Positions 1 through 64,000 of a stretch of DNA of 64,000 nucleotides are shown here, one piece after another (within the stretch, counting starts at the first letter, position 1; each line of letters opens with the position of its first letter). Under the pieces are notes generated by a model that saw nothing but the letters and a program-made list of their open reading frames with translations, searched no databases and was not told the origin of the DNA. The DNA comes from Terriglobia bacterium (lineage in GTDB: Bacteria; Acidobacteriota; Terriglobia; Bryobacterales; Bryobacteraceae): contig JANYDS010000043.1 in the NCBI GenBank assembly GCA_025363475.1, positions 1 to 64,000 of the forward strand. The letters are read 5' to 3'. Made by a program: the position numbers and the translations under genes.

Positions 1-570
1 CTCGGCTCCAGGTGGTTCACGGAACGGTTCCACCGAAATACGCTCATAACTCACATCCAGCACGGTCAGTTCTACTGTACCGCCCGGTGCTTCGAGAATT
101 ACGCGATCGCCCTCTGTTGACTTCATCAGAGCGCGCCCCAGAGGCGACACCCAACTGATGTGGTAGCGGTTGAGATCGACCTCGTCGGTGCCCACGATGC
201 TCACCGCTCGCTCCGTTCCCGCAGCGTTGGCATAGCGCACAGTGGCTCCGAAGAATGGCCTTGTCGCAGCCTGTCCCGCTCTCGGAGTTTCCGGGTCAAC
301 CACTTCCGCGGACTCGATTCGCTTGGTGAGAAAGCGAAGCCGGCCATCGATCTGGCGCAGCCGCCGCTTGCCGTACTGATAGTCAGCGTTGTCACTGCGA
401 TCGCCGTTGCTGGCCGCCCACGTCACCACCTTCGTCACCGCCGGACGTTCCCGGGTGAGCAGGAACCGGTGCTCTTCTTTGAGGCGCTGCAGCCCGCCCG
501 GCGTTATGTAGTTCTTGCCTGGCGCCACGGACTGGTCCGCTTGTGGTTTTCTCGTAAACCCTTTCCGCAT
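1..570 (-). CDS. greB: Transcript cleavage factor GreB (3' end beyond window)
   Basis: GreA/GreB-family protein that binds the RNA polymerase secondary channel and stimulates cleavage of backtracked transcripts. The 190 residues visible from the ATG at 570 carry an N-terminal coiled coil containing NGDRSDNADYQYGKRRLRQI, the GreB form of the family signature with its acidic tip (D..DN), then a C-terminal FKBP-like domain with ISWVSPLGRALM. A basic extension of about 20 residues precedes the conserved YITPGGLQRLKEE. The frame is still open at base 1, so only the very C-terminus is missing. It lies 55 bp downstream of a GerW-type gene on the same strand and is probably the last gene of that operon. 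Assignment to GreB rather than GreA rests on the ADYQYGK motif. Confidence 0.93.
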   Translation of the reverse strand, partial: MRKGFTRKPQADQSVAPGKNYITPGGLQRLKEEHRFLLTRERPAVTKVVTWAASNGDRSDNADYQYGKRRLRQIDGRLRFLTKRIESAEVVDPETPRAGQAATRPFFGATVRYANAAGTERAVSIVGTDEVDLNRYHISWVSPLGRALMKSTEGDRVILEAPGGTVELTVLDVSYERISVEPFREPPGAE

Positions 571-625
571 CTCGTAGTCCCTCTTGGCGAATCTAGTGGG
601 CGCACTGTGCAGCGCGGTCGCTGAA

Positions 626-961
626 TTACCGGCTCCGTCTGGACCAGACAAGGCCGAGGCACAAACCCAGAACAGCAGCAGCCACAACCTTGCGGTGCTC
701 ATTGAGCGGGATGAACCGGGTTTCTGTTTCCGTCACCTCAAACACTCCGAGCGGTGTGGCAACAACTCCGCCGCCTCCGCCCTCCCCCTCGCCAGGTTCG
801 CTCTCCCGTTTGCTCCGGCCCGACCCGCTGCCGAAACCGTAAGCGATCCGCGCCACCGGGATGATTGTCTTCCCCTGTGCGGAAACTGCGTCTCCAAAAA
901 CAAATTTCACCGCAGCCGTGGTTTGCATGCGTTCAATAGTCGACTTGAAGAGGTCAGTCAT
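626..961 (-). CDS. GerW/YtfJ-family protein
   Basis: Small protein (111 aa) of the GerW (YtfJ) family, named for a Bacillus spore protein but widespread in non-sporulating bacteria, where its role is unknown. Visible family features are the N-terminal helix, the GDAVSAQGKTIIPVARIAYG block and a glycine-rich segment. The protein ends in a hydrophobic segment (AAAVLGLCLGLVW) followed by arginines, which looks like a tail anchor. The ATG at 961 directly follows the stop codon of the SGNH-like gene upstream (TAG then ATG, no gap), so the two are translationally coupled. Family call is fairly sure; function is not known. Confidence 0.8.
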   Translation of the reverse strand: MTDLFKSTIERMQTTAAVKFVFGDAVSAQGKTIIPVARIAYGFGSGSGRSKRESEPGEGEGGGGGVVATPLGVFEVTETETRFIPLNEHRKVVAAAVLGLCLGLVWSRRSR

Positions 962-1684
962 CTATTGGCCCTTCGGAGGATTATACCCGCGCCAGTAACG
1001 CTCCTCAGCGCCCTTGATCGCGATCCGCACCACCTGTGAAATCAGGTCGTAGCCGTCTTTGGTGAGATTCTTCAGATCCGCAGTCTGCAGATCCGCCGCC
1101 GGTTTTCCGTCCGGATTAACCAGCAGATCATTCAGATCCACAAACCGCACTTGTTTATCCTGCTCGATGAATGCCTTCAGCTTCTCGTTCGTCGTCTGTA
1201 CCAAAGCCAGCGATTCTGCACGAGCCGCAACCGGTCGCACCGACAGCACTACGATCTGGGTCTTCGGCAGAGTCTGGTGAATCTTGGTGGCAAACTTCCC
1301 GAACTCCGCCACAATCGCTACAGGCTTGATGCCGGCAGCCACGTCCCGGTCACCGCCAAAAAAAATGATTGTCGAAGGTTTGAGCGGCACAATCAACTGT
1401 TCCGCATAGAGAGTCAGATCAGAAATCAGAGCACCGTCCAGCCCCCGGTTCACCGTCCGGTACTGGGGAAAATAGTGCCGCAAATCCCATTGCGCCGCCG
1501 CCGAACCGCCCACAAACATTACCCCGGCTGACGAAGGAAGGCTCTCCGCATCCTTCTTCAGTAACTCCGCCGTCGCAGCTTTCAGACGCGCAGGTGGAGC
1601 TTGTCCGAAAGCGGGCGTGATGCTAAACAGCAACGGTATCAGAAGTCCGGCAAACACGAGACGGCGCACTGCTACAGGATACAT
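962..1684 (-). CDS. Secreted SGNH/GDSL-like hydrolase, degenerate catalytic blocks
   Basis: 240-aa protein with an N-terminal signal sequence (VFAGLLIPLLFSITPAFG). The SGNH fold is recognisable from block I FVGGSAAAQW, a block III-like FFGGDRDVAAG and a C-terminal block V. Block V here reads KDGYDLISQ, where family members usually have DGLHLN or similar, so the catalytic His is not evident and the enzyme may be inactive or divergent. The ATG at 1684 was chosen because a GGGGAGGG ribosome-binding site lies about 8 bases upstream and the signal peptide starts there; the longer open frame upstream looks like antisense of the gene at 1737. It heads an operon with the GerW-type gene and greB. Confidence 0.75.
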   Translation of the reverse strand: MYPVAVRRLVFAGLLIPLLFSITPAFGQAPPARLKAATAELLKKDAESLPSSAGVMFVGGSAAAQWDLRHYFPQYRTVNRGLDGALISDLTLYAEQLIVPLKPSTIIFFGGDRDVAAGIKPVAIVAEFGKFATKIHQTLPKTQIVVLSVRPVAARAESLALVQTTNEKLKAFIEQDKQVRFVDLNDLLVNPDGKPAADLQTADLKNLTKDGYDLISQVVRIAIKGAEERYWRGYNPPKGQ

Positions 1685-1736
1685 TGCATCGAAACCCTCC
1701 CCGTGTTCCAATACGGACTTAGAGACCCGGACAAGC

Positions 1737-2072
1737 ATGCTCATCGCAGTCATCCTGATCGCAGCTTTCACCACCTTCGCCACTCGCCCGCCTGTAACCA
1801 AACCGCCGGCGCAGATTAAAAACGATCCACACGAACTGGTCATGCCCGACGCGAAAATTGCGGACGCAATCCGCCATGACTTTGAATCCATCACGGGGCC
1901 CGGCTCGGTGGATGTTTCGACAGACAACGGCAGACTCCTCAGCATCCACATCCTGGTGCCCACACTGAATTCCGAGTTCTGCAATCCCATTTACGACCAT
2001 GAGATCAAGCTCTTCCGCCTGTTCCCGGATCTGAACTTCGATTTTTACGTCAGGCTGCGTGAAGCCCGCTAA
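1737..2072 (+). CDS. Small hypothetical protein with N-terminal hydrophobic segment
   Basis: Possible 111-aa protein of unknown function. It begins with a hydrophobic stretch (MLIAVILIAAFTTFATR) that could be a signal peptide or membrane anchor, followed by a soluble, mixed-charge domain ending LNFDFYVRLREAR. The start is 52 bp from the divergent SGNH gene and no convincing ribosome-binding site precedes it. A 140-codon reading frame lies on the opposite strand over the same DNA but its composition looks like a shadow. The gene is supported mainly by its plausible N-terminus and soluble sequence. Confidence 0.45.
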   Translation: MLIAVILIAAFTTFATRPPVTKPPAQIKNDPHELVMPDAKIADAIRHDFESITGPGSVDVSTDNGRLLSIHILVPTLNSEFCNPIYDHEIKLFRLFPDLNFDFYVRLREAR

Positions 2073-2098
2073 CCCGCCCTTAACCTCTGGAATCGCCG

Positions 2099-2380
2099 CT
2101 ATTGTTTCCAGGTCAGTCGGCTGGGTTCGCTGCCCTGACACTGCACCAGTTCAGTCATGCCGCGGGTCAAATCCGTACAAGCTCCATCACGGGCCACGCG
2201 CTCAGCCGATTCCTGCGATGCGCCCGCGCCATTGCGACAAACCGTCTTGCCGTTATAGGTCATGCAAAGTTCGCAACGAAACGAGGCGTTGCCGAACGTA
2301 GACCAGGCCATAAACGCCAGAAAAACAACAATGAACCCGATGCCTGCCACTACCGGCAGTTTTTTGCTGGTTTTAGCCAT
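2099..2380 (-). CDS. Small single-pass membrane protein, cysteine-containing
   Basis: 93-aa hypothetical protein. One transmembrane segment (residues about 9-28) is followed by an extracytoplasmic domain containing CELCMTYNGKTVCRNG and a further Cys in GACTDL and VQCQG. The spaced cysteines suggest disulfides or metal binding. Its ATG overlaps the accA stop codon (TAATG), so it is translated from the accA mRNA. No named family was recognised. Confidence 0.7.
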   Translation of the reverse strand: MAKTSKKLPVVAGIGFIVVFLAFMAWSTFGNASFRCELCMTYNGKTVCRNGAGASQESAERVARDGACTDLTRGMTELVQCQGSEPSRLTWKQ

Positions 2381-3219
2381 TACGCGAAGAAATTGCCCAT
2401 CTTACGGAATTTTTCATAGCGCTGCTGCACCGCTTCATTAGCGGAAAGCCCGGCCATTTCGTCCAGCGAAGCAGCAAGGTGATTCTTCAGCAAACGGGCC
2501 GCCTCATCATGGTCTTCATGGGCCCCGCCAGGCGGTTCCGGGATGATGCCATCGATCAACTCAAGCCGCAACAGATCCTCCGCGGTTACGCGAAGGGCCG
2601 CAGCCGCCTGATCCGCTTTAGCCGAATCGCGCCAGATGATTGCCGCACAACTCTCCGGGGAAATGACGCTGTAAACGGCATTTTCCAGCATAAAGACGCG
2701 GTTACCCACGCCCAGAGCCAGCGCGCCGCCGCTGCCGCCCTCACCAATGCAAACGCAAATCACAGGGACGGAAAGCCGGGCCATTTCGCGAAGATTGCGC
2801 GCGATTGCTTCACCCTGGCCGCGTTCTTCCGCGTCCATACCGTGATAGGCACCAGGCGTATCCAGAAACGTGATAATCGGCCGGCGAAACTTGGCTGCCA
2901 TCTGCATTACGCGCAGCGCTTTCCGGTAGCCTTCCGGCTTCGGCATACCAAAATTTCGGTACAGCCGCTGCTTTGTGTCGCGGCCCTTCTGTTCACCAAC
3001 CACTACCACCGGACGCCCGTCCAGATGCCCCATACCGCAAACAATCGCGGGATCATCAGCAAAAAGCCGGTCGCCGTGGATTTCCTGGAAATCGGTAAAG
3101 ATGCGTTCGATGTAATCGAGCGTGTAGGGTCGTTTGGGATGTCGCGCGTTCTGGACCCTCTGCCAGGGGGACTTTTCGGTTAAAGTCTTCCCGGCCGGTA
3201 CAGTTGCCTCGGGTTGCAT
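2380..3219 (-). CDS. accA: Acetyl-CoA carboxylase carboxyltransferase subunit alpha
   Basis: Alpha half of the carboxyltransferase that moves the carboxyl group from carboxybiotin to acetyl-CoA, giving malonyl-CoA for fatty-acid synthesis. Diagnostic segments are [37 protein letters not shown], the [14 protein letters not shown] block, [18 protein letters not shown] and the oxyanion-hole region [17 protein letters not shown]. From the ATG at 3219 it has 279 residues, shorter than the usual 310-320, because the customary N-terminal helical hairpin (LDFE...) is absent. No other in-frame ATG lies between this codon and the end of the preceding gene. A CTG at 3228 preceded by GAGCGAGG is an alternative start. 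A small membrane protein is coupled downstream. Confidence 0.93.
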
Positions 3220-3250
3220 CTCTTTCAGGATACTAGCCTCGCTCTCAAAA

Positions 3251-6200
3251 TCACCCTGCCAGCACAACAGAACGGCGGTCGAGAGGGCGTTCCGGCACAT
3301 CAAGGTTGAACAGGCAGATATGGTCAAAGGCCCACAGATTGGCATAGGGGATGCCAGCGCCCCACACCAGCGCCAGTTCCCGTGCCCAGGGCGTGGCCGA
3401 ACCGAACACCGGCACCAGATAACGGATCGAGTCGCGCGGCCAGCCGAAGTTCGGGAAAAGTTCAATTGCTTCCCGGGCCAGATCCAGATTTCTCATCCCG
3501 GTGGCAAAAGCCAGTGCTTCCACTTTTACCCGGTCAAATCCGCTGCTGCTTTGTGTCTGCCATTCAACCGGCAGGTTAATGAAGCGGTTGAGCTGTCCCC
3601 CCAGATACGGGCTTTCGTTCGGCACCGGTGTCGGATAATCCACGTCATACGGCCAGAGCAGTTCGCATTTCACCGTGGGATGTGCAGTACGGATATCAGC
3701 AATCAGCGCAGCTACGTAATCGCGCAGCCGGTTACGCAGAAACAAAGCGTCCGCCCCGCCATTCACCGAAGGGTCATCATTCGGATAATCAAAAACGTGC
3801 AGCGGCCTGCCAAGTGCCACCTCCGCAGCCGCCATGGTTTCGTCGTCGTAATAGGCCATGCCGCCGCCAGCCTGCGGAAAATACCACCACAGGCATTCGC
3901 CGTACTGGACCGCCGGAGTCAGCCCGGCATCGGTCTGCAACTGAGCGATGGCCCGATAAACGGTTTTCTGAAAAGCCAGCAGCCGCGTTGAACCAACCGC
4001 GCAATGATTTGATGCCAGAGTTCCGAAGCCGGTAGCCGTCGTCACCGGAGTGTGTGCCGAATCCGCGAATCGGGCGGTGTAGCCATCCGGCGGATTCACC
4101 AGTTCAAGCGAACAAGCTGTCACCACCTCACGCCCGCGCGAGGCGCACTGCGCATAAAAATCAGCATGCCAATCGCGCGCCGCCCGGTTCAACGGCTGCG
4201 TGGCTGTGTCGTCAATCACCCAACTCCGCCCGGCGTAATCACCGGCCACCGGAGTCGCCGTGATTTCAACGTGGCCAGCCGCTGAAATAACATCACGGGT
4301 CAGCGTCAGGTTGTAGTCAGGCGAGGGTGATCGCGAGGTGATGGTGAGTTCGCCCCCTATAGTTGCCGTGGCCCATGCACCCACAGAAGTTTCGTTGATC
4401 CACGCCGCAAAATGGAGAGCGATACTGGCCAGTGTGTCGCCCCCGTACACGTTTTTTTTCAGAACCGTGTCGTTGACCGTGATGTGGATTTGTTCACCCG
4501 CTGCAAACGTTCCGCTGAATGCGATCCGCCCATGCGAAACCGAACCACCCGAGGCGACACGCTCATTCCACCAGAAAACACCCAGGTATTCGTTCATCGG
4601 CCCGGCATATCCCAGCCGGTCCATAATCCACATCAGCCGCGCGGGCGGCAGCTTGTAAGTATGGTCGGTATCGAAGTCGAGGGCAGGCGAAATATTGGTG
4701 CGCGCTTCCAGTGCATCGGGCACGTTGGAGAGCACCGCGGCCTCAAGGAAATTGAAATAGAAAACGCCAGCTGAGTGCAGCGTGAATGTCACCGTATGTT
4801 TTCCCGCCGCCACCGTTGCGCGGGCCAGGCGGCGTGTAACCACCGCGCTGCTGGTACTAAGACTGCAATCGAGCGTCGTTGTCGCACCGCCATCAAGCTG
4901 CACGTTTAAAACGGCCCGATCCGAATCGAGCGACGTTCCCAAATAAAGGTCGTGCGTGAACTGGCAATAGTAAGTGACCGTGAGCGAGGCCGTGACATCA
5001 CTCGTGGCCTGGGCGAAATATTTGGAATAGAAGCCGGATTCTGTCGTCCACGCCCCGTGGTACGCGCACGCCGAGTCGCCCTGTTCGATACGCACGCTGC
5101 CTGGTCCTGCCACCTTAAGCGCCAGCGCAGTTGTACTGCCCGGCAGGGCTGTCAGTGTCCAGTCTGAGAACGTCGCTTGCCATTCGGTGGCTGTAAATGG
5201 GGTCCCGTTCGCCACGGAAGGCGCGAACGTAAGCCAGCATTGCCGCAAATGATCAATGCCCCGCGCGGTGAAATCGACCACGCAGTTCCAGCTAACATCA
5301 GAACTGCCGCCCGAAAGCTGTATCGTGGTCTGGTCCAGCGTACAGGTGGGCGGTGTCGTAAGCGCATAGAGCTGAATCATGTTGCCGTCGCGGCCCCCGC
5401 GTGGTGCCACCCACGTCAGGCCGCTCCCATCGGCCGCCGTCTCACCCACTGTCAGATGAGTGGGTGATTCCACACTGGCCACTGTGTGCGGAACATTCGC
5501 AATCAGGATGGGTGAACCCGCCGTGATACCGGTAAACCGCGCGCCGCCCGCCAGCGTTACGGAGGTGCCGGCGACATCCGCAGTCCCGTAACGTGCTGCG
5601 GTTACTGTCAGCGCAGGACCCGTGCTGCTGGCAAGCAGTGCATGGGTAGTGTTGGCCGTATTCCAGTCCGCGACATTGATCTGCGCGGCCAGACCCGCTG
5701 CGACCAGCGTCGGGCTGCTTGAAAAGAGGGTCACGGAAGCATTGCCATCTGACGCGGAAAGCGGGATCTCGATTCCCTCTCGGCCCGTGCGGACCGTCAG
5801 AATCACAACATTGCCATCGGCACCGGCCGTAGCCTCCACATCCGGATCAGCAGCGGTCTTGATGGCATCAATCAGGGCGCTGGCCTGACGCGTGGCGTCT
5901 TCACCCGCCGCTTCGGTATGCGTGTAAGTGCGACCGTTAATCGTAATCGAATGCGCTGTGCCGGTAGTGCCTGCGAAAAACAGGAACCCGGTGGAACGCG
6001 GATGTTCACCGGGCACCACATAGTCAAACACCAGGTTCTGGAACCACAGCGTTATGCGATCGTAAGGACGCACATGGCTGTCGGTGGTAACGTTTACCGT
6101 GGAACTGGCCGCCGGAAATGTGGAACTGGCCAGCGTCGCGTAGTCCCACAGTCGAACTTTGACTTTGGTAGGGGGGGCGTCAGTCGTCACGCAGTCCAGC

Positions 6201-6556
6201 GTCGCCCAGTCGATCCAGTTATATTTCGGAGAATCGATCGGCTGCAGACCGTCGCTGTAGTGAAGCTTAAAGCTGAGAGTAAGGTTGCGGAAGTCGAAAT
6301 CGGGGAGGTAGCGGATGGACGGATGTTCATAGAAATTATCCGCGTCATACAGCACCGCCACGGCAAAGTCCGCCGGATCACGGAAAGTTCCGCTGACCTT
6401 AAAGCCGGTGGGCGACGCCGAGTGAATGGTTGCGGCGGCGGCAAAGCTGTCAAAACCCCGCAGGGCCAAGGTGCGATCGGGCTGAAGTTTATAGATGGGT
6501 TCGGGCAATCGGGTTTCCGTCCGGTCCGATTGTGCCACCGCCCGCGCAGGCGTCAA
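3251..6556 (-). CDS. Very large phage-tail-like protein with C-terminal TIM-barrel-like domain
   Basis: Protein of about 1100 aa without an obvious signal peptide. The N-terminal 190 residues form a conserved-looking beta-rich domain ([38 protein letters not shown]). A module typical of large phage-tail proteins occurs at about 205-285 ([20 protein letters not shown], then [15 protein letters not shown]). A diverged second copy occurs at about 675-760 ([20 protein letters not shown], then [12 protein letters not shown]). The last 350 residues ([20 protein letters not shown], then [13 protein letters not shown]) read like a glycosidase-type TIM barrel. This layout recalls non-contractile tail-sheath proteins, but that is from memory and unverified. 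The start is uncertain: the frame opens after a TAG with TTG at 6556 and GTG shortly after, neither with a clear ribosome-binding site. No other tail genes are nearby. Confidence 0.5.
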
Positions 6557-6664
6557 GGCCAGCGACTAACCCATATTCCCGCGCGCCTTCTTGTTTTCAG
6601 CAGCTTACTCAGGAAAAAGAAATCGCGGGAGCCTGTGACCGCTTTCCTGGCCCATGCCGATTGG

Positions 6665-9436
6665 CTAAAAAACGAGCGGCTGGAACCCATATGTACCAAA
6701 GCCCAGCACCATTTCGTTTAGCACCGGAACAGTCCAGGCATTATCGCCGTCGTAGTCCAGAATCCACAAGCCGCCGCGGTACACACCGATCTTCGAAGCT
6801 CGTCCCGAACTGTCCCAGTCGCCAACCACCGGAAGGTCGCCCGCCTGCCCATAGCTGTAGGTACGGTCAGCGGCGGTAAAAACGCCATCGCCGTCGTAAT
6901 CCACCATCCAGAGCCCGTTGCGGAAAACGCCCACTTTAGTTGTGCCTGATCCGCTCCAGTCCGCTGCCACAGGCAAATCGCCCGCCTGACCAAACGAAGC
7001 CAAAGTGATATCGGTTTGTCCGGTAGCCACGCCTGTCAGATGACCGCTCAGGTCCAGGATAAAACTGCCTTGCCGAAACAACCCCAGCGCGATACGGCCC
7101 GAACCAGTCCAGTCACCCACCACAGGCAGATCGCCCGCCTGTCCAAAATTAACCGTCAAATCACCTGCACCGAAGTACCCGTCACCGTTGATATCCAGAT
7201 ACCAGATCCCGTTCCGAAAGACACCAATCCGTTTCTTGCCCGTGCCATCCCAGTCGCCAACAATCGGCATATCTGACGCATTACCAAAAAACGTGGTGTT
7301 CGTAAACCAGGCTACATGCCACGGATCAGTCACAATCGCAGTATTGGAGTCGATGCCAATCGTAAACGCTGGCGCAATCTTGGTGATGAACGAAGTGAGC
7401 TTCGACGGCAGCGACCGCTGCAAGTTCCCGGCCAGCGGGAAATCCTGCGAACTGGTCTGGCCAGCCACGATGATCGATGTTTGAACATCCACCGCGATCG
7501 CGTTACCGGAATCGTTACCAGCGCCCCCCAGATACGTTCCGAAGAGCACACTGTTCAGCGTCGGATTCAATTTCGCCACGAACGCATTGTTAGTGCCATT
7601 GTTCACAATCTGGACCGCACGCTGCAGCGGAAAATCCTGCGATACCGTATAGCCGGTCACATAGGCATTGCCGTGATAATCAAGCGCCAGTGCGTTGATT
7701 CCGTCATTCAATATTCCGCCCAGAAAGGTGGAGTTGAGCAACTGGCCCGTTCTGGAAAAGCGCGCAACGAAGCCATCCGTGGCACCACCGAAAGTAGTCT
7801 GAAAGGCTCCGCTCGTAACAGGAAAATTGAGTGATCCTGTGGTCCCTGCCGCAACTATATTACCCAGCAGATCCACAAATAGCGCATTCACCGTTTCCGG
7901 CAAGCCGGCGGAGCCGCCCGTCCCGCCCAAATAGGTACTAAACATCAGCGTGGTCAGGTCCGGTGAGAGCTTCGTTAAGAAACCGTCCTGCCCTCCGGCA
8001 TTGTGAATCTGGTAAGCCGCAGCCACAGGAAAATTCACCGAATACGTATAACCGCCCACATACACGAAGCCCGCACCATCCAGCTTCACGGCAGCCGCAT
8101 GGTCAGCGCCGCTGCCACCCAGGTAAGTAAGGTAAACCAGCGCGTTTCCGGCAGGAGATAACTTCGCGACAAACGTATCCTGCGCCCCCGCCCCGCGCGC
8201 CTGAAAGGCATGCAAAGTCGCGGGCAAATTAGTGGACGTAGTGTCCCCGGTGATCCAGGCGGAATTGTTCCGGTCCACAATAATTGAGTTGCCTGTATCC
8301 ACGGCGGAACCGCCCAGATACGTGCTGTAAATCAGCGCAGTGCCGGTGGTGTTGAGCTTGGCCACAAACGCATCACGCGTCCCGCCTAACCGCCCCTGCA
8401 GCGCTCCCACAGTCGGAAAATTTGCCGACGATGTATACCCCGTCACATATGGATTGCGGTTGCCGTCAACTGCCAGGCCGAACGCCCGGTCATCGCCCGA
8501 GCCGCCCAGATATGTACACCACATCAGGCCCCCGCCATTTGGCGCAAAGCTGGCAACAAATGCATCCACTCCACCGCCATTTCTCGCCCGCGCACTGCCT
8601 GTCGCAGGCAGATCCGTGGAACTGGTCCACCCGGCCACCACCACGTTGTTGTAGATATCAAACGCAAGCGCAGTAATACTCTCCTGCGTGCTGCCGCCGA
8701 AGTAACCGCTGAATAATATCGAGGGGTCAATCACCAGCGGCTGCGAATGATCATACGGCCCAGCCTCAAAGCCAACCGTGCCATCTTCAAACTTGCGGAA
8801 TGCTCCGTCAACGAAGCGGTACTCACCGTTTACAGTCTGAAACAGCACCGGCTTGTCTTCAATGAAATCGCCACCCGACCCGCGAACGCGCAGCGTGCCA
8901 TCAGCCTGCACCGCCGCCTCAGTCTCAAACCGCAACCGGATCTCGTCCACCGAAGCCCCGGGGGCCACAAGATATTCCGCCTTGACTCGTGTGTCTTCAG
9001 CTTTATAAGTAAGTTCCACACCAGGCCAGATGCCTTCATACTTGAGTGCGCCATATAGAGGCAGATCGGTATGCCAGTCACGCGCACTATTCCCACGCAG
9101 ATAGTTCGCTTTCGCTCCCAGAGGCATTTCCCCTCTTATTACCGGAGTCACCCGATTCGCCTTGCCCGCAAACCTGAACCTGACACTGGTCTGACGTTGC
9201 TGCAAAATCACCGCGTCATCAAGAAACCACGCCTTAAACTCAGGCCCCGCGCCCGTATAGCGAACACCAGCTTCCGCCTGCCCCCGGTTTTCCACAAAAG
9301 CGAAAGGCATACGCGGCGACTGATCCGCCGACCCGCCGCCCCGCAAAACAGCCCCAGCGCCTGGCACAAACAGCGCAGAAACAAAACACAACACCACCGA
9401 CATTCGGACGATTGCAATCATCTCTTTTGGTCTCAT
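6665..9436 (-). CDS. Secreted SBBP-repeat beta-propeller protein with C-terminal FG-GAP-like repeats
   Basis: About 923 aa with a signal peptide (VVLCFVSALFVPGAGA). After a conserved N-terminal domain (PFAFVENRGQAEAGVRYTG, then DWHTDLPLYGALKYEGIWPG) come about seven SBBP repeats of roughly 50-60 aa, each with a YLGGSGDDRAFGLAVD / YVTGYTSSANFP pattern and a DAFVAKL strand. The last 240 residues contain four copies of an FGQAGDLPVVGDW...IGVFR..W.LD..GDG unit, resembling calcium-binding FG-GAP/VCBS blades. Such proteins are common in Acidobacteria and are probably cell-surface or secreted scaffolds. The ATG at 9436 gives a basic n-region; ATG 9421 is also possible. Confidence 0.85.
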   Translation of the reverse strand: MRPKEMIAIVRMSVVLCFVSALFVPGAGAVLRGGGSADQSPRMPFAFVENRGQAEAGVRYTGAGPEFKAWFLDDAVILQQRQTSVRFRFAGKANRVTPVIRGEMPLGAKANYLRGNSARDWHTDLPLYGALKYEGIWPGVELTYKAEDTRVKAEYLVAPGASVDEIRLRFETEAAVQADGTLRVRGSGGDFIEDKPVLFQTVNGEYRFVDGAFRKFEDGTVGFEAGPYDHSQPLVIDPSILFSGYFGGSTQESITALAFDIYNNVVVAGWTSSTDLPATGSARARNGGGVDAFVASFAPNGGGLMWCTYLGGSGDDRAFGLAVDGNRNPYVTGYTSSANFPTVGALQGRLGGTRDAFVAKLNTTGTALIYSTYLGGSAVDTGNSIIVDRNNSAWITGDTTSTNLPATLHAFQARGAGAQDTFVAKLSPAGNALVYLTYLGGSGADHAAAVKLDGAGFVYVGGYTYSVNFPVAAAYQIHNAGGQDGFLTKLSPDLTTLMFSTYLGGTGGSAGLPETVNALFVDLLGNIVAAGTTGSLNFPVTSGAFQTTFGGATDGFVARFSRTGQLLNSTFLGGILNDGINALALDYHGNAYVTGYTVSQDFPLQRAVQIVNNGTNNAFVAKLNPTLNSVLFGTYLGGAGNDSGNAIAVDVQTSIIVAGQTSSQDFPLAGNLQRSLPSKLTSFITKIAPAFTIGIDSNTAIVTDPWHVAWFTNTTFFGNASDMPIVGDWDGTGKKRIGVFRNGIWYLDINGDGYFGAGDLTVNFGQAGDLPVVGDWTGSGRIALGLFRQGSFILDLSGHLTGVATGQTDITLASFGQAGDLPVAADWSGSGTTKVGVFRNGLWMVDYDGDGVFTAADRTYSYGQAGDLPVVGDWDSSGRASKIGVYRGGLWILDYDGDNAWTVPVLNEMVLGFGTYGFQPLVF

Positions 9437-9681
9437 GAGAATGATCGGCAACCGCAGTCAGAACCTTTAGCCCGCGCCACGTTGCGAGAATAGCCAGAGA
9501 GAAACGGAGGCAAATTTCTGGCACCACAACTACAACTTCTTCAGTCAAAACTTGGGTGGAACAAGTGACCCCGCCCCTCGAAACCGCCCGACTCTGAACG
9601 CTGCGGAATGCGCATCATCGCCACCCTGAAACGCGACTATGTCAGTAGACGCTTACCCGCCGAACTCTGGGAAATTACCGC

Positions 9682-10602
9682 TCAGGAATGGCGCGTCTGG
9701 CGGACCAGCAGTGCCCCCCAATGAAAGCCGGCCCCGAACGCTGCAAAGCAAACCAGGTCGCCGTCATCAAACGTATTGGATTCACTCCACTCCGCAGCCG
9801 CAATCAGCATTGAAGCGGATGATGTGTTCCCAAACCGCCGAATATTCGAATAGATCCGCTCCGCCGGAACGCTGATCGCCTTCGCCACCCGGTCCATCAA
9901 ATTCTGATTCGCCTGATGCATCAGGAAAACCCGCACCTCATCCGCACCCGCGCCATTACGACTCAAAACTTCCTCAATCGCCGCAGGCATCTTGCGCGAA
10001 GCCTGCATAATCACAGACCGGCCATTCATCTGTACCGGGCCATCAAATTCCAGCCGCAAATCTTCCGCATAACTGCCATCCGAATGCAGCACCGAGTCAA
10101 GAACTTCAAGACCGCTGGCACCGCCAGAAATCAGGCAAGCACCAGCACCATCACCAAACAAAATGCCCACGTTCTTATCGAGTGGCGCAGCCAAGCCCGG
10201 TCCCGACATCTTCTCTGCCGCAATCACCAGGACTTCGCCATAAACCGCAGCCAGTTGCGCCCCCAGCGCCATTCCAAACAGCGAACCACAGCTCGCCAGA
10301 GGAAGGTCAATCGCAGCAATACCGTCGAAACCCAAGCGATGCGCAACCTGCGCCGCAGGCCCCGGAAAGCGCCGTTCAGACGACGCCGAACTTACAATGA
10401 TCAAACCCGGTTTCGTCGCCAGTTCCCGAGCCGCCGCAACGGCAAGATCCACCACAGTCTCATCGGCCCGCGCCACCCGACGCTCTTCAATCCCGGTAGC
10501 CGAAAGAATCCAGTCCGCATCGCACTGCAGCATCTCCGCCAGTTCCGCATTGCCCAGAACCCGCTCCGGAACATACCGCCCGAAAGCAACAATCGCAGCC
10601 AT
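9682..10602 (-). CDS. 3-oxoacyl-ACP synthase III (KASIII/FabH-like), operon-specialised
   Basis: 306-aa thiolase-fold condensing enzyme. The Cys-His-Asn triad is visible: Cys105 in PLASCGSLFG, His229 in MHQANQNLMDRVAK and Asn259 in RRFGNTSSAS. KASIII enzymes condense an acyl-CoA primer with malonyl-ACP, or transfer acyl groups. Here it is the last gene of the MBOAT operon; its ATG overlaps the stop of the acyl carrier protein gene by one base (TAATG). That coupling suggests it loads or elongates acyl groups on that carrier, rather than serving bulk fatty-acid synthesis. The active-site loop LASCGS differs from the AACSGF type of housekeeping FabH, so substrate choice may differ. Activity is inferred, not shown. 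Confidence 0.88.
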   Translation of the reverse strand: MAAIVAFGRYVPERVLGNAELAEMLQCDADWILSATGIEERRVARADETVVDLAVAAARELATKPGLIIVSSASSERRFPGPAAQVAHRLGFDGIAAIDLPLASCGSLFGMALGAQLAAVYGEVLVIAAEKMSGPGLAAPLDKNVGILFGDGAGACLISGGASGLEVLDSVLHSDGSYAEDLRLEFDGPVQMNGRSVIMQASRKMPAAIEEVLSRNGAGADEVRVFLMHQANQNLMDRVAKAISVPAERIYSNIRRFGNTSSASMLIAAAEWSESNTFDDGDLVCFAAFGAGFHWGALLVRQTRHS

Positions 10603-10838
10603 TACGCGAGGCGTGTCTCGATGTAACTTTCGATCCGCTCAATCGAATCAAACCGGCGCGGATTGAGATCTGAATCAGGAATGTTGATCGCGAACGCCTT
10701 TTCCAGTTCACCCACCATATCGGTGAGCGCAAAAGAATCCAGATACCCCGAATCAAAAAGCGATTCATCCACTGCCGGAATTGACCCCTTGCCCGAAACT
10801 TTCTTAACGATGTCTGCGATCGTGTCTTGTCTATTCAT
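10602..10838 (-). CDS. Acyl carrier protein, dedicated to MBOAT operon
   Basis: 78-aa acidic helical protein with the carrier motif SGYLDSFALTDMV. Ser35 in DSF (DSL in most carriers) is the expected 4'-phosphopantetheine site, and the preceding LFDSG and following ELEKAFAINIPDSDL match the helix II-III region. It overlaps the upstream SGNH gene by 8 bases and the downstream KASIII gene by one, so synthesis of the three is coupled. In Dlt systems a carrier of this kind hands its acyl group to an MBOAT protein. Here no adenylation (DltA-like) gene is present and the KASIII gene is the only visible loading partner. Confidence 0.9.
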   Translation of the reverse strand: MNRQDTIADIVKKVSGKGSIPAVDESLFDSGYLDSFALTDMVGELEKAFAINIPDSDLNPRRFDSIERIESYIETRLA

Positions 10839-12072
10839 GAATACCGTTCAATAGCTGCGTAGAAATCATGTCGCCCAGCAACCGGTAACCCTCACCGGTC
10901 AGATGAATATAATCACCCTGTGAAAGGCCCGCCGTAACCCAGCGTTTAACAATACCAGGCCCGCCCATATGCAGCCGCCAGTCCCAAAACGCCAGACCCT
11001 GTTTCAACGCCAGTTCACGCTGCACATCAATCACCTCACTCAGGTGAATCAGCGAACGCGGATTGCCGCAGTCAGGCGGCCCCACGATAAGAATCGACGC
11101 GTTCGGCGTGGCCGCACGAATACGCGCAATTACCGCCGTAAGATCCGACCGATACTGTTCCGCAGTCCATAGATGACCGTTCGCTTCATTCGTCCCATAA
11201 GCCAAAATCACCAGGCTTGCCGCACGCCGCGCCCCCAGCGCCATCCACACTGGCGCATTCCAGCCCAGCATTACATTCGCCTGCGCGCCATTAATTCCCA
11301 TGGTCTCCAGCGTCAATCCGCGCGTATTATCCAGAGTGAAACCAAACAACCGCACCGGTGCCCGGTTCAGTGTACGCAGCGCAATCTCATGTAAACCTGG
11401 CACCAGCGCACGTGAAAAAACGCCCGGCCCGAAATCCCCATCCGTCCCAACCGACCCCGCAATCTCATTGTCAATCTGGACCTCAAACTGACCCCCGCCC
11501 GGCTGCTGCTGATAGAAGATTTCCAGCAGTTCACCCGATGCTCGAAGCGTCACTGTTTGCCCGGCCGCCTGAGCCGTGATACTCAGCCCGCTCAGCCCCT
11601 GATATTCATCCCCGCGCAGCGCCATCACGCCCTCAGTCTTCCAGCCCGCCGACTGATTCCCCAGCGCATCATACCTTCGATAGCCGCGAAACGGCCGACC
11701 CGCATGAACAAACCCCGGGCCCCCATCACCAAAGCGCGTCTGCAATGCCGTGCGCATCGCATTCACCCAGTCATCTGACGCCGTATGCGAATCCCCAAAC
11801 TGCAGAATGTGAACTGGCGGACCGCCCTTGTGCACCTGCTTCATCGCCTCAAAAAATCCCGCCAGCGCCTCTGGATTTTCGATGCCGGTAGTGACATCCG
11901 CCATGCGACCATCAATCTCTTCACGCGCCGCAAACCGGGCCGCCGGACTAATACGAACCGGCACCGCAGCCTTCCGCCGCACAACAGGTCGCTTCTTCAC
12001 CGGAGGCGCGGCGGCAAAAGCCGGAACGATAGCCAGCGCAACAGTCAGCAAAAAGACCACCAGCCGCTTCAC
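10831..12072 (-). CDS. Secreted SGNH/GDSL-family esterase or acyltransferase, copy 2 of operon pair
   Basis: 413-aa exported protein with a signal peptide (VVFLLTVALAIVPAFA) and a basic linker. All four SGNH blocks are present: ILQFGDSH (Ser95), MGINGAQ, AYGTNEANG and DYIHLTGEGY (Asp387, His390). A beta-rich insert lies between blocks I and II (IFYQQQPGGGQFEVQIDNE). It is paralogous to the protein encoded upstream, sharing the insert and block order. It starts with GTG inside the stop of that gene (4-base overlap). SGNH proteins paired with MBOAT transporters (AlgJ/AlgX, PatB, DltD) carry out the final acyl transfer to a polymer outside the membrane; that role is inferred here. Confidence 0.87.
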   Translation of the reverse strand: MKRLVVFLLTVALAIVPAFAAAPPVKKRPVVRRKAAVPVRISPAARFAAREEIDGRMADVTTGIENPEALAGFFEAMKQVHKGGPPVHILQFGDSHTASDDWVNAMRTALQTRFGDGGPGFVHAGRPFRGYRRYDALGNQSAGWKTEGVMALRGDEYQGLSGLSITAQAAGQTVTLRASGELLEIFYQQQPGGGQFEVQIDNEIAGSVGTDGDFGPGVFSRALVPGLHEIALRTLNRAPVRLFGFTLDNTRGLTLETMGINGAQANVMLGWNAPVWMALGARRAASLVILAYGTNEANGHLWTAEQYRSDLTAVIARIRAATPNASILIVGPPDCGNPRSLIHLSEVIDVQRELALKQGLAFWDWRLHMGGPGIVKRWVTAGLSQGDYIHLTGEGYRLLGDMISTQLLNGIHE

Positions 12073-13340
12073 TGCTTCGAGGCCTCGTAGCCTTCCATTA
12101 AAGCCTTCTCAAACAGCTCGCCCACAATCGCCGCACCCGCCGGCATGGGATGCAGAAAATCAGCGCTCACCAGCCGGGGCTGTGAATGATACCAGCGGTT
12201 CATCGTGCCTTCGCCGCCCATCGCTTCAAATGTGTTGAAGAACGCACAGCCGGTTTCCGCCGCCACTTTGCGCTGCGCTTCGATAATGGCATGCAGCGCC
12301 GGAGGCGTCGAAATATCCGGTCCTGTTCCGCGGTCCATAGGACCCATCAACAGCAACGAAGCATGCGGCAGCGCAGCCCGCAACCGCGCAATCACGCGCC
12401 GTAGCTCCTGCGGATATTCCTTCTCCACGTAGGCCGGGTAAAGACTCTCATTCGTCCCGTAACTCACCACCACCAGATCCGGATTCTCATGACTCAGTTC
12501 CGCCGCCCAGTGCGGCTCATTAAAATGGCGGACAATCATCTGCACCTGCGCGCCATTCACGCCCAAACTGCTGTACTGCACGCCCGGCCGGTCTTTATCG
12601 AAACGATAACCAAACAGCCGCACATTCCCCTGCGAGACAGCCAGCTGAATCGCCTGCGTCCCTGGCGGCAGAGTGATTTCGGCAAACGCGGGTTTTGTCT
12701 CGTCGGCAGCAGTATGCACTTCTTCTATCTTCGCCTCATTATTCCTCACCGTGAAATTGCCCCCGCCCGGCTGCGCCAAATAGTAAACAATCACGCGCGA
12801 GTACTGGTTGTCCGGCAGAATCACGCGTGAATTCGCGCCCGGTTCGCCTTTGAAACTCACGCCGCCCAGCCCGTGTAAACCATCGCGCGCCCAGCCCTGG
12901 TTGGCCGGTTCAATCTTCCAGCCCCGGTCCTCCAGCTTGACGCCGTTATGCCCGTACCAGGCCCAGGGCTTGGCAATCAGCAGATAGCCGTGCCCCGCAT
13001 CACCGAACCGCTGCTGCAGCAAGCGGCGGATGTCTGAAGTTATGGAGTCCGCCGTTGTGGGTGAATCGCCATAGTGCAGCACGCGTGTAACAGCGCCCAG
13101 CCGCAGTGAGGCGTAAAACGTATCCAGACTGCCCGGCGGAATCTCCAGATTCGGAGGCGGCAAGGGTGCAGGTTTCGCAGAAACAGGCGTTATTAGTTTG
13201 GGCTTAGGTGCTGCCACCGGCAACGGTAATTTAAACGTGGAAAGCAGCAGACCAGAACGCATTCCATGGGGCAGAAAGACCGCCATCACCGCGAAGGTGA
13301 CCAGAGCGAGCGACGTTTTGCGGGGCAGGGTATCTAACAT
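12069..13340 (-). CDS. Membrane-anchored SGNH/GDSL-family esterase or acyltransferase, copy 1 of operon pair
   Basis: 423 aa. An N-terminal membrane segment (LALVTFAVMAVFLPHG) is followed by a proline-rich spacer (about residues 40-70) and an SGNH domain: VLHYGDSPTTAD (Ser93), LGVNGAQ, VSYGTNES and SADFLHP (Asp394, His397). The same beta-rich insert as in its downstream paralogue is seen (YYLAQPGGGNFTVRNNEAK). Its ATG follows the MBOAT stop codon with no gap and its stop overlaps the next start. It probably sits on the outer face of the membrane beside the MBOAT protein. Two SGNH enzymes could act on different substrates, or one could remove what the other adds. Confidence 0.87.
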   Translation of the reverse strand: MLDTLPRKTSLALVTFAVMAVFLPHGMRSGLLLSTFKLPLPVAAPKPKLITPVSAKPAPLPPPNLEIPPGSLDTFYASLRLGAVTRVLHYGDSPTTADSITSDIRRLLQQRFGDAGHGYLLIAKPWAWYGHNGVKLEDRGWKIEPANQGWARDGLHGLGGVSFKGEPGANSRVILPDNQYSRVIVYYLAQPGGGNFTVRNNEAKIEEVHTAADETKPAFAEITLPPGTQAIQLAVSQGNVRLFGYRFDKDRPGVQYSSLGVNGAQVQMIVRHFNEPHWAAELSHENPDLVVVSYGTNESLYPAYVEKEYPQELRRVIARLRAALPHASLLLMGPMDRGTGPDISTPPALHAIIEAQRKVAAETGCAFFNTFEAMGGEGTMNRWYHSQPRLVSADFLHPMPAGAAIVGELFEKALMEGYEASKQ

Positions 13341-14684
13341 CTAAAACCGCGAGTAAATGAACGGGGCCGCGCCCGTGTTCGCCAGGTATTGAATCGCCAC
13401 CACCAGCAGCGCCAGAGCCGCGGACTGCAGCACCGCCGGAGTTTTCACAAACCCGTTCAGTCCGCGTTCATACCAGGCCTTGGGAATAAAATGTCCCGCA
13501 ACCGCCACGCCCAGGACAAAGACGAACTGCAGCGTGGTGTTCTCAAACGTGAAATGCAGCGAGCCGATTTGTACCAGTATCCGCAGCGCCAGATCGAAAT
13601 CCGCCGCACGGAAAAAGATCCACGCAAACAGCACAAAATGAAACGTGACGAACCGCCCTGCCATCACGGCCAGCCGCGATGGCGCAGGCTGGCCCCGTCG
13701 CATCGTCTGCCACAGCCGGAACCCGGCCAGACCAGAGCCGTGGATCAATCCCCACGTCAAATAATTCCACCCCGCGCCATGCCACAATCCGCCGAGGGCC
13801 ATCGTGATGATCAGGTTCACATAAGGCATCACAGTCGTGCGCGGACCCGGCAGCGAAAAATACAAATACTCCTGCAGCCATTTGGAAAACGAGATATGCC
13901 AGCGCTTCCAGAAATCAGCAATATTCGCCGCCTGGTAAGGAGCATTGAAGTTCACCGGCAGCCGAATGCCCAGCAGCAGTCCCGCCCCGATGGCGATGTC
14001 GCTGTAACCCGAAAAATCGTAATACAGCTGAAAGGCATAACCGTAAACCGCCACCAGAACATCGCCACCCGAGTACAGCGTGGGCAGATCGAAAACGCGG
14101 TTCACCAGGTTGAGCCCCAGGTAATCCGCAATCAGGAATTTCTTGAAGAGGCCGAGGCCGATTAGGAACAGCGCGCGGCTGCCTTCCTCCGCGGTCAGTA
14201 CGGCGTCATTCTTCGTCCATTGCGGCAGCAGTGACGAGACGCGCGTAATCGGCCCCGCCAGCGTTGTGGGGAAGAAGGTCACGGAGGCGAAGTATTGCGA
14301 AAAGCTGGTCGAGGGCTTTGAATCCTTGCGGTAGATATCGAGCGTATAGGTCATCGCCTGGAAGGCGTAGAAAGAGAGGCTGAGCTGTAGCAAAAGACTG
14401 AACTTGCTGAAGACAATCAGCCCCACGTTCATCAGGACGCTGATACAGATCAGAAGCCGGCGCGCGACAGCCCCGGAAGTCCGACCCAAGGCTCGTCCGA
14501 CCAGAAAATCACAACCGGCAGCGACAGGAATCAGAATGAGATAGATCAGCTCCGACCGGGCATAGAAAAACAGATTCGCAGCGCAAATGAGCCCCAGAAC
14601 GGCCGCGCGCCGACGCCGCAACAGCCAGAAAGCGAGGAATACAACAGCCAGAAAACAATAAAATTCCGGCGTAGTGGGAAGCAT
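13341..14684 (-). CDS. MBOAT-family O-acyltransferase (AlgI/DltB-like)
   Basis: 447-aa polytopic membrane protein of the MBOAT family, which passes acyl groups across the membrane for O-acylation of extracellular polymers. It shows FFPTTLAGPITR, the highly conserved YYDFSGYSDIAIG, NFNAPYQAANIADFWKRWHI, SKWLQEYLYF, and the catalytic-channel region GGLWHGAGWNYLTWGLIHG with His302 (invariant WHG) and His315. It is the first gene of a five-gene coupled operon, followed by two SGNH proteins, an acyl carrier protein and a KASIII. No alginate or teichoic-acid genes are nearby, so the polymer that is modified is unknown. Confidence 0.92.
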   Translation of the reverse strand: MLPTTPEFYCFLAVVFLAFWLLRRRRAAVLGLICAANLFFYARSELIYLILIPVAAGCDFLVGRALGRTSGAVARRLLICISVLMNVGLIVFSKFSLLLQLSLSFYAFQAMTYTLDIYRKDSKPSTSFSQYFASVTFFPTTLAGPITRVSSLLPQWTKNDAVLTAEEGSRALFLIGLGLFKKFLIADYLGLNLVNRVFDLPTLYSGGDVLVAVYGYAFQLYYDFSGYSDIAIGAGLLLGIRLPVNFNAPYQAANIADFWKRWHISFSKWLQEYLYFSLPGPRTTVMPYVNLIITMALGGLWHGAGWNYLTWGLIHGSGLAGFRLWQTMRRGQPAPSRLAVMAGRFVTFHFVLFAWIFFRAADFDLALRILVQIGSLHFTFENTTLQFVFVLGVAVAGHFIPKAWYERGLNGFVKTPAVLQSAALALLVVAIQYLANTGAAPFIYSRF

Positions 14685-14713
14685 CAGGAGATTTCAGCTT
14701 ACCGAACCCCCCG

Positions 14714-14733
14714 AAAAGGGGACAGACGCATTT
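14714..14733 (+). repeat. Left inverted repeat flanking RAYT gene
   Basis: The 20 bases AAAAGGGGACAGACGCATTT lie between the MBOAT start and the 3' end of the RAYT gene. They are an imperfect inverted match to 15416-15437 on the other side of that gene, differing by small indels. A GGGG/CCCC inverted pair at its outer edge could form a hairpin. RAYT transposases usually recognise such REP-like ends. Confidence 0.6.
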
Positions 14734-14754
14734 AAATCACCCGATCACCATTCC

Positions 14755-15378
14755 CTAAACGCCATCAATGCCCGCCGCCTTGCGTTTAGCTGGCCGACCT
14801 CGCTCCATCACCACCAGCACCCGCCCCGCCTGCCGCTCCAGATCCATCACAAACGCCCTCGAGCCAAGCGGTTCTCCCACCCGCGTCGCCCGTCGCATGC
14901 GATCTGCCTCAGCATCCGAAAGACATTCTGTACCAGTGCGGGACCAGTCACCATGCGCACTGGACCACGGCCACTCCCACGCCTCACACACCAGCCCCGC
15001 CCGCACCGGATTCAGCTCCGTATACGCAATCGCCCGCCGAAAATGATCCCGGTCCAGCGGACATGAAAAGAACCTGTTCTGCCACAAATGTCCGCTCCTT
15101 CCGCCTGACCGGTTGAACGCCGAAGCGTATTCAGAGTGGGTCCGGCCAAGCGCCTTCGCAAGCCCGGTCTCGTCATCCGGAGTGGCAACGAGTTGAATGT
15201 GATTAGGCATCAGACAAAACGCCTGAACCGCCACGTGCGCAGCAGAACAATGCCCCATCAATAGCCCAACATAAGCGGAGTAGTCTCCCGATGAAACGAA
15301 AACCTGCTCACGATTGTTTCCCCGCTGGGTGATATGGTGCGCGATCCCAGGAAATACGCTGCGGGGACGACGGGGCAT
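14755..15378 (-). CDS. REP-associated tyrosine transposase (RAYT), Y1_Tnp domain
   Basis: About 207 aa, a single-strand HUH-type transposase of the IS200/IS605-related RAYT group. It begins PRRPRSVFPGIAHHITQRGN as in the family and has the MPNHIQLVA motif and the downstream YTELNPVRAGLV block. The HUH pair reads His-Ile-Gln instead of the usual His-hydrophobic-His, so metal binding and activity may be altered. The presumed catalytic Tyr would lie in the helix near AIAYTELN. The start was set at the ATG giving MPRRPR; an ATG two codons upstream is equivalent. Inverted repeats flank the gene. Confidence 0.85.
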   Translation of the reverse strand: MPRRPRSVFPGIAHHITQRGNNREQVFVSSGDYSAYVGLLMGHCSAAHVAVQAFCLMPNHIQLVATPDDETGLAKALGRTHSEYASAFNRSGGRSGHLWQNRFFSCPLDRDHFRRAIAYTELNPVRAGLVCEAWEWPWSSAHGDWSRTGTECLSDAEADRMRRATRVGEPLGSRAFVMDLERQAGRVLVVMERGRPAKRKAAGIDGV

Positions 15379-15415
15379 AAGCATTCTGTGCGATTCGTCT
15401 GGGCAAAATCTCACA

Positions 15416-15437
15416 AAATTGCGTCTGCCCCCTTTTT
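15416..15437 (-). repeat. Right inverted repeat flanking RAYT gene
   Basis: Read on the reverse strand this 22-base segment starts AAAAAGGGGGCAGACGCA and ends ATTT. It pairs with the left repeat at 14714-14733. It lies about 38 bases upstream of the transposase start and so may also overlap the promoter of the gene. Confidence 0.6.
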
Positions 15438-15667
15438 GCCCCCTGGTTGCAAGTCGTCACAACCACGCTGCGATTCTTCCCGCGCTGTTGGGCGAGACCG
15501 TGTTCGTCATCTTGACGACGGGGGAAGTTCCCATGCCGTCCCGGCAAACGCCTGAAAACATTGGATCAGCAGGGAAGTCGAAAATCAAATGGCCCGCGCA
15601 GGCTTTTCTCTTAATCAGAAGATCCAACGCTCGACTTAGGGCCGGGTGTGCGACATGAAAGTCGAGA

Positions 15668-15961
15668 TCAGGCCGCCCGCCGACCCTCCCAATAGTTTTC
15701 AAACCGGGCGTTGAAGTGACAGCAGCGCAGTGCGAGGATGGCGTTTGCGCCGCGAACGGTCCAGAACTGCTTGCAGCGGGAGCCGATGATGGTTTTGCAG
15801 CCTGCCTCGATAACGCCGGAGCCGATGAACAGGTGTTGGGCACGGAAGTTCGGGTATCGCATGCGTTCCTTGTTGTTGTCAAAGTAGTCGGCTTTGGTGC
15901 GGATCTTTTCGAGGAGTTCCGCCAATGGTCTGGGCGATTCCGTAAGTATTATCTGTGCGCT
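15668..15961 (-). pseudogene. ISKra4-family transposase remnant (C-terminal fragment)
   Basis: The readable part (about 85 codons from a TTG at 15925) matches the C-terminal end of ISKra4-type transposases: YFDNNKERMRYPNFRAQHLF, IGSGVIEAGCKTIIGSR, FWTVRGANAILALRCC, and a final RFENYWEGRR. The N-terminal three quarters of such a transposase (about 400-500 aa) are missing. The frame stays open for some codons upstream but family similarity is lost there. The 283 bases between this fragment and the RAYT gene hold no convincing gene. It looks like an old, truncated insertion sequence. Confidence 0.7.
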
Positions 15962-16045
15962 CCGAACGAAATGGTCCCAACTTGGGAATCTTTACCAAGG
16001 ATGGCTTCGGTGTACTACATTCCAGCGGTTCGAAGGCTCAAGCTA

Positions 16046-17188
16046 GTGTCCCGTCCCATTTAATTATTCACAACAATCGTAACCTGTGATTCAAATGATG
16101 GTATGTTTGCTGGTGCTTCGGCATTAACCAGCGGAGAAGAGCAAAAGCGTCAATTGGAAACGTTGCTTCGGACCGGGTCCACGCCGCAAAGAACTGCCCG
16201 CCGCTGTCAGGCCGTTCTGTTGGCAGGCCAAGGGCTGTCGAACAGCTTGATCGCCCGACAAACCGGCTTGTCGCGACCAACCGTACTGGCTGCGCGTGCT
16301 GCATTTGCCAGGCGGGGTGCTGCCGGCATCTGCGAGCCGCAAAAGCGAAAGCGGTCGCGCCGGGTGCTGACGCCCGAACTGGAGCAGCGGATTCTGGATG
16401 CAACACTTAAAACCAGACCAGCGAACGCGACGCACTGGAGCGCCCGCGTGCTGGCGTCGAAGATGGGCGTTTCCCGCATGATGGTGCAGCGTCTCTGGCA
16501 ACGCCATGACATTCAGCCGCACCGGGTGGAGAAATTCAAGATCTCGAATGACCCGAAGTTTGAAACTAAGGTGCGGGATGTCATCGGCCTTTACCTGAAC
16601 CCGCCTGACCGCGCCCTTGTGCTCTGTGTCGACGAAAAGAGCCAGATTCAGGCATTAGACCGAACCAGTCCGATTCTTCCGTTGCGGCCGGGAATACCGG
16701 AGCGCCAGACTCATGATTACAAACGGCACGGAACGACTACCTTGTTCGCCGCCTTCAATATTTTGAACGGCAAAGTCATCGGCAGCTGCCTGCCGCGCCA
16801 CCGCGGCAAGGAGTTCATCAAGTTCCTCAATCAACTTGAAAAAGAGGTTCCTCCGGATCTTGACATCCATCTCATTCTCGACAACTACAGCATCCACAAG
16901 AGCGCTGCCGTCCAGGACTGGCTCAAACCAAAACGCCACCGCCGTTTCCATTTCCACTTCACTCCCACCAGCAGTTTCTGGCTCAATCAGGTCGAACGAT
17001 GGTTCGGTCTCATCACCGACAAGATGATCCGGCGAGGCACTTTCCTGTCGGTCGAAGAACTGGAACGCGCCATCTACGCATGGCTCGCTACCTGGAACGA
17101 TACGCCCAAAGCCTTCGTCTGGAAGGCCTCCGCCGACGTTATCCTCGACAAGGTTCGCGGTTGTAAAGAATTATCCGGGACGGCACAC
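16046..17188 (+). mobile_element. IS630-family insertion sequence, complete
   Basis: A 1143-bp element bounded by imperfect terminal inverted repeats of 29 bases (16046-16074 and 17160-17188, 23 of 29 matching, both ends beginning GTGT.CCGTCCC when read inwards). It is flanked by a TA dinucleotide on each side (16044-16045 and 17189-17190), the target duplication expected for IS630. The right flank is a DUF262-type gene that it truncates. One transposase gene is inside. Ends and transposase appear intact, so it may be recent and active. Confidence 0.85.
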
Positions 17189-17191
17189 TAG
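16103..17191 (+). CDS. IS630-family DDE transposase
   Basis: 362 aa. An N-terminal helix-turn-helix (LSNSLIARQTGLSRPTVLAA) is followed by a second DNA-binding segment and an RNase H-like catalytic core. The acidic triad is visible: Asp177 in CVDEKSQIQ, Asp260 in LILDNYSIHK and Glu298 in WLNQVERWF, close to the DD(34-37)E spacing of IS630/Tc1-mariner enzymes. The frame is uninterrupted. The stop codon TAG at 17189-17191 is not inside the element: its TA is the duplicated target site and the G is host DNA. Start ATG 16103 sits 57 bases inside the left end. Confidence 0.92.
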   Translation: MFAGASALTSGEEQKRQLETLLRTGSTPQRTARRCQAVLLAGQGLSNSLIARQTGLSRPTVLAARAAFARRGAAGICEPQKRKRSRRVLTPELEQRILDATLKTRPANATHWSARVLASKMGVSRMMVQRLWQRHDIQPHRVEKFKISNDPKFETKVRDVIGLYLNPPDRALVLCVDEKSQIQALDRTSPILPLRPGIPERQTHDYKRHGTTTLFAAFNILNGKVIGSCLPRHRGKEFIKFLNQLEKEVPPDLDIHLILDNYSIHKSAAVQDWLKPKRHRRFHFHFTPTSSFWLNQVERWFGLITDKMIRRGTFLSVEELERAIYAWLATWNDTPKAFVWKASADVILDKVRGCKELSGTAH

Positions 17192-17998
17192 TACCCAGCG
17201 AGAAGCAGGTCTTATCCATGAATAATTTGAGGTTACCGGTGTATTCTTCGATGAAGTTTTGGAACGCGTAAAACCTGACGAATAATTCGACATCGCGCAT
17301 TCTAAAATCAGGAGTAGACCGGCCAAAATTGTTTTGCATGCCTTTGCTTTCCCCTGAACGTTTCATGGCAAAGGTCACGAATGGACCCGGATGCAGCGCT
17401 TGTCGGAGTTCCTGGGGCGAAAGCTGAACGCTTCCGGTGTTGAGCCTCAGGAATACGAGATACAAAAACTCTGCAGAAGGCCAATTCCGAGGCGCCACGG
17501 TCCTGATAGGTTGATTTTGAAATGCGGAAGCGTCGCCCTGAAAAGAAGGGTCGTTCTCGATATGGTGGAGCGTCTTTCCGTTCAGGTCTTTTCTAATTTT
17601 CAGTCCAGTAAGGCAAAGGGGCGGATAGACAGAGTCTGGCTTAGCGGTGAACTGGCTGAGGCTCAGCAGGCGCTGCTTGCCGTCAATGACGATATACGAA
17701 CCCTTCTTCCCTTTTGCTTCGGCCAATACTAATTGAGGTATCGGTAGCCCCAATAGCAAGGGATTCAATAAATCTGCTCTTCCGGTCTGCTCGCCACGCA
17801 TTGCGCCGCTGGTAGCCCGGATCGAGGGAGATATTGCCTTTCTCGAGTTGACCAGGAATTGTCTCGGCCGTCCAGTCCGTTGCGAAAACTACAGCTTGTG
17901 CGAACGTCGTCGGATCGATAGATGTAAGATCCTCCTCGCTCTCAGTGTCTGGTTCTGGTGTTGTTTTTTGCGGCCCGAGCAGCGGATATTCTGAGTCC
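17139..17998 (-). pseudogene. DUF262 (GmrSD-like) protein, frameshifted and truncated by IS630
   Basis: Two reading frames together give the N-terminal DUF262 domain, a ParB-like fold with nuclease/NTPase activity in GmrSD-type defence proteins. Frame one (about 17998-17757) reads DPGYQRRNAWRADRKSRFIE. The second frame (from about 17757 down) continues LLLGLPIPQLVLAEAKGKKG then YIVIDGKQRLLSL, with the DGQQR-type motif as DGKQR. The join requires a one-base shift near 17755, so the gene is broken unless this is a sequencing error. After LKLFMDKTCFSLGT it runs into the IS630 end. No clear ATG starts frame one; a CTG near 17998 follows AGGGG. DNA to the left of the element does not obviously continue the protein. 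Confidence 0.7.
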
Positions 17999-18065
17999 AG
18001 GTTATTCCCCTAAAAATAAGACTTGCCGACAATGAAAAATGGTGTTCAAACTGGCGGTCGTAAGC

Positions 18066-19565
18066 CTACCCAGCATCCCGATACTCCCCAAACACCCCTC
18101 TTAAAACATCCGAAATCTCCCCAACCGTAGCCAAGCCCTCGGCCGCCGCCAATATCCGTGGCATCAAATTCTCTGTTCCTCGGGCCGCATCCCCCAACTC
18201 CTGCAACCGCGTCGCGCAAACCGACCCGTCCCGCGAAGCCCGAACCGCCTGCAACCCGGCCACCTGCGAAGCCTCCACCGCCGGATCCACCCGAAACACG
18301 CCCCCAGCCGCAGCCTCATCCATCTGGAACCGGTTCACCCCCACAATCACCCTGGTCCCGGCTTCGATTTCTTTCTGAAATTCATACGCCGCATTCTGCA
18401 CTTCCGCCTGAATAAACCCGGTCTCAATCGCCCCCAGCGTCCCGCCCATCTCATCAATCCTGCGGATATAATCCAGCGCCTCACGCTCCAGCGAATCCGT
18501 CAGCCCCTCAATGTAATACGATCCACCCAAAGGGTCCGCCGTCCCCGTAACCCCGGTCTCATGCGCAATCAACTGCTGCGTGCGCAAAGCCAGTTGCGCC
18601 GATTCTTCCGTCGGCAACCCCAGCGCCTCATCCCGCGAATTCGTATGCAATGACTGCGTCCCGCCCAGCACCGCCGCCAGCGCTTCCACCGCCGTCCGCA
18701 CCAGATTCACATCCGGCTGCTGCGCCGTCAAACTCGATCCCGCCGTCTGCGTATGAAACCGCAGCATCCAGCTCCGCTCATTCTTCGCCCCAAACCGCTC
18801 CCGCATCAAATGCGCCCACAACCGCCGTGCCGCCCGATACTTCGCAATCTCGGTCAAAAAATCCGAATGCGCATTGAAGAAAAATGAAAGCCGCGGAGCA
18901 AAAGAATCCACATCCAAACCCGCAGCCACCGCCGCGTCCACATATGCAATCGCATTCGCAAACGTAAACGCCAGCTCCTGCCCCGCCGTGGACCCCGCCT
19001 CGCGAATATGGTATCCGGAAATCGAAATCGAATTCCATTCCGGCAACTCCACCGTTGCCCAGGCAAACAAATCTGTAATGATCCGCATCGCTGGCCGCGG
19101 CGGATAGATATAGGTCCCGCGCGCGATATATTCCTTCAGAATGTCGTTCTGAATCGTGCCGCTCAGCTTTTTCTGATCAGCCCCCTGCTCCCGCGCCACG
19201 AGTACATACAGCGAAAGCAAAATCGCGGCCGTCGAGTTGATCGTCATCGACGTTGACACCTGGTCCAGCCGAATGCCGTCAAAAAGCCGACGCATGTCCG
19301 CCAATGACGCAATCGACACGCCCACCTTACCCACTTCGCCCGCCGCCAGCGGATGATCCGGGTCCATCCCCATCTGCGTAGGCAGATCGAAAGCCACCGA
19401 CAGCCCGGTCGTACCCTGGCTCAGCAGGTAGCGGTAACGCCGGTTGCTCTCCTCGGCTGTGCCAAAACCCGCATACTGGCGCATCGTCCAGAGGCGTTTC
19501 TTGTACATGTCGGCATAGATCCCGCGCGTGTATGGATACTCTCCCGGTTTCAAATCAGGTTCCAT
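18066..19565 (-). CDS. Methylmalonyl-CoA mutase large subunit (catalytic barrel only)
   Basis: 499-aa acyl-CoA mutase interconverting methylmalonyl-CoA and succinyl-CoA in propionate/branched-chain metabolism. Characteristic segments: [81 protein letters not shown] and [15 protein letters not shown]. It is the split form: the C-terminal cobalamin-binding domain is absent and would have to come from a separate small subunit, which is not in this window. It starts directly at the barrel, lacking the roughly 50-residue N-terminal segment most large subunits have. A membrane protein gene ends one base before its ATG. Confidence 0.9.
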
Positions 19566-19566
19566 T

Positions 19567-19830
19567 TCAGGACCGCGAAATCTTCCGCGCCTTCAAAAAC
19601 GATGAAACGCCATACCCTGCCATCACCACTATGAAGAGGATGAGAATTGCAAGACGCATCGGCCCCAGGGTCGCGGCGTTGCGCCACACTTTGAATGCCC
19701 CAATGCCTGCAAAAGCAAGAAAAAAGAACCCCAAAACCTCATGCCACAGCGAATGAAGAGGCTTCACCGCCACGGGAATTACATGCTTGACGAAATGCCT
19801 TGCCTCACGGACAATATCCTTCTGAGCCAC
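19567..19830 (-). CDS. Small membrane protein, hypothetical
   Basis: 87 aa with an amphipathic N-terminus and two hydrophobic segments (about residues 30-47, [17 protein letters not shown], and 58-76, [16 protein letters not shown]), ending in a basic tail. Its stop lies one base before the mutase start, so the two are cotranscribed, although no functional link is evident. No family recognised. Confidence 0.7.
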
Positions 19831-19936
19831 GGGACCATCGTAACAATAATTGCTTAGTACAATCGAAGGAACGGATGGCCCTGAAGTTGCATCAAATTAT
19901 TGCGGAGTTGAATCAAAGAGTGAAAGGGGGTGGCAC

Positions 19937-20230
19937 GTGGAAGAACGTCTGAAAAGCCTCATGCAGGACCTTGGAAACGCAATCAACGAATCCCTTTCCG
20001 ACTCCGAACGTATCGCTGAAGCCATCGGAGAGATCAAAGGCGCCGGTTACGATGTCTTCCTCGTTCTGGAAGCCACCATAGGTTTCAATAAACGGGACGA
20101 TGATGACGATTCTGACGACGATACCGTCATGGAGCCGCACGAAGTCAGCACCAACGGCGTAGTCCGGTTCACCACTCAGGACGAGCGGTTCCTCAAAGCG
20201 CTCCGCATCACTGTAGACGAAGAAGTCTAA
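19937..20230 (+). CDS. Acidic hypothetical protein
   Basis: 97-aa protein of unknown function, acidic, with an N-terminal helix (RLKSLMQDLGNAINESLSD), a central FLVLEATIGF strand and an aspartate run (KRDDDDDSDDD). The GTG at 19937 was chosen because AAAGGGGG lies at a good distance upstream; the reading frame extends 29 codons further up without a site. Its stop shares the bases CTAA with the stop of the convergent glycosyltransferase gene. Confidence 0.65.
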   Translation: MEERLKSLMQDLGNAINESLSDSERIAEAIGEIKGAGYDVFLVLEATIGFNKRDDDDDSDDDTVMEPHEVSTNGVVRFTTQDERFLKALRITVDEEV

Positions 20231-21267
20231 ACCAGTTCCCTGTATACGTCCAGCGTTTTCCGGACCGCTTTATCCCAGGTAAACTGCTCCGCGCGCGCAG
20301 TCCCGCAGCCAACCATTTCAGCCCGTAAACCGTCATCCGCAGCCAGCCGGACCAGACCCTCGGCCAGTTCTGTCTCGTCCTCAGGATCAACCAGCATAGC
20401 CGCATCCCCGCACACTTCCGGCAAAGCGGACCGCGATCCCGCAAGCACAGGAATTCCCGCCACCATGGCCTCCAGTACCGGCATCCCGAAGCCTTCATCC
20501 AAAGAGGGAAAAGCAAAAATCGAAGCGCGCCCGTACCATCCGGCAATTTCCGCTTCATCAAGATACCCGGTCACCAGAATATCGGCAGCCCTGGGACTGG
20601 CGGCAACCTCCCGCATCGTGTCTTCTGCCCCGAATCCGGCCGATCCCGCGAGCACCAGCTTCCACCCCTGCGGCAAAGCCCGAAAGGCCCGTACCAGCGC
20701 GGCCTGATTCTTCCGCCGCTGAATCGCGCCCACGCAGAGCACCACTTTTTCACGCGCCAGCTGCGGAACAACACGCCGCAAAACCCCATGGTGGACCACC
20801 CGGATGCGCGCCCGCGGCACTTTCAAATGCTCTTCCACCTGCCCTGCCGTAAATGCCGAAACGGCAATGATCAGATCCGCCCCAGCCGACGCCTCCCGCG
20901 CCTGTTTCGCAAAACGCTCCCGAAACTCCCGCGAACTGTACTCCCCGGAAAGAACAAAAAGATCGTGAAAGGTCGCGATCTGTCGCCGAAACCGTCGCCG
21001 TGGCAACCGCTGATTCAACCCGTGAAACAGATCAGCCCCGCGCAGGCCCCACGAATCGGACAAAAACCGTCGCGTCACATTCCGCGGAGCAGGTGATTTT
21101 AATGCCCGCCAGAACCGCTGCGCCCGGTAATACCACTCCCACCGTTCGCAAAACTCCGAATCCGCCAGCCCATTCAACAACTCCCGCGAATAGACTCCAA
21201 CGCCGGAAAGCCCTCCTCCAGCGCTATATGTCGCGTCCAGTGCGATGCGAAGTTCGGCGTGACCCAC
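20227..21267 (-). CDS. Glycosyltransferase family 4 (GT-B fold)
   Basis: 346-aa retaining glycosyltransferase. The N-terminal Rossmann half contains the glycine-rich acceptor loop LDATYSAGGGLSGVGVYSRE. The C-terminal half has VVLCVGAIQRRKNQAALVRA, the GYLDEAEIAGWYGRAS motif and the nucleotide-sugar binding E-x7-E in SLDEGFGMPVLEAM. Such enzymes build exopolysaccharide or glycolipid from nucleotide sugars at the cytoplasmic membrane. No other polysaccharide genes are adjacent, so the substrate cannot be named. Confidence 0.9.
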   Translation of the reverse strand: MGHAELRIALDATYSAGGGLSGVGVYSRELLNGLADSEFCERWEWYYRAQRFWRALKSPAPRNVTRRFLSDSWGLRGADLFHGLNQRLPRRRFRRQIATFHDLFVLSGEYSSREFRERFAKQAREASAGADLIIAVSAFTAGQVEEHLKVPRARIRVVHHGVLRRVVPQLAREKVVLCVGAIQRRKNQAALVRAFRALPQGWKLVLAGSAGFGAEDTMREVAASPRAADILVTGYLDEAEIAGWYGRASIFAFPSLDEGFGMPVLEAMVAGIPVLAGSRSALPEVCGDAAMLVDPEDETELAEGLVRLAADDGLRAEMVGCGTARAEQFTWDKAVRKTLDVYRELV

Positions 21268-21286
21268 GCCTCGACTTTACCCCACC

Positions 21287-22303
21287 CTACCCCAGCTCGT
21301 AGTCCTTCAGCTTGCGATAAAGAGTCGTCCGCCCAATCCCCAGCAGCATCGCCGCCACCGTCCGGTCACCTTTTGTATGTTCCAGCGCATGGTGAATCGC
21401 GCGTCTTTCCAGTTCCTGCAGCGGCACCACCGGCTGTAGTGCGAAAGCCGGAGCCGCCACCCCCGTGCGTAAGCGAACCGCACCGCCGCCAGCCACCGCC
21501 GCGAACGCCTCGCCCCCCCGTGCACGTGTATGAAATGCCACGCTGGTGGGCAGATCGGCATAGTGCAGCAGTGGTCCCGAATTGAATGCCATCATGCGTT
21601 CCAGACAATTCTTCAGCTCCCGGATATTCCCAGGCCAGTTGTAGTCCACAATCGCCGACATCGCTTCCTGCGACAGCACATAACGCCGGTCCGCAGCCGC
21701 CAGAAACCGTTCCATCAGCAGCGGAATATCTTCCTTGCGCTCACGCAGAGGGGGCAGCGTCAGCCGCACTACATTAATCCGGTGAAACAGGTCTTCCCGA
21801 AACCGTCCTGCGCGCACTTCCGCTTCCAGATCCCGGTTGGTGGCCGCAATCACCCGCACGTCAATCTTGATCCGTTGCAGTGACCCCACCGGTCGCAACT
21901 CCTGCTCCTGCAACACCCGCAGCAGCTTAACCTGCATCTCAAGCGGCAACTCGCCGATCTCATCGAAAAACGCAGTCCCGCCGCTGGCTGATTCAATCAG
22001 TCCGCGTTTGGCCTCTGTCGCGCCCGTAAACGCCCCGCGAACATGCCCAAACAGTTCGCTTTCCATCATCGTGCCCACCAGCGAACCGCAGTCGATGGGT
22101 ACAAACTGGCCCTGCGGCGCAGCGTTGTAGAGTGATCGCGCGGCCACCTCCTTGCCAGTCCCGCTTTCCCCCTGGATCAGCACCGGCATACGCCGAGCGC
22201 CCAGCTTTTCCAGTTGTGCGCGGATTTGAATCACCCGCGGCGAACGGCCAACAAATCCAGTCGGCAAATCTTCTCCCGCAAACTTCATATCCCCAGACTT
22301 CAT
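21287..22303 (-). CDS. Sigma-54-dependent transcriptional activator lacking a receiver domain
   Basis: 338-aa AAA+ activator of sigma-54 RNA polymerase. It starts almost directly at the AAA+ domain: Walker A GESGTGKE (45-52), the sigma-54 contact loop GAFTGA (90-95), Walker [13 protein letters not shown] and the R-finger region [21 protein letters not shown] variable linker follows, then a Fis-type helix-turn-helix at the C-terminus ([20 protein letters not shown]). There is no receiver, PAS or GAF domain, so activity must be controlled by expression or a partner. ATG 22303 was taken as start; the frame extends upstream over the rlpA end without reason. ATG 22288 is also possible. Confidence 0.88.
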
Positions 22304-22352
22304 ACGTGGAATGAGTGTCTCGTTGCCCGCAAATTTCTCTAAATGGGAAAAA

Positions 22353-23027
22353 TTACGGATCGAGGCGCACCACAAATGCCTGCGGAACCTGCTCCTGCTC
22401 CCGGATCTGCTCCGCCAGAACCTCTGCCGACGCCGTCGACGTCACCCGTCCCGCCAGCACGCGCCAGAGCGCCGGATCCCCGCTGCGAAGCACCAGTTTC
22501 GCCGCCCCATAAGCCGCCGTCATATTCTTTTCCATGCGTTCGGCGTTCGCCTTTTCCCGAAACGCCCCGACTTGCACACCATAAAACGCCTGTCCGGCAT
22601 TCGCAGGCGACGAAAGAATCGTCAATTCCACCTGCGCCACCCCCGGCCCGATCACGCCGATCTCCTGCGCCGCCTTGTGCGAAAGATCAATAATCCGTCC
22701 CTGAATAAATGGTCCCCGGTCAATAATCCTCACATCGACCGTCTGATCATCACTCAGATTGCGTACCCGAACCATAGTCTGGAACGGCAGCGTCTTGTGG
22801 GCAGCCACCAGCGCTTCCATGTCATAAATTTCCCCATCCGCCGCCTGCCTCCCGTGATAAGGATGGCCATACCAGCTGGCGATGCCGCGTTCCGTGAATC
22901 CTGCCGGTAGAGCCGGCACAGCCGCACGCCGGGCGGCCGATGGGGGAGGCACAACCGCTACCTTCTTTTTCGAGCACGCACCCGCCAGGGCTGCCAAAGC
23001 CAGAATCCAAACCAGACCACGATTCAT
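22353..23027 (-). CDS. rlpA: RlpA-type septal ring lipoprotein with SPOR domain
   Basis: 224-aa lipoprotein: signal peptide with lipobox LAGAC (Cys18), then a double-psi beta-barrel RlpA domain (GIASWYGHPYHGRQAADGEI, TLPFQTMVRVRNL, DRGPFIQGRIIDLS) and a C-terminal SPOR domain (YGVQVGAFREKANAERMEKN). RlpA cleaves glycan strands without stem peptides at the division septum, and SPOR binds such strands. The catalytic Asp/His pair of the family (YHGR and GEIYD) is retained. An in-frame GTG 7 codons upstream is an alternative start. It is divergent from an endolysin-like muramidase gene. Confidence 0.92.
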   Translation of the reverse strand: MNRGLVWILALAALAGACSKKKVAVVPPPSAARRAAVPALPAGFTERGIASWYGHPYHGRQAADGEIYDMEALVAAHKTLPFQTMVRVRNLSDDQTVDVRIIDRGPFIQGRIIDLSHKAAQEIGVIGPGVAQVELTILSSPANAGQAFYGVQVGAFREKANAERMEKNMTAAYGAAKLVLRSGDPALWRVLAGRVTSTASAEVLAEQIREQEQVPQAFVVRLDP

Positions 23028-23139
23028 ATTCCGATCATTATCGGTCACACGCTACGTACAAAAAAATGTCAGTGAAAACAAGAGTCTTACGCCAAAACCC
23101 GAGCCGCCATCCCGTTTTCATGTGCTACTTCTAAGCTGC

Positions 23140-23907
23140 ATGAAAAATGAATTTATCGGTCGCTCAATGCCACTCACTCAGGCAGGCCTCGACTCCGCTG
23201 CCGCCAGACTTGCGGTGACCCCCACAGAAATCTGGACCGTAATATCCGTCGAAACCTCAGGCTGCGGTTTCCTCGCAGACCGGCGTCCCCAAATCCTCTT
23301 CGAGCGCCACTACTTCCACCAGCTCACCGGAGGGCGTTTCGACGACGGAGACATCAGCGACCCCACGCCCGGCAACTACGGCTCAGCCGGAACCCACCAG
23401 TACGACCGCCTCACCCGCGCCGCCGCTCTGGACCACGCCGCCGCAATCCGCAGCACCTCTTGGGGGCTCGGTCAGATCATGGGCGCCAACGCCGTGAGCG
23501 CCGGTTATCCTGATGCCGAAACCATGGTCGCTGCCATGCTCGATTCCGAAGACGCGCAACTCCACGCTGTAGCTGCCTTCACCGAAAAAGCAGGTTTGGG
23601 AAATGCGCTGAAGACCCATAACTGGGCCAAATTCGCCGCTGGTTACAACGGCCCTAATTACACCAAAAATCAGTACGATACCAAACTGGCCCCAGCGTTC
23701 GCCACATACCTCAAAAGCCCGCTGCCAGACCTCAATCTCCGCGCAGCCCAGCTTTATTTAACCTATGCAGGGTTCCAGCCCGGCCCCATAGACGGACGCA
23801 TGGGCAAACGTACCCGCGACGCGATCATCGCCTTTCAGCGCCAGCACCAGCTACCCCAAACCGGGACCGCCGATCCCCAACTCCTGGCCGCCCTCAGCGC
23901 CGCCTAA
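23140..23907 (+). CDS. N-acetylmuramidase (endolysin-like) with peptidoglycan-binding domain
   Basis: 255-aa protein. The N-terminal muramidase domain (DUF3380 type) covers about residues 15-180: GFLADRRPQILFERHYFHQL, STSWGLGQIMGANAVSAGY and AAGYNGPNYTKNQYD. A C-terminal PG_binding_1 module (about 190-250) contains AQLYLTYAGFQPGPIDGRMG and RDAIIAFQRQ. No signal peptide is seen, as in phage endolysins, so it may be of phage origin or need another release route. The start at ATG 23140 is preferred; ATG 23167 is also possible. Its stop shares CTAA with the convergent gene. Confidence 0.88.
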   Translation: MKNEFIGRSMPLTQAGLDSAAARLAVTPTEIWTVISVETSGCGFLADRRPQILFERHYFHQLTGGRFDDGDISDPTPGNYGSAGTHQYDRLTRAAALDHAAAIRSTSWGLGQIMGANAVSAGYPDAETMVAAMLDSEDAQLHAVAAFTEKAGLGNALKTHNWAKFAAGYNGPNYTKNQYDTKLAPAFATYLKSPLPDLNLRAAQLYLTYAGFQPGPIDGRMGKRTRDAIIAFQRQHQLPQTGTADPQLLAALSAA

Positions 23908-24530
23908 ACCGTGGGCGAACTGCTCGCCCGCGTCCGGCCCGCAAACCTTGCGCCCAGCGCACCACCCGCCGCGCAAGTCCCCACCACCATCGCAAACAAA
24001 ATACAAAGGGAAACCAGCCCGGCCAGAACCAAATCCATCGGCTCTTTCAACGCCGGCGCGAGCTGCGGATTCTGCTTCACCAGCATGTCGAGAAATTCTT
24101 TACTCGAAACCGACATGTACGACGCAAGAATTAACGTCAGGCTCAAAAACGTCATCACCCCGGTCAGCGCCCCCAGTCGTGCCCCCGATGGGACCAGCAG
24201 CGTGACGCCGGTCAGACGCCGATAAACCAGCACCCCGGCCCATCCGCCAGCCACAAACCAGAGCACAAACAGCAACTGCGCCCCCGGAATCACCTGCACC
24301 AGCATGATTCCGACGCACATCAGAAACGCCACCCGCATCGCTATCGGGTTACGAAAACTGATGGGCCGCGGAGTCGCAGCGCTCGCCGCATCCGGAATGG
24401 CCTGCGCCATCGGCAGCGGCGGAGCGTCCACCTCCACAACATCTTCCATCTCAAAAGTGGGCTTGCCGCAGCGATGACAAAACCGGGCATTTTCAACAAG
24501 CGTGGTACCGCAACTACAATATTCAGGCAT
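23904..24530 (-). CDS. Zinc-ribbon membrane protein, hypothetical
   Basis: 208 aa. An N-terminal zinc ribbon with two Cys pairs (CSCGTTL and CHRCGKP) is followed by a flexible acidic linker and four hydrophobic segments (around MRVAFLMCVGIMLVQ, LLFVLWFVAGGWAGVLVY, GVMTFLSLTLILASY and LVLAGLVSLCILFAMVVG). The layout matches the many bacterial zinc-ribbon domain proteins of unknown role. Nothing in the neighbourhood suggests a function. Confidence 0.75.
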   Translation of the reverse strand: MPEYCSCGTTLVENARFCHRCGKPTFEMEDVVEVDAPPLPMAQAIPDAASAATPRPISFRNPIAMRVAFLMCVGIMLVQVIPGAQLLFVLWFVAGGWAGVLVYRRLTGVTLLVPSGARLGALTGVMTFLSLTLILASYMSVSSKEFLDMLVKQNPQLAPALKEPMDLVLAGLVSLCILFAMVVGTCAAGGALGARFAGRTRASSSPTV

Positions 24531-24554
24531 TAGGACGCCTGTCGAGGCGCACCT

Positions 24555-25085
24555 CTAGTTTGACGCAGCCTCTCCGATGGAGGCAACCCCGATATGTGTT
24601 CCGTCCGATTTGTGCTGAATCGCTACGAACCGTTTGTACCCGTTTTTTTCCAGTTCCAGATGAATTGACCCGTCCAGCTTCGTCACCAAAGTCCACGCCG
24701 GCAGCTGGGTTTTATAAAACTTCACCACATCATCCACCGAATCGTCCGACACCATTTCCTCGCCCGCCACGGTAAAGCCGGCATCCCTGCCATCGGTATT
24801 CGACGTCCATTTGAATTCCGCGCCACCACCCGAATGATCCTTGCGCCGCACCCCTGGATACGAAGGCACATCAACAAGAGACTTCCCGGAATCATGCGCC
24901 TGAATGCTGAAATTCCCTGCCGGAGTCTCAATCGAAACGTGATCGCCGCCCCGCCCGCTGTCGGTCTGCACCCGCACGTTGCGGCCAATGAACAGCCCGC
25001 CCGCCACCACAAGACAAACCAGCACGGCAAACGTAATCAAAAGGCCCGAAAGTAAACCACCTCTGCGCGAATCCGAAGTCTTCAT
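24555..25085 (-). CDS. Membrane-anchored hypothetical protein
   Basis: 176 aa with a single N-terminal transmembrane helix (GLLITFAVLVCLVVAGGLFIG) and an extracytoplasmic domain containing DVPSYPGVRRKDHSGGG and VDDVVKFYKTQLPAW, a pattern seen in secreted proteins that end in a small alpha/beta domain. The ATG at 25085 was chosen for the GGAGGG ribosome-binding site about 10 bases upstream. It is 24 bases from the zinc-ribbon gene and probably cotranscribed with it. Function unknown. Confidence 0.75.
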   Translation of the reverse strand: MKTSDSRRGGLLSGLLITFAVLVCLVVAGGLFIGRNVRVQTDSGRGGDHVSIETPAGNFSIQAHDSGKSLVDVPSYPGVRRKDHSGGGAEFKWTSNTDGRDAGFTVAGEEMVSDDSVDDVVKFYKTQLPAWTLVTKLDGSIHLELEKNGYKRFVAIQHKSDGTHIGVASIGEAASN

Positions 25086-25167
25086 CACGATACTGCCCTC
25101 CAAACCTGCTTATACGCATTCTGCCAGATTCTCGTTCGGCCGTCCTTTCCGTGATAACTTGCCCTTT

Positions 25168-26136
25168 ATGGCCGAAATCACCCTTGCCGTCCTGGGCGAC
25201 CCCTCCGAACCCACTCTCAAACGCCTCTCCGAACTCGGCCCCGGCATCCGCATCAAAGCCGGACGCTCTGCGGAAGAACTCCTGCCCGAACTCGCCGAAG
25301 CTCAGGTTCTCTTCAACTGGTTCGGCGGCAAAGAGCAGGTGGAAGCCATCATGGCCGCCGCGCCCCGACTTGAATGGATCCACGCGCGCTACGCCGGGCT
25401 CGACCGCCTCCTCTTCCCCGCGCTCATCGAAAGTCCCATCCCGCTCACCAACGGCACCGGTGTCTTCAGCCAGTCCCTGGGGGAATTCGTGATTCTGGGC
25501 GCTCTCTATTTCGCCAAACTTGTCCCGCGCATGAACCAGTCGAAAGCCGCCCGCCACTGGGACATGTTCGATGTCAACGAAATCAGCAAACAAACCATGG
25601 GCATCATCGGCCACGGCGATATCGGCCGCGCCGCCGCGTGGCGCGCCAAGGCTCTGGGGATGCGAGTCCTCGCGCTGCGGCGCAATCCCGCACCGCGCCC
25701 CGGCGATGAACATGTGGACCGCGTTTATGCAACAGCGGATCTCCACACTATGCTGCCCGAGTGCGATTACGTAGTAGTAACCGCGCCGCTCACACCCGAA
25801 ACCAATCACATGATTTCGACGGCGGAGTTCGCAGCGATGAAATCCAGTACAGTAGTGATGAATGTGGGCCGCGGTCCAGTCATAGACGAAGTGGCACTGG
25901 TTACGGCGCTGCAATCCGGTCAAATCCGGGGAGCGGCCATTGATGTTTTTGAAGTAGAACCGCTACCACAGGAAAGCCCGCTCTGGACCATGGAAAACGT
26001 CCTGATCTCATTCCACACCGCCGACCACACAAAGGACTGGCTGGACGACGCAGCAACCTTCTTCATAGACCAATTCGCCCGCTGGCGAAAAGGCGAGCCG
26101 CTCAAGAACCTAGTCGATAAAAAAGCGGGATATTAA
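25168..26136 (+). CDS. D-isomer-specific 2-hydroxyacid dehydrogenase
   Basis: 322-aa NAD(P)-dependent oxidoreductase of the D-2-hydroxyacid dehydrogenase family. It shows a Rossmann core TMGIIGHGDIGRAAAWRAKA, a second signature APLTPETNHMIS, and the catalytic set Arg in MNVGRGPVIDE, Glu in AAIDVFEVEPLP and His in ISFHTADHTKDW. The last segment usually reads TPHxAG, so the His environment is unusual. It may reduce glyoxylate, hydroxypyruvate or another 2-oxoacid; the substrate cannot be told from sequence. The ATG at 25168 matches the family N-terminus; the open frame further upstream is antisense to the neighbouring gene. Confidence 0.88.
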   Translation: MAEITLAVLGDPSEPTLKRLSELGPGIRIKAGRSAEELLPELAEAQVLFNWFGGKEQVEAIMAAAPRLEWIHARYAGLDRLLFPALIESPIPLTNGTGVFSQSLGEFVILGALYFAKLVPRMNQSKAARHWDMFDVNEISKQTMGIIGHGDIGRAAAWRAKALGMRVLALRRNPAPRPGDEHVDRVYATADLHTMLPECDYVVVTAPLTPETNHMISTAEFAAMKSSTVVMNVGRGPVIDEVALVTALQSGQIRGAAIDVFEVEPLPQESPLWTMENVLISFHTADHTKDWLDDAATFFIDQFARWRKGEPLKNLVDKKAGY

Positions 26137-26142
26137 ATAGAT

Positions 26143-27222
26143 CTATCGGAGCTGAGTTGTATGGATCAAACCGTTCTCTTCCCACGCAGCCAGCACCGAA
26201 CCATCGCCCAGCGCAACCAGATTCGGATACCCGCCCTCAGCCGCAATCTGCACCGGCACCTTCGAGCCAGGCGTCAGGACCCGCAAGCCCTTGTCGCTTG
26301 AAAAAGCCACGTATAGACCCTTCGCCCCAGCAGCAACAGCAACATCCTTGCCCTCCGCAACGCGAACCTCCGGGCGTCCAGGATTAGCCACATAAACCTC
26401 CTTGCCACGCCGCCAGGCCGTCACAACTTCGCCGTGATCCACCGCAATCCCGCCGCCATCCATCGGGCAGGCATCCAGTTTCCACGTACCTTCACCCAAC
26501 TTCTCCGCCGCACTGAAATGAATTCCATCCGCCGAATGCACCAGATACAAATCGCGCGAACCACCCAGCGCATTGCGCCACATCACCTGAATCTGCCCCC
26601 TGGCATCAATCGCTAAAGCCGGATCGCAGCACTGACAAATCGTCCCGTCAGGCGAAGCATATATCAACACGTTCTTGCCCCAGGTCAGCCCGCCATCAGT
26701 AGAGCGCGCTCCATAAAGCTGAGTGCCAGTCGCTCGCAAATCAAGCCAGGCAGCGAACAAATTCCCCTTCGCATCCGCCACAATCGCATGCAGGCCTTCA
26801 CTGGCGGCGGCAGGCGTGTCGTTAATGACTCCCGTTCGCGTCCAAACCTTCCCGCCGTCAAGGGACCGCCAAACCGCCAAATCACCCTGCTCCGGCAGTC
26901 CATGCGCATGATTATTCTTCGATACTTCCTTCCCCGCCACAGCCGTGACCAGAATGGAATCGCGCAGAATTGTAACGCGCGGACCCCGATGCCGTCCCAG
27001 CGCCAGCGCGCCGGTATCAGCCACCTTCACCCTGGGATCAAAAGTCCGCCCGCCATCCGGCGACGAAGCAAAGTAAATCCCGGCACCACCCCCATACGCA
27101 ATCACAGTCTTGCCGAACGCGGAAGCCAGCTGGGGCTGACGAAACTCAACCGCTTCTTTGACTGGCTGAACCTCAGCCGCCAGTCCTGCATACAGCATCA
27201 ATGAAAGCGCAATCGTGATCAT
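26143..27222 (-). CDS. Secreted sialidase-like BNR/Asp-box repeat protein
   Basis: 359 aa with a short signal peptide (IALSLMLYAGLAAE). It is a six-bladed propeller of the sialidase superfamily with three Asp boxes (SPDGGRTFDP, SLDGGKVWTR, STDGGLTWGK). A Cys cluster DGTICQCCDPALAID sits in the middle and may bind metal or form disulfides. The Arg triad of true sialidases is not obvious, so enzymatic activity is doubtful. The start at ATG 27222 is supported by the GAGGTG site just upstream. Confidence 0.82.
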   Translation of the reverse strand: MITIALSLMLYAGLAAEVQPVKEAVEFRQPQLASAFGKTVIAYGGGAGIYFASSPDGGRTFDPRVKVADTGALALGRHRGPRVTILRDSILVTAVAGKEVSKNNHAHGLPEQGDLAVWRSLDGGKVWTRTGVINDTPAAASEGLHAIVADAKGNLFAAWLDLRATGTQLYGARSTDGGLTWGKNVLIYASPDGTICQCCDPALAIDARGQIQVMWRNALGGSRDLYLVHSADGIHFSAAEKLGEGTWKLDACPMDGGGIAVDHGEVVTAWRRGKEVYVANPGRPEVRVAEGKDVAVAAGAKGLYVAFSSDKGLRVLTPGSKVPVQIAAEGGYPNLVALGDGSVLAAWEENGLIHTTQLR

Positions 27223-27288
27223 TAATTCACCTCTCTGAAGTCTAACGCCAAAATCTCCCAGCCTCCCGCCCTGCGACAATTAACCGCA

Positions 27289-27317
27289 TTTTCATTAGCG
27301 AAAATCGTCCCTATACT
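27289..27317 (+). promoter_or_regulatory. Sigma-70-like promoter of Oar-like receptor gene
   Basis: TTTTCA (27289-27294) and TATACT (27312-27317) are separated by 17 bases. Transcription would begin at about 27324-27325, on the GTG start codon of the receptor gene, implying a leaderless message. No ribosome-binding site precedes that GTG, which fits. Confidence 0.4.
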
Positions 27318-27324
27318 GAAAATC

Positions 27325-30099
27325 GTGTTACGCTCTTTTTCCCTCATCTGCCTCTTCGCGGCGCTTGCCGCAGCCCAGGAAACAATCAACAACGCCAGCG
27401 TAGGTGGCTTGGTAACTGACCCCTCCGGTGCCGCCGTCGCCAGCGCTCAAGTCACGGCGCGTCAGCCCGCCACCAATATTTCCAGCAAGACAGAAACCGA
27501 TTCCAAAGGTCGCTACCGCTTCCCGTATCTCAGCGTCGGTAAATGGGAACTCACAGTCCACAAAGAGGGCTTTCATGAAATTGTGCGGCCCGTGACCCTG
27601 ACACTGGGTTCCGCTTTTGATGTACCCTTCGCGCTCATGATCGGTTCCGCCGAAACTCGCATGACCGTCTTCGCTGAAACCGAACTTCTCGAAGAAGCGC
27701 GCAGCCAGATCGCAGGCACCGTCTCACAGGAAGAAATCCGCAGCCTCCCGCTCAACGGGCGCAATTTTCTGGACCTCGCCCTGCTCATCCCCGGTGTTTC
27801 CCCCACCAATACCGCCAGCAACCAACTCTTCGCAGAAACCTCCGCAGTCCCAGGGCAGGGTATCTCCGTGGGTAGTCAGCGTAACTTCTCCAATAACTTC
27901 ATCGTCGACGGTCTGTCCGCCAATGATGACGCCGCCGGACTCAGCGGTATCTTCTACGGTCTCGACGTTGTGAATGAATTTCAGGTGGTAACTTCAGGCG
28001 GGCATGCAGAGCTCGGCCGCGCACTCGGTGGTTACATCAACATGGTCACAAAAAGCGGCACCAACAAACTGCACGGTGACCTCTATGGTTACTTCCGCAA
28101 TCAGCGATTCAACGCAGCCAATCCTCTTTCCAATACCAGACTCCCGTCCACGCAGACGCAATATGGAGCTAGTCTGGGCGGCCCGCTGAAGCAAGACCGT
28201 ACCTTTTATTTCGCCAATTTCGAGCGTCGCGAACTCAACCAAAGCGGACTCATCACAATCCTTCCCGCCAGCGTTAGTGCCATCAACGCGCGCCTCACAA
28301 CCGTTGGCTATCAGGGTACGCAGATCACAACAGGCCTCTATCCCAATCCGGTTCACAACACTAATTTCCTGGCGAAGATCGATCACCAGTTCAGTGACCG
28401 CGACCAGTTCAGCGCTCGCTACAGTTTGTATGACGTCAACAGCCGTAACTCACGCGGTACCGGCGCCCTCAGCGCCGCCAGTGCCTCCGCCGGCCTCGCC
28501 GATACAGACCAGACCGTGGCCCTTGGCAACATCTTCACCATCTCCCCCCGGCTGGTCAATGAAACTCGCGCCCAGTACACACGCGGCAGTCTCAACGCAG
28601 CGCCCACTGATCAACGGGGGCCGGCCGTCAGTATCTCTGGAATTGCGGGATTCGGAACGCTCTCCGGATCACCCTCAGGCCGCTTCAATAACCTTTATGA
28701 AATTGTCGACAGCCTCTCGTACCGGGCTGGAGTCCACGCACTCAAGGGTGGTGTCGATCTGCTCTACAACGGCGACAGGATCTTCTTCCCGCGTTCATTC
28801 CGCGGCGCGTACACATTCTCATCGCTCGCCAATTTTCTTGCCGGAACTTACAATAACTCCGGGTACACCCAAACGTTCGGGAACAATACTATTCCGCAGA
28901 AAAACAATAACCTCGGTTTCTACTTACAGGACGAATGGAAAGTAACTTCACGTCTTACTATGAACGTTGGCCTTCGTTACGACCTGGAATACTTGAAATC
29001 CATCAACACAGACAAGAACAACTTCTCGCCCCGCCTGGGATTTTCCTGGACGCCGCTCGCGTCACGCCGGACCATCGTCCGCGGCAGCTTCGGTTTGTTC
29101 TATGACCGCGTCCCGCTTCGCGCTCTGGCAAACGCATTGCTTTCGAGCGGCAACACCACCACCCTCACCGGTACCTCCCAAGTCAATGTAAGTCTCTCAC
29201 CCACTCAGGCGGGTGCTCCGGTATTCCCGAATATCCTGCTCGCCAATGCAGTCTTGCCCGCAGGCGTCCTCGTCAACTTCACCACCATGGATACCAACAT
29301 ACAAAACGCCTATTCCGAGCAAGGCAGCCTCGAAGTCGAGCAGCAACTGGGCGGTCACAGTACCGTCACTGCAGCTTTTGAACACCTGCGTGGTCTCCAC
29401 CTGATCATCTCGCAAAATCAGAACGCGCCCACCTGTGTGGCCGCAGGCACCAACAACGCCTGCCGGCCCAACACTGCTTATGGGAATAACAGCCAGTACC
29501 GATCGCAGGCGGATTCCAACTACAATGCCCTCCACCTGTCTTTCCAGCAAAGGCCCGTTAAGTGGGGTAACTATCGCGTGTCTTACACATGGTCGCGGGC
29601 GATGGATAACGTCGGTGAGTTTTTCTTCAGTTCACCCATCGATCTGACTAATATCTGGAAAGATTACGGACGTTCTGATGATGACCAGCGGCACCGCATC
29701 GTCGTTGACGGTACGGCTCGCGCGTACGGTCTTGAACTTGGCGGCATGATGCAGTATTATTCAGCGCTGCCGCTCAACATCACCTCCGGCTTAACGACAA
29801 TTGCGGGTACAGCGGGCCGCCCACTCGTCAATGGCGATTTTGTCGGGCGTAACGTCGGCACAGGCAATGATTTCTTCACCGTCAGTACGCGCCTCAGCCG
29901 CACATTCCGTCTTACTGAGCACATCAAAGTGCAGGCTCTTGCGGAAGCGTTCAACTTACTCAACCACCGCAACAATCTGACGCGAAATGGCGTATTCGGC
30001 GCAGGCGCGTACCCCGCGGCACCCTCAGCCACGTTCGGCCAGGTAACCGCAGTCGGGGATCCCCGCAGCCTTCAACTCGCGCTGCGGTTTATGTTCTGA
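27325..30099 (+). CDS. Oar-like TonB-dependent receptor with carboxypeptidase-regulatory domain
   Basis: 924-aa outer-membrane protein. A signal peptide (SLICLFAALAAAQ) precedes a carboxypeptidase-regulatory-like Ig domain (about 22-110; GGLVTDPSGAAVASAQVTAR, SVGKWELTVHKEGF). Next comes a plug domain (about 130-230; LPLNGRNFLDLALLIPGVSP, NNFIVDGLSANDD) and a long beta-barrel (LHGDLYGYFRNQRFNAANPL to a C-terminal aromatic residue in LQLALRFMF). This layout is the Oar-type family, amplified in Acidobacteria and thought to import glycans or peptides. The GTG start is directly preceded by a promoter-like sequence. A SnoaL-like gene follows after 7 bases. Confidence 0.92.
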   Translation: MLRSFSLICLFAALAAAQETINNASVGGLVTDPSGAAVASAQVTARQPATNISSKTETDSKGRYRFPYLSVGKWELTVHKEGFHEIVRPVTLTLGSAFDVPFALMIGSAETRMTVFAETELLEEARSQIAGTVSQEEIRSLPLNGRNFLDLALLIPGVSPTNTASNQLFAETSAVPGQGISVGSQRNFSNNFIVDGLSANDDAAGLSGIFYGLDVVNEFQVVTSGGHAELGRALGGYINMVTKSGTNKLHGDLYGYFRNQRFNAANPLSNTRLPSTQTQYGASLGGPLKQDRTFYFANFERRELNQSGLITILPASVSAINARLTTVGYQGTQITTGLYPNPVHNTNFLAKIDHQFSDRDQFSARYSLYDVNSRNSRGTGALSAASASAGLADTDQTVALGNIFTISPRLVNETRAQYTRGSLNAAPTDQRGPAVSISGIAGFGTLSGSPSGRFNNLYEIVDSLSYRAGVHALKGGVDLLYNGDRIFFPRSFRGAYTFSSLANFLAGTYNNSGYTQTFGNNTIPQKNNNLGFYLQDEWKVTSRLTMNVGLRYDLEYLKSINTDKNNFSPRLGFSWTPLASRRTIVRGSFGLFYDRVPLRALANALLSSGNTTTLTGTSQVNVSLSPTQAGAPVFPNILLANAVLPAGVLVNFTTMDTNIQNAYSEQGSLEVEQQLGGHSTVTAAFEHLRGLHLIISQNQNAPTCVAAGTNNACRPNTAYGNNSQYRSQADSNYNALHLSFQQRPVKWGNYRVSYTWSRAMDNVGEFFFSSPIDLTNIWKDYGRSDDDQRHRIVVDGTARAYGLELGGMMQYYSALPLNITSGLTTIAGTAGRPLVNGDFVGRNVGTGNDFFTVSTRLSRTFRLTEHIKVQALAEAFNLLNHRNNLTRNGVFGAGAYPAAPSATFGQVTAVGDPRSLQLALRFMF

Positions 30100-30106
30100 T
30101 AGGCAA

Positions 30107-30508
30107 GTGGACAAAAACAATACCGCCATCGTAGAAGGAATGTTCGCAGCTTTCGCCGGAGCTGACCTGCCCGCAATTCTGGAGACCCTGGCCGCTGATG
30201 TTGACTGGGTGTTTGAAGGCCCGGCCGCAATCGCCTACGCCGGGCGTTTCAAGGGTGTCGACGGTGTAGTGAGTTTTCTCACCGCCATGATTGGCACTTT
30301 AGACAGGCCGGTCTTCGTACAGGAATCGATCCTCGCCGAGGGTGACAAGGTGGTGAATACGGGCCGGTTTTCAGGCACCGTGAAGGCCACAGGGAAGGCT
30401 TTCGAATGCGCCTGTGCCCACGTGCTCACTCTGCGGGACGGCAAAATCACACAGTTTCTGGACTTTGCCGACACTGCCCAAATAGCCGCAGCCTACACGG
30501 CAGGCTAA
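30107..30508 (+). CDS. SnoaL-like (NTF2-fold) protein
   Basis: 133-aa single-domain protein of the SnoaL/ketosteroid-isomerase-like cone fold. Family features include VEGMFAAFAGADLPAILETL, DVDWVFEGP, YAGRFKGVDGVVSFL and HVLTLRDGKITQFLDFADT. Members act as small hydrolases, isomerases or binding proteins; the substrate is unknown. It starts with GTG 7 bases after the receptor stop, so it is probably in the same transcript. Confidence 0.85.
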   Translation: MDKNNTAIVEGMFAAFAGADLPAILETLAADVDWVFEGPAAIAYAGRFKGVDGVVSFLTAMIGTLDRPVFVQESILAEGDKVVNTGRFSGTVKATGKAFECACAHVLTLRDGKITQFLDFADTAQIAAAYTAG

Positions 30509-30835
30509 CTATTTCTTTGGTGCTTCTGCTGCCGGTTTCGCCACTTGTACTTTGTGCAGGGCCATATCGCCGTCGTAAACAGTAGCCGTAATCTGATCAC
30601 CGGTCTTGATGGTTTTCAGGACAGCCGGGTCGTCGACTTTGTAATCCATCACCATCGGATCCATCCAGCCGGCCACTTTTTCATTGTTCACTTTGAGCGT
30701 GCCTTCCTTCGCATTGACACCCTCAACCTTGCCTTTGAAGACGTAAGATTTCTTGCTGGAAGCCTGGCCGAAGCAAAGCGCCGCTATAAGAAGACTTGCA
30801 GTCAGTACTGTAGTGACTTTTTTGAATGCTTTCAT
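30509..30835 (-). CDS. Periplasmic CusF-like copper-binding protein
   Basis: 108 aa with a signal peptide (TASLLIAALCFG). The OB-like domain of CusF-type proteins is seen: KGKVEGVNAKEGTLKVNNE, then AGWMDPMVMDYKVDDPAVLK. The Trp-Met-x-x-Met-x-Met set WMDPMVM corresponds to the Cu(I) site of CusF. It overlaps the cytochrome P460 gene upstream by 4 bases (ATGA), so copper handling and the haem protein are expressed together. Confidence 0.82.
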   Translation of the reverse strand: MKAFKKVTTVLTASLLIAALCFGQASSKKSYVFKGKVEGVNAKEGTLKVNNEKVAGWMDPMVMDYKVDDPAVLKTIKTGDQITATVYDGDMALHKVQVAKPAAEAPKK

Positions 30836-31395
30836 TTTTCCGTCTTTTCCTTATATGTCCCGTGTTCCTTCGCGATACTGATCAGCGTCGGATAGAACTG
30901 TACGAACGTATTATCGACTGCGCCATTCTGCGCATGGCAGCTATAGCAGGAGGCTGTCGCCGCAATCGGCTTTGCCGTCGCTATACCTTTGCTCAGGTCG
31001 TAAAACTTCCACTTCCTGCCAGCCTTCACTTCCGCCTCGATTCCCGAAACTGCGCCTTGAACTTTGCCGCCGTTATTGATCGAAACCTTCGTCGCCGCTT
31101 CCCTTACTTCCAGCACAAACATCGTATTGTCAGGCCACGTCCCGGTCTTGAGAAACTCCCGATACGCCGGAGGGTTCACGAAAACATTGTCGAAGCGCGG
31201 CTCGCCAGTCGCTGATCCGAGCGGCCCATAGGTCATACCCAGCCCGGAACTCAGAAACATCCACTCGCGGTAATGGCCCGGCGCTGTGAGTTGCCCGTCT
31301 GCCGTGAAGACCGGTACATCAGGTTTATAAACATCGCCACTCGCCAGCATCGCCAGCGCCGCCAGGCCAGCCGCAATCACAGGGAGTCTTCGCAT
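30832..31395 (-). CDS. Cytochrome P460-family c-type haem protein
   Basis: 187-aa exported protein with a signal peptide and the P460 domain: GHYREWMFLSSGLGMTYG, FDNVFVNPPAYREFLKTGTW, MFVLEVREA and the haem attachment site CYSCH (Cys150, Cys153, His154). P460 cytochromes oxidise hydroxylamine or detoxify NO-related species in nitrifiers and methanotrophs; in Acidobacteria the substrate is unproven. The Lys cross-link residue is not assignable with certainty. It is coupled to a CusF-like gene and divergent from a RegB/RegA redox sensor. Confidence 0.88.
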   Translation of the reverse strand: MRRLPVIAAGLAALAMLASGDVYKPDVPVFTADGQLTAPGHYREWMFLSSGLGMTYGPLGSATGEPRFDNVFVNPPAYREFLKTGTWPDNTMFVLEVREAATKVSINNGGKVQGAVSGIEAEVKAGRKWKFYDLSKGIATAKPIAATASCYSCHAQNGAVDNTFVQFYPTLISIAKEHGTYKEKTEK

Positions 31396-31483
31396 CTTGA
31401 ATCAACTATCCCGTGATTTTGAACAGCCTGTCAATCGGACGCGACAATTTACCGCATCGCCCTTTCCCGCCCGACTCTCTATC

Positions 31484-32848
31484 ATGAAAACGATGCAGGT
31501 ATCAGTTACCGACACCCCGGTGAACGGTCCGACCCTTGATCTTCGTGCCGCAGCTGATCTTGCGCCCGATCTCGCACGTCCCTGGGTGGTCCGCATGCGT
31601 TACGGCATGCTGGCCGCACAGCTTGCCCTGCTGGTTTTCCTGGGCGTCGGCCTGCGTGAAGATCTGCCGCTCGGGTGGCTCGCCATCCCGCTCGCCATCA
31701 CCGTCATCAGCAACCTGATCCTCAGTCGCAACCCCCAAATTCTGCTGGGTGGCCTCTTCTGCCTCGATACGATCTGCCTCACCGTTGTACTCGGCCTGAC
31801 CGGCGGCCCCATGAACCCGTTCAGCCTGCTCTACCTTGTCCAGATCATGCTGTCCGCCATGATCCTCAGCAAATCATGGACCTGGATCCTCGGTTTCCTC
31901 TCCACCTTCTGCTTCGGCCTGCTCTTCTGGTTCAACCGCCCCGTTCCCGCATTCTCCCCCCACCATGTGGAAGAGGGCATCAGCCTGCATTTGATCGGCA
32001 TGTGGATCGCCTTCGCGATAGCCGCGCTGCTGATTACATTTTTCATCGGTAAGGTGGCCGAAGCCGTTCGTCAGCACGAACGTGAAACTCTCGATCTGCG
32101 TGACCGTCTGGCTAAAAGTCAGCGCCTGGCTTCCCTGGTCACGCTGGCCGCCGGTGCCGCCCACGAACTGGGCACACCGCTCGGCACCATCGCCATCGTG
32201 GCCAGGGAACTGGAACGGGCCGCATTGCAGCACAAAGATGGCTACGCAACTCCTGGCACTGAACTCGACAATACCGTCCTTGATGAGACCATCCTCGAAG
32301 ACGCCAGACTGATCCGCGCCGAAGTCGCCCGGTGCCGCCTGATCCTGCAGCGGATGAGTGCCGACGGGGCGGAAACGCCCGGCGAAGCCTCCGTTCTTGT
32401 CGCTCTTCCCCACGTTCTGTCAGACGTGGCGGCACGCTTCGGGCGTTACCCCGAACTTCGTGTCATTCACACTGGCACTGAGAATCAGCCAATGGTTATA
32501 CTTCCCCGCGAGGCTACCGTACAAGCGGTGGCGGCGCTGGTAAAAAATGCACTCGATGCCAACATCGACCACCGCCCGGTCAGCCTCAAAGCGGAACTCG
32601 CCAACGGTCACGTGCGCTTCGTCGTTGAAGACAAAGGCTCAGGGATGCACCCTGAGGTGCTCAGTCATATTGCCGAGCCATTCTTTACAACGAAAGAGCC
32701 GGGCCTTGGCATGGGCCTCGGAACGTTCCTGGTACGCGTGTTTGCCGAGCACCTGAATGGTCGCCTTTCCTTCGATTCCGTAGTTGGTCGCGGCAGCACC
32801 GTTACGCTCGAATTCCCGGTCGAAATGGCGCAAAATGCACCCGCCTGA
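31484..32848 (+). CDS. RegB/PrrB-type redox-sensing histidine kinase
   Basis: 454-aa membrane kinase. Six hydrophobic segments (about residues 35-190) include the quinone-site signature GGPMNPFSLLYLVQI (107-121). The H box AAGAAHELGTPLGTIAIVA with His227 is nearly identical in pattern to RegB, and an HATPase domain follows (VKNALDAN, EDKGSGMHP, TKEPGLGMGLGTFLV). RegB proteins read the redox state of the quinone pool and phosphorylate RegA. ATG 31484 was used; a TTG at 31397 would add 29 residues. The gene overlaps the response regulator by 14 bases. Confidence 0.9.
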   Translation: MKTMQVSVTDTPVNGPTLDLRAAADLAPDLARPWVVRMRYGMLAAQLALLVFLGVGLREDLPLGWLAIPLAITVISNLILSRNPQILLGGLFCLDTICLTVVLGLTGGPMNPFSLLYLVQIMLSAMILSKSWTWILGFLSTFCFGLLFWFNRPVPAFSPHHVEEGISLHLIGMWIAFAIAALLITFFIGKVAEAVRQHERETLDLRDRLAKSQRLASLVTLAAGAAHELGTPLGTIAIVARELERAALQHKDGYATPGTELDNTVLDETILEDARLIRAEVARCRLILQRMSADGAETPGEASVLVALPHVLSDVAARFGRYPELRVIHTGTENQPMVILPREATVQAVAALVKNALDANIDHRPVSLKAELANGHVRFVVEDKGSGMHPEVLSHIAEPFFTTKEPGLGMGLGTFLVRVFAEHLNGRLSFDSVVGRGSTVTLEFPVEMAQNAPA

Positions 32849-33386
32849 CCAATCGACCGCGCTGCTCATTGATGACGATGACGTCTTTCGCGGACGCCTC
32901 GCCCGTGCTTTTGGAAGTCGCAACTGGACCGTGCAGGAAGCCGCAGATGCTGATCAGGCCCTCATCCTCACCAGCCAGCTTCGTCCCGATCTGATCCTGG
33001 TTGATCTGCGCATGCCCGGTCGCGACGGCCTCGATCTCATTCCTGACCTCCGCTCCCGCGAGCCCGAAGCCGTCATCATCGTTCTTACTGGCTATGGCAG
33101 TATCGCCACCACGCTCGCAGCCACCCGACTCGGTGCCGATCATTACCTCAGCAAGCCCGCTGACGTGGATCAAATCCTCGCCGTTTACGACGCGGTTTCG
33201 CTAGGCGACGAGGACGCCCCGGGATCGTTTCCGTCCTCTGTGCCGTCGCTAGCGCGTGTGGAGTGGGAGCACATTAACCGTGTGCTCACTGATTGTCATG
33301 GCAACATCTCACAGGCGGCCCGCCTGCTGGGGATCCACCGCCGCTCACTACAGAGAAAGCTCTCTAAGTACCCGCCGGGTCAGTAA
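32835..33386 (+). CDS. RegA/ActR-type response regulator
   Basis: 183 aa. The receiver domain has the acidic pocket LLIDDDDVF, phosphoacceptor Asp57 in ILVDLRMPGRDG, Thr in IVLTGYGS and Lys in YLSKPAD. A short linker leads to a Fis-like helix-turn-helix (GNISQAARLLGIHRRSLQRK), which resembles the RegA/PrrA/ActR family. It regulates energy-metabolism genes in relatives; targets here are unknown, the divergent P460-CusF pair being the nearest candidates. Confidence 0.92.
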   Translation: MHPPDQSTALLIDDDDVFRGRLARAFGSRNWTVQEAADADQALILTSQLRPDLILVDLRMPGRDGLDLIPDLRSREPEAVIIVLTGYGSIATTLAATRLGADHYLSKPADVDQILAVYDAVSLGDEDAPGSFPSSVPSLARVEWEHINRVLTDCHGNISQAARLLGIHRRSLQRKLSKYPPGQ

Positions 33387-33726
33387 CTACCGGATCGCCC
33401 AGGGCCAGCAGATCGGTAAGATGCTGCGGCGCAAATGAACCACTCGACCACTCGGAGTCTTTCGCCAGCCGAATCCCTACAAAATAGCCGTAGTCACGGT
33501 AAACACAGTAGGTGACATCCCCCGAGTATTTTCGATTTCCCATCGAAAGCGTGATCGCTACACCGGGGAATATCTCTTCCTCTACCTGTACGCAGGTACC
33601 CAGCGGAGAAATATCTTCGAGGACTGCCTCCACAGATCTCAAAACATTCCCGTCGCCGCGCCAATCCAGACGAATCAATTCCGAACATAAGAAACGGCCT
33701 TCCCTCCGCCGTTCATTCGTTTGCAT
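33364..33726 (-). CDS. PilZ-domain protein (c-di-GMP binding)
   Basis: 120 aa made of a single PilZ domain. The RxxxR motif lies in ERRREGRF and the second motif in EDISPLGTCVQVEEE (D/NxSxxG), both contacting c-di-GMP in this family. Start taken at ATG 33726, which places the RxxxR motif near the N-terminus; a further 15 codons upstream are possible. Its 3' end overlaps the regulator gene by 23 bases tail to tail. It could respond to the diguanylate cyclase encoded later in the window, but that is inference. Confidence 0.82.
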   Translation of the reverse strand: MQTNERRREGRFLCSELIRLDWRGDGNVLRSVEAVLEDISPLGTCVQVEEEIFPGVAITLSMGNRKYSGDVTYCVYRDYGYFVGIRLAKDSEWSSGSFAPQHLTDLLALGDPVVTDPAGT

Positions 33727-33780
33727 ATGCACTATATCGGCTGAATGCAGGCGGAAAATTATGCTCCGCACCGATCTGAC

Positions 33781-34413
33781 TTACGTAAGATCTGAATTGC
33801 TCTGGAAGAAATGGCCCATTTTCTCGCGTTTGGTTTCAAGGTATCCGCGGCGTGATTCGTGTTCCTCAGCGATGCAGGGAACGCGCTCCGTTACTTCAAT
33901 CCCGGCGTCTTCCAGTGCTTTCACTTTGTCCGGGTTATTCGACATCAGCCGCACGCGCCGAATGCCCAGGTGCTTGAGGATGGCGCCCGGCAGGCAGTAA
34001 TTGCGAAGGTCGCTTTCAAAACCCAGTTGCTCATTCGCCTCAATCGTGTCCGCACCCTGGTCCTGCAATTCATATGCGCGTAACTTGTTCATCAGCCCGA
34101 TACCACGGCCTTCCTGGTGTTCGTAAATGATCAGGCCGCGCCCTTCCGCCGCTATCGCTTTGAGTGCGATCTCAAGCTGCGCACGGCAGTCGCAGCGCAG
34201 GCTGTGAAAGACATCACCGGTCAAACACTGCGAGTGAATCCGCATCAGCGGGCTCTCACCATCGCTAAGAGCTTCGCCCATGATCAGCACCACAGCCTCT
34301 TCGAGTTTGCTGCCCGTATGACCCTCAAAGCCATAGATCCGAAACAGCCCGTACTCGGTGGGGAAATGGGCTTGTGCAGCCTGGTTCAGGCGAAATGTAG
34401 GGGATTCATCCAT
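33781..34413 (-). CDS. ribA: GTP cyclohydrolase II
   Basis: 210-aa single-domain enzyme opening the GTP imidazole ring in the first step of riboflavin synthesis. The Zn-binding region HSQCLTGDVFHSLRCDCRAQ contains the three cysteines, and EHQEGRGIGLMNKLRAYELQ and ANEQLGFESDLRNY are diagnostic. It is not fused to a DHBP synthase (RibB) domain, so ribB must lie elsewhere. Divergent from the LytS-like kinase gene; the short space between them holds the promoters. Confidence 0.95.
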   Translation of the reverse strand: MDESPTFRLNQAAQAHFPTEYGLFRIYGFEGHTGSKLEEAVVLIMGEALSDGESPLMRIHSQCLTGDVFHSLRCDCRAQLEIALKAIAAEGRGLIIYEHQEGRGIGLMNKLRAYELQDQGADTIEANEQLGFESDLRNYCLPGAILKHLGIRRVRLMSNNPDKVKALEDAGIEVTERVPCIAEEHESRRGYLETKREKMGHFFQSNSDLT

Positions 34414-34423
34414 TTAGGTTCAG

Positions 34424-34453
34424 TTGGGATCAGGTGGGAATACCCATTATAAT
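34424..34453 (+). promoter_or_regulatory. Sigma-70-like promoter of LytS-like kinase gene
   Basis: TTGGGA (34424-34429) and a perfect TATAAT (34448-34453) are 18 bases apart. The ATG at 34462 begins 8 bases after the -10 box, so the transcript would start at or within a few bases of the start codon. No ribosome-binding site can fit. Confidence 0.5.
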
Positions 34454-34461
34454 GAGCACCG

Positions 34462-35763
34462 ATGGAACAGCACCTGATCACGCTGCTGGTGAAGATTGGT
34501 GTCGTCACTTCCATAGCCAGTTTTGGCGTGCGCAGCGAAGCCATCAAACGCATGCTGTTGCGCGAGGAACGCACGCTCGAACAGCGAATCCGTCTCGCAC
34601 TGTGGTTCGCGCTGATTTTTGCGCCTGGTGTTCTCATCCGCGTCCTCGCACGCTCCTATTCCGCCCTCGATCTGGCGCTCGAAGCCAGCCTGCTGGCGGG
34701 TATCACGGGCGGCTATGTCTGCGGCTTGCTTGCGGGTATGATGATTGCGATTCCTTCTATGATGCACGGCGAAGTGCTCAGTCTGCCCTTCCTCGCCGCG
34801 GTGGGTCTGGGCGGGGGCCTGCTGCGCGATTCGCCCACCAATCAGGAAGAGGTCTGGCGTTTTTCACCCTTCCCTGACGTCAATATCTACCGCGTATTCC
34901 AGCCCGGCCGCGAAATGCGCAGCGCCATGTTCCATGTTTTCTTCAGCTTCGGCGTAGTCGCGGCGGAGTTTATCCGCCAGGTCCTCGGTACCGAATTTCC
35001 GGGTGCGCTGTTTGCCGTCTCGCGCTGGAATGACGCTCCGTTGCTCTTGCTGGCAACCTACATGTCCACCTATTTCTGCATCACTCTGCCGCTCAAGGTT
35101 TGGAACAATACGCGAAACGAAGCCAAGCTCGAAGAGCAGCACCGTCTTCTGATGCAGGCACGGCTTGACGCGCTGGCGAGCCAGATCAATCCTCACTTTT
35201 TGTTCAATACCCTGAACTCGGTATCGAGCCTGATCCGCATGAATCCCGAGCAGGCCCGCAATATGGTCATGCGTCTGGCGCGTATCATGCGCAGGCGCTT
35301 GCGTAATCAGGAACACTTTGCCCCACTGCGCGATGAGCTCGATTTTGTGGATGATTATTTGTCGATTGAATCGGTTCGTTTTGGCGACAAGCTGCGCATC
35401 GTAAAGCAGATTGACCCCGCCACGCTCGACATGCTCGTTCCCAGTATGCTGCTGCAGCCTCTCATTGAAAATTCCATCAAGCACGGGATTTCGAGCAAAG
35501 TGGAAGGCGGCACCGTTACGCTTCGCGCGAGCAGTTCCGGCGGCAGGCTCTCGATAGAAGTGGAAGACGACGGGGTGGGCATTTCCGAACCCCGCCTGGC
35601 CCACATTTTTGAACAGGGTATCGGCGTAAGTAACGTCAAGGAACGGCTGAAGGTGTTATACAGTCAGGATCACCGCATGATAATTGACAGCCAGCCCGGT
35701 CGCGGCACGCGGGTTCAAATTGAGTTGCCGGAAACCCAAACGCGTTTGGTTGCGGTATCTTAA
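34462..35763 (+). CDS. LytS/YehU-type sensor histidine kinase
   Basis: 433 aa. Five or more hydrophobic segments make up the N-terminal half (5TM-like sensor; LLAGITGGYVCGLLAGMMIA). The His_kinase domain carries the phosphoacceptor His in SQINPHFLFNTLNSVSSLI, followed by an HATPase domain (LLQPLIENSIKHGI, EVEDDGVGI, GIGVSNVKERL). The usual LytTR response-regulator partner is not adjacent; a methyltransferase gene follows instead. LytS-type kinases often sense envelope or nutrient signals. Confidence 0.9.
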   Translation: MEQHLITLLVKIGVVTSIASFGVRSEAIKRMLLREERTLEQRIRLALWFALIFAPGVLIRVLARSYSALDLALEASLLAGITGGYVCGLLAGMMIAIPSMMHGEVLSLPFLAAVGLGGGLLRDSPTNQEEVWRFSPFPDVNIYRVFQPGREMRSAMFHVFFSFGVVAAEFIRQVLGTEFPGALFAVSRWNDAPLLLLATYMSTYFCITLPLKVWNNTRNEAKLEEQHRLLMQARLDALASQINPHFLFNTLNSVSSLIRMNPEQARNMVMRLARIMRRRLRNQEHFAPLRDELDFVDDYLSIESVRFGDKLRIVKQIDPATLDMLVPSMLLQPLIENSIKHGISSKVEGGTVTLRASSSGGRLSIEVEDDGVGISEPRLAHIFEQGIGVSNVKERLKVLYSQDHRMIIDSQPGRGTRVQIELPETQTRLVAVS

Positions 35764-35787
35764 TTAAAGTCCCGCCTGCCAACCTGA

Positions 35788-36480
35788 ATGACCACGATTA
35801 CTAATTCCGCCGCCACGGAAATAAAAACTGAACGCACGGGGTTCAACGGCCTTCCTCTCCGGACGCGCCGGATCTATGATCTGGTTGCCGGTGTCTACCC
35901 TCTCTCCACACTCTTGTTTCATGAGAAAGCCCATAAAGTCGCGCTTTCACTCGCGGGCATCAGCGACGGGATGAAGGTGCTGGAAGTGGCGACAGGTTCG
36001 GGTGAAATGTTCCGCCGGCTGGTGCGGATTAATCGCAGCGGGATGACCTGTGGCGTTGACCTCTCCCCCAACATGGCAGCGCGAACACAGCGTCTGGCCC
36101 GCCGCCGCATCCCCCGTGCGAACGCGCACTGTCAGGCTGTGGATGCGCGGAGCATGCCGTTCCGTGATGGGGCTTTCGACGCGGTAGTTTGCTGCTATTT
36201 GCTGGAGTTATTGGGTGCGGACGACATTATGAATACACTGGGCGAAATGCACCGCGTGCTTCGTCCCAACGGACGTTTGGCACTTGTGTTGATTGGCCAG
36301 AACATGCCTGTTTTCAATGCGATGTACAAGATTGCGGGCGGTATTGCCCCTGCGTTTTGGGGTCGGCAGGTGGAAACTTCAATTCCGGAAGCGATGGACG
36401 GACACGGTTTCGCGGTGGAGCACGACCAGAAGGTACAGCAAGGCTTTTACCCGTCACGGGTCATGATCGCCCGCAAGTAG
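35788..36480 (+). CDS. Class I SAM-dependent methyltransferase
   Basis: 230 aa. SAM-binding motif I is VLEVATGSGEMFRRL, with the acidic residue of motif II in CGVDLSPNMAARTQ, then DAVVCCYLLELLG and VLRPNGRLALVLIG. The pattern is of the UbiE/Coq5-like methyltransferase_11 group; the substrate is unknown. It lies 24 bases after the kinase gene on the same strand. Confidence 0.85.
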   Translation: MTTITNSAATEIKTERTGFNGLPLRTRRIYDLVAGVYPLSTLLFHEKAHKVALSLAGISDGMKVLEVATGSGEMFRRLVRINRSGMTCGVDLSPNMAARTQRLARRRIPRANAHCQAVDARSMPFRDGAFDAVVCCYLLELLGADDIMNTLGEMHRVLRPNGRLALVLIGQNMPVFNAMYKIAGGIAPAFWGRQVETSIPEAMDGHGFAVEHDQKVQQGFYPSRVMIARK

Positions 36481-36490
36481 GCTTTCGAGT

Positions 36491-36505
36491 TGCTACAATG
36501 TAGCA
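36491..36505 (+). promoter_or_regulatory. Palindromic operator over the -10 box of the toxin-antitoxin operon
   Basis: TGCTACA-A-TGTAGCA is a perfect 15-bp palindrome directly before the antitoxin ATG (36507). The -10-like TACAAT (36494-36499) lies inside it. Antitoxins of this type repress their own operon by binding such sites. It also leaves no room for a leader, so the message may start at the ATG. Confidence 0.6.
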
Positions 36506-36506
36506 C

Positions 36507-36749
36507 ATGCGGACTGCTTCGATTCGGGACCTTCATATCAAGACTTCTGAGCTCGTTAGGGATGCCGCCAACGGTGAAGTGATTATCATCGAGCGACGAG
36601 GCGAACCGGTGGCCGAGTTGCATCCATTGAAGCCTAAAGCTGTGGTGCGGTTTCCCTTTGAGGAGATGGAAAAATTCTGGGCAAGAATGCCCGTATTTGA
36701 GGGCGATTCTACGGACGATATCAGCGAAGACCGTGACAGGGAGATATAG
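36507..36749 (+). CDS. Phd/YefM-family antitoxin
   Basis: 80 aa. The N-terminal Phd/YefM DNA-binding fold is visible (RTASIRDLHIKTSELVRDAA, then EVIIIERRGEPVAELHPL), followed by an acidic C-terminal tail (FEGDSTDDISEDRDREI) that would wrap the toxin. It precedes a PIN toxin gene by 2 bases. It is expected to neutralise that toxin and, with it, repress the promoter through the palindrome upstream. Confidence 0.88.
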   Translation: MRTASIRDLHIKTSELVRDAANGEVIIIERRGEPVAELHPLKPKAVVRFPFEEMEKFWARMPVFEGDSTDDISEDRDREI

Positions 36750-36751
36750 AG

Positions 36752-37174
36752 TTGTACCTGGACGCGGCCTACATCGTGAAGATGTATATCAACGACCACG
36801 GCAGTGATGCAGTTCGGACGCTGGTGCGGAATTCGGGGCCGGTCACTTCTTCGGAACTTTCGATTGCCGAGGTGAATTGCGCGATTTACCGGCGATGGCG
36901 TACGGGGGGCCTCAGTTTGGAAGAATGCCGCGAAAATGTCGCCGTTTTTGCGCGACACAGGGCAGCTGGGCTCTGGAACTTTACGCCCGTAACTACTGCG
37001 ATCCTTCTCCAAACGCAAGAGTTGACGTTCCTGCCGCCGGGCAGGTTTTTGCGTTCTGCCGACACGATTCATCTCCTCACCGCCAGGCAGTTGGGTGAGT
37101 CCGAGATTTGGACGAACGACAGGCACATGCTCTCGGCGGCACCGTATTTTGGGCTGACCGGGCGCAGCGTCTAA
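36752..37174 (+). CDS. VapC-type PIN-domain ribonuclease toxin
   Basis: 140 aa. PIN-domain metal ligands are visible: Asp4 in YLDAAYIVKMY, Glu40 in SSELSIAEVN, Asp104 in SADTIHLLTA and Asp123 in WTNDRHM. VapC toxins cleave tRNA or rRNA. It starts with TTG at 36752, two bases after the antitoxin stop, so its translation is weak and coupled, as is usual for toxins. All key residues are present, so the toxin is probably functional. Confidence 0.9.
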   Translation: MYLDAAYIVKMYINDHGSDAVRTLVRNSGPVTSSELSIAEVNCAIYRRWRTGGLSLEECRENVAVFARHRAAGLWNFTPVTTAILLQTQELTFLPPGRFLRSADTIHLLTARQLGESEIWTNDRHMLSAAPYFGLTGRSV

Positions 37175-37193
37175 CCCGGCCCGTCCGTCCGAA

Positions 37194-37222
37194 TTGATAC
37201 ACCGTGACCCCTATGTTAAAGT
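37194..37222 (+). promoter_or_regulatory. Candidate promoter of the ATP synthase operon
   Basis: TTGATA (37194-37199) and TAAAGT (37217-37222) are 17 bases apart, 49 bases before the first gene of the operon. The gap between the toxin gene and the operon (96 bases) has no other good candidate. Confidence 0.4.
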
Positions 37223-37270
37223 TAGATACTTGGATTCGCTCTCGCGGTTCCACGTTTCCTCTTTCATCAA

Positions 37271-37720
37271 ATGGACAAAACTCTGCATGACTTGGGCGGG
37301 ATTGTGTTGCAAGGCCTGCCCACGTTTTTTCTCGTCCTGATTCTCGCGTTTTTCGTGAAAATTCTGTACCTGAACCCGATCGATAAAATACTGGCGGAGC
37401 GCTTCCGGCTAACTGAAGGTGCGCGTCAGGCCGCTGAAGACAGCTTCAAGAACGCCGATTCGAAAATTGCCGAATATCAGGATGCACTGAATAAAGCGCG
37501 CAACGAAATCTATCAGGAACAATCGGATTTCCTGCGTACCCTGCACGCCGAACAGGCTGCCCAAACGCAGCAGGTGAGGACGCAGGGCGAGCAGAGTGTG
37601 GCGGCTGCTCGTTTGTCTTTGGCACAGGAAACTGCGAACGCCAAAGAGAGCTTGGGCTCGCAAAGCGAAACGCTGGCCGGACAGATTGCCGACGCGATTC
37701 TGCGCGGGAGAGCTGCATGA
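37271..37720 (+). CDS. F0 ATP synthase subunit b' (first b-type subunit)
   Basis: 149-aa stator subunit: one transmembrane helix near the N-terminus (LPTFFLVLILAFFVKILYL) and a long charged coiled coil (about residues 45-140). Together with the next gene it would form a heterodimeric b/b' peripheral stalk linking F0 to F1. First gene of the operon; it overlaps the next by 4 bases. Low sequence conservation makes b versus b' naming arbitrary. Confidence 0.85.
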   Translation: MDKTLHDLGGIVLQGLPTFFLVLILAFFVKILYLNPIDKILAERFRLTEGARQAAEDSFKNADSKIAEYQDALNKARNEIYQEQSDFLRTLHAEQAAQTQQVRTQGEQSVAAARLSLAQETANAKESLGSQSETLAGQIADAILRGRAA

Positions 37721-38270
37721 AAACAGCTGGCCTGAAAAGATTTGCCGTGGGTTTGTTGCTGGCTGCGATTCCGTTGCTGGCCGAAGAGGCTGCGGGCGCC
37801 GCGGAAAAGCCAAGTATGGAGCTTTGGAAGTGGCTGAATTTTGCCATTCTCGCGGGCATCCTTGGCTACATCGCAGTGAAGCAGGGCGGCCCCGCATTCT
37901 CCGCACGATCGAAAGACATCACCGAAGGGCTGGCTGCGGGCGAACGGGCCAAATCAGAAGCAGACAGGCGCGCGGCTGAGGTTTCGGCAAAGCTCGCGAA
38001 TCTGGAATCTGAAATCGCCAAACTGCGTACGCAGGCTCGGGAAGAGCGGGAGCGCGAAGCGGATCGTATCCGCAAAGGCACCGCCTCCGAAATTGGACGC
38101 CTTCAGCATCAGGTTTCGTCGGAAATTGAATCGGCTGGCAAGCAGGCGCGGCTTGAATTGCAGCGGTATGCTGCTCAGATGGCTCTTGACCTGGCCGAGA
38201 AAAAGGTTCGGGCGCGTATGTCGCCCGCGGTTGAGGCGACGCTGCTTGATCGTTTTGTGGGTGGGTTTAA

Positions 38271-38274
<4 letters not shown>
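37717..38274 (+). CDS. atpF: F0 ATP synthase subunit b
   Basis: 185 aa. An N-terminal signal-like hydrophobic stretch (RFAVGLLLAAIPLLAEEAAG) precedes a second membrane segment (LNFAILAGILGYIAVKQGGP) and a long coiled coil rich in Arg and Glu. The b-type signature WKWLNFAILAG and downstream PAFSARSKDI are recognisable. Stop and start overlap by 4 bases with atpH. The possible cleavable signal peptide is unusual for a b subunit but occurs in Acidobacteria. Confidence 0.88.
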
Positions 38275-40371
<2,097 letters not shown>

Positions 40372-40377
40372 CGAAAC

Positions 40378-41238
40378 ATGCCGAGTCTGATAGATTTCCG
40401 GCGGCGCATCCGTTCGGTCAAGAATACGCAGCAGATTACCAAGGCCATGAAAATGGTCTCGGCGGCTAAACTGCGCCGTGCGCAGGAGCGGGTGATTGCT
40501 GCCCGACCGTATGCGAAGCAGATGCGGGAGATGCTGGAAAATCTGGCGGCTGCCGCTGTATCCGATCCTCGTTCGGCAACCAGTCCCTGGCTGGTTCAGC
40601 GTGAGCCGAAGCGGATTGATCTGATTCTGGTTACCAGCGACACCGGCCTTGCCGGAGCGTTCAATTCGAATCTGCTCAAGGCGGCGCAGAAGTTTCATCT
40701 GGACCATGCGGGCGCGGAAATTACGCTGACACTGGTTGGTCGCAAAGGGCGTGATTTTTATCGCAAACGCGGCGCGAAAATTCATTCGGACTATGTCAAT
40801 GTGCTGGGCCGCCCCACGTATCAGGAAGCAGTCGGCATTGCGGCCGGAGCCATTGAGCGCTACCGGAACGGCGAGACAGACGCGGTCTACGTTCTCAATA
40901 ACGATTTCAAAAGCGTCATGGCCCCTGCGTTATCTGTGGCGCAGTTGTTACCGGTAAGTTTGCCGGAACAGCAGGCGAAGGATTATATCTACGAGCAGTC
41001 GCCTATCGACATGCTGGAAAGCCTGATGCCGCGGTTTGTGGAAGTGGCAGTTTTCCGCGCCATGCTGGAAACGGTAGCTTCCTATCAGGCCGCGCGTATG
41101 ACGGCTATGGATACGGCCTCGACGAATGCCAAGGATGTGATCGACGGTCTGACTCTGGTCATGAACCGAATCCGTCAGACGGCAATTACCAAGGAAATTA
41201 TCGAAGTTGTCAGTGGCGCTGCGGCAGCTGCTGAATAA
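40378..41238 (+). CDS. atpG: F1 ATP synthase subunit gamma
   Basis: 286-aa central rotor shaft. The N-terminal helix RRRIRSVKNTQQITKAMKMV and the C-terminal helix NRIRQTAITKEIIEVVSGAA are the two conserved coiled-coil ends of the family; SDTGLAGAFNSNLLK is also typical. Intact and in the expected position. Confidence 0.97.
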   Translation: MPSLIDFRRRIRSVKNTQQITKAMKMVSAAKLRRAQERVIAARPYAKQMREMLENLAAAAVSDPRSATSPWLVQREPKRIDLILVTSDTGLAGAFNSNLLKAAQKFHLDHAGAEITLTLVGRKGRDFYRKRGAKIHSDYVNVLGRPTYQEAVGIAAGAIERYRNGETDAVYVLNNDFKSVMAPALSVAQLLPVSLPEQQAKDYIYEQSPIDMLESLMPRFVEVAVFRAMLETVASYQAARMTAMDTASTNAKDVIDGLTLVMNRIRQTAITKEIIEVVSGAAAAAE

Positions 41239-42711
<1,473 letters not shown>

Positions 42712-42717
42712 GCCGGT

Positions 42718-42984
42718 ATGAGCGAAACGGTTCTGCTTCAGGTAGTGAGTCCGGAGCGCGTGCTTGTGGAAGAGCAGGTATCGGAAGTTCAGGTGCCAGC
42801 CCTCGATGGTTTCCTCGGGGTTCTGCCGGGCCACGCAGCTTTGGTGTCGGAACTGAAGCCGGAAGGTATTTTGACTTACCGCAGCGGTGGGCATGATCGG
42901 CAGATTGCAGTCTTTGGCGGTTTTGTCGAAGTGCTGCCGGACCGGGTTCGGATTCTGGCTGACCGGGCTGAGACTAAAGTTTAG
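42718..42984 (+). CDS. atpC: F1 ATP synthase subunit epsilon, short form
   Basis: 88-aa epsilon subunit consisting only of the N-terminal beta-sandwich (VLVEEQVSEVQVPALDGFLG, LPGHAALVSELKPEGILTY). The C-terminal helix-turn-helix found in most epsilon subunits (total about 130-140 aa) is missing. That hairpin inhibits ATP hydrolysis, so this enzyme may lack epsilon inhibition. It ends the operon. Confidence 0.93.
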   Translation: MSETVLLQVVSPERVLVEEQVSEVQVPALDGFLGVLPGHAALVSELKPEGILTYRSGGHDRQIAVFGGFVEVLPDRVRILADRAETKV

Positions 42985-43013
42985 GCTGTAAAAATCTGCG
43001 ACAATAGGCAAAG

Positions 43014-43532
43014 ATGGACGCAGAACTGAAAACATACCTGGAAGGTATGGAAGTCCGGCTCGGTGGTCGTACCGATGCCTTGGGCGAACGACTTGTTGGC
43101 CGTATCGATACTCTTGATGGCCGTATCGATACCCTTGATGGCCGTATCGATACTCTTGTTGGCCGTATCGATACTCTTGATGGCCGTATCGATACTCTTG
43201 ATGGCCGTATCGATACTCTTGATGGCCGTATCGATACCCTTAATAGCCGTATCGGTGCTTTGGGCGAGCGACTTGATGGGCGTATTGATGTATTAGGTGG
43301 CCGTATCGATGCCTTGGGCCTGCACTTCACCGGACAGCTGGAAGCCCTTGAATTGCGTATGGGCGAACATACTGAGACCGTTGAAACCCGGTTGCTGAGT
43401 GAGTTCTGGAAGTGGGCGCGCACGTCGGACGCAAGATACCGCCAAAATCAGGGACTGGTGGGTGCGCTTGATGGTCGCGTCCAGGCAGTTGAAGACCGCG
43501 TCGCCGATCTTGAGCGCCGCCAGGCCTCGTAA
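43014..43532 (+). CDS. Heptad-repeat coiled-coil protein
   Basis: 172-aa protein dominated by near-identical seven-residue repeats GRIDTLD (residues about 29-84) forming an ideal parallel coiled coil, followed by less regular copies (GRIDVLG, GRIDALG). The C-terminal half is a second helical domain (ETRLLSEFWKWARTSDARYR, then LDGRVQAVEDRVADLERRQ). No enzyme motif and no signal peptide. Similar short coiled-coil proteins occur near DNA methyltransferase and defence genes, but a function cannot be assigned. The encoding DNA is a 21-bp tandem repeat. Confidence 0.7.
   Translation: MDAELKTYLEGMEVRLGGRTDALGERLVGRIDTLDGRIDTLDGRIDTLVGRIDTLDGRIDTLDGRIDTLDGRIDTLNSRIGALGERLDGRIDVLGGRIDALGLHFTGQLEALELRMGEHTETVETRLLSEFWKWARTSDARYRQNQGLVGALDGRVQAVEDRVADLERRQAS
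43098..43265 (+). repeat. 21-bp tandem repeat, 8 units
   Basis: Seven nearly identical 21-base units starting GGCCGTATCGATAC (43098-43244) are followed by one diverged unit (43245-43265). Differences are single bases (ACT/ACC, GAT/GTT, AAT). Length is a multiple of three, so gain or loss of units would change coiled-coil length by one heptad without breaking the frame. Confidence 0.95.
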
Positions 43533-43599
43533 CTTCACAGATCCGCCAATTCCTCACAAGCCATTGCCGTCTCGCGGGGTAGAATTATTTCCAGGACTT

Positions 43600-44558
43600 G
43601 TGGCCGATTTTTCTTCCAGCGACATCTTTGCCGGTATCGGCGGCTTTCGCATCGCGCTGGAAAAACTCGGCGGCGAATGTCTCTTCTCCTGCGAGTGGGA
43701 CAAATATTCGCGGAAGACTTACGAAGCCTGGTTTGGCGAGATCCCGTTCGGTGATATTCGCGAGCTTGACCCGGCGGCAATCCCCGATCACCAAATCCTG
43801 GCGACCGGGTTTCCCTGCCAGCCATTTTCGCTTGCGGGCGTATCCAGGAAAAACAGCCTCGGACGCGAGCACGGCTTCCTCTGCGAAACGCAGGGTACCC
43901 TATTCTTCCAACTAGCTAAGATCATAGAAATCAAACACCCGCCAGTGGTTTTTCTTGAGAACGTTAAGAACCTCTGGGCGCATGACAAAGGCAGAACCTG
44001 GGCCGTCATTCGGCAGACTCTGGAAGAACTGGGCTACTGGGTCTTCGCGCAAGTGGTGGATGCCGCCGGCTTGGTCCCCCAGCACCGCGAACGTGTCTAC
44101 ATAATTTGTTTTGACAAAGCGCGTTACCCGGACCGCCCCGCTTTTGAATTTCCCCTGCCGCCCAAAAACCGATCAGCGCTGGAAGAAATTCTCGAGCCTG
44201 CTCCCGACCAGAAATATACGCTTTCGCCAAAGCTCTGGCAGTATCTGCAGGACTACGCAGCCAAGCACCGGGCCAGGGGCAACGGCTTTGGGTTCGGTAT
44301 TGCAAATCCGCAAGGCATTACGCGGACCCTCAGCGCCCGCTATCACAAAGACGGCTCAGAGATCCTGATTGACCAGGGCCGGCACAAACCGCCACGACGC
44401 CTTACGCCGCAGGAGTGCGCCCGACTAAACTAATGGGTTTTGACGCGTGGTGCGAAGACAAAATTGTCGTTTCTGACACGCAGGCTTACCGGCAATTCGG
44501 AAACGCAGTATCGCCCAGGGTGATAGAAGCGGTTGGCCGGGAGATCGTCAAGACGTGA
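43600..44558 (+). pseudogene. Cytosine-5 DNA methyltransferase, frameshifted near C-terminus
   Basis: Reads through motif I (SDIFAGIGGFRIALE), motif IV with catalytic Cys73 (TGFPCQPFSLAG), motif VI (FLENVKN), motif VIII (VPQHRERVYII) and the target recognition domain up to RRLTPQECARL, then stops at TAA 44431. The remaining 41 residues follow in another frame from ATG 44433: MGFDAWCEDKIVVSDTQAYR and motif X QFGNAVSP, ending at 44558. The shift is caused by a duplicated ACTAA (44424-44433). Removing one copy restores RLMGFDAW, the family consensus. GTG 43600 was taken as start, with AGGA just upstream. Without motif X the enzyme is unlikely to work, unless the two parts associate. Confidence 0.85.
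44424..44433 (+). repeat. 5-bp tandem duplication causing the methyltransferase frameshift
   Basis: ACTAA occurs twice in direct succession (44424-44428 and 44429-44433). One copy would give CGA-CTA-ATG-GGT and an unbroken gene. Slippage at this site could restore the frame. Confidence 0.9.
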
Positions 44559-44565
44559 ACTCAAG

Positions 44566-45069
44566 ATGACCGACGTTCTTACTCCGGAGCAACGCAGTTA
44601 CAACATGTCCCGTATCCGCAGCACGGATACTAAGCCGGAAATGGTGGTACGCAAACTGCTGCACGGGCTTGGCTTGCGGTATCGGCTCCATGGCAAGGCT
44701 CTGGCAGGTAAACCCGATCTGGTCTTTGCAGGATCGCGCGCGGTGCTTTTCGTCCACGGATGTTTCTGGCACATGCACCGCTGCAAATACGGGAAACCGG
44801 AACCGGTCACAAATGCCAGTTTCTGGGCACAGAAGAGGGAGGGCAACCGGGCCCGGGACAAACGCAACCGCGCGACACTCAGAAAAGAAGGCTGGAAGGT
44901 TTTTGAAGTCTGGGAGTGTCACACCACGGATCGAGCCATCCTAAAAAAACAACTCTTACCGCTCATTCACTACATCAAAAAAAAGCCATACAGCGACGGT
45001 TTCAGGGCTGAATATTTACGGATTCCTGATTTACAATTTGATGACAACTCCGCCGGTCGTCCGTGCTAA
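44566..45069 (+). CDS. vsr: Very short patch repair endonuclease
   Basis: 167-aa Vsr endonuclease that nicks 5' of T in T:G mismatches arising from deaminated 5-methylcytosine. Characteristic segments: NMSRIRSTDTKPEMVVRKLL, GKPDLVFAGSRAVLFVHG with the catalytic Asp, GCFWHMHRCKYGKPEP with active-site His residues and zinc ligands, and LRKEGWKVFEVWECH. It lies 7 bases after the methyltransferase reading frame. The ATG at 44566 fits the family start; the frame extends 11 codons upstream. The gene appears intact while its partner is broken. Confidence 0.93.
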   Translation: MTDVLTPEQRSYNMSRIRSTDTKPEMVVRKLLHGLGLRYRLHGKALAGKPDLVFAGSRAVLFVHGCFWHMHRCKYGKPEPVTNASFWAQKREGNRARDKRNRATLRKEGWKVFEVWECHTTDRAILKKQLLPLIHYIKKKPYSDGFRAEYLRIPDLQFDDNSAGRPC

Positions 45070-45132
45070 TCTCGAACATTCGTTTCAATAGACCTTGTCG
45101 TCTGATTCTCCAATTAATTCAGGGGTGAAGAG

Positions 45133-48100
45133 ATGTCATTACGCTCGATTTTCAATCGTTACTCAATCGCTGCGGCCACCATACTGGTCCTTGCGGTCTC
45201 GGCATTCGGACAGTCAACCGGCGCCGTTCAGGGCACCATTACCGACGCCTCGGGAGCAGCTGTTCCGAACGCCGCCATCACCGTTAGGTCTGATGGAACG
45301 GGTGCTGAACGCGCAACGACAACCGGCACTGACGGCCTCTACTTTGTGCCTTCGCTCATCAGCGGATCGTACCGCGTGGAAGTCAAGGCTGCGGGAATGT
45401 CGCCGAAAGCAGTGACCGGCCTGACTGTTTCCGTCGGCTCCACCGTAAAGCAGGACTTTGCCCTCGCCGTTGCGTCAGCCTCCGAAGTTGTGGAAGTGGA
45501 AGCTTCCGGGATACAGGTGGATACGACGACGTCAGCCGTGGGAACGGTTGTGAACAGGACGATGGTTCAGGAAGTTCCACTCAACGGACGCCATTTCGTG
45601 GATCTGGCGCTGCTCATTCCAGGCACCGTCACTCCCCCTGCCAACGGTTCGCTCACGGCACCTTTGCGCGGCCAGGGTTCGTTCTCTTTTAATTCCATGG
45701 GAGCGCGCGAAGACAGCGTCAACTTCATGATCAACGGCATCAACCTGAACGATCCGATTCAGAATCAGGTCACGTTCCAGCCGACTCTCAATACCGTGGA
45801 TGAGTTCAAAATCGACAACGGCACTTTCAGCGCTGAGTACGGCCGGAATTCGGGGTCGATTGTAAATATCGCCACGAAGTCCGGCAGCAATTCATGGCAT
45901 GGCGAGGCGTACGACTTTCTGCGCAACAATGATCTGGACGCGCGGAACTTCAGCAATCCGACCAACACGGGCAGCGGGGCCAGCCTGACGCCGAATCCTC
46001 AGGCACCGTTTAAACGCAATCAGTTTGGCGGCGATGGCGGCGGCCCAATTCAGCGGGACAAGACCTTCGCCTATCTCAGCTACGAGGGTCTGCGGCAGCG
46101 CCAGGCTGTTCCGATTTCCACCACCACCTTGAGTGCCGCGCAAGTCGCGCAGGCACTGGCGTCCAGCGATTCCATTATCAAGAGCCTGCTTCCGCTGATT
46201 CCGGCAGCCAACTCCGGAACCAATCAATATGTTTCCGCCGTCACGGCTCCGGTGAACATTTCTCAGGGTACGGCAAATATCAGTCATCTGTTTTCAAATG
46301 GCAACCGCTTCAATGTCTATTACGCCATCCAGAAAGACGAACGTAATGAACCGCCGTCAACGGACGGTAACAGCTTTCCGGGCGGTGGCGACCTTCGGAA
46401 CGGAACACGCCAGCTGCTGACACTCACTGACACCTGGGTAATCACTCCGACGCTGGTCAACGAAGCACGTGCGGGCTTCAACCGGATACACATTACCTTT
46501 GATCCGCAGACGGCACTCAGCGCTGCCTCGCTGGGAATTAACAGCGGCGTAGCCCCGGGGATCAATCTGCCCCAGATCACTGTTTCCGGTTCCTTTACGT
46601 TCGGGGGCAACAGTGGCTTTCCCCAGGGGCGCGGCGACACCACTGAAGTGGTGTCCGACACGCTGAGCTGGGTACACGGCAACCACACTGTTAAGGTCGG
46701 TGGCGAATACCGGCGCGCCAACAGCAACAATTTTAATGCAACACCGGGGACCATTGCCTTCCCAACGGTCACCGCGTTTCTCGCCGACCAGGCCAACGCA
46801 TTTTCGGTCACCACTTCCAACCGGGCAAACCGTACCTATGTAAATTCCATCGGAGCCTTTGCCACCGATTCGTGGAAGCTGTCGCCGACGCTGACGGCCC
46901 AAATCGGCCTGCGTTACGACTTCTATGGCACGCCAACAGAAGCGCAGAATCGCTTCACAGTTTTCGATCCCACTACGGTAAGCCTCTTGCCTGTTGGATC
47001 AGGCTCCGGCCCCGCGCTGGCCTTCAATAACAACAACAGCTTTGAACCCAGACTTGGTTTGGCATGGGATCCGTCCAGGAACGGCAAAACAGTGATTCGT
47101 ACTGCCTACGCAATCATGAATGACCAGCCGAACCTGGGCCTTGTCACCGGCCTCGCCTCCAATCCGCCGAATGCATTCCCTGTCTCGTATTCGCCGAGCG
47201 CCGCAATACCGTTTGTGAGCCTTGCCAATGCCTACGCGGCTGCAGGGGGAAGCGTCTCACCCATATCGGTAGCGCACAATTATCACAACGCTTATTTCTC
47301 GGAATACAACTTCAATATCCAGCATCAGCTGTCCCGTGACACCAGCATGTCGGTTGGATATTACGGCACGGTGGGCAGACATCTGAATGTTGAGCGCAAC
47401 TACAATCAGCTGGTGAATGGTGGCCGTCCCTACCCGAGACTTTCTGCCACCAGTCCTGTTGCGCCCGGTCTGCCGTTAACCAATATTCTGGTTTATGAGA
47501 GCGTCGGGACTTCTTCGTACAACGGGCTCTGGGTAACCGGAACCAAACGAATTGGGCGGGGTATGCAGCTGAACACCTCCTACACGTGGTCCAAATCGCT
47601 TGACACCAATTCGCGCAACAACCAGGGGCTGGTGATTCAGGACAGCAACAACGTCCAGGGCGACAAGGGCCGTTCTGACTTTGATGCGCGCCACCGGCTG
47701 GTGCTGAGCGGTGTGTATGCCCTGCCCATTCATGGAAACCGGTTGAAAGATGGCTGGCAGATTTCTTCACTGATGCAGTTGCAGACGGGCAATCCGTTAA
47801 ACGTTCGTACGTCGAACACTGCGTTCACCGGCTCTGCTCTGCTGCGCCCGAACGTGACTGCCCCGGTGATTACCGGACTGACTCCCGGAACCAACGGGAG
47901 CGCCACGACCGTTACGTGGATTCAGAACCCTTCGGTGCTGGTGAATCCCGGCAATGCATTCGGCAATTTGGGCCGAAATTCTATTCCCGGACCGGGCTTT
48001 AAGAATGTGGATTTCGCCGTGGTTAAGAACACCCGTGTCACAGAGCACCTGACCTATCAGATGCGGGTGGAAGCTTTTGATCTGTTTAATAAGGTCAATT

Positions 48101-48225
48101 TCACCAATCCGGGCTTGACGGTTGGGACCGCGACGCTGGGATTGATTACCAACGGGACCCGGTTTGCGGCGGGCGATGGCGGTACTTCACGGCAGATTCA
48201 GGTTGCTATGAAATTGCTTTTCTAA
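45133..48225 (+). CDS. Oar-like TonB-dependent receptor with carboxypeptidase-regulatory domain
   Basis: 1030-aa outer-membrane protein. Signal peptide (AATILVLAVSAFGQ), a CarboxypepD_reg-like domain (about 28-110; GAVQGTITDASGAAVPNAAI), a plug (VPLNGRHFVDLALLIPGTV, FMINGINLNDPIQNQ, EYGRNSGSIVNIATKSGSN) and a beta-barrel ending QIQVAMKLLF with a C-terminal Phe. AGGGGTGAAGAG gives a strong ribosome-binding site. It is a paralogue of the receptor encoded at 27325. Followed by a 13-bp stem-loop. Confidence 0.93.
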   Translation: MSLRSIFNRYSIAAATILVLAVSAFGQSTGAVQGTITDASGAAVPNAAITVRSDGTGAERATTTGTDGLYFVPSLISGSYRVEVKAAGMSPKAVTGLTVSVGSTVKQDFALAVASASEVVEVEASGIQVDTTTSAVGTVVNRTMVQEVPLNGRHFVDLALLIPGTVTPPANGSLTAPLRGQGSFSFNSMGAREDSVNFMINGINLNDPIQNQVTFQPTLNTVDEFKIDNGTFSAEYGRNSGSIVNIATKSGSNSWHGEAYDFLRNNDLDARNFSNPTNTGSGASLTPNPQAPFKRNQFGGDGGGPIQRDKTFAYLSYEGLRQRQAVPISTTTLSAAQVAQALASSDSIIKSLLPLIPAANSGTNQYVSAVTAPVNISQGTANISHLFSNGNRFNVYYAIQKDERNEPPSTDGNSFPGGGDLRNGTRQLLTLTDTWVITPTLVNEARAGFNRIHITFDPQTALSAASLGINSGVAPGINLPQITVSGSFTFGGNSGFPQGRGDTTEVVSDTLSWVHGNHTVKVGGEYRRANSNNFNATPGTIAFPTVTAFLADQANAFSVTTSNRANRTYVNSIGAFATDSWKLSPTLTAQIGLRYDFYGTPTEAQNRFTVFDPTTVSLLPVGSGSGPALAFNNNNSFEPRLGLAWDPSRNGKTVIRTAYAIMNDQPNLGLVTGLASNPPNAFPVSYSPSAAIPFVSLANAYAAAGGSVSPISVAHNYHNAYFSEYNFNIQHQLSRDTSMSVGYYGTVGRHLNVERNYNQLVNGGRPYPRLSATSPVAPGLPLTNILVYESVGTSSYNGLWVTGTKRIGRGMQLNTSYTWSKSLDTNSRNNQGLVIQDSNNVQGDKGRSDFDARHRLVLSGVYALPIHGNRLKDGWQISSLMQLQTGNPLNVRTSNTAFTGSALLRPNVTAPVITGLTPGTNGSATTVTWIQNPSVLVNPGNAFGNLGRNSIPGPGFKNVDFAVVKNTRVTEHLTYQMRVEAFDLFNKVNFTNPGLTVGTATLGLITNGTRFAAGDGGTSRQIQVAMKLLF

Positions 48226-48236
48226 GCGGAGCAAGC

Positions 48237-48267
48237 GGACGTGGACCCCTCTGCGGGGTCCACGTCC
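48237..48267. terminator. Stem-loop between convergent genes, possible bidirectional terminator
   Basis: GGACGTGGACCCC and GGGGTCCACGTCC form a perfect 13-bp stem with a 5-base TCTGC loop, located between the stop codons of the receptor and the hydrolase gene. There is no T-tract on either side, so intrinsic termination is not certain; it may protect 3' ends. Confidence 0.6.
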
Positions 48268-48271
48268 TCCG

Positions 48272-49315
48272 TTACAGATTACGTTTCAGGAAAGAGCAGA
48301 TCTGGTAACCGACTACGAACTTGAACGGGGCTTCACCCAGCGTGTAATGACCACACGGCATTACGACGAGTTTGTGCTTCACGTCGCGCTGTCGCAGTTG
48401 ATCCACTACCTGCTTTGAAAATTCCGGCAGGAATGTTGTGTCGTACGTGGCATAAAGGAAGAACGACTTCTTCTTTAGAGCCGCGAAGCGATCCATGTAG
48501 TGAACCGGGCTGGTGCAGTCCCATGTGGCGCGGAGACGGTCCAGGTCAATTTCCCCTTCAAATCCCTTGCGAATATGCTTGGTTGAGAGGCCGGTCCACA
48601 CTACGTCCGCAAACACGGTGGAGCAGTGGTTGAAGACGTTTACTTTGATTCGTTCGTCATGCGCCGTGGCGAGGAATCCGTAACACGAGCCGAGGCTGGT
48701 GCCCACAATACCGAGATCGGTGTAGCCGCGCTGCTGCAGCCAGTCAAAACAGGCGCGGACATCGATCACAGCCTGGCGTGTGGCATCAATGGTGCGTCCG
48801 ACGTTCGATGACACGGCGTAATCCGCGCGAGTCAATTCCGGCGGCATTCGTTTGTCGTGATAGGGCAAACTGATGCGGATGGCTGATATCCCTGTAGCCG
48901 CTATAGCCGCGCACAGGGCGACATGCTGCTGGGGGCTGGCGTTCCAGTGGGGCAGCACCACAACGGCTTTGTTGCCCTTCCGGAAGCGCGGATTGCCGGG
49001 GAAGTACCGGGCGTGCACCGTGTTGTTTAGTGGGTGCGGGGATTCGACAGGTGAGGTGAACTGCAGCCAGGAATCTTCAAAGCGAAAATCAGTGGGGGAC
49101 CTGTAGTCGAAAAAATCCGCACTGTTGGCGATGGCAAGCCGGTTAAGTTCTCTGAGACGCTCTTCGGGGTCGAGTGCGGCGGATTGCACGGGCCAGTTGG
49201 TGGTCCATTCCGTACCCCAGTCGAAGGGTCTTACCAGACGATCCGTGGAGCGCGTAGCAAGGTCCATCTCCCAGGCGCCCATGCGTCGCCCGTACCAGTC
49301 TCTTAATAATTCCAT
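48272..49315 (-). CDS. Alpha/beta hydrolase, ABHD18-like
   Basis: 347 aa. The nucleophile elbow is GTSLGSCYG (GxSxG), with acid Asp in FFLYATYDTTFLPEF and His in MPCGHYTLGEAPF completing the triad. An N-terminal 100-residue extension (LLRDWYGRRMGAWEM, then SPTDFRFEDSWLQF) precedes the core, as in the ABHD18/DUF2048 group. No signal peptide. Substrate unknown, probably an ester. Confidence 0.82.
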   Translation of the reverse strand: MELLRDWYGRRMGAWEMDLATRSTDRLVRPFDWGTEWTTNWPVQSAALDPEERLRELNRLAIANSADFFDYRSPTDFRFEDSWLQFTSPVESPHPLNNTVHARYFPGNPRFRKGNKAVVVLPHWNASPQQHVALCAAIAATGISAIRISLPYHDKRMPPELTRADYAVSSNVGRTIDATRQAVIDVRACFDWLQQRGYTDLGIVGTSLGSCYGFLATAHDERIKVNVFNHCSTVFADVVWTGLSTKHIRKGFEGEIDLDRLRATWDCTSPVHYMDRFAALKKKSFFLYATYDTTFLPEFSKQVVDQLRQRDVKHKLVVMPCGHYTLGEAPFKFVVGYQICSFLKRNL

Positions 49316-49363
49316 CTTTGGCTGAAATTCCAGGTTACCAAAACGACCGTCGCGCCAAACGGC

Positions 49364-50083
49364 TCAACGAAGGAATTGAGCTTCCTGTTTCTGTTTCTTC
49401 AGACGCTGAACGAGAGGCTGATTGAGGAATTCTATGAAGGGGGTGGCTGCTTCCATACGAGTCACCAGTTCTATGAAAAGCTTTGGCGTGGTGGCGAGGG
49501 CGGGGTCGAGCTTCGTCCACAGCAGATATTGTTTACGCTTCAGGAGTTCAATCTCCGGGTGTGCGGAGTCGAAGCCCTTGGGCACCCGGGCCAGGCTCTC
49601 GCCGCTTAGCTCACCGAAGAGTTTCCTGACTCTGGTGGTATCGAAGGTTGCACGGAAAGCTGCGGCATTGTCGGCGATGTGGTGTCGAACGGCGCGCAAG
49701 GCATCAGGTTCCGGAGAATAGATGCCGCTGCCGACGTCAACGCCTTCGGGGGATATGCCCACGTAGAAAGACGCGAGGTCATCTTTGGAAGAACCGTTGC
49801 GCCAGAAGAGTGCCGAGGTGTAGGACTTGTAGGGGATTTTATTTTTGGAAAAGCGGGTATCGCGGTAGATGCGGTACGGGCATTTGGCGGGGTCACCGAC
49901 ATAATCCGGGGCGAAGCGGGCCATTTCGCGGTGGAGTGCGGTGACCAGTTGCAGCATAGGCTGGCGCACTGTCTCTTCGAAGACCGGCTTGCGGACATTA
50001 AACCATTCGCGGTCGTTATTCTGCTTGAGGTCGCGGAGGAAGGTGAGGCCTTCGGCGGGGAATCCGGGAAACAGGCTCTTCAT
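49364..50083 (-). CDS. DUF2461 family protein
   Basis: 239-aa protein of the TIGR02453/DUF2461 family, unknown function. Recognisable segments: FLRDLKQNNDREWFNVRKPV, CPYRIYRDTRFSKNKIPYKS, ASFYVGISPEGVDVGSGIYS and KLFIELVTRMEAATPFIEFL. The ATG at 50083 corresponds to the family start; the reading frame upstream overlaps murB antisense and was ignored. Divergent from murB, 25 bases apart, so their promoters overlap. Confidence 0.88.
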   Translation of the reverse strand: MKSLFPGFPAEGLTFLRDLKQNNDREWFNVRKPVFEETVRQPMLQLVTALHREMARFAPDYVGDPAKCPYRIYRDTRFSKNKIPYKSYTSALFWRNGSSKDDLASFYVGISPEGVDVGSGIYSPEPDALRAVRHHIADNAAAFRATFDTTRVRKLFGELSGESLARVPKGFDSAHPEIELLKRKQYLLWTKLDPALATTPKLFIELVTRMEAATPFIEFLNQPLVQRLKKQKQEAQFLR

Positions 50084-50095
50084 AATTGCTGTCCC

Positions 50096-50101
50096 TATAA
50101 T
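50096..50101 (+). promoter_or_regulatory. -10 box directly before murB
   Basis: A perfect TATAAT ends 7 bases before the murB ATG (50109). The transcript would begin at or next to the start codon, with no room for a ribosome-binding site. No convincing -35 is seen at the normal distance. Confidence 0.4.
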
Positions 50102-50108
50102 TAAAGCA

Positions 50109-51098
50109 ATGAACGCGTTGGTTAACCCGGTACTCGGCGTCGAAACGACGTTTGAGCAGCTTTCCGAACTGCCTGATGTGAGAGTGGTGCGCGATGTACC
50201 GCTTTCCGCGCACACGCGTTTTGGCATCGGCGGCCCGGCAGACATCATGCTGGAAACAGGAAATACAGCGTCCTTCATCAAGGCGATGCAGATCGTCGCC
50301 CATAGCGAACTCCAGAGCGTTGTCGTGGCGGGCGGGACCAACCTGATTGTGGCGGACGCCGGATATCGGGGAGTGGTGCTGAAGCTGACGAATGATTCGC
50401 TTCGCGCGGAAGGCAACACTGTTTATATGGAGAGCGGCGTGGTGCTGCAGCGGCTGGTCGATTTTACAGTAGACCTTGGCTTGAAGGGGCTGGAAACGAT
50501 GACAGGGATTCCCGGTTCCACAGGCGGCGCGATTTACGGCAACGCCGGTGCCTATGGGCATTCGCTGATGGAACGGGTTGGGCGCGTACGGTTTTTCGAC
50601 GGCCAGACAGTGCGTGAAATCGATAACGCCGGGTGTGAATTTCGGTATCGCGAAAGCATTTTCAAACGCCACAAAGACTGGATCATTTTCTCTGCTGAAC
50701 TGGCAATGGAACCGGGTGACGCAGTTGTCTTGCGTCAGACTGCGGATAAGATTCTGGATACACGGAACCGCAAATATCCACCGTCAATGAAGTGCGCGGG
50801 GAGTATTTTCAAGAACTACCTGCTGGCTGAACTGCCGGCTCGGGTGGCAGCGGAACTGCCTGCTCAGGTGGTGATTGAGGGCAAGGTGCCGTCGGCATGG
50901 TTTCTGGAGCAGATTGGCGCGAAGGGCATGCGTGCGGGCGCTATCTGCGTGGCTGAGTATCACGCCAATCTGATCTACAACGAGGGCGGCGGAACGGCGC
51001 GGGATCTGGTGGGTATCATCACCGAATTGAAGCGCAGGGTGAGTGAGCGCTGGGACATCCCGCTCGAAGAAGAAGTTCAATACGTGGGGTTTCCATGA
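50109..51098 (+). CDS. murB: UDP-N-acetylmuramate dehydrogenase
   Basis: 329-aa FAD enzyme reducing UDP-GlcNAc-enolpyruvate to UDP-MurNAc in peptidoglycan synthesis. FAD-binding segments are TRFGIGGPADIML and VVAGGTNLIVADAGYRG, followed by GLEGLETMTGIPGSTGGAIYGNAGAYG in slightly altered form and the catalytic region CAGSIFKNY. Start chosen at ATG 50109, which gives the expected length. It overlaps the next gene by 4 bases (ATGA). Confidence 0.95.
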   Translation: MNALVNPVLGVETTFEQLSELPDVRVVRDVPLSAHTRFGIGGPADIMLETGNTASFIKAMQIVAHSELQSVVVAGGTNLIVADAGYRGVVLKLTNDSLRAEGNTVYMESGVVLQRLVDFTVDLGLKGLETMTGIPGSTGGAIYGNAGAYGHSLMERVGRVRFFDGQTVREIDNAGCEFRYRESIFKRHKDWIIFSAELAMEPGDAVVLRQTADKILDTRNRKYPPSMKCAGSIFKNYLLAELPARVAAELPAQVVIEGKVPSAWFLEQIGAKGMRAGAICVAEYHANLIYNEGGGTARDLVGIITELKRRVSERWDIPLEEEVQYVGFP

Positions 51099-51838
51099 AG
51101 CGACGCCTGATTTTCGGATTGTTCGCCGTGGTGGCATGCAGCGCCGCTGAGTTTCCCGCGGCGGAGGGTTTGCTGGACCGGTTCATTGAGCGCTCCGGCG
51201 GCGTGGCAGCTTATGCCAAAGCGAAAAACGTGGAGATGATCGGCACCGTGGAAATCGCCGGGAGAAACATCAGCGGAAAAATCGCGATGGTTGAGGAAGG
51301 CGGCAAGGCGTGGACGTCCATGGAATTGCCGGGCATCGGAAGAGTGGAGCAGGGCTTTGACGGCAATATTGGCTGGGAGATGAATGCAATCCAGGGCGCG
51401 CGGCTAATTGAGGGCGATGAGAAGAGCGCGCTGAAGCGGGGGTCGAGTTACTCTGCGGTGACGGCATGGCGGGATGATTACAAAGCCGCCCGGACTGTCG
51501 GAGAAGAGACGGTGGAAGGCGCGCCTGCGTGGAAGGTACTGATGACGCCTAAGGAAGGGCGTGCGGAGACTTTCTATTTCGATAAAGAATCGAAGCTGTT
51601 GATTCGGGTAACGACGCTGACCTCTACGCCACTGGGCGATATTCCAGCTGATGTAGTGATGTCAGATTACAAATCTGTCGATGGCATCATGACCGCATTC
51701 ACCATGACGCAGAAGGCGATGGGGCAAAGCATCGTGATGAAGTTCGACAAGATCACTTATAACGCGACGTTGCCGAAGGGGCGCTTTGATTTGCCTGTTG
51801 CCGTAAAAGCGCTGGTGGCGAAACAGGCTGCACAATAG
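51095..51838 (+). CDS. Secreted LolA/LppX-fold-like protein
   Basis: 247 aa with a short signal peptide (LIFGLFAVVACSAAEFP). The body is an outer-membrane lipoprotein-sorting-like half barrel (LLDRFIERSGGVAAYAKAKN, GWEMNAIQGARLIEGDEKSA, FYFDKESKLLIRVTTLTSTP). Such proteins bind lipid or lipoprotein; in Acidobacteria they are common but uncharacterised. It is coupled to murB. Confidence 0.72.
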   Translation: MKRRLIFGLFAVVACSAAEFPAAEGLLDRFIERSGGVAAYAKAKNVEMIGTVEIAGRNISGKIAMVEEGGKAWTSMELPGIGRVEQGFDGNIGWEMNAIQGARLIEGDEKSALKRGSSYSAVTAWRDDYKAARTVGEETVEGAPAWKVLMTPKEGRAETFYFDKESKLLIRVTTLTSTPLGDIPADVVMSDYKSVDGIMTAFTMTQKAMGQSIVMKFDKITYNATLPKGRFDLPVAVKALVAKQAAQ

Positions 51839-51891
51839 GGCGCGCGAAATCACTATAATGAAGCACCGAATATAGAAGTGCTGAGGGCCGG

Positions 51892-52734
51892 ATGCGGGCG
51901 ACCTGGACAACCAAAAAACTGGTGATGGGTATTGCGGTAGTGGCCGCACTGGGGACTGCGTTCGCCTGGGAGAAACCCCCGCGTGAATGGCGGGAGTATC
52001 CAGGGCAGGACAACATTGAAATCCCGCCTGATTTTCGCGAAAAGACGGAATGGGTGTTTGCGCGGCTGATGTATCCTCCGGCACAGGGCGGGTTCAGACG
52101 CGGGTTCCGTGGCGGTTCGTGGAAAAACGGCAATTCTGCATGGACCACCGATTACACCGCCGCTGACAGACATGTCTCGAAAGCACTGCGGCGGTTGACG
52201 CGGATCCACGTCAGGAGCGTTGAACAGCCGGTGGATCTGGATGACGGCGACGACATCTTCAACTATCCGTGGTTGTATGCGGTTGAGGTGGGCCAGTGGG
52301 GCCTGACTGATAGTCAGGTAAAGCAGATGCGTGAATATTTCGACCGCGGCGGCTTCTTCATGTGCGACGATTTTCACGGCACGCGCGAATGGGCGATCTT
52401 CATGGCAACGATGGAGCGCGTCTTTCCTGATCATCCGGTGGTGGATATTCCGGAAACCGATTCGATCTTCCACGTGCTGTACGATCTGGACAACAAGTAT
52501 CAAGTTCCTGGCGCGCAGTACCTGCGGAGCGGGCGGACTTACGAACAGGACGGGTTTCAGCCGCACTGGCGTGGGATCTATGACAATTCAGGCCGGCTGA
52601 TGGTGGCGATTTGCCACGACATGGATTTGGGCGATGCGTGGGAATATGCGGATGAACCTTCGTATGATGAAAAATTCTCAGCGATGGCTTTCCGGATTGT
52701 GGCGAACTACGTTGTTTATTCGATGACGCACTAA
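51892..52734 (+). CDS. DUF4159 domain protein
   Basis: 280-aa exported protein with an N-terminal hydrophobic signal (VMGIAVVAALGTAFAWEKPP). The DUF4159 domain is seen in FARLMYPPAQGG, DDIFNYPWLYAVEVGQWGL, QMREYFDRGGFFMCDDFHGT and CHDMDLGDAWEYADEP. The fold resembles glutamine amidotransferase-like/ThuA-type domains. Function unknown. TATAAT at 51854-51859 and a GAGGG site precede the ATG. Confidence 0.85.
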   Translation: MRATWTTKKLVMGIAVVAALGTAFAWEKPPREWREYPGQDNIEIPPDFREKTEWVFARLMYPPAQGGFRRGFRGGSWKNGNSAWTTDYTAADRHVSKALRRLTRIHVRSVEQPVDLDDGDDIFNYPWLYAVEVGQWGLTDSQVKQMREYFDRGGFFMCDDFHGTREWAIFMATMERVFPDHPVVDIPETDSIFHVLYDLDNKYQVPGAQYLRSGRTYEQDGFQPHWRGIYDNSGRLMVAICHDMDLGDAWEYADEPSYDEKFSAMAFRIVANYVVYSMTH

Positions 52735-52735
52735 C

Positions 52736-54358
52736 TCACTGGCCCGGGGCTTCTTCCAAAAACATTTTGAGCCTGTAGCTGCGACTGGGGTGGCGGAGTT
52801 TGCGCAACGCCTTAGCTTCAATCTGACGGATGCGTTCACGCGTGACATCGAAGTTCTGGCCCACCTCTTCGAGCGTGTGTTCGCTGCCGTCTTCCAGGCC
52901 AAAACGCAGGCGCAGAATTTTTTCTTCGCGCGGTGAAAGGCTCTTCAGCACCTCAGCGGTTTGCTCCTGAAGATTGAGGTTCAGCATCTGTCGCGAGGGT
53001 GATTCGGCCGCCTGATCCACCAGAAAATCGCCCAGATGCGATTCCTCTTCTTCGCCTACGGGCGTTTCGAGCGAGATAGGTTCCTGAGCGACACGCATCA
53101 CCTTGCGGATTTTCTGCACCGGCAGGTCCAGCCTTTCCGCAAGCTCTTCACTGGTGGGCTCACGGCCCAGTTCCTGAACCAGCGCACGCGACATCCGCAC
53201 CAGTTTGTTGATGGTCTCAATCATGTGGACGGGGATGCGGATGGTGCGGGCCTGGTCGGCTATGGCGCGGGAGATGGATTGGCGCACCCACCATGTCGCG
53301 TAGGTGGAAAATTTATACCCCCGCCGGTATTCAAACTTTTCCACCGCCTTCATCAGTCCGATATTGCCTTCCTGGATCAGATCCAGAAACTGCAGGCCGC
53401 GGTTGTTGTAACGTTTGGCGATACTGACGACCAGACGCAGGTTGGCTTCGATCAGTTCCTGACGCGCCAGTTCCGTTTGATGGTCTGCCTTGATGACTTG
53501 CTCCAGCGCACGGCGCAGAAATCCGACGGGGGAACCATGACACTCTTCAAGGTCTTGCAGAGCGAGAGTCAACTGGCGCTGTTCGCGGCGTAACTCGCGA
53601 ATCACTTCGGCCGGTCCTTCTCCGGCGGCTTCGAGGATACGCTGATTTTGCGCGAGGCGCTGCTCCGCCAGGCGCAGTTCATCCACAGCGGCGCGGAGTT
53701 TTGCGATCAGCGTCTTCGCTGCGTGGTTTTGCAACCGGATGCCGCAGGCGATTTGCGAAATCTGAACCGCGAGCCGGCAAATCTCCCAGCGCAGTTTACG
53801 GTTTTGCTTGGGCTTGGACTGGCGCGGAACTGCAATCAGCTTCTGGCGCAATTGCAGGAATTTCTTGCCGAGACGATTGAGATCATCGCAGGCCGTGAGC
53901 ATTTCGCGCGCACCGGCGTCGTAGATTTCATCGCAGGGAATCGGGTCACTGAACTGGAGAAGGTCTTTCGCCGCGATGTTACCTGCGCGGAGTTCGGCCC
54001 CAAGGCGGATGATTTCGGCAATCACCAGCGGGCAGCGCGAAAGCGTGCGGCGGGTTTTTGACTGACCGCGTTCAATGCGGCGGGCTATGCCTACTTCAGT
54101 GTCACGGTTGAGCAGCCGAACGGCACCCATTTCGCGCAGGTAGAGCCTTACAGGGTCGTGCGATTTATCGAAAGCTTCGCGCTCGGGCGAGTCTTCTGCA
54201 TCGTCGTTCCGGGTAGAGCGGATGTCTGCCGCCGGCTCGTGTGAATGGTCGTCGCCGTCATTCGCAATGAGGTCTGTGACTGGTTCATACAGCGCAAAAC
54301 CACCTGCCTTGCTAACCCGCGCAAGTGGATCGACGGATTCGAAGATGTTTTCGTCCAC
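52736..54358 (-). CDS. rpoD: RNA polymerase primary sigma factor
   Basis: About 540-aa sigma-70. Region 1.2 is [20 protein letters not shown], region 2 [20 protein letters not shown] to [20 protein letters not shown] (core binding, -10 recognition), region 3 [20 protein letters not shown], region 4 [20 protein letters not shown] to [14 protein letters not shown]-type helix-turn-helix for the -35. Region 1.1 is short and acidic. GTG 54358 is proposed as start because AGGGAA precedes it; a TTG at 54400 would add 14 residues but lacks a ribosome-binding site. Directly downstream of dnaG, the classic macromolecular synthesis operon. Confidence 0.93.
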
Positions 54359-54419
54359 TGTGCGGTTCCCTGAAGGCCGACGAATGGAATTATTGTACAA
54401 CGACTTTTGAGGGTGAATT

Positions 54420-56129
54420 CTACAGCCGGGAAAGCTCGCCCGCCAGATCCATGGCTTCCGCCATACGACCCTCGCGTTCGGCGGTTCTGATGCGGGCCTT
54501 TAGTTCACGGCGGATGGTTTCTTTGTCTTCTCTTTTTAATGCGGCGACGCAGGCCTGGCCGTCTTCGATCGAGGCCGGACTGGAATCGAGCACGATCGCT
54601 GCGAAACGTCCCTGCAACGCTGGTGTCAGGCGGTCATGAACGGTATTGAAGTCGATGGGTTCGCCCGCATCGTGCATGGCGATGATGGTGTCGTAAATCG
54701 CTACCGTGGTCAGTTGGCGCAGGGCCGGTGCGTGGCGCAGGCCTTCCACCAGCTCTGTGCGGGCTTCAGGGCTGCTGACCAGAAGCGGCAGCAGAATGCG
54801 GTCACTCATGCGGGCGGGGTCGGTCTTAATCACAGGAGCGCGCTCGTTGCGATTGGCCGCGGCTTTGCGGAAATGTTCGAGGACAAGGCCGGATTCCACT
54901 CCGAGGTAGGAAGCAAGATCGTTGGCCACCGCTACCCGTTCCAGCTTGTCGTTGAGGTCCTGAATCGACGGGAGCAGGAACTGGAAAGCATCGACGCGAC
55001 CTTGGGGTTCGCGCATGTTGAAGCGGGCCCGGGCGCGGTCCGCGAGCCAGTAGAAATAGGTTTTGGCGGCGGTGATGCGGTTACGGTAGGCGTCGGGGCC
55101 GTGTTCCTTGCAGTATTCGTCGGGGTCGAGTCCGCCTTCCAGTTCCACGATGCGCACACGGACGTTTTCATCGAGCAGCAATTTGATGGAACGCTCAGCG
55201 GCGTTGACCCCGGCGGAATCCGGATCGAAGTTGAGGAACAGGTTGAGGGAGTGGCGCTTCATGGCGCGAATCTGTTCCACCGTGAGGGCGGTGCCGCAGG
55301 TGGCTACCACTTCCGTGACACCGGCCTGCGAAGCGCCGATGGTATCCATGTAGCCTTCGACGAGCACGATGCGGTCAATCTTCATTGAGGTCTCGCGGGC
55401 GCGGTTGAGGTTGTAGAGAACGTGAGATTTTTTATAAATTTTGGTCTCGGGCGAGTTGAGGTATTTGGCTTTCTCTTCGGGGTCGAGCGCACGCCCGCCA
55501 AACGCTATAATTTTCCCCGATTCATTTTGAATGGGGAACATGAGGCGGTTGCGGAAGCGGTCATAGAAAGACCCGTCTTCACGCCGGCCCACCAGACCGG
55601 AGGCTTCGAGCTGTTCCGGTTTGAAACCGCGCTGTTCGAGGATGCTCTGGAGGCGGCGACCGGTGCGGTCTGAGAGGCCGAGTCCGAACTGCTGCATGAC
55701 GGGTGTGGTGACGCCGCGTTTGGCCACGTAATCGCGGACTGGTGCGCCGTTTGCTCCGGCAAGATTGGCGCGGAAATGGTCGGCTGCGATTTCGTGCATT
55801 TCGTAGAGGGCGGCACGAAGACGGGTCTCCTCATCGCCGGCCAGCGACTGCTTTGGCATGGCGATTCCATGCTGATCCGCCAGTTTTTTGAGGGCTTCCC
55901 AAAAAGTGAGGCCTTCGATCATCATGACGAAGTTGAAGACATCGCCCTTGGCGTCGCAGCCAAAGCACTTAAAGAACTGGTGGTCAGTGTAGATGGAAAA
56001 AGACGGTGTTTTTTCGTTGTGGAAAGGGCAGAGGCCGGAGTAGCGGTTGCCAAAGCGGCGCAGGCGTACATAGTCCCCGGCAACGCGTGCGATATCTATT
56101 TGTGCTTTGAGTTGCTGCGCGAAGTCCAT
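54420..56129 (-). CDS. dnaG: DNA primase
   Basis: 569 aa. Zinc finger CHC2 at the N-terminus ([12 protein letters not shown] with Cys34/His37, then [11 protein letters not shown] with Cys55/Cys58), the catalytic core with TOPRIM ([35 protein letters not shown]) and a C-terminal helicase-binding domain. It makes RNA primers at the replication fork. Intact and followed by rpoD. Confidence 0.97.
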
Positions 56130-56175
56130 GGGGGCCTAATCATTATCTCGTGCCTTGAATGCGATACTGTGCGGG

Positions 56176-56559
56176 ATGCCCGGTATGGATGATCAGGAAA
56201 TTTATGCGCTCATTGGTGAAGACGGTTTTGCGCGGCTGGTAGCGGCGTTTTACCGGCAGGTGGGGGCGGATGACATTCTGGGGCCGATGTATCCGCGAAA
56301 CGATATGGCGGGGGCTGAGGAGCGTTTGCGCGAGTTTTTGGTGTATCGCTTTGGCGGTCCGACGCGGTATCTGGAACAGCGCGGACATCCGCGTTTGCGG
56401 ATGCGTCATGCGCCGTTTCCGATCGGGCAGGCGGCGCGGGACCGTTGGCTGCAGTTAATGGATGTGGCTTTGCGGGAAGCAGCGTTGCCAGCTCCGGCGG
56501 ATGAAACGCTGCGGGAGTTTTTCGATAACGTGGCGACTCATATGATGAACCGGGCTTAG
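56176..56559 (+). CDS. Group II truncated haemoglobin
   Basis: 127-aa globin of the YjbI/GlbO type. Diagnostic: LIGEDGFARLVAAFYRQVGA, AGAEERLREFLVYRFGGPTR and RGHPRLRMRHAPFPIGQAAR with proximal His in RMRHAPF, then DRWLQLMDVAL. These proteins bind O2 or NO and act in detoxification. ATG 56176 or 56185 are both plausible starts; its stop overlaps the DoxX gene stop by 3-4 bases. Confidence 0.92.
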   Translation: MPGMDDQEIYALIGEDGFARLVAAFYRQVGADDILGPMYPRNDMAGAEERLREFLVYRFGGPTRYLEQRGHPRLRMRHAPFPIGQAARDRWLQLMDVALREAALPAPADETLREFFDNVATHMMNRA

Positions 56560-56939
56560 TCTGGGCTGCGCACCCTGGTGCAGGCGAGGACCCACCAGAT
56601 CAGCAAGAGCTGGAGCGGTAGCCTCACCCAGGTCAGGGCGGCGGCGAGCGTGGTGGTGTCCGGCGACATACTGGTGGCCATGTAGAGGTTGGCCGGGAAT
56701 ACTGCGATCAAAAGCGCGACCAGACCCCAGGCAGCGAGGCGGCGGACCTGCGGGAACAGCAGGCCCAGCCCCCCGGCGATTTCGGCTGCGCCGCTGATAT
56801 AGACCATCGCCAGATGCCATGGGATGTAGGGCGGCATGATTTTTAGGTAGAGGTCCGGCCGAAGCAAGTGCAGGCTGCCGGCCAGAGTATAAAAAATTAT
56901 CGCGAGCGCGAGGAAGGCTTTCTGGGTGACGGAGAGCAT
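56556..56939 (-). CDS. DoxX-like small membrane protein
   Basis: 127 aa with four transmembrane segments (AFLALAIIFYTLAGSLHLL, WHLAMVYISGAAEIAGGLGL, AAWGLVALLIAVFPANLYM, LPLQLLLIWWVLA). The IYISGAAEIAGGLGLL-like motif and four-helix layout match the DoxX family of membrane oxidoreductase-associated proteins. The ATG at 56939 was chosen, 41 bases from the divergent PEP-CTERM gene. Function not known. Confidence 0.82.
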   Translation of the reverse strand: MLSVTQKAFLALAIIFYTLAGSLHLLRPDLYLKIMPPYIPWHLAMVYISGAAEIAGGLGLLFPQVRRLAAWGLVALLIAVFPANLYMATSMSPDTTTLAAALTWVRLPLQLLLIWWVLACTRVRSPD

Positions 56940-56980
56940 CAAATTAAAGTTTATCCGGCTTTCACCCGATATGTGAGGAG

Positions 56981-57544
56981 ATGCCACTCCGACGCGTTCC
57001 TGCGGCTGTCTTTGCACTGCTCCTGCTGAGTCTGTGCCAGGCTCGCGGTGATTCTATCTCTACGCCGCCTGACTTGGGCCTGGGGTTGGGGACTGGAAAC
57101 AGTTTGCCGCCTTCGGATTACTCGTTATTCTCGTCGAGTCAGACACCTCAGTGGACGAACTGGCAGAATATTGCGCTGACGGCGAATTTGTTGAATCTGG
57201 TACTCACGCTGGGGGGCGATAACAGCCAGATTGCGCTGTTGTTTCAGCCGGGTGGGGTGTTTAGCCAGCCTGCGGCGTTTGGTCAGGCTGCGGTGCTCAG
57301 TCAGCCTGCTGTTTTGGTTGCACAGAGTATCGGGTCTTCTTCGCCGATAATTTCGTCAGTTTCCAGCCTGGTTGCCGAGTCGTCCCAGGTTTCGAATGTG
57401 CCTGAGCCGGGTACAATGGTGCTTCTCTGCGGTTCGCTGGTGATGTATGGGTGCGTGGCGTACCGCATGAGACAGTTTAAACTATATGTTGCGCGACAGC
57501 GGACTCGTCAACTCCCGGACGGAAACTTGGCTGCAAAGGCATAA
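56981..57544 (+). CDS. PEP-CTERM sorting-domain protein
   Basis: 187-aa exported protein: signal peptide (VFALLLLSLCQARGDS), a low-complexity Ser/Gln/Ala-rich body and a C-terminal PEP-CTERM signal (NVPEPGTMVLLCGSLVMYG) with a transmembrane helix and an Arg-rich end. PEP-CTERM is cleaved by exosortase (EpsH) in bacteria making exopolysaccharide. Unusually, about 25 residues follow the membrane segment, whereas most PEP-CTERM proteins stop a few residues after it. Confidence 0.82.
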   Translation: MPLRRVPAAVFALLLLSLCQARGDSISTPPDLGLGLGTGNSLPPSDYSLFSSSQTPQWTNWQNIALTANLLNLVLTLGGDNSQIALLFQPGGVFSQPAAFGQAAVLSQPAVLVAQSIGSSSPIISSVSSLVAESSQVSNVPEPGTMVLLCGSLVMYGCVAYRMRQFKLYVARQRTRQLPDGNLAAKA

Positions 57545-57565
57545 CTCTCTCTGGGCCGTGAAGCG

Positions 57566-58171
57566 ATGAAGCGGTTGTTGTTCCTAATTGGTTTTGCTAC
57601 TGTTGCGACGGCGCAAACGCCAGCACTAAAGCCCGGACTCTACGCGATTTTCGAGACTTCCCAGGGCACGATTACGGCGGAGCTGTCGGAAAAGGCCACG
57701 CCGGCCACGGTCAAGAATTTTGTGGAGCTGGTGCAGGGTACCAAACCCTGGCTCGATCCGAAAACAAAATCAATGGTGACCCGGCCGTATTATCAGAACT
57801 TGACCTTCCACCGTGTGTTGCCGGAGATCATGATTCAGTCCGGTTCCATTACGGGCAGGAGCGCTGATAATTGCGGCGTAAAGGTACCGGATGAGTTCAT
57901 GCCGGGTCTGCAGTTCGACCGGGCAGGCAAGCTGGCAATGGCCAACACGGGCGAGCCGAACTCCGGCGGCTGTCAGTTCTTCTTTACCGATGAAGTGATG
58001 AGCCAGTGGAACGGCAAGTATACGGTTTTTGGTCAGGTGGTCGCGGGGCAGGATGTGGTTCATGCCATCAACAGGCTGCCATCGCGCAATGAAACGCCGG
58101 ATAAGCCCGCGACACTGATCGGCGTGACGATTCAACGCGTGGAAAAACCGGTCAAAAATAAAAGCAAGTAA
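57566..58171 (+). CDS. Exported cyclophilin-type peptidyl-prolyl isomerase
   Basis: 201 aa with a signal peptide (LLFLIGFATVATAQTPA). The cyclophilin fold is shown by TVKNFVELVQGTKPW, the catalytic loop NLTFHRVLPEIMIQSGS, LAMANTGEPNSGGCQFFFTD and KYTVFGQVVAGQDVVHAI. It assists folding of proteins in the periplasm. Intact. Confidence 0.93.
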   Translation: MKRLLFLIGFATVATAQTPALKPGLYAIFETSQGTITAELSEKATPATVKNFVELVQGTKPWLDPKTKSMVTRPYYQNLTFHRVLPEIMIQSGSITGRSADNCGVKVPDEFMPGLQFDRAGKLAMANTGEPNSGGCQFFFTDEVMSQWNGKYTVFGQVVAGQDVVHAINRLPSRNETPDKPATLIGVTIQRVEKPVKNKSK

Positions 58172-58197
58172 AGTCCGGCGGCAATTCTGCCGATAAA

Positions 58198-58220
58198 CAG
58201 AGAGAACCATGATCTCTCTG
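58198..58220 (+). promoter_or_regulatory. Hairpin enclosing the start codon of the diguanylate cyclase gene
   Basis: CAGAGAGA (58198-58205) and TCTCTCTG (58213-58220) form a perfect 8-bp stem with a 7-base loop ACCATGA that contains the ATG (58209-58211). The purine-rich ribosome-binding region AGAGAGA is in the stem, so the structure could block translation. Confidence 0.55.
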
Positions 58221-59285
58221 CGAAAACATATCGAAACCTGGCGGGATCCACTGGCTGAATCGGCCGTATCCGCCTATAGAACCGCCCTGTTAACTATGGG
58301 CGCCTGCGGTGAGCGTGCCGTTCCGGGCATTGGTCGCGCGATGAATGAACAACTGGCCGGGCTGCACCAGAACCTCGCGAAACCAGTGACTCCGGAACTG
58401 CTCGCGGGAACCAGTGACAGCGTAGCGAAAGAACTTTCGGTCTGGGCCGACCTCGCTTTTGCGCACCATGAAGACAGCGTCCGGGAGATTCGCGGAATCA
58501 TTCAGGTGGTGGCGCGGACAGGCGACTCGGTGGCGCTTCGCGACGAGAAATATGGCAAACAGCTTGGCGATCTCAGCAACCGGCTGGGGGAACTCGCGGC
58601 ACTTGATGATCTCCCGGTGATCCGTCGTTCTATTCTGGAAAACACGCGGGAATTGAAAGCCTGCGTGGAAAAGATGGCGGAGGAGAGCCGCGAATCTGTG
58701 CGGGGCTTGATGGGCGAACTGGCCGAATACCGGACCCGCCTTGAAGAATCCGAAAAGCAGTCCGCCACGGACACCCTGACTCAACTGGCGAACCGCCGGG
58801 CGTTTGAAGCGCGGTTAGAAGAAAAAATTGAGGCGACATCTGCGTTCTGTTTGCTGATGGCTGATTTGAACGACTTCAAGAGCGTTAATGACAAGTACGG
58901 GCACATGGCAGGTGACGATCTGCTGCGGCAGTTTGCCGACGAGCTGCGTCACCAGTTCCGTCCGACAGACCTGGTAGGCCGGTGGGGTGGAGACGAATTC
59001 GCAGCCATCATCGGGTCCGCCCAGGCAGAAGGCGATGTTTGTGTGGATCGGATCCGCAAATGGGTACTGGGCGACTACAAGATCAAGTGCGGCGATCAGG
59101 AGCTGAAGATTCCCGTGGATGCGGCTATCGGTATGGTGCAGTGGAATGGCCGGGAGTCCGCAGCCGAGCTCATGGAACGCGCCGATCATGCGGCTTACGC
59201 GGCCAAAAAGAACGCTAAGACTTCGCCGCGTGGATTTCCTGGAGACTCCAGACGCGAATCGGATCCCGCTGCCTTGAAGCGATAG
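58209..59285 (+). CDS. Diguanylate cyclase (GGDEF domain)
   Basis: 358 aa. The N-terminal half is a long helical, soluble domain without recognised sensor motif. The C-terminal GGDEF domain starts at about 185 ([20 protein letters not shown]), has the active-site GGDEF at residues 260-264 and an inhibitory I-site RPTD (251-254) five residues before it. It should make c-di-GMP and be inhibited by product. No membrane helices. Its last 24 codons overlap the convergent carB gene. A stem-loop covers the start codon. Confidence 0.93.
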
Positions 59286-62200
59286 CTTCAACCGTTGCAC
59301 GAGCGCCGCTCATGGTGGTGATACAAGGCACGCGGTACGTGATGGCGCTGCGACGGATGGATTTTTCGTCCTCGAAAGAAAGCGCACCGGTGGTTGTGTA
59401 AACCACCAGCTGAATTGCGCCTGCCTTAAGCAGATCCACGGCGTTCGGCCTGCCTTCATTAACCTTGAAGACGGTCTTGCACTTCAAGCCCGCCGCTTGC
59501 AGCAGGGATGCGGTACCACGCGTGGCGACAAGTTCAAAGCCAAGGTCCGCAAAGCGTTTGGCAATTGCAGCGACTTCAGGTTTATAACGGTCGTTCACGC
59601 TGATGAAAACGGTGCCCTTTTCGGGAAGCGGAGTTCCTGCGCCGAGTTGCGCTTTGAGGAATGCTTCGCCGAAATTGTGGCCAACACCCATCACCTCCCC
59701 GGTCGATCGCATTTCAGGACCCAGCGCAGGGTCAACACCGGGGAATTTATTGAATGGGAAGACCGGGGATTTGACGAAAGTTAGCGGCACCGGCAGGCGA
59801 TCACGGTAGTGGGTAACATCGCGGAGCTTCCTGCCCAGCATAAGCTGAACAGCCAGTTTCGGTAGTTGCACACCGGTGGCTTTACTCACATAGGGCACCG
59901 TGCGGGAGGCCCGCGGGTTTACTTCCAGCACATAAACGACGCCGTCTTTGATGGCGTACTGAACGTTCATCAGGCCGATCACATTCAGTGCACGGGCCAG
60001 CTTGATGGTGTACTCTTCAATCGTTTTGATTTCCGATTCAGGAATGGAAACAGGCGGCAGAACACAGGAACTGTCGCCTGAGTGAACGCCCGCCTCTTCA
60101 ATGTGTTCCATGATGCCAGCGATCAGGACATCCCCGTCGATATCGCAAAGAGCATCCACGTCGATTTCGGTAGCGTCTTCCAGGAAACGGTCCACCAGAA
60201 CGGGGCGATCCTGCGAGAAAGAAACAGCTTCGCGCATATATTTGCGCACGCTGTCCTCGTCGTAAACGATCATCATGGCGCGGCCACCCAGCACGTAACT
60301 GGGGCGGACCAGCACCGGATAGCCAATCCGCCTGGCAATTTCCACCGCTTCATCGGCGCTGGTAGCTGTGCCGTTATCCGGGCAGGGAATTTGCAGATCT
60401 TCAAGCAGTTTGCCGAAGAGTTTACGGTCTTCCGCCAGGTCAATATTGGCCGGGTCTGTTCCGATGATGGGTACGCCGAGATTCTTCAGCGGCAAGGCCA
60501 GCGTAAGCGGCGTCTGGCCACCGAACTGCACAATCACGCCGTCGGGCTTTTCCACGTCCACAATATTGAGGACATTTTCCAGCGTGAGCGGTTCAAAATA
60601 GAGGCGGTCGCTGGTATCGTAATCCGTGGAAACGGTCTCAGGGTTGCAATTCACCATGATCGATTCCACATCTTCACCCTGAAGCGCGAAAGACGCATGG
60701 CAGCAGCAGTAATCAAACTCAATCCCCTGGCCGATACGGTTGGGACCACTGCCCAGAATCATGACCTTTTTGCGTGTGCCGGGGTTGGCCTCGCACTGGG
60801 TTTCGTAGGTGGAATAGAGGTACGGGGTGAAGCTTTCGAATTCCGCTGAGCAGGTATCCACACGGTTGAAGACCGCAGCAACGCCCAGTTCTTTGCGGCG
60901 AGTCCGCACGGCAAGTTCGCTAGTCTTCCAGGCGTTGGCGATCTGGACATCTGAAATGCCCATACGCTTGGCACGCATCAAACCTGCGCGGTCCGCGGTT
61001 TCGAGGGAGCCGGTTTCCAGCGCCACTTCTTCTTCCACCATCTGGCGCAGTTGTTCCAGGAACCACGGGTCAATGGCCGTCATTTCATGAATCCGCGCCG
61101 CAGTGTAGCCGGAGCGGAAAGCGAAACGCAGGTAGCCCAAACGATCCGGCGTCGGAGTGATCAGTTTCTGCGGAATCAGATTGACGTCAAAGGTTTCGGA
61201 GCCGAATTTCTTGCCCGTTTCAAGGCTGCGGATGCCTTTACCCAGCGCTTCTTTAAAAGTGCGTCCGATAGCCATAACTTCGCCAACGGATTTCATTTGG
61301 GTGCCGAGCGTAGTATCCGCACCGGGGAATTTCTCGAACGCCCATTTGGGAATCTTGGCGACCACGTAATCTATGGTGGGTTCGAAAGACGCCGGAGTCA
61401 CCTTGGTAATGTCGTTTCGAATCTCATCCAGGCGATAGCCCACGGCCAGTTTCGCCGCGATCTTCGCAATCGGGAAACCTGTAGCTTTGGAAGCCAGAGC
61501 AGAACTGCGCGAAACGCGCGGGTTCATTTCGATGACGACCATCCGCCCGTCCTTCGGATTGATGGCAAACTGAACGTTGGAGCCGCCCGTATCCACACCG
61601 ATCTCGCGCAGGCAGCGGATAGCACCATCGCGCATCATCTGATATTCGCGATCCGTGAGAGTCTGGGCCGGAGCCACGGTGATGGAATCGCCCGTATGGA
61701 CACCCATGGGGTCAAAATTTTCGATGGAACAGACGATGATGACGTTGTCTGCCAGATCCCGGATGACTTCGAGTTCGAATTCTTTCCAGCCGAGGGCGCT
61801 TTCTTCGATCAGAACCTCATGAACAGGAGACAGATCAAGACCCCGTTCAAGAATCGTCAGCAGGTCTTCACGGTTGTAGGCAATACCGCCGCCGGAGCCG
61901 CCCATGGTGAAACTGGGCCGCAGAATGCAGGGATAGCCGCGCCGGGCGGCAAAGTCGAGGCCACCATCAATGTCCGTTAAAAGTTGCGAATACGGGGTTT
62001 CCAGACCGATCTTGCGCATCGCGTCTTTAAAAAGCAGACGGTCTTCAGCCTTCTTAATCGCGTCGATTTTGGCACCGATAAGTTCCACGCCATAGCGGTC
62101 CAGAATACCGGCTTCGGCCAGTTCCACAGAAAGGTTGAGCGCGGTTTGACCGCCCACGGTGGAGAGCAGTGCGTCCGGCTTTTCCTTCGCAATAATTTCT

Positions 62201-62424
62201 TCGAGGTAGGCGCGAGTGAGGGGTTCGACGTAGGTGCGGTCCGCCAGATCAGGGTCGGTCATGATCGTGGCGGGGTTGGAATTCACCAGAATGACTTCGA
62301 AACCATCGGCGCGGAGGGCTTTGGCAGCCTGAGTTCCGGAATAGTCGAATTCACAGGCCTGGCCAATGATGATGGGGCCGGAGCCGATGATGAGGATGCG
62401 GTGAAGATCGTTTCTGCGCGGCAT
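59215..62424 (-). CDS. carB: Carbamoyl-phosphate synthase large subunit
   Basis: 1069 aa, normal length. Two ATP-grasp halves ([40 protein letters not shown]), each with a biotin-carboxylase-like core ([20 protein letters not shown]), and a C-terminal MGS-like regulatory domain. It makes carbamoyl phosphate for pyrimidine and arginine synthesis. The ATG overlaps the carA stop by one base (TAATG). The 3' end overlaps the diguanylate cyclase gene by 71 bases. Confidence 0.98.
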
Positions 62425-63560
62425 TATTTGCGTTTACCGTGTTCCGACATAAGGCGGACAAAGTCGTCAAAGAGATAGAGAGAATCGTGCGGCCCGGGGG
62501 CGGCTTCGGGGTGGTACTGAACGCAGAATACGGGTTCGCGTCGGTGGCGAAAACCTTCGAGAGTCTGGTCGTTGAGATTGATATGGGTGACTTCGATGTC
62601 GTTGTCGGAGAAGGAATCTGCGTCAACCGCGAAGCCATGGTTGTGCGAGGTGATTTCCACTTTTCCGGTCAGGTGGTTCATTACCGGATGGTTCGCGCCG
62701 CGATGGCCGAATTTAAGTTTGAACGTCTTGCCGCCGAGGGCGAGGCCGAGGATCTGATGGCCCAGGCAGATACCGAAAATAGGCGTCTTGCCAACGAGTC
62801 GCTGCACGTTGCCGATTTGCGTGGTCAGAGGTTCAGGGTCACCCGGTCCGTTGGAGAGGAAAACGCCATCGGGCTTGAGCGCCAGGACGTCTTCGGCTGA
62901 GGTCAGGGCAGGGACTACCGTGACATCACAACCGGAATGAACTAAGCGGCGCAGGATATTGCGTTTGATGCCGAAATCGTAAGCGACTACGTGGTAGCGC
63001 GGCTGGTTTGCCACGCCGATAACTTCAGAGGGGGAGCACGGAACTACCGTCTCAGTCCACCTGTACTGCGCGGAGGTACTCACGCGTGTGGCCAGATCAA
63101 GGCCAGCCATCGAGGGGATAGCGCGGGCCTTGGCTACCAGCTTTGCCGGATCTTTTTCGATGGAGGAAAGCACACCGCGCATGGTGCCTTTGCTGCGGAT
63201 GTGGCGGACCAGGCTGCGTGTATCAAGGTCAGAAACCACGGGCAGGGCAGCGTTCGAGAGGAACGCGCGGGCTTCCTCATCAGAACGCCAGTTGCTGGTG
63301 ATGGCGGAAAATTCACGGACCACCAGGCCTTCGATATACGGCCTCGCGGATTCGTTATCGGCGGTACTCGTTCCGTAATTGCCGATTTGCGGGTTGGTGA
63401 GGATGACGATTTGACCGGTATAGGAAGGGTCTGTGAAGATTTCCTGATAGCCAGTAATAGCCGTATTGAAGACGACTTCGCCGAAACGTTCGGCGGGCGC
63501 ACCAAAGCTCCTGCCCTCGAAGACGGTACCGTCTTCCAGAGCCAGAATTGCAGAATCCAA
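62424..63560 (-). CDS. carA: Carbamoyl-phosphate synthase small subunit
   Basis: 378-aa glutaminase subunit: N-terminal carA domain ([20 protein letters not shown]) and class I glutamine amidotransferase with catalytic Cys in [15 protein letters not shown] and His in [14 protein letters not shown]. It supplies ammonia to CarB. A TTG at 63560 was chosen as start because AGGAGG lies 9 bases upstream and the frame has no nearby ATG; the family start [11 protein letters not shown] agrees. Confidence 0.97.
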
Positions 63561-63600
63561 CAGCGGTTTCCTCCTGGGGCGGGGTGAAGTGGGGTAACCG

Positions 63601-64000
63601 TTATTGTAGCTTGCGCGTTTTATCGGCCTGGTCTTCGGCGCGCGCACCCTTGAGGATGTTGGCCAACGCGTAATTCCCCTCGTGGCACGCGTACTCAAAG
63701 AGCGGAGCGGCGGTAGCTGTCATAGTGTATTCGCCTTTCCAGGATTTGGTGAAGGCGCTGGGGTTATCCACCGTCCACTGGTAAAGCAGTGTGCCGTTGC
63801 CGGAACGGGTGAATCGCTCGACCACATGAAGGTTTTCATCTGCACCCCAGACTTCGTTGTTGGCGGTGAGACTGGTGGTATCAACAACCAGTGTGTTGCC
63901 TTCCCAGTGTCCCAGCGAATCCCCAAGCCAAAGGTGAATGGAAGCCGGCAGATGGGGACGCCCGTCGAGGTGGATGATACGCACATCGTGATTCAATTCA
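63601..64000 (-). CDS. Conserved hypothetical protein, C-terminal part (5' end beyond window)
   Basis: The last 133 or so residues are visible and the frame is open at the right edge, so the start is outside the window. The sequence NHDVRIIHLDGRPHLPASIH, WLGDSLGHWEGNTLVVDTTS, ENLHVVERFTRSGNGTLLYQ and APLFEYACHEGNYALANIL belongs to a family common in Acidobacteria and other soil bacteria, without a named domain known to me. The gene ends 40 bases before carA on the same strand; the carA ribosome-binding site lies upstream of its own start. Confidence 0.8.
   Translation of the reverse strand, partial: ELNHDVRIIHLDGRPHLPASIHLWLGDSLGHWEGNTLVVDTTSLTANNEVWGADENLHVVERFTRSGNGTLLYQWTVDNPSAFTKSWKGEYTMTATAAPLFEYACHEGNYALANILKGARAEDQADKTRKLQ

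Follow-up and report, generated by a model that had tools for sequence, protein, structure and literature searches.

The closest described relatives of the locus analysed here are the OAP cluster PatA/PatB/Ape1 of Neisseria and Campylobacter and the Dlt D-alanylation system (DltABCDX). According to a 2025 article, PatA carries acyl-Tyr on an FXYXXF motif and takes its acyl donor, acetyl-CoA, directly, and MBOAT/SGNH pathways other than Dlt are stated to lack a similar carrier (PMC12148441). KASIII proteins that work in acyl transfer are also on record. DpsC, a Ser-type KASIII of daunorubicin PKS priming, acylates itself and then transfers the acyl group to its own ACP, as set out in PMC12664062. 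In ChlB3 and CerJ the KASIII fold is likewise used in acyl transfer, with ChlB3 loading an ACP, and the Cys is kept and a His-Asp pair used (PMC9573744).

The locus shares with the OAP cluster, as outlined in PMC12148441 and PMC1199599, an MBOAT with a C-terminal FXYXXF motif and a catalytic His, two adjoining SGNH proteins, and an Ape1-type SGNH with an inserted segment after block I. Unlike that cluster, it has two Ape1-type SGNHs and none of PatB type, and an additional carrier and KASIII. In common with Dlt it has a carrier, an MBOAT, an SGNH and an acyl-Tyr shuttle motif, but it has no DltA among its five genes and has a KASIII in the ligase's place, bears the motif on the MBOAT rather than on a DltX, has SGNHs of Ape1 type and misses the DltB and DltC cut-offs. 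The operon looks like a PatA/Ape-type envelope O-acylation machine with its own carrier and an unusual Ser-type loading enzyme, so this wall-modifying machine probably draws on a protein carrier rather than on coenzyme A. We hold with good confidence that the dedicated carrier and KASIII pair serves the PatA-type MBOAT/SGNH machine.

Gene content and layout

The window (the whole stretch of DNA analysed, 64,000 nucleotides) contains five reverse-strand ORFs whose junctions, re-derived here, measure 0, 4, 8 and 1 bases, as the preliminary description had claimed. The features of the operon are as follows.

13341..14684, reverse strand: MBOAT, 447 aa, PatA/AlgI-like, Pfam MBOAT 76.9 bits
13779-13781, reverse strand: MBOAT catalytic His302, codon position verified
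13353-13355, reverse strand: MBOAT Tyr444, acyl-shuttle residue of the C-terminal FIYSRF, codon position verified
13848..13859, reverse strand: MBOAT residues 276-279 (FSLP), cytosolic segment, unlike the segment of 12 comparison MBOATs
12069..13340, reverse strand: SGNHa, 423 aa, Ape1-fold SGNH with Ser93, Asp394 and His397, Lipase_GDSL_2
10831..12072, reverse strand: SGNHb, 413 aa, Ape1-like SGNH with Ser95, Asp387 and His390, Lipase_GDSL_2
10602..10838, reverse strand: dedicated acyl carrier protein, 78 aa, Pfam PP-binding 35.9 bits
10734-10736, reverse strand: carrier Ppant site Ser35, in an LDSF motif
9682..10602, reverse strand: KASIII, Ser type, 306 aa, with Ser104, His229 and Asn259, ACP_syn_III/ACP_syn_III_C
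10291-10293, reverse strand: KASIII Ser104, nucleophile position
10288-10290, reverse strand: KASIII Cys105, not the nucleophile

The set of an MBOAT, two SGNH proteins, a carrier and a KASIII was confirmed by Pfam matches that all exceed their own cut-offs (MBOAT, two of Lipase_GDSL_2 for SGNH, PP-binding, and ACP_syn_III/ACP_syn_III_C). None of the operon's five ORFs is an adenylation enzyme, in agreement with the earlier statement that DltA is missing. A promoter and terminator scan gave no signal exceeding that of shuffles.

Conservation and linkage across genomes

The five-gene set is conserved within Acidobacteriota and recurs in many genomes beyond chance. Two samples were used: the best 80 of 281 relatives in GTDB, which were chosen by likeness to SGNHa and are mutually related, so that counts among them are not independent, and a 396-genome sample of the phylum, with at least one genome common to both (L144 = G289). 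By eye, the record names of the 80 GTDB loci are acidobacterial apart from that of L168, which is Arcobacter. The preliminary description had left two points to be checked, both of which were settled in its favour: the gene order is not limited to one genome, being found in many acidobacterial genomes, and the carrier and KASIII are not their genome's sole copies, as four other KASIII matches and four other PP-binding matches are present.

Carrier and KASIII lie inside the locus in 57 of the 80 best GTDB loci, and KASIII alone in one. Eighteen of the remaining 22 genomes have a Ser-type KASIII (at least 414 bits) elsewhere, in each case adjoining a carrier gene; none was found in the other four of the 80 (L145, L152, L156 and L179, all metagenome assemblies), which counts against a dedicated pair. 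Twelve of the 80 loci have MBOAT, SGNHa and SGNHb without the carrier-KASIII pair despite at least 1500 bases following, and KASIII is located elsewhere in 10 of these 12 genomes.

In the phylum sample, where at most four SGNHa and at most five KASIII candidates per genome were scored, SGNHa reached at least 250 bits in 16 genomes. Twelve of these carry a Ser-type KASIII (at least 370 bits), and the other four a Cys sister-type KASIII, adjacent in G063, G075 and G339 and separate in G291. Among the 15 genomes with weaker SGNHa matches, neighbourhoods were read in nine and left unread in six. Applied to the phylum counts, Fisher's test gave p 9e-19. We do not count this as evidence, since nine of the 13 genomes that the KASIII profile finds in the phylum also went into building it, and since the test ignores shared ancestry; the probabilities stated here rest on adjacency counts and stand unchanged. 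Two genomes speak against the proposed linkage: no high-scoring Ser-type KASIII was found in G193, whose related MBOAT sits on a contig of 3.5 kb; and in G100 the Ser-KASIII and carrier pair lies in a sugar-biosynthesis gene cluster with another MBOAT, which retains a GGNR segment, and no Ape1-type SGNH was found in that cluster.

A sixth operon gene was considered and rejected, since the commonest flank family (ORFs of at least 90 aa within 5 kb, blastp E 1e-12; not all families identified) matches 15 other loci besides its own and is thus present in at most 16 of 80; it follows that no reductase travels with the operon. Beside individual loci, an AMP-ligase adjoins L041, and inspection by eye showed none next to L042, L044 or L045; some split loci (L043, L185) have an SH3-domain protein downstream, with conservation too low to count. 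A search of a plasmid collection with KASIII returned only general FabH matches among the best 30 of 338 records.

Folds and residues of the components

In the 80 GTDB loci, the MBOAT His302 is kept in 73/73 readable rows and FXYXXF stands at the end of the protein in 75/75 complete C-termini. No separate DltX microprotein with FXYXXF was found; the motif is fused to the MBOAT. The preliminary description had called the operon Dlt-like, which holds for its logic but not for its family: the MBOAT scores 168.1 bits against the DltB equivalog TIGR04091, below the cut-off of 375, and the carrier misses both DltC cut-offs (37.2 bits against 68 for NF003464, 20.4 bits against 52.35 for TIGR01688). 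Against our expectation, the operon MBOAT does not resemble DltB more closely than other MBOATs do: scores for eight from outside the operon family run over 151-198 bits, a range that includes its own 168; one operon relative scores 179. With the SGNHs of Ape1 type as well, membership of Dlt was rejected.

The closest PDB sequence match of the carrier is the D-alanyl carrier protein 8jf2 (E 1.4e-5), and its Phe36 and Asp40 occupy positions where DltC uses Met36 and Glu40. Ser35 is present in 61/61 rows of the carrier alignment and Phe36 in 56/61, in a mixed set of which five rows are weak unrelated carrier matches. On the MBOAT side, F276 is found in 83/89 and P279 in 84/89 operon-family proteins, and all 12 comparison MBOATs have I or W at the 276 site and G or A at the 279 site. 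In phmmer alignments F276 and P279 fall on DltB Met302 and Val305, on the DltC-contacting helix. Two of the six MBOAT positions that distinguish the operon family thus align with DltC-contacting residues of DltB, which favours carrier docking, with the difference in this segment confounded with MBOAT phylogeny.

The claim of two paralogous SGNH proteins is supported, and both are full-length Ape1-type proteins that include the inserted beta domain after block I. SGNHa matches the peptidoglycan O-acetylesterase 4k3u with Z 42.1 over 337 residues, followed by 8gkd and 8gld (Z 37.3), with the next fold at 18.7. An identification of SGNHa as PatB was rejected, as the Ape1 match is full-length whereas that to PatB 8tlb (Z 15.5) covers the SGNH core only. 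SGNHb matches 4k3u over residues 73-407 (phmmer E 9.3e-29; Foldseek E 1.4e-30). Across the 80 GTDB loci, S93/D394/H397 of SGNHa are kept in 80/80 and S95 of SGNHb in 74/75. A PatB-type block II, with its Gly replaced, is absent by an assignment made by eye: G-x-N-G is kept in 80/80 SGNHa and 74/74 readable SGNHb proteins. The N-terminus of SGNHa is a membrane-anchor-like helix and that of SGNHb is signal-peptide-like, and under a home-made heuristic for signal peptide or anchor an AxA motif occurs in 43/75 SGNHb and 9/79 SGNHa proteins. Since neither SGNH has a PatB-type block II, a transferase role for SGNHa rests on this heuristically assigned anchor. We propose SGNHa as the acyltransferase, in the PatB role, and SGNHb as an O-acyl esterase, the choice of which one transfers being a prediction.

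The KASIII triad had been given as C105-H229-N259, of which H229 and N259 stand, being kept in 55/55 and 54/54 readable relatives, and C105 does not. The nucleophile position belongs to Ser104, giving an S-H-N triad: this residue aligns with a Cys of FabH 8vd9 and with Cys112 of E. coli FabH, which we take to be the nucleophile, and Cys105 is simply the residue that follows. Ser occupies the nucleophile position in 57/57 readable relatives and Ala the position of Cys105 in 56/57 (60 rows from 58 loci; gap rows omitted, three for S, five for H and six for N). In the phylogenetic analysis a branch supported at 100/99 sets off the Ser-type KASIIIs, and all operon-type KASIIIs group together (100/99), separately from the genome's own four paralogues and E. 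coli FabH; some operon relatives (L047, L050, L051) retain Cys. The protein thus has full-length homology to FabH and the conserved His and Asn, but differs in its Ser for the catalytic Cys, its separate tree group and its linkage to an envelope operon, and it misses the fabH profile cut-offs (TIGR00747, 214.9 against 292.1; NF006829, 247.7 bits against 249).

Residues beyond the triad point both ways on the proposed loading of the carrier by KASIII. In its favour, E. coli FabH Trp32 is kept in 57/58 and Phe87 in 57/57 readable rows. Against it, the sites of E. coli FabH Arg36, Arg151 and Arg249, which presumably have CoA or ACP roles, are altered, so that use of CoA by this KASIII is only putative: the Arg36 site is V, M, A or S in 58/58 readable rows, the Arg151 site is Arg or Lys in 41/56, and the Arg249 site is Asn in 54/55. 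His229 and Asn259 are also retained though a pure transacylase has no obvious need of them. The likeness to DpsC lies in the Ser at the nucleophile position and in the single ACP served. DpsC has a triad S118-H297-D302 (PMC12664062), whereas the operon KASIII keeps Asn as its third residue with no Asp after it and lies outside any polyketide cluster. By extension from PMC9573744, DpsC His297 probably occupies the place of the Asn; with Asn259 and Ser264 at the positions of DpsC His297 and Asp302, the operon KASIII has no such His-Asp pair.

Proposed route and its alternatives

From the observed gene content, conservation, co-occurrence, residues, SGNH folds and KASIII phylogeny, we propose a chain of four steps. 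Ser104 of KASIII would accept a short acyl group (acetyl, probably, with acetyl-CoA as the donor) and pass it to the Ppant arm on carrier Ser35, in a transacylation rather than a condensation. The acyl-carrier would then dock on the MBOAT from the cytosolic side, and the MBOAT (through His302) would move the acyl group across the membrane onto Tyr444 of FIYSRF. Membrane-anchored SGNHa (Ser93) would take it off Tyr444 and hand it to a glycan in the periplasm, with MurNAc of peptidoglycan the likeliest acceptor, from which secreted SGNHb (Ser95) would remove it, as Ape1 does. The prospects of this full chain, from loading by KASIII to removal by SGNHb, are in our judgement evenly balanced. The transferred group is probably acetyl and the acceptor probably peptidoglycan; the polymer, called unknown in the preliminary description, need not be so, as peptidoglycan is the leading candidate. 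A slightly more tentative suggestion is that the KASIII, with Ser in place of its Cys, is now dedicated to supplying a PatA-type MBOAT with donor, either as a transacylase or as a malonyl-carrier decarboxylase, so that wall acylation would no longer be coupled to the bulk pool of acetyl-CoA, and that carrier and Ser-KASIII form a portable donor module for different MBOAT/SGNH machines, perhaps as in G100.

The core of the earlier description, MBOAT/SGNH envelope acylation with its own carrier and a KASIII in the activating enzyme's place, is supported. Its statement that no system of this composition has been described also agrees with our literature search, which found no published MBOAT, SGNH, carrier and KASIII system in the titles and abstract openings of the matches listed (most subscription papers lay outside its scope). 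If true, the proposal would break the rule, as worded in PMC12148441, that carriers are absent outside Dlt, and would join the Dlt and Pat logics. The altered cytosolic segment would offer a natural test of how MBOATs choose between CoA and carrier donors, a repurposed ketosynthase in place of a ligase would be another way of charging such a carrier, and the operon would be a first hint of wall decoration in Acidobacteriota, which are abundant in soil.

The same carrier-fed machine might act on a surface polysaccharide or lipid rather than on peptidoglycan, which we regard as possible but doubtful. A. tumefaciens has an OAP cluster yet minimal peptidoglycan O-acetylation, according to PMC1199599, and the G100 pair sits among sugar-biosynthesis genes beside another MBOAT; on the other hand, both SGNHs match Ape1 over their full length, inserted beta domain included, and no flank family, glycosyltransferase or other, occurs in more than 16/80 loci (families not all identified). 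Alternatively, within the same machine, the Ser-KASIII could decarboxylate malonyl-carrier to acetyl-carrier, with no transacylation from acetyl-CoA. In ketosynthases the His and Asn take part in decarboxylating malonyl groups, and enzymes that have lost the Cys act as decarboxylases; the loss of Cys alongside invariant His and Asn, a change common to one tree group, fits this. We count it as a serious rival for the loading step, though an unlikely one: the sister group, whose operons are of like kind, retains Cys, so that acyl transfer is the simpler choice for an activity common to both, Ser can serve as a nucleophile too, and the limit of 16/80 on flank families leaves no malonyl transferase.

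Two further readings depart more widely from the proposed loading of a dedicated carrier. It is very improbable, in our view, that this is an ordinary acetyl-CoA-fed O-acetylation cluster whose carrier and KASIII serve another role, such as fatty-acid priming. PatA's direct use of acetyl-CoA (PMC12148441) means that a carrier is not needed for such chemistry, which speaks for this reading and weighs against the proposed chain; the 12 loci without the pair beside MBOAT-SGNHa-SGNHb also speak for it. However, genomes with a separate KASIII have still kept it, again with a carrier gene as its neighbour, it falls outside the housekeeping group in the tree, and no adjoining carrier or KASIII was annotated in the MBOAT/SGNH clusters examined in Bacteroides, Parabacteroides, Sphingomonas and Citrobacter, in an incomplete gene table. 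Assembly of a short or branched acyl group by the operon, as claimed earlier, is now less likely than loading or decarboxylation, given S-H-N instead of C-H-N and no co-travelling reductase. Condensation by KASIII on the carrier to a beta-ketoacyl group, or to a longer or branched one, with an unusual group reaching the polymer, accords with the KASIII family match, with the conserved His and Asn and with the Cys kept in L047, L050 and L051, but is quite improbable with Ser at the nucleophile position in all readable relatives and no reductase or dehydratase among the flank families. A carrier, a KASIII and an SDR do occur together at a separate locus in the same genome, and the KASIII there is of the Cys type.

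Gene order and its spread in Acidobacteriota

Open reading frame coordinates confirmed five reverse-strand genes that overlap or abut by 0, 4, 8 and 1 bases and encode an MBOAT protein, two SGNH proteins (SGNHa and SGNHb), an acyl carrier protein (ACP) and a ketoacyl synthase III (KASIII); all five products scored above their own Pfam cut-offs. The source genome matches the MBOAT model four times and the KASIII and PP-binding models five times each, so none of these three genes is the sole copy of its family. The operon and its flanks are as follows:

3251-6556, reverse: 1101-aa open reading frame matching the TIM-barrel and N-terminal domains of a non-contractile tail sheath protein
6665-9451, reverse: DUF7948 and SBBP beta-propeller protein, directly downstream of the five genes
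9682-14684, reverse: the five-gene operon
14755-15414, reverse: Y1-type transposase gene (IS200-like), directly upstream of the operon
16103-17191, forward: DDE_3 transposase (presumably IS630-like), about 1.4 kb past the operon start

SGNHa was sought in 396 Acidobacteriota genomes, yielding 31 with a match, 16 of them at 250 bits or more; neighbourhoods were read in all 16 strong genomes and in nine of the 15 weaker ones. The order MBOAT-SGNHa-SGNHb-ACP-KASIII on one strand occurred in seven of the 16, window included, so it is not unique to this genome but recurs in six others. Three had the order SGNHb-MBOAT-SGNHa-ACP-KASIII, two had the carrier and KASIII on the opposite strand, adjoining the other three genes, and one was a partial contig. 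Two members of the window's own family (L040 and L043) had only the first three genes, with the carrier-KASIII pair together elsewhere (L103 and L102), and genome G291 had the carrier in place and KASIII elsewhere. All 16 held an operon-type KASIII, with serine at the nucleophile position in 12 and cysteine in four. In G193, one of the nine weaker genomes read, a 3.5-kb contig carries a related MBOAT together with SGNHb, and profile search gave no high-scoring KASIII. In the other eight (G316, G340, G320, G008, G146, G167, G281 and G388) the stretch read showed one or two matches to SGNH, accompanied in three genomes by one to MBOAT, and none to carrier or KASIII.

A GTDB scan (one genome per species, SGNHa alignment as query) was restricted to the best 80 of 281 relatives. 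Carrier and KASIII were present in 57 of these 80 loci and KASIII only in one; 12 had neither despite at least 1500 bases downstream, five were cut by a contig end and five had no detected SGNHb. Of the 22 genomes in the last three groups, 18 (including L144, the same genome as G289 of the phylum sample) hold a Ser-type KASIII of at least 414 bits elsewhere, always adjoining a carrier gene; five of these also adjoin an SGNHb and thus probably lie on a fragment of that operon absent from the contig of the locus. No Ser-type KASIII was found in the remaining four genomes (L145, L152, L156 and L179). The commonest flanking gene family occurred in at most 16 of the 80 loci. Where the pair is absent, SGNHb can be followed by a lipoprotein-like gene with an SH3 domain (L043 2340-3488, L185 4408-5691); 10 other loci have a relative of the L185 gene downstream. 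A record titled Arcobacter sp. (L168) carries the full five-gene acidobacterial-type operon, likely because the MAG is mislabelled or mixed.

Active site and phylogeny of the ketosynthase

The preliminary description had assigned KASIII a C105-H229-N259 triad. The histidine and asparagine stand, and the nucleophile position is Ser104: Cys105 is one residue off in alignments to solved FabH, E. coli K-12 FabH and the four own-genome paralogues. In 60 rows from 58 of the best 80 GTDB loci, the readable rows kept serine at this position in 57/57, a following alanine in 56/57, His229 in 55/55 and Asn259 in 54/54, marking the operon KASIII as an S-H-N enzyme family. The reading frame is broken into two pieces in relatives L115 and L149 by frameshift or assembly error.

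In an unrooted tree of 55 KASIII sequences, built with the nucleophile column left out, all 27 Ser-type sequences fell on one side of a branch (support 100/99). Beside them lay four Cys-type sequences: L047, L050 and L051, located in the same kind of operon, and L104 from G291, whose operon has a carrier without an adjoining KASIII. A branch with the same support, 100/99, separates these 31 sequences from the four own paralogues and E. coli FabH. A Ser-type profile (A2) scored at least 370 bits in 13 genomes, 280 in G063 (a Cys-type operon KASIII) and at most 257 in the rest, a gap that is partly by construction, as nine of the 13 genomes (all except G103, G158, G176 and G100) built the profile. 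All of the 13 but G100 belong to the 16 SGNHa-strong genomes.

Equivalents of E. coli FabH Trp32, a CoA-binding residue, and Phe87 are kept in 57/58 and 57/57 operon-type rows, respectively; those of Arg36 and Arg249 are not kept and that of Arg151 only in part. The kept tryptophan fits CoA binding by the operon KASIII. Phe87 has been proposed to favour acetyl, a rule that other FabHs contradict.

MBOAT and SGNH proteins compared with known systems

SGNHb matched the peptidoglycan O-acetylesterase 4k3u, which we take to be N. meningitidis Ape1, in sequence over most of its length (E 9.3e-29), and SGNHa matched it more weakly (E 3.9e-15). AlphaFold models of the two proteins had mean pLDDT of 89.8 and 87.3. 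The SGNHa model aligned to 4k3u with Z 42.1 over 337 residues and to C. jejuni Ape1 with Z 37.3, whereas the next fold reached 18.7 and PatB 15.5; the SGNHb model matched Ape1 with a Foldseek E of 1.4e-30, and only Ape1 structures exceeded TM 0.7 among the 50 matches listed. As modelled, both proteins are Ape1-type. The catalytic serine is kept in 80/80 SGNHa and 74/75 SGNHb sequences from the best 80 of 281 GTDB loci.

The MBOAT shares with PatA of peptidoglycan O-acetylation (OAP) a C-terminal FXYXXF motif (75/75 complete rows) and the catalytic histidine (73/73 readable rows). The FXYXXF tyrosine of C. jejuni PatA is auto-acetylated from acetyl-CoA, N. gonorrhoeae PatB accepts acetyl from acetylated peptide, and MBOAT/SGNH pathways other than Dlt are described as having no similar carrier, evidently because acyl-CoA is used (PMC12148441). 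Clusters of MBOAT and Ape genes are called OAP clusters (PMC1199599). In four relatives examined from other taxa (Bacteroides, Parabacteroides, Sphingomonas, Citrobacter plasmids), an MBOAT has two neighbours annotated as SGNH/GDSL, except that Parabacteroides has one labelled just 'hypothetical', and no carrier or KASIII is annotated nearby.

Membership of the Dlt system, to which the operon had been likened, was rejected: the operon MBOAT scored 168 bits on TIGR04091 DltB, where 375 is the cut-off and eight MBOATs from outside the operon family score 151-198. The carrier reached 37 and 20 bits on DltC models, below their cut-offs, and none of the five genes is a DltA. Unlike Dlt, with its shuttle motif on a separate DltX, the operon has no such separate protein for the motif, and it differs further in its Ape1-type SGNH proteins. 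Even so, among solved structures the carrier is closest in sequence to a D-alanyl carrier protein.

Comparison of 89 operon-family with 12 other MBOATs found six positions whose residue is fixed in more than 90% of the operon family and shared by no more than one of the others. F276 (83/89) and P279 (84/89) are two of these six and lie in a cytosolic segment that starts with GG in ten of the 12 (GGNR in seven, GGSR in two, GGKH in one) and reads AGLR in two. In a phmmer alignment they correspond to Met302 and Val305 of DltB, which, with Ile306 and Met309, are helix residues holding DltC (PMC11035591). The pattern is only suggestive of a changed donor site: the operon MBOATs are alike by descent, a few operon relatives (L046, L047, L050 and L051) have A or G in place of P279, and GGNR is retained in the MBOAT close to the carrier-KASIII pair of G100. 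That pair, a carrier and Ser-KASIII, lies about 3 kb from another MBOAT, also ending in FXYXXF, in a sugar-nucleotide biosynthesis cluster (L220 4120-10090) where no Ape1-type SGNH was found; carrier and KASIII may thus form a portable donor module. The cluster also encodes a 360-aa protein that contains a GSSR motif and matches no Pfam family.

Proposed acyl route

We propose that the operon is an OAP-type machine with an added dedicated carrier and repurposed ketosynthase; among the open-access papers listed by literature searches, none was seen from its title and abstract start to describe an MBOAT, SGNH, carrier and KASIII composition. An acyl group would pass from acyl-CoA to KASIII Ser104, then to carrier Ser35, MBOAT Tyr444, SGNHa Ser93 and finally a glycan, with SGNHb as the putative esterase. 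There are precedents: the Ser-type KASIII DpsC self-acylates and then acylates its ACP (PMC12664062), and the KASIII-like ChlB3, which has cysteine, is an acyltransferase acting on an ACP (PMC9573744). The operon KASIII lacks the His-Asp pair of DpsC and keeps His and Asn, so it may alternatively decarboxylate malonyl-carrier. Carrier loading is most simply the activity common to Ser- and Cys-type enzymes, since the Cys-type sister group occupies the same kind of operon.

SGNHa is preferred as the transferase because its N-terminus resembles an anchor rather than a cleavable signal, judged heuristically by an AxA motif in 9/79 SGNHa versus 43/75 SGNHb sequences; the roles may also be reversed, with SGNHa as esterase and SGNHb as transferase. 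The source genome has a second carrier-KASIII pair on contig C5 (L066 4492-6560), in which the KASIII is Cys-type; a FabG-like SDR and a hexapeptide transferase lie nearby, and this pair contrasts with that of the operon in being of condensing type.
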